A DNA stretch of 11,616 nt from Pseudomonadota bacterium. Its GTDB lineage: Bacteria > Pseudomonadota > Gammaproteobacteria > Steroidobacterales > Steroidobacteraceae. The position numbers and the translations under genes were made by a program. The stretch covers positions 1 through 11,616 of the forward strand of contig JAKADE010000052.1 of assembly GCA_021820785.1 (NCBI GenBank). Reading direction: 5' to 3'. The notes under the pieces were generated by a model that saw only the letters and a list, made by a program, of their open reading frames with translations, made no database searches and was not told where the DNA came from. Below are positions 1 through 11,616 of the stretch, one piece after another. Every line of letters begins with the position of its first letter. Position 1 is the first letter of the stretch.

Positions 1-784
1 GCATCCCCAGGTAGCGGTCCATCGTCAGCAGTCCGAGCGTGACGGTGAGGATCGGGAATGCGACCACGATCAGCACGCTGGCGCAGAGCGAGGCCCACAC
101 GAACACCGGCATGCGCGTCATGGTCATGCCCGGGGCGCGCATCTTCAGAATCGTCGCGATGAAGTTCACCCCGGTGAGCGTCGTGCCGATACCGGAGATC
201 TGCAGTGCCCAGATGTAGTAGTCCACCCCGACGCCCGGACTGAAATGCAGCTCCGAGAGCGGCGGGTAGGCGAGCCAGCCGGCGCGCGAGAAATTGCCGA
301 TGGCGAGCGAGACGTTCACGAGCACCGCACCGGCGGCCGTCAGCCAGAAGCTGAAGTTGTTCAGCAGCGGGAATGCCACGTCACGCGCGCCGATCTGCAG
401 CGGCAGGATGCAGTTCATCAGACCGATGATGAACGGCATCGCCATGAAGAAGATCATGATCGTGCCGTGCGCGCTGAACACCTGATCGAAGTGCTCCGGC
501 GGCAGGTAGCCCATGTTGCTGCCATAGGAGAGCGCCTGCTGGGAGCGCATCATGATCGCGTCGGCGAAGCCGCGCAGCAGCATGATGAACGCCAGGATCA
601 TGTACATGATCCCGATCTTCTTGTGATCGACCGAGGTCAGCCACTCGGTCCACAGGTACTTCCATTTACCCAGATAGGTGATGGCGCCGAGCACCGCGAT
701 GACGCACAGCACCATGAAGGCGACTGCGCCCATGACGATCGGGATGTTGAAAGGGATGGCACTGAGCGTCAACTTGCCAAACAT
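1..784 (-). CDS. cyoB: Cytochrome bo-type ubiquinol oxidase subunit I, partial (C-terminal part off the window)
   Basis: Subunit I of the heme-copper quinol oxidase, an inner-membrane enzyme that oxidises ubiquinol, reduces oxygen to water and pumps protons. Only the first 261 of about 660 residues are present; the gene runs off the left edge. The start is the ATG at 784, with a GGGAG ribosome-binding site at 794-798 inside the end of cyoA and only two bases between the cyoA stop and this start, so the two are translationally linked. Hydrophobic helices alternate with loops as in CyoB. Residues R71, D75, H98 and Q101 are present at the same numbers as the quinol-site residues known from E. 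coli CyoB, and H106 in the motif [10 protein letters not shown] is the expected low-spin heme ligand. Together these point to a quinol oxidase rather than a cytochrome c oxidase. cyoC and cyoD probably follow outside the window. Confidence 0.97.
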
Positions 785-786
785 AC

Positions 787-1680
787 TCACTTACTCCCAC
801 GGGCCGGCGCAGGCGCCGAGGCGCTCGCCAGCAATTGACCGGAGCGGAACTTGCCCGCAAGGATCTGCTCGAACAGATTCGGCATGACCTGCGAGTAATA
901 CGTCACCGGAACGTTTTCGCTCGGCTTGTCGAGCGCGATGTACTGCGCGGCGTCGAGGTGCTGGCTCGAGGCCGAGACCTTGGCAACCCACTGCTTGAAG
1001 TCCGCCGGGGTCATCGAGACCGCCTTGAACGTCATGCCGGAGAAGCCATCGCCGCTGAAGTTCGCGGAAATGCCGCGGAAGGTGCCGGTGCGGCTGGCCA
1101 CCAGGTTGTCCGAGGTCTGCATGTTCGCCATGGCATAGATCTGGCTGCCGAGGCGCGGAATGAAGAACGAGTTCATCACCGTGGCGGAGGTGATGTGGAA
1201 GACCACCGGCACGCCGACCGGCATGGCCACCTCGTTCACCGAGGCGATGTGCAGGTCCGGGTAGATGAACAGCCACTTCCAGTTCATCGCCACCGCCTCG
1301 ACATGGATCGGCTGGGCCGGCGAGGCAATGTGGCGGAAGGGGTCGAGCTTGTGCGAACTGCGCCAGGCAATCACGCCGAGGATCGACACGATGATGACCG
1401 GGATGGTCCACATCACCACTTCGATGCGCGTCGAGTGCGACCACTCCGGCTCATAGCGCGCCTTGGTGTTCGAGGCGCGGTAGTGCCACGCGACAAGCAC
1501 GACCAGCACGATCACCGGGGCCACCACCACCAGCATCAGGCCGGTTGCGGTGTAGATGATCGAACGCTCCGCCATGCCGATGGGACCGGCCGGATGCAGC
1601 AGTGCACCGTGGCAGCCGGCCAGCAGTCCAGTTGCCGCCAACGGCAAAAGACGACAGAATCGAGACCAGAAGTTGCGCAT
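787..1680 (-). CDS. cyoA: Cytochrome bo-type ubiquinol oxidase subunit II, lipoprotein
   Basis: Subunit II of the quinol oxidase, 297 residues, close to the 315 of E. coli CyoA. The start at 1680 is chosen because it gives a classical lipoprotein signal: basic [10 protein letters not shown], a hydrophobic stretch, then the lipobox LLAGC with lipidated C23. An upstream in-frame ATG at 1827 would bury this signal behind an unlikely basic leader. Two membrane helices lie at about residues 42-66 and 86-106, followed by a periplasmic cupredoxin domain containing [10 protein letters not shown]. The CuA loop reads [12 protein letters not shown], with no cysteine ligands, as expected for a quinol-oxidising enzyme that has lost CuA. 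No good Shine-Dalgarno sequence is visible before the ATG, which leaves a little doubt about the exact start. It is the first gene of the cyoAB operon. Confidence 0.96.
794..798 (-). promoter_or_regulatory. Ribosome-binding site of cyoB inside cyoA
   Basis: GGGAG on the minus strand lies nine bases before the cyoB ATG and within the last codons of cyoA. It supports the chosen cyoB start and coupled translation of the two subunits. Confidence 0.75.
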
Positions 1681-1837
1681 GATGTGGGGGCGAATACCAG
1701 CCTTGTTTCGAACGGCGAGAGGATGCCCCTCAGCCCCCGCCAAATCCTTAGCGTTCCCTGAATTGCGCTTAATCTTTCTTAATTGATGCCCGCAGGACTT
1801 GCGGCCGCGCCTTGCCGGCGTGTACATAGCCCTGTGA

Positions 1838-1853
1838 CGTGATTTTTGTCACC
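1838..1853. promoter_or_regulatory. CRP/FNR-family-like palindrome upstream of cyoA
   Basis: The sequence reads GTGA-N6-TCAC (core 1839-1852), the central consensus of CRP-type sites, with a T-rich spacer. It sits about 160-170 bases upstream of the cyoA start and overlaps the stop codon (1849-1851) of the upstream regulator gene. cyo operons in other bacteria are controlled by CRP/FNR-family and other redox regulators, so control of cyoA is plausible. The distance is long for a classical activator site, and I found no convincing -35/-10 pair nearby, so the role is inferred. Confidence 0.4.
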
Positions 1854-4401
1854 CTTCCAGGGCGGCCGTCATGGCCTCGTCCTCGCTCCAGCGGGCGCCG
1901 CTGTCCATCAGCGCCTCGAGCCGCTGCGGTGCCAGCACGACGCGCAGCTGCTGCAGAATCCCCGCTTCGATCATGAGCTTCGCCGGACTGCGGCCGGCGA
2001 ACTCCTTGGAAAAGAATGCGTGTGCGTAGCCGATGAACTGGGCGGCACGCTCGAAGCGCTCCTGGCGCGCCGCGATGGTCGCCAGGTGCTGCATGCCACC
2101 GGCGATCAGCACCGTATCGAGCTCGCTGTCCTCGGCGAGCGGCAGTCCCTCGCGCAGTGCCGCGCTTGCCGCATCGATTTCGTCGTGCGCGATGAGGTAG
2201 CCGGCCAGGTTGCATAGCGCATGTCCGAGCAGCCCCGTGCGCCGTGCCGCGCGCGCCAGCGCGATCACTTCGCGCGCACCGGCGATGGCCGCATCGACGC
2301 GGCCCTCGGCGAACTGCACCTCCGCCTTGTAGATGAGCGCCCGCCACGCCCAGAAGTCTGCATGCGAGCGCTCCCCGGCGAGGAGTGCCTCGTCGAGCCG
2401 TGCCCGCGCCGCCTCGTACTGTCCGGCGACCGTGTGCGCGATGCCGAGATTGGTCAGGCAGAGCGCGAAGCTCTTCGGCTGCGCGGCGGCCGAAAGCATC
2501 CGGCGGCTCTCCTGCAGCGCCTCGAGGCCCTCCTCCGGTGCCCCGGTGCGTGCCAGGTTGAGGCCGTAGAACGCGAGTGCCCGGGCGAGGTCGAGCGGTT
2601 CGCCCGACTCGCGCAGCAACGCGACCGCGCGCCGCAGCGCCGGCACGGCCCGCCCGCGCGGCTCGCCCGTGGACAGAAAGCCGTAACCGAACCACAGACG
2701 CGCCTCGAGCGAGCGCGGCGTCTCACTGCTCAGCGCCGCGGTGGCGCGCTCGAGGCGCGAGCGTCCCTCGGGCATCAGCGACAGCAGATACCACAGCAGG
2801 TACGAGCAGGCCGCCAGTTCGACCCCGATCTGCGCATCACCGTCGGCGCCGAACGCCCAGTCGAGCGCGACGCGCACGTTGTCGATCTCCGGGCCGACCT
2901 TCTCCAGCCATTCGACCGACGGCGTTCGTTCCCAGACCAGATGCGCGTTCTGCAGCAGATCGCGGAAGTAGCGCGCATGCAGACGCGCCAGCGGCCCGAA
3001 CTCACCGCTGTCGGCGAGCTTCTCCATCGCGTAGGCATGCGTGGTCTCGAGCAACCGGTAGCGCCGCTGCGCTGCGGACGGATCGGCCACCACCAGCGAC
3101 TTGTCGACCAGTTCGGCAATCCGGCTGACGACCTCCCACTCCGGCAGCGCCGCATCGGCGACCACCTGCCCGGCGGCCTCGAGCGTGAAGCTGCCGGCGA
3201 ACACGGCCAGCCGGCGCAGCACGATGCGGTCCGGCTCGGCCAGCAGCCGGTGACTCCAATCGAGCGTGGCGCGCAGCGTCTGGTGGCGCGGCAGCGCCGT
3301 GCGCCGCCCGCCGGTGAGCACGTGGAAGCGCAGGTCGAGCCGCTGCGCCAGGCCATCGATGCCGAGCGCCGCGGAGCGCGCGGCGGCCAATTCGATCGCG
3401 AGCGGGATGCCATCGAGGCGCCGGCAGATCATCGCCACCGTGGCCGCATTGCGCTCGTTGAGTTCGAATTGCGGATCGGCGGCCTGGGCCCGCGCGACGA
3501 ACAGACGCACCGCGCCGTGGCGCTGTGTGCTCGCGAGCCCGGCGGTGTGCTCGGCCGGAAACTCCAGCGGCCGCAGCCGCAGCGTGCACTCTCCCTCGAT
3601 GCCGAGCGGCTCCTGGCTGGTGGCGAGAATGCTGAGCTGGGGCGCCGCGGCGAGCAGCGTCTCGGCCTCGCGGGCTGCAGCGCTGATCAGATGTTCACAG
3701 TTGTCGAGCACCAGCAGCAGCTTGCGCTCGCGCAGCGCCGCGGCGAGCCGCTCACCAGTCCAGCGTCCGGTACCGCTCTGCAGACCGAGCGCGGCATGCA
3801 TGGCGCTCGCCACCAGTTCCGGGTCGGCGAGCGGGGCGAGCTCCGCCAGCCACACCCCGTCGGGAAATTCGTCGAGCGCCTCGCGCGCCGCCTCGAGCGC
3901 CAGGCGGGTCTTGCCGATGCCGCCTGTGCCGACCAGCGTCACCAGCCGGTTGTGCTGCAGCAGCTCGTGCACCGTGGCGAGTTCGGCCTCGCGGCCGATG
4001 AAGTCCGACATCGCCGCCGGCAGATTGGTCGGCGGCGCGGGCGCCTCGGCCGCGCTGCGCGCACTGTCGCTCTCGGAGAGCTCACGCACCTCGCCGGTGA
4101 AGCGATACCCGCGCAGCGGCACGGTGACGATGAGATTGCGGTCCTTGCCGAGCGCCTTGCGCAGCGCCGAGATCTGTACCTGGATGTTGCTCTCTTCGAC
4201 CACGATGCCCGGCCAGGCGCGCGCGAGCAGCTCTTCCTTGGTCACGAGGTCGCCGTGTGCCTCGAGCAGCACCAGCAGCACGTCGAAGGCCCGGGAGCCG
4301 AGCGCAATGGGCTTATCGCCGCTGCGCAGCTCGCGCTGGCGGATCAGCAGCCGAAAGCGTCCGAACTCGAGGCAGTTCGCGCCTCGCGCAATACCGTGCA
4401 T
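1849..4401 (-). CDS. Winged-helix / AAA-type ATPase / helical-repeat transcriptional regulator
   Basis: An 850-residue signal-dependent transcription factor of the AfsR/MalT-like style. Residues ~10-105 form an OmpR/PhoB-type DNA-binding winged helix: the segment GSRAFDVLLVLLEAHGDLVT, then a recognition-helix region SNIQVQISALRKALG and the wing signature VPLRGYRF. A linker leads to an ATPase with Walker A GTGGIGKT (158-165) and Walker B LLLVLDNCEHL (228-238), followed by a winged or lid region and a long alpha-helical tail (~530-850) rich in alanine, leucine and arginine that resembles TPR repeats. There is no phospho-acceptor receiver domain. The start at 4401 is preferred because upstream codons in the same frame are low-complexity and the conserved domain begins just after it; the Shine-Dalgarno is weak. 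The inducer and target genes are unknown. It lies upstream of cyoA in the same direction and divergent from the secreted protein at 4593, so either could be a target. Confidence 0.88.
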   Translation of the reverse strand: MHGIARGANCLEFGRFRLLIRQRELRSGDKPIALGSRAFDVLLVLLEAHGDLVTKEELLARAWPGIVVEESNIQVQISALRKALGKDRNLIVTVPLRGYRFTGEVRELSESDSARSAAEAPAPPTNLPAAMSDFIGREAELATVHELLQHNRLVTLVGTGGIGKTRLALEAAREALDEFPDGVWLAELAPLADPELVASAMHAALGLQSGTGRWTGERLAAALRERKLLLVLDNCEHLISAAAREAETLLAAAPQLSILATSQEPLGIEGECTLRLRPLEFPAEHTAGLASTQRHGAVRLFVARAQAADPQFELNERNAATVAMICRRLDGIPLAIELAAARSAALGIDGLAQRLDLRFHVLTGGRRTALPRHQTLRATLDWSHRLLAEPDRIVLRRLAVFAGSFTLEAAGQVVADAALPEWEVVSRIAELVDKSLVVADPSAAQRRYRLLETTHAYAMEKLADSGEFGPLARLHARYFRDLLQNAHLVWERTPSVEWLEKVGPEIDNVRVALDWAFGADGDAQIGVELAACSYLLWYLLSLMPEGRSRLERATAALSSETPRSLEARLWFGYGFLSTGEPRGRAVPALRRAVALLRESGEPLDLARALAFYGLNLARTGAPEEGLEALQESRRMLSAAAQPKSFALCLTNLGIAHTVAGQYEAARARLDEALLAGERSHADFWAWRALIYKAEVQFAEGRVDAAIAGAREVIALARAARRTGLLGHALCNLAGYLIAHDEIDAASAALREGLPLAEDSELDTVLIAGGMQHLATIAARQERFERAAQFIGYAHAFFSKEFAGRSPAKLMIEAGILQQLRVVLAPQRLEALMDSGARWSEDEAMTAALEG

Positions 4402-4460
4402 GAAATTGGCTGGTCCAAAGGTCTCGGGACGGCGCACCGGCTCGCGGATCCCACCGCGAA

Positions 4461-4466
4461 AGTGTA
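4461..4466 (-). promoter_or_regulatory. Possible -10 element of the regulator gene
   Basis: TACACT on the minus strand, about 60 bases before the regulator ATG, is a 4 of 6 match to the sigma-70 -10 element. No good -35 is seen at the right distance, so this would be a weak or activated promoter. Confidence 0.25.
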
Positions 4467-4523
4467 ACGCAACTGCACCATCCCTCGGGCGCCAAGCGCG
4501 CCCTCCCGGGGGCCCGGTCACGC

Positions 4524-4551
4524 TTTACGGCCGGTCCAGGCCGTGTATTAT
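4524..4551 (+). promoter_or_regulatory. Predicted sigma-70 promoter for the secreted protein gene
   Basis: TTTACG (4524-4529) and TATTAT (4546-4551) are separated by 16 bases and match the consensus at 4 of 6 and 5 of 6 positions. An overlapping TATGAT lies at 4549-4554. The start point would be near 4558, giving a leader of about 35 bases that contains a GAGGGGG ribosome-binding site before the ATG at 4593. Confidence 0.5.
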
Positions 4552-4592
4552 GATAGCGCTACCAATCCGACTCGACCGATGAGGGGGCCGTC

Positions 4593-6497
4593 ATGCTCAA
4601 GTTCCGGCAGTCTCTTGCCGCCACGCTGGCGCTGCTGTGCGCCGCGACTGCCTGGTCGGCGCCGGCGCCGTACCGCAATTTCAAGGTCACCGTGTACATC
4701 CCGGTGCGCGTGGTCAAGCGCATGGCGCGGGATCCGGCCTGGATGCGCTCGAGCTGGCGCACCATCGCCCGCCGGCTGCACGTCGACCAGGTCTTCATCG
4801 AGAGCTACCGTGCGGGCGACAGCGCGACCGGCGCCGAACTGACCCGCGTGAAGCACTTCTTTCAGGCGCATCACGTCGCGGTGGCCGGCGGCATGGCCAT
4901 GCTCGGCCCCGGCGGCAACGGCCAGTTCAACACCCTCGATTACGCGCTGCCTGAGGATCGGGCGCTGACGCGGCGCATGGCCGCGCTCACCGCCAGGCAC
5001 TTCAACGAGTTCGTGCTCGACGATCTGTACTTCTTCAACACCAAGAGCCCGGCGGACATTGCCGCCAAGGGCTCGCGCACATGGTCGCAGTACCGCATGC
5101 AGACCATGGATGACGTGTCGCGCAACCTGATCCTGAAGCCCGCCGAGGCCGCCAACCCCAAGGTGCGCGTCATCATCAAGTTCCCGAATTTCTACCCCTC
5201 GTTCCAGGGCATGGGGTTCGATCTGGTGCACGAGCCGAAGATCTTCCCGGAGATCTGGACGGGCGATGAGACCCGCTACGCGCCGAGCACCGATCAGCAG
5301 CTGCTGCCCTACGAGAGCTACGAGATCTTCCGCTACTTCGAGAACATCGCCCCGGGACGCAACGGCGGCGGCTGGGTCGATCCCATCGCCATGCATGACC
5401 TGGACCGCTACGCCGAGCAACTCTGGGACACCATTCTCGCCAAGGCGCCGGCGATCAACCTGTTCGAGTACACGGACCTGCTGCGCACGGCCAACCCGAA
5501 GAACCGCGCCGCCTGGCAGGACCTGCCGACGACGTTCAACTACTGGCAGATGCTGCGCCAGTGCTGCGGCCTGCCGGGCCGCCCGGGCGCCAAACGGCCG
5601 CGGCTCGCCAACGTGGTCGCCTACTCGCTGCGCAAGGTCGATCGCATTGCCGGGGCGCTCGGCCAGCCGGTCGGGCTCGCCACCTATCGGCCGCTCGACT
5701 CCAGCGGCGAGGACTTCCTGCCCGAGATGCTCGGCATGATCGGAATTCCGATCGAGATGTTGCCGCACTGGCCGCACGCCAGGACCGTGCTGCTCACGGA
5801 AGCGGCGCGAAAGGATCCGCACATCGTCACGCAGATCGAAGCCCACCTGCGCGCCGGCGGGCACGTCATCATCACCTCGGGGCTGCTGCGGGCACTGCAG
5901 CACCGCGGCTTGCGCCAGATCACGGACATGCACGTCACTCACCTGATCGCCGCCCCCACCCGCTACGTCGCGGGCTTCGGCTTCGGTGGCGGCGTGATGC
6001 TCGGCAGGAGCCGGCCGATCCTCTTCCCGCTGATTCACTTCTACACCAACGAGGACTGGGCGGTGGTGCGCGGACTCGATGATCAGGGCGGCGTGCCGCT
6101 GCTGCTGATGGATCACTATGGCAAAGGCGAGCTGTACGTACTGAACGTGCCCGAGGAGCAGAACGACTTCTACTCCCTGCCGCCGCGCGTCCTCGATGCA
6201 CTGCGGCGCTTCCTCACGCCCGGCCTGCCGGTACGGCTCGAGGGACCTGCCGACGTCAGCCTGTTCGAATACGCCAATGGCACGTTCGTCGTGCAGTCCT
6301 TCCGCAACCATCCGGTCGCGGTACGGGTGATCGGCGGCTTCGAGCGCATCGAGCGCCTGACCAACGGGGTGGTGCTTGGCGGCGAACCGGTCCGACACGG
6401 CGGCCCGTTCGCAGCGCGCCCGGGCACACCGGCGCGCTACGGGTATGAACTGCGCATCGAACCACACAGCCTGGTCGCGTTCCGCGAACTGCACTGA
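4593..6497 (+). CDS. Secreted protein, probably TIM-barrel glycoside-hydrolase-like with a GATase-like domain
   Basis: A 634-residue protein with a Sec signal peptide (MLKFRQSLAATLALLCAATA, cleavage probably after WSA at residue 23), so periplasmic or outside the cell. A strong GAGGGGG ribosome-binding site supports the start. Residues ~28-310 look like a beta/alpha barrel with acidic residues at strand ends, typical of glycosidases: FIESY (E70), VLDDLYFF (D143, D144), EIWTGDETR (E220, D225, E226) and NLFEYTD (E292). Residues ~330-530 look like a glutamine-amidotransferase-like Rossmann fold (GGHVIITSGLL), and the last ~100 residues look like a beta-sandwich. This order recalls the A-B-C domains of GH42-type beta-galactosidases, but I cannot assign it to a named family and the substrate is unknown. 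It is followed by a stem-loop and then gph; the regulator upstream is divergent. Confidence 0.8.
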   Translation: MLKFRQSLAATLALLCAATAWSAPAPYRNFKVTVYIPVRVVKRMARDPAWMRSSWRTIARRLHVDQVFIESYRAGDSATGAELTRVKHFFQAHHVAVAGGMAMLGPGGNGQFNTLDYALPEDRALTRRMAALTARHFNEFVLDDLYFFNTKSPADIAAKGSRTWSQYRMQTMDDVSRNLILKPAEAANPKVRVIIKFPNFYPSFQGMGFDLVHEPKIFPEIWTGDETRYAPSTDQQLLPYESYEIFRYFENIAPGRNGGGWVDPIAMHDLDRYAEQLWDTILAKAPAINLFEYTDLLRTANPKNRAAWQDLPTTFNYWQMLRQCCGLPGRPGAKRPRLANVVAYSLRKVDRIAGALGQPVGLATYRPLDSSGEDFLPEMLGMIGIPIEMLPHWPHARTVLLTEAARKDPHIVTQIEAHLRAGGHVIITSGLLRALQHRGLRQITDMHVTHLIAAPTRYVAGFGFGGGVMLGRSRPILFPLIHFYTNEDWAVVRGLDDQGGVPLLLMDHYGKGELYVLNVPEEQNDFYSLPPRVLDALRRFLTPGLPVRLEGPADVSLFEYANGTFVVQSFRNHPVAVRVIGGFERIERLTNGVVLGGEPVRHGGPFAARPGTPARYGYELRIEPHSLVAFRELH

Positions 6498-6500
6498 GCA

Positions 6501-6541
6501 CTGCGCGGCGGCACCGTCCACCCGGGGCGGTGCCGGCGCAG
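6501..6541 (+). terminator. Strong stem-loop after the secreted protein gene
   Basis: CTGCGC (6501-6506), a two-base GG bulge and CGGCACCG (6509-6516) pair with CGGTGCCG (6528-6535) and GCGCAG (6536-6541), giving a 14-bp stem four bases after the stop codon. No T-run follows, so it may be a Rho-assisted terminator or mRNA-stabilising hairpin rather than a classical intrinsic terminator. Confidence 0.5.
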
Positions 6542-6559
6542 CGGTGCTACAGTAGGCCG

Positions 6560-7222
6560 ATGCCCGTATCCTTGGTGATATTCGATCTCGACGGCACGCT
6601 GATCGACAGCGCCGCCGATCTGGCGCATGCCGTCAACGGCATGCTGGCTGACCACGGCGCCGCACCCCTGACACTCACCGAGGTCAGAGCGATGATCGGC
6701 GATGGCATGGGCAAACTGGTCGAGCGCGCTCTGGCCGCCCGCGGCCTCGCAGAGCAGGACGCCCGGGCTGCAGAACGCAATGTCCTGCAGCGCTACGGCG
6801 CCGAACCGGTGCGGGAAACGACGCTCTATCCCGGCACGCACGCGGCGCTGGCGCAGCTGCGCGCCGCAGCATTCGACCTCGCGATCTGCACCAACAAGCC
6901 CGAGCACCTCACCGCCGTGATTCTCGACCGGCTCGGCCTCACCGCCTTCTTCACCCGGGTGGTGGGTGGAGACACGCTGCCGTACCGGAAGCCCGACGGG
7001 CGGGTACTGCAGGCGATGCTGTCACATTTTTCGGCCGCGCCGGCCGACGCCCTGATGGTCGGGGACAGCGAAGTCGACGGGGCGGCGGCGGCGCAGGCAG
7101 GCGTGCCGCTCGTACTGATGCGCCACGGCTATCGTCGCGGACCGATTGAGCACATCCCCCACCTCGCCGCGCTCGAGAGCCTGCAGGAACTGCCCGGCCT
7201 GATCGGCAGGTTGCAGCGCTGA
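6560..7222 (+). CDS. gph: Phosphoglycolate phosphatase, HAD family
   Basis: A 220-residue cytoplasmic HAD-superfamily phosphatase. All four motifs are present: DLDGT with nucleophile D9 and acid/base D11; T111 in ICTNKP; K144 in YRKPDG; and the metal-binding MVGDSEVD (D169, D173). The alpha-helical cap between motifs I and II (~residues 15-90) is of the Gph type. The family hydrolyses 2-phosphoglycolate, arising from repair of oxidised DNA ends or from oxygenase side reactions, to glycolate. The start at 6560 is preferred over an in-frame ATG 30 bases upstream because it puts the HAD motif at the usual distance and has AGTAGG before it. Close relatives (other HAD phosphatases of the PGP group) cannot be excluded from sequence alone. 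Confidence 0.9.
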   Translation: MPVSLVIFDLDGTLIDSAADLAHAVNGMLADHGAAPLTLTEVRAMIGDGMGKLVERALAARGLAEQDARAAERNVLQRYGAEPVRETTLYPGTHAALAQLRAAAFDLAICTNKPEHLTAVILDRLGLTAFFTRVVGGDTLPYRKPDGRVLQAMLSHFSAAPADALMVGDSEVDGAAAAQAGVPLVLMRHGYRRGPIEHIPHLAALESLQELPGLIGRLQR

Positions 7223-7238
7223 GCCGCCCGAGGGCTCA
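7220..7238. terminator. Small palindrome joining two convergent stop codons
   Basis: TGAGCC (7220-7225) and GGCTCA (7233-7238) form a 6-bp stem with a 7-base loop. The first three bases are the gph stop and the last three are the complement of the methyltransferase stop. It may act weakly as a bidirectional terminator, but it is short and has no T-run. Confidence 0.3.
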
Positions 7239-7997
7239 GTCGAGCGTGCCGAAGAACACCAGCGTCTTGTAGGGAAACACGACCCGCCCGTCGCGCTGAT
7301 GGCGCTCGAAGATCTCGCGCAGGCCGGCGAGCAGCGGCTCATGATCGGGATGACCCGGCTCGGGCACGTACGAGGACGACAGGGCCCGCCCTTTCAGCCC
7401 ATCGAAATCGAAAACCTGCTGATTGGCAAAGGTGCGGCACTCGGGCTCGCGGCCGAAGAACCGTTGCATGGTCGGTCCGTACGCCCGCAGGCTGCGCACC
7501 TGGTCGTATTCCGGCGCATAGCGGCGCAGCAGCGCCTCGTAGTCCGCCAGCAGCGGCGCCGGATCGTCCGCGCGCTCGTTCCAGAGCAGACCCACCTGCC
7601 CCCCCTCGACCAGGATCCGAAGCGCCTCGCGGCGCGTTTTTTCCGGATCGAACCAGTGGAAGGCCTGTCCGGCCGTGACCCAATCGACGCTGTGCGGCGC
7701 GAGCGTGGTGACTTCGGCGGTCCCCGCCACGCTCGTAAACCCCGCACGGCCGGCGAGCAACTGCTCGGCGGCCTCGCGCATCTCGCGATTCGGCTCCACG
7801 GCCCAGACCTCGAGGCCTGCCTCGAGCAGTTGCGAGGTGAGGATCCCGGTGCCCGAGCCGAGGTCGGCCACGCGCCTTCCCGGCCGCAGTCCGCGCGCCT
7901 CGCGCAGGAACCGCAAGGCGTCATCCGGGTAATGCGGCCGATACTTCACGTAATCGGCGACGCGGCTGGAGAAGCGCTGGGTGGAGTCGATGGCCAT
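7236..7997 (-). CDS. Class I SAM-dependent methyltransferase
   Basis: A 253-residue cytoplasmic methyltransferase. The N-terminus (RFSSRVADYVKYRPHYP) and the SAM-binding motif I VADLGSGTG (43-51), the acidic end of strand 2 (E68 in AVEPN) and the motif GQAFHWFD (110-117) place it in the Methyltransf_11/YafE/Tmt1-like group that includes trans-aconitate- and other small-molecule methyltransferases. The substrate cannot be told. The ATG at 7997 has no Shine-Dalgarno; instead a TATACT hexamer lies seven bases before it, so the message may be leaderless. The gene converges on gph with only 13 bases between the two stop codons. It is not visibly in an operon. Confidence 0.88.
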   Translation of the reverse strand: MAIDSTQRFSSRVADYVKYRPHYPDDALRFLREARGLRPGRRVADLGSGTGILTSQLLEAGLEVWAVEPNREMREAAEQLLAGRAGFTSVAGTAEVTTLAPHSVDWVTAGQAFHWFDPEKTRREALRILVEGGQVGLLWNERADDPAPLLADYEALLRRYAPEYDQVRSLRAYGPTMQRFFGREPECRTFANQQVFDFDGLKGRALSSSYVPEPGHPDHEPLLAGLREIFERHQRDGRVVFPYKTLVFFGTLD

Positions 7998-8004
7998 GGG
8001 GGCA

Positions 8005-8010
8005 AGTATA
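8005..8010 (-). promoter_or_regulatory. Possible -10 element giving a leaderless methyltransferase mRNA
   Basis: TATACT on the minus strand (5 of 6 match to TATAAT) ends seven bases before the ATG at 7997. Transcription would therefore begin at or next to the start codon. No recognisable -35 is found 16-18 bases upstream. Confidence 0.35.
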
Positions 8011-8093
8011 CGGCCTGCCCGCTGACCGGGCGGGTGCGAATCAGGGGGGCACGGCCGTCCTTCGAACGCGAGCCGGAGAATTCCTCCACATGG

Positions 8094-8126
8094 TTCACAC
8101 TCGGTTCAGGGCAAACATGCGAGACT
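8094..8126 (+). promoter_or_regulatory. Putative activator box and -10 of unit 1
   Basis: TTCAC (8094-8098) and TTCAG (8105-8109) form a direct repeat with an 11-base period, followed after 11 bases by GAGACT (8121-8126). The geometry matches that of the other three units exactly, though this is the most diverged copy. Confidence 0.45.
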
Positions 8127-8133
8127 TCCTCCC

Positions 8134-8261
8134 GCACCGGTGCTGAGCGTGGCTCCCGGACGGCGCAAGATTCCCCCCGTGCGCCACCCTTTATTGAGCC
8201 TCGTCCCGGATTCGAGTCACCTCGCCCGGTGCGCCTCTCCCCTCTCCCCTCTCCCCTCTCC
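8134..8261 (+). ncRNA. Putative small RNA, unit 1 of the array
   Basis: The predicted transcript starts about seven bases after the -10 hexamer at GCACCGG (8134-8140), which can pair with CCGGTGC (8226-8232). Inside, GGCGCA (8162-8167) pairs with TGCGCC (8180-8185) around a 12-base loop containing CCCCCC. A second hairpin CTCG/CGAG surrounds GTCCCGGATT near 8200-8217. The 3' tail is a (CTCTCCC)n tract. The 5' arm can also fold on itself (GCACCGGTGC is a palindrome), so this unit may be degenerate. Confidence 0.4.
8235..8261 (+). repeat. CTCTCCC microsatellite, 3.9 copies
   Basis: A perfect 7-bp tandem repeat (CTCTCCC three times plus six bases) directly follows the 3' arm of unit 1. Such repeats can change copy number by slippage; here it would alter the length of the pyrimidine tail of the putative RNA. 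Confidence 0.85.
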
Positions 8262-8348
8262 GGAAATATCCCTGCCAGGCCGCGCTCGCGCACGGCGCTG
8301 CGCAGACCCATGCGTCGGCGCACGCACCACGCGGCATTCGTTCCGCCA

Positions 8349-8381
8349 TTCACGGTGAGTTCAGCGCACCGATGCGACACT
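8349..8381 (+). promoter_or_regulatory. Putative activator box and -10 of unit 2
   Basis: TTCAC (8349-8353), TTCAG (8360-8364) and GACACT (8376-8381), with the same spacings as in the other units. Confidence 0.5.
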
Positions 8382-8387
8382 GATTCC

Positions 8388-8500
8388 GCACCGGAGCCCC
8401 AGGATGCGGCTCCCGGACGGCGCAAATCCCCCCCTCCTGCGCCAGAGTGTCAGAACTCGCCTGGATGCGAGCCGCGGGCTCCGGTGCTTTTTCCCCTCCC
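8388..8500 (+). ncRNA. Putative small RNA, unit 2 of the array
   Basis: The predicted 5' end GCACCGGAGCC (8388-8398) is perfectly complementary over 11 bases to GGCTCCGGTGC (8477-8487), the longest closing stem of the four, and is followed at once by TTTTT (8488-8492) and CCCC, an intrinsic-terminator-like end. The inner hairpin GGCGCA/TGCGCC (8419-8424 with 8438-8443) has a 13-base C-rich loop, and CTCGC/GCGAG (near 8456-8471) forms another hairpin. The resulting RNA would be about 105 bases. Confidence 0.5.
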
Positions 8501-8602
8501 ACCCCTGCGCACAACATGACCGCCATGATGCGCACCCGCCCGAACAACACCTTGGCCCGGTCGTGGCTGCGAACGGTTCGACGTGCACGCCTGTTCAGGC
8601 GA

Positions 8603-8635
8603 TTCACAGTCAGTTCAGCGCGCCGGTGCGACACT
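8603..8635 (+). promoter_or_regulatory. Putative activator box and -10 of unit 3
   Basis: TTCAC (8603-8607), TTCAG (8614-8618) and GACACT (8630-8635). A further TTCAG at 8594-8598 extends the row of half-sites, and unit 4 has a TTCAA at the equivalent place. Confidence 0.5.
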
Positions 8636-8641
8636 GCTGCT

Positions 8642-8750
8642 GCACCGGAGCGAAGTGCGGCTCCCGGACGGCGCAAATCCCCCCGTGCGCCACAATTTTC
8701 GGACGCGTCCTGGATTTGAGTCGCCTCCTCCGGTGCCTTCTCCCCCGCCC
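8642..8750 (+). ncRNA. Putative small RNA, unit 3 of the array
   Basis: The predicted 5' end GCACCGGAG (8642-8650) pairs with CTCCGGTGC (8728-8736). The inner hairpin GGCGCA/TGCGCC (8670-8675 with 8686-8691) has a 10-base loop AATCCCCCCG; a short palindrome GGACGCGTCC (8701-8710) follows an ATTTT stretch. A CCTCCTCC motif (8724-8731), complementary to Shine-Dalgarno sequences, overlaps the closing stem. The tail is C/T-rich without a T-run. Confidence 0.5.
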
Positions 8751-8849
8751 CGCACACACACCGACCGCCATCGACGAAGCAGCGCCGCCGCCGCGCGCCG
8801 CCCACTCGCTGCGGCGCATCCACCGAAGCGCTCGCCCACTTTCAACTGA

Positions 8850-8882
8850 TTCACAGTGAATTCAGCACGCCGGTGAGACACT
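8850..8882 (+). promoter_or_regulatory. Putative activator box and -10 of unit 4
   Basis: TTCAC (8850-8854), TTCAG (8861-8865) and GACACT (8877-8882), again with identical spacing; TTCAA at 8841-8845 forms an extra half-site. Confidence 0.5.
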
Positions 8883-8888
8883 GATGCT

Positions 8889-8998
8889 GCACCGGAACCG
8901 AGTGCGGTTCCCGGACGGCGCACCTTGCAACGTGCACCACAATTTTTGGACTTGTCCTGGATTTGGGTCGCCCCGGCCGGTGCCTTCTCTCCCTCCCC
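8889..8998 (+). ncRNA. Putative small RNA, unit 4 of the array
   Basis: GCACCGG (8889-8895) pairs with CCGGTGC (8977-8983). The inner hairpin has changed on both sides: GGCGCAC (8917-8923) against GTGCACC (8932-8938), six of seven pairs kept, with an 8-base loop that has lost the C-run. GGACTTGTCC (8948-8957) replaces the GGACGCGTCC of unit 3, keeping the GGAC/GTCC arms. A pyrimidine tract ends the unit just before the strong hairpin at 9004. Confidence 0.45.
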
Positions 8999-9003
8999 AA
9001 ATG

Positions 9004-9036
9004 CAGACGGGGTTCGCCACTGGCGAACCCCGTCTG
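9004..9036. terminator. Near-perfect 16-bp hairpin between the array and the lipoprotein gene
   Basis: Bases 9004-9019 are perfectly complementary to 9021-9036 around one central base (a real loop would be 3-5 bases). It lies 40 bases beyond the stop of the minus-strand lipoprotein gene and just after unit 4 on the plus strand, so it could stop transcription from both sides. Neither side has a good T-run, which lowers confidence in intrinsic termination. Confidence 0.65.
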
Positions 9037-9075
9037 TCTCTACACTTCCTCGACGGCCCGCGACCGGGCCGCGGA

Positions 9076-9780
9076 TTATTCGCCGACGGCCTGCGGCGCG
9101 AAATTCACCGTGGTCGTCCAGGTGGGAACCTGGGTCGAGTCGGTGGTAATCGCGAGTTTCACAGTGGCCTTGCGCTCACGCGAGGCGAGCACGATTCCCG
9201 TCTGCGTGTCACAAGACGCCGAAATCGGGAACGTACTGACGATGTGCACGGCCTTCGCCGCCAGCACATCGGCCCGGCTGGTGCTGGCCGGCTCGATCTT
9301 CGCGCCGGTGATGTTCGTGTTCTGCGCCGTCGCGAACTCGTAGTTCACCGAACCCTCCCACACGCCGCGTTTCGGCGCGCCCGCGGTGCTGATGACCGCA
9401 TCCTTGGTGAGCGGCGGCTGCGAGAGCTGGACCTCGATCGGCTGCGCCGGGAAGAGCTTCTGGCGGGTCGCCATGCCCTGCAGGCGCCACACCGCCAGAT
9501 ACTGCACCGGGAAGCTGCTCTTGCAGCGCACCGGGTACATGGTGCGGAACTGGGTGCCCGTGCCGTCGGAATGCAGAGGCACCTTGCCGCCGCCTCCGAC
9601 CTGGAACAGATAAATCGGCTGACTGACCAGGGCGCCGGACTTCACCGTCGCCGAAATCGGATACATGCCGATGTCCGGGTTGGCCTGCATCTGCGTCGGC
9701 GTCTGGTTTTGCACCTTCACGCCGCAGCCTGCCAACGCCAACGCCGCCACACCGATTGAAAACCGAGCTACCTGACGCAT
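9076..9780 (-). CDS. Putative lipoprotein of unknown function
   Basis: A 234-residue protein. The start at 9780 is well supported by GGAGGGAGG just upstream and by an immediate lipoprotein signal: MRQVARFSIGVAALALAGC, lipobox LAGC, lipidated C19. The residue after the cysteine is glycine, not aspartate, so by the usual +2 rule it would go to the outer membrane. The mature part is rich in beta-strand-like segments, with two later cysteines (in VRCKSSF and SASCDTQ) that could form a disulfide. I recognise no family. An in-frame upstream ATG at 9924 is ignored because it would bury the signal peptide. It appears monocistronic, with a stem-loop after the stop. Confidence 0.85.
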   Translation of the reverse strand: MRQVARFSIGVAALALAGCGVKVQNQTPTQMQANPDIGMYPISATVKSGALVSQPIYLFQVGGGGKVPLHSDGTGTQFRTMYPVRCKSSFPVQYLAVWRLQGMATRQKLFPAQPIEVQLSQPPLTKDAVISTAGAPKRGVWEGSVNYEFATAQNTNITGAKIEPASTSRADVLAAKAVHIVSTFPISASCDTQTGIVLASRERKATVKLAITTDSTQVPTWTTTVNFAPQAVGE

Positions 9781-9825
9781 GCCGCCTCCCTCCGAGACGC
9801 AATTCTGTGAACGAAACCGACCCAG

Positions 9826-9866
9826 TGACAATCTAGGAGTTTGACAACTAATTGTGACACTGACAA
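9826..9866 (-). promoter_or_regulatory. Cluster of four TGTCA motifs upstream of the lipoprotein gene
   Basis: On the minus strand TGTCA occurs four times (plus-strand TGACA at 9826, 9842, 9855 and 9861) in 40 bases, 45-85 bases before the lipoprotein ATG. The outermost TTGTCA (9861-9866) followed after 17 bases by CAAACT could be a promoter. The clustering suggests regulator half-sites, but spacings are uneven (6, 13, 16). Confidence 0.35.
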
Positions 9867-9897
9867 GAGTCCCGAGCGGGAACGAGACCAGGACCGC

Positions 9898-9942
9898 AAA
9901 ATAAAAGGCCGGGTCCCGCGCCAACCGCGAGATGCCCGGCCC
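9898..9942 (-). terminator. Rho-independent terminator of the small HTH gene
   Basis: Read on the minus strand, GGCCGGG (9935-9941) pairs with CCCGGCC (9907-9913), with further CGCG pairing possible in the loop, and is followed by TTTTATTTT (9906-9898). It begins about 20 bases after the stop of the 67-residue gene. Confidence 0.85.
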
Positions 9943-9960
9943 TGGTGCGACAGGCGACGC

Positions 9961-10164
9961 TTATTTCTTCTTGCGTGCGCCGGCCCGCTTGGCCGCCCGG
10001 AAGGAAATTCCAGCGCGCATGGCCTTCTGCTGCACCGCAGCCGGGGTACGGCCGAGCTTCTTCGCCACTTCGGTCGTCGGAGTGCCCGCCTTCGCGAGCG
10101 CCTTCAAAGTCTTCAGTTCACTGGCGCTCCAGGACGCGCCATCGTTCGGGGGACGTTTCGCCAT
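9961..10164 (-). CDS. Small basic helix-turn-helix-like protein
   Basis: A 67-residue protein. The start at 10164 has a GGGAG ribosome-binding site, and a predicted promoter lies upstream; a longer in-frame start at 10212 would lie close to the predicted transcription start and lacks a ribosome-binding site. Residues ~11-53 resemble a Myb/SANT or sigma-region-4-like trihelical DNA-binding fold: SWSASELKTLKALAKAG, then TPTTEVAKKLGRTPAAVQQKAMRAG, where the second part reads like helix-turn-recognition helix. The tail (FRAAKRAGARKKK) is strongly basic and could bind nucleic acid. It is probably a small DNA-binding or nucleoid-associated protein; partners and targets are unknown. It has its own promoter and terminator, so is a single-gene unit. 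Confidence 0.82.
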   Translation of the reverse strand: MAKRPPNDGASWSASELKTLKALAKAGTPTTEVAKKLGRTPAAVQQKAMRAGISFRAAKRAGARKKK

Positions 10165-10207
10165 TATAGACTCCCAAAAACACCCAACTTCAGGGTTTCG
10201 GGGGCGG

Positions 10208-10236
10208 ATCATACACGTATTTTAACGCCCGTCCAA
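10208..10236 (-). promoter_or_regulatory. Predicted sigma-70 promoter of the small HTH gene
   Basis: On the minus strand TTGGAC (10236-10231) and TATGAT (10213-10208) are separated by exactly 17 bases; the -10 matches 5 of 6. Transcription would begin near 10201, giving a leader of about 37 bases. Confidence 0.6.
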
Positions 10237-10266
10237 CTTCTTTCAGCCAACGTGTTGTAGGAACTG

Positions 10267-10283
10267 CGCGGAGGTGTTCCGCG
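10267..10283. other. Short hairpin between ahcY and the HTH gene
   Basis: CGCGGA (10267-10272) and TCCGCG (10278-10283) form a 6-bp stem with a 5-base loop. It lies beyond the larger ahcY stem-loop and upstream of the HTH promoter; its role is unknown. Confidence 0.3.
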
Positions 10284-10320
10284 AAAGTGACAGGTCAGGA
10301 TGGCTGGCGAGCAGAGAGTT

Positions 10321-10354
10321 GTCGGCCGCCTCCACTGCAACGGAGGCGGCCGAC
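10321..10354 (-). terminator. Perfect 13-bp stem-loop after ahcY
   Basis: GTCGGCCGCCTCC (10321-10333) and GGAGGCGGCCGAC (10342-10354) are perfectly complementary around an 8-base loop, eight bases beyond the ahcY stop codon. On the minus strand it is followed by AACTCTCTGC, so the T-run is poor; termination or 3'-end protection is likely given the position. Confidence 0.65.
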
Positions 10355-10361
10355 GCCGCTA

Positions 10362-11616
10362 TCAGTAGCGGTAATGATCGGACTTGTAGGGTCCGACGCG
10401 ATCGACGCCGATGTAACGCGCCTGCTCATCGTTGAGCTCGGTCAACTCGGCGTTGAACTTGCTCAGCTGCAGACGTGCAACCTTCTCGTCGAGTCGCTTT
10501 GGCAGAACGTACACACCAACCGGGTATTTCTCCGGATTGCAGTACAGCTCGATCTGTGCCAGCGTCTGGTTCGCGAAGCTCGAACTCATCACGTAGCTCG
10601 GGTGCCCGGTGGCGCAACCGAGGTTCACCAGGCGCCCCTCGGCAAGCAGAATCACGCGGCGGCCGTCCGGGAAAATGACGTGGTCGACCTGGGGCTTGAT
10701 GTTCTCCCACTTGTAGCGACGCAGGCTCGCCACGTCGATCTCATTGTCGAAATGCCCGATGTTGCACACGATCGCGTTGTGCTTCATGCGCACCATGTGG
10801 TCGTGCGTGATCACATGCAGGTTGCCGGTGGCGGTGACGAACATATCGGCCTTGTCGGCCGCATACTCCATGGTCACCACCCGGAACCCCTCCATGGCCG
10901 CCTGCAGCGCACAGATCGGGTCGATTTCCGTCACCCAGACCTGGGCGGCGAGCGCCCGCAGCGCCTGGGCGCATCCCTTGCCCACATCGCCGTAACCGCA
11001 CACGACGGCGACCTTGCCCGCCACCATCACATCCGTGGCGCGCTTGATGCCATCGACCAGCGACTCGCGGCAGCCGTACAGGTTGTCGAACTTGCTCTTG
11101 GTCACCGAATCATTGACGTTGATGGCCGGGAACGCGAGCCGCCCCTCCTTGGCCATCTGGTAGAGCCGGTGCACGCCGGTGGTGGTCTCCTCCGTGACGC
11201 CGCGAATGTGCCCGATGCGCGTGGAGTACCACTTGGGATGCTGGGCGAGCTTGGCGCGGATCGCGGCGAACAGCGCCTTCTCCTCCTCGCTGCCGGGATT
11301 GGCGATCACGGTCAGGTCCGCCTCGGCGCGCACGCCGAGATGCATCAGCAGCGTCGCATCGCCACCGTCGTCAAGAATCATGTTGGTGAAGTGACCGTCC
11401 GGCCAATCGAAAATGCGGTGCGTGTAGTCCCAGTATTGCTCCAGCGTCTCGCCCTTGAAGGCGAACACCGGCGTGCCGCGCGCGGCAATTGCCGCAGCCG
11501 CGTGGTCCTGGGTCGAGTAGATGTTGCAGGAGGCCCAGCGCACCTGCGCACCGAGCGCCTGCAGCGTCTCGATCAGCACCGCGGTCTGGATCGTCATGTG
11601 CAGAGAGCCGCTGATG
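10362..11616 (-). CDS. ahcY: Adenosylhomocysteinase, partial (N-terminus off the window)
   Basis: Cytoplasmic NAD-dependent enzyme that splits S-adenosylhomocysteine into adenosine and homocysteine, removing the product inhibitor of methyltransferases and feeding the methionine cycle. The frame is open through the right edge (residues ISGSLH precede the first internal ATG at 11597), so the true start lies outside; 417 residues are present and roughly 50 are missing. Diagnostic parts are the LHMT segment, [13 protein letters not shown], the NAD-binding [13 protein letters not shown]-like FVTATGN and [11 protein letters not shown], and the C-terminal KSDHYRY. The insert around [13 protein letters not shown] to GVTEETTTG is the longer bacterial form. 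No S-adenosylhomocysteine riboswitch can be judged because the upstream region is outside. Confidence 0.97.

What the first reader, a model, noticed from the sequence alone, without database searches (positions are those of the whole stretch)
8094..9000. Four tandem copies of a structured, promoter-bearing unit: a candidate new small-RNA family
The sequence shows four units at 247-255 bp spacing, each with ~150 bp conserved and ~100 bp mostly variable. What is conserved is not a reading frame but an ordered set of elements: direct-repeat box, -10-like hexamer, closing stem arms, a 17-mer, an inner hairpin and a pyrimidine tract. This is the layout expected of duplicated small RNA genes, each with its own promoter, as known for tandem sRNA arrays such as CcsR1-4 of Rhodobacter or the Qrr and LhrC groups. 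I know of no family with these exact motifs, so it may be undescribed; novelty is inference from memory only.
Basis: partly seen in the sequence, partly recalled or inferred. Interest (0 to 1): 0.8.

Follow-up and report, generated by a model that had tools for sequence, protein, structure and literature searches.

The report
Four tandem regulator-driven small RNA genes
The window carries four neighbouring copies of what looks like a small structured RNA gene, each behind the same activator-type promoter; the family occurs in many species of one genus of uncultured bacteria, matches no family in the RNA library searched, and probably adjusts other genes when a sensor system fires.

Summary
Four units start at 8094, 8349, 8603 and 8850. 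Each has a 33-bp promoter-like box (TTCAC-N6-RTTCAG-N12-ANACT) and, 6-7 nt on, a ~100-nt RNA folding as one irregular hairpin closed by GCACCG/CGGTGC, then a ~14-nt pyrimidine tail. A covariance model finds 51 copies in 43 of 58 genomes of one gammaproteobacterial genus and in 0 of 159 other genomes of its family. On 55 copies 13 of 24 pairs show double changes with pairing kept; G-U cells outnumber A-C cells 38 to 5, so the + strand is the RNA. Rfam has no match. The box pattern occurs 27 times in 20 genomes, 26 of them at this RNA. It looks like a response-regulator direct-repeat promoter, near the CreB/BlrA cre/blr-tag, but only one of five RNA-positive genomes has a protein that groups, weakly, with CreB: the regulator is unidentified. 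Three genomes keep the flanking genes but lack the RNA. Most likely: response-regulator-activated trans-acting sRNAs, working like the CiaR-driven csRNAs. Transcription is untested and target pairing is inference; the C-rich apical loop is largely confined to this subclade.

The parts
8094..8126 (+). promoter-like box of unit 1: TTCAC-N6-GTTCAG-N12-AGACT
8134..8247 (+). RNA unit 1 (closing stem 8134-8139 with 8227-8232; bulge AUUC 8210-8213); 3' end inferred, pyrimidine tract runs on to 8261
   Evidence: model R2 hit 8130-8237; tail; stem and bulge coordinates read
8349..8381 (+). promoter-like box of unit 2
8388..8500 (+). RNA unit 2 (closing stem 8388-8393 with 8482-8487, five T after it; bulge AUGC 8465-8468); 3' end inferred
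   Evidence: model R2 hit 8384-8492; coordinates read
8603..8635 (+). promoter-like box of unit 3
8642..8750 (+). RNA unit 3 (closing stem 8642-8647 with 8731-8736; bulge AUUU 8714-8717); 3' end inferred
   Evidence: model R2 hit 8638-8741; coordinates read
8850..8882 (+). promoter-like box of unit 4
8889..8998 (+). RNA unit 4 (closing stem 8889-8894 with 8978-8983; bulge AUUU 8961-8964; apical loop without C-run); 3' end inferred
   Evidence: model R2 hit 8885-8988; loop; coordinates read
9004..9036 (.). perfect 16-bp inverted repeat between unit 4 and the lipoprotein-like gene of the other strand; possibly a shared terminator; the first arm of a like sequence (ACGGGGTTCGCC or ACGGGGCTCGCC) follows the last unit in a number of relatives
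   Evidence: I5; relatives' tails listed; terminator function inferred

Best explanation
Each unit is a small-RNA gene. An OmpR/PhoB-class response regulator binds the 11-bp direct repeat TTCAC-N6-RTTCAG, which stands in for the -35, and recruits RNA polymerase to the -10 (GATACT/GACACT). Transcription starts at or just before the closing stem; the ~100-nt RNA folds as one irregular hairpin and ends in or after a U- then C-rich tail. The RNA acts in trans; in this subclade most likely by pairing its C-rich apical loop and/or pyrimidine tail with G-rich ribosome-binding sites. Copy number raises dose, and differing apical loops (unit 4 has no C-run) suggest that copies have diverged in targets. 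Well supported by comparison: structured RNA, strand, conserved box with fixed spacing that is nearly confined to this RNA. Inferred: that the box is an active promoter, that a response regulator is the activator, trans action, antisense pairing.
For: Covariation on 55 copies: 97.0% of 1294 cells paired, 13 of 24 pairs with double changes, 114 double-change cells against 35.6 in shuffles and at most 32 when slid (that alignment is fitted to the model and leans to the structure). On the MAFFT alignment A3 of 32 copies: 11 pairs and 66 cells, 0 of 500 shuffles as high, at most 20 cells when slid; one of the five measures, further pair types, was reached by 13 of 500 shuffles. Pairs 23-97 and 40-59 turn from G-C to C-G between subclades. 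G-U 38 against A-C 5 cells points to the + strand (10 rows with gaps moved). Box: 48 of 51 model hits and 4 of 4 window units have TTCA-N7-TTCAG-N12-ANACT, with the stem 6-7 nt on in 51 and 10 nt on in 1 (hits, boxes, exceptions). Pairwise identity 0.29-0.38 upstream, 0.67-0.81 in the box (42 copies). Pattern in 20 RNA-positive genomes: 27 sites, 26 at this RNA, reversed control 0; 15 RNA-negative genomes: 0 sites, reversed control 1. Gene neighbourhood: of 20 loci 14 have the flanking genes on both sides and 3 on the one side that the stretch holds. C-run of 5 or more in the apical loop in 29 of 33 copies of the window's subclade. Tail 82-86% pyrimidine in the first 10 nt, 50% at 15-19. Parallels: csRNAs with TTTAAG-N5-TTTAAG (PMC3091779, passages); sX13 C-rich loops with G-rich targets (PMC3771888, passages).
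Against: No expression data. The C-run is in only 2 of 22 copies outside the subclade, so C-loop pairing cannot be the family-wide mode. The most conserved parts (closing stem, bulge AUU, a U-run) are not obvious antisense seeds. No response-regulator group is in all five RNA-positive genomes and missing from both RNA-negative ones compared, so the activator could also be something else. The U-tract is weak in several copies, so the 3' end is unsure. Unit 4 folds no better than shuffles and its bulge is predicted only 30% open. The RNA is lost in three genomes that keep the flanking genes.
Confidence: 0.65

Rival explanations
1. Protein-binding or decoy RNA (as 6S or CsrB are in general): the single closed hairpin with an invariant closing stem and AUUU bulge is a protein site, and tandem copies titrate the protein.
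For: The closing stem never varies in 5 of 6 pairs over 55 copies while other stems covary; bulge A, U, U are 52, 55 and 52 of 55; the bulge is predicted at least 0.89 open in 43 of the 48 copies in which the script found it.
Against: One site per RNA; no Rfam 6S or Csr match; apical loop and pyrimidine tail look like pairing sites in this subclade.
Confidence: 0.22
2. Cis-acting 5' leader (riboswitch or attenuator) of a downstream gene, with stand-alone copies as derived forms.
For: In the second subclade the RNA lies on the same strand just upstream of a GFA-like gene (L186, L187, L196; the GFA name is mine from the sequence, not from a search).
Against: In the window, L184 and L189 the next conserved gene is on the other strand, and in L250 and L255 the ORF listing shows no same-strand gene next (for the window mechanical ORFs cross the area); four copies in a row each with its own box; the downstream neighbour changes while RNA and box stay.
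Confidence: 0.07
3. A repeat or mobile DNA element, or a short coding repeat, without RNA function.
For: Tandem copies; open frames cross the array.
Against: No plasmid or phage match at E 1e-5; one locus in 42 of 43 positive genomes (E<=0.05); copy lengths fall on all three values modulo 3 (0: 23, 1: 15, 2: 17 of 55); covariation.
Confidence: 0.03

Closest known systems
CiaR-dependent csRNAs of Streptococcus (PMC3091779, passages read)
   Same: several similar sRNAs per genome, each with its own promoter carrying a response-regulator direct repeat of 11-bp period; sequences that could pair with Shine-Dalgarno sites
   Different: other phylum; no sequence or fold kinship claimed; csRNAs have two stem-loops with an unpaired middle, here one closed irregular hairpin; copies here are in tandem
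sX13 of Xanthomonas (PMC3771888, passages read)
   Same: gammaproteobacterial structured sRNA with C-rich apical loops aimed at G-rich motifs
   Different: three stem-loops, at the polA locus; here one closed hairpin with one apical loop, and the C-run mainly in one subclade
CcsR1-4 of Rhodobacter (papers seen in a search listing only; details recalled)
   Same: four homologous sRNAs in a row
   Different: recalled as co-transcribed with a protein gene from a stress sigma promoter and carrying CUCCUCCC motifs; here one activator-type box per copy
cre/blr-tag promoters of CreB/BlrA (PMC3660660, passages read)
   Same: TTCACnnnnnnTTCAC there, TTCAC-N6-TTCAG here
   Different: second box ends in G in 52 of 52; a protein grouping with CreB was seen in one of five RNA-positive genomes, weakly and with long branches

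Membership tests
any of 4227 Rfam families | score at or above the curated threshold | tested here: not met
   window: 0 hits at gathering; 8050-9060 at E<=5: one hit, miRNA family, 18.4 bits against a threshold of 168, at 9003-9037; 9 relatives' loci at E<=1: group II intron and snoRNA hits, none on the units
small regulatory RNA gene (general kind) | conserved structured RNA with compensatory changes | tested here: met
small regulatory RNA gene (general kind) | own promoter | tested here: inconclusive
   promoter-like box conserved at fixed spacing in 52 of 55 copies; activity not tested
small regulatory RNA gene (general kind) | transcript detected | not testable with these tools
   no RNA-seq at hand
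CreB/BlrA regulon (cre/blr-tag) | TTCAC-N6-TTCAC | tested here: not met
   second box TTCAG in 52 of 52; first box TTCAC in 47, TTCAG in 5
CreB/BlrA regulon (cre/blr-tag) | CreB orthologue in the host | tested here: inconclusive
   among 84 regulators of 7 genomes E. coli CreB joins only one protein of G002 (83/61), a join of long branches that the tool warns may be false
csRNA | CiaR box TTTAAG-N5-TTTAAG | tested here: not met
   box is TTCAC-N6-RTTCAG
sX13 | three stem-loops with C-rich loops, polA locus | tested here: not met
   one closed hairpin; neighbours are methyltransferase, lipoprotein-like and S-adenosylhomocysteine hydrolase genes
CcsR | co-transcribed copies with CUCCUCCC loops | tested here: inconclusive
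   each copy has its own box; defining features recalled, not read

The most novel reading that the evidence does not exclude
An undescribed sRNA family that nearly monopolises the promoter architecture of one response regulator, so that the sensor's main output in these bacteria is at the RNA level, and that works through its invariant closing stem and AUUU bulge (a protein site, or RNA-RNA contact between copies) with the apical loop as an exchangeable specificity element.
Probability: 0.2. Interest if true: 0.7.

Novelty: new member of a known kind. Interest (0 to 1): 0.5.

Why it matters
It adds a well-bounded candidate sRNA family, with strong covariation and a nearly exclusive promoter signature, to an uncultured genus. 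Differences in loop and copy number between species make it a natural test of how tandem sRNAs diverge, and the signature lets metatranscriptomes test it without cultures.

Tried and rejected
Sigma70 promoter scan: none found; one terminator-like site, no more than shuffles give. Rfam: nothing on the units. Plasmid and phage blastn: nothing. R1 hits judged chance: G104, the only one outside the genus (E 0.009; 16 bits, E 0.53 with R2); G032 (30.7 bits), which lies away from the locus and is not a hit with R2. Reach of the negatives: in large searches only a few candidates per genome are scored; G065, found, was missed, so weak relatives elsewhere may be missed. The class search (0 of 369) held no genome known to be positive. 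Regulator by tag search: TTCACN6TTCAS in 4 genomes (28 sites, controls 21) gave, besides the sRNA, a site before the ATP synthase operon in three genomes with other spacing; no regulator gene was found that way (7 stretches looked at). Regulator by presence and absence: 84 of the 107 proteins were compared (13 of G072 and 10 short or broken ones left out); no group fits. Target prediction was not attempted. The pattern scan of named genomes gave 115 stretches, 80 listed; 25 of the 80 were tested with R1, of which 15 hold strong hits; the rest were not tested and look like chance by their titles.

Full report
What is there. Four units of about 150 bp lie between a methyltransferase gene (7236-7997, - strand; Pfam Methyltransf_11) and a lipoprotein-like gene (9076-9783, - strand; no Pfam family at E 0.001) ('lipoprotein' is my reading of the sequence). 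Their boxes start at 8094, 8349, 8603 and 8850. Each reads TTCAC-N6-(A/G)TTCAG-N12-A-N-ACT over exactly 33 bp; GCACCG follows 6-7 nt later. The repeats are visible without any model.

Relatives. The window's own genome is not held. Blastn with unit 3 matched 19 of 60 related genomes; three of the 19 (G018, G033, G047) have only weak short matches, E 0.0027-0.005. From 27 copies I built model R1; it hit 37 of 58 genomes of the genus at E 0.1, including a second subclade at 37-50 bits. That these weaker hits are real is shown by position and by the box, neither of which is in the model. Position: of 20 loci fetched, 14 show the RNA between the methyltransferase and the lipoprotein-like, 67-aa basic and/or sahH genes, and 3 show the flanking genes on the one side that the stretch holds; the remaining three are a chance hit in G032, a non-syntenic copy in G078 and a chance hit in another genus. 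Box: printed for these copies. Model R2 from 32 copies found 51 copies in 43 of 217 genomes of the family, all 43 among the 58 of the one genus. R1 over the order gave 17 of 296, one outside the genus; R2 over the class gave 0 of 369 (no positive control). Records with R1 hits are titled MAG: Proteobacteria, Pseudomonadota or Gammaproteobacteria bacterium. That such bin names come from acid mine drainage is my recollection and comes from no call.

Structure. One irregular hairpin of 24 pairs: closing stem GCACCG/CGGUGC; a stem such as GCGGCUC/GAGUCGC; a four-base bulge, mostly AUUU; a stem CC..GGACG/CGUCC..GG; an apical stem and loop. On A3 (32 copies, MAFFT) 96.0% of cells pair, 11 pairs have double changes, 66 such cells against 23.8 in shuffles and at most 20 when slid; the count of further pair types was reached by 13 of 500 shuffles, the other four measures by none. 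On 55 model-aligned copies the figures are 97.0%, 13 and 114. Flips of G-C to C-G separate the two subclades in the second and the apical stem; G-U cells number 38 and A-C cells 5. Read from the other strand the G-U pairs would be A-C mismatches, so the + strand is the RNA. By energy, units 1-3 fold better than shuffles (z -4.3, -5.3, -3.1), unit 4 does not (z -1.2), and the - strand also shows moderate z-scores (-1.5, -3.0, -2.0, -2.0).

Conservation inside the RNA. The closing stem is invariant in 5 of 6 pairs over 55 copies; bulge A, U, U are 52, 55 and 52 of 55; a U-run in the 3' internal loop is 51 of 52, 45 of 53 and 47 of 52. A C-run of at least five in the apical loop is in 29 of 33 copies of the window's subclade and in 2 of 22 others; window unit 4 is one of the four exceptions. 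After the closing stem comes a tail with 82-86% pyrimidine in the first ten bases, U-rich then C-rich, 70% at 10-14 and 50% at 15-19. Unit 2 has five T directly after the stem; others are weaker, so termination is unproven.

Box. 48 of 51 held copies and all 4 window copies have the 33-bp pattern, counted where GCACCG or ACACCG follows within 20 nt. Positions that the pattern leaves open are also conserved: G11 in 50 of 52, C19 in 45, and G at position 16, where C was allowed, in 52 of 52. Upstream identity is low (0.29-0.38). Genome-wide, the pattern occurs 27 times in 20 RNA-positive genomes, 26 at this RNA; the reversed control gave 0. In 15 RNA-negative genomes it occurs 0 times, with one reversed-control match. 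The three copies without it are the non-syntenic copy of G078 (contig 63) and the copies in G079 and G006. A direct repeat ending 11 bases before the -10 hexamer is the layout of class II activation by OmpR/PhoB-type response regulators (established knowledge, recalled; csRNA parallel in PMC3091779, passages). The nearest named box that I found is the cre/blr-tag TTCACnnnnnnTTCAC (PMC3660660, passages). Of 84 OmpR-type regulators from seven genomes one, in G002, joins E. coli CreB (83/61, long branches); no orthologue group is in all of G026, G024, G002, G070, G004 and absent from the RNA-negative G036 and G066; seven groups are in all seven genomes. The activator may be one of these shared regulators; which one is unknown.

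History. A tree of 33 copies of the window's subclade puts the first copies of window, G026, G024 and G021 together (100/99) and their other copies together (96/99): the duplication is older than the split of these species. Copies 2 and 3 of G024 join each other (92/83), a later duplication. Three RNA-negative genomes (G036, G066, G032) keep the flanking genes but have no match at the locus, so the RNA can be lost. G001 and G061 break off inside the lipoprotein-like gene next to the locus, so their negatives mean nothing; G072 and G080 gave no sahH anchor and G011 no clear locus. The remaining seven of the 15 negatives were not examined.

Function. The best reading is a response-regulator-driven trans-acting sRNA family. 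Pairing of the C-rich loop and pyrimidine tail with G-rich ribosome-binding sites is plausible here by analogy with sX13 (PMC3771888, passages), but cannot be the family-wide mode. The invariant closing stem and bulge keep a protein-binding rival alive. A cis-leader reading does not suit the window, where the next conserved gene is on the other strand, though in the second subclade the RNA does stand before a GFA-like gene.

Novelty. No Rfam family matches, and searches of the open-licence paper library for tandem or C-rich sRNAs, the cre box (a search swamped by mammalian CREB), TTCAC boxes with sRNAs, CcsR and acid-mine small RNAs listed no description of it (listings only, with passages read in three papers). 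Subscription papers and preprints were not searched. It is a new family of a known kind.

Noticed in passing
L201 (G078:C63), L256 (G079), L257 (G006): Copies of the RNA, shorter at the apex, without the TTCA box and without the usual neighbours in the stretch fetched; L201 and L256 share a different upstream stretch ending in AACACT. A second copy of the RNA may have been rewired to another promoter.
   Followed up: partly
L324:7045, L325:7178, L326:6770: TTCAC-N6-TTCAC box conserved between a parB-like gene and the ATP synthase operon in three genomes, with TATAAT some 45 bp after it; spacing differs from the sRNA box (gene names are my reading).
   Followed up: no
window 9961-10164 (-): 67-aa basic protein without Pfam family at E 0.001; 98.4-100% identical in 8 of the 16 homologues listed and 80-90% in the other 8: very slow evolution for an unknown small protein.
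   Followed up: no
window 4593-6497 (+): 634-aa protein with a signal-like N-terminus and no Pfam match at E 0.001, found at this place in 5 of 20 fetched loci.
   Followed up: no
L001 118-847 (-): Two group II intron hits (Rfam), the nearer about 170 bp upstream of the first sRNA unit's box in G026.
   Followed up: no
window 1849-4404 (-): OmpR-type DNA-binding domain (Trans_reg_C) in one protein with AAA/NB-ARC-like and TPR-like matches, the latter below Pfam's cut-offs; next to cytochrome oxidase genes.
   Followed up: no
window 8234-8261 (+): The unit 1 tail is a 28-base pure pyrimidine tract with near-perfect CTCTCCC repeats; the first copies of G026, G024 and G021 have shorter tails without them.
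   Followed up: no
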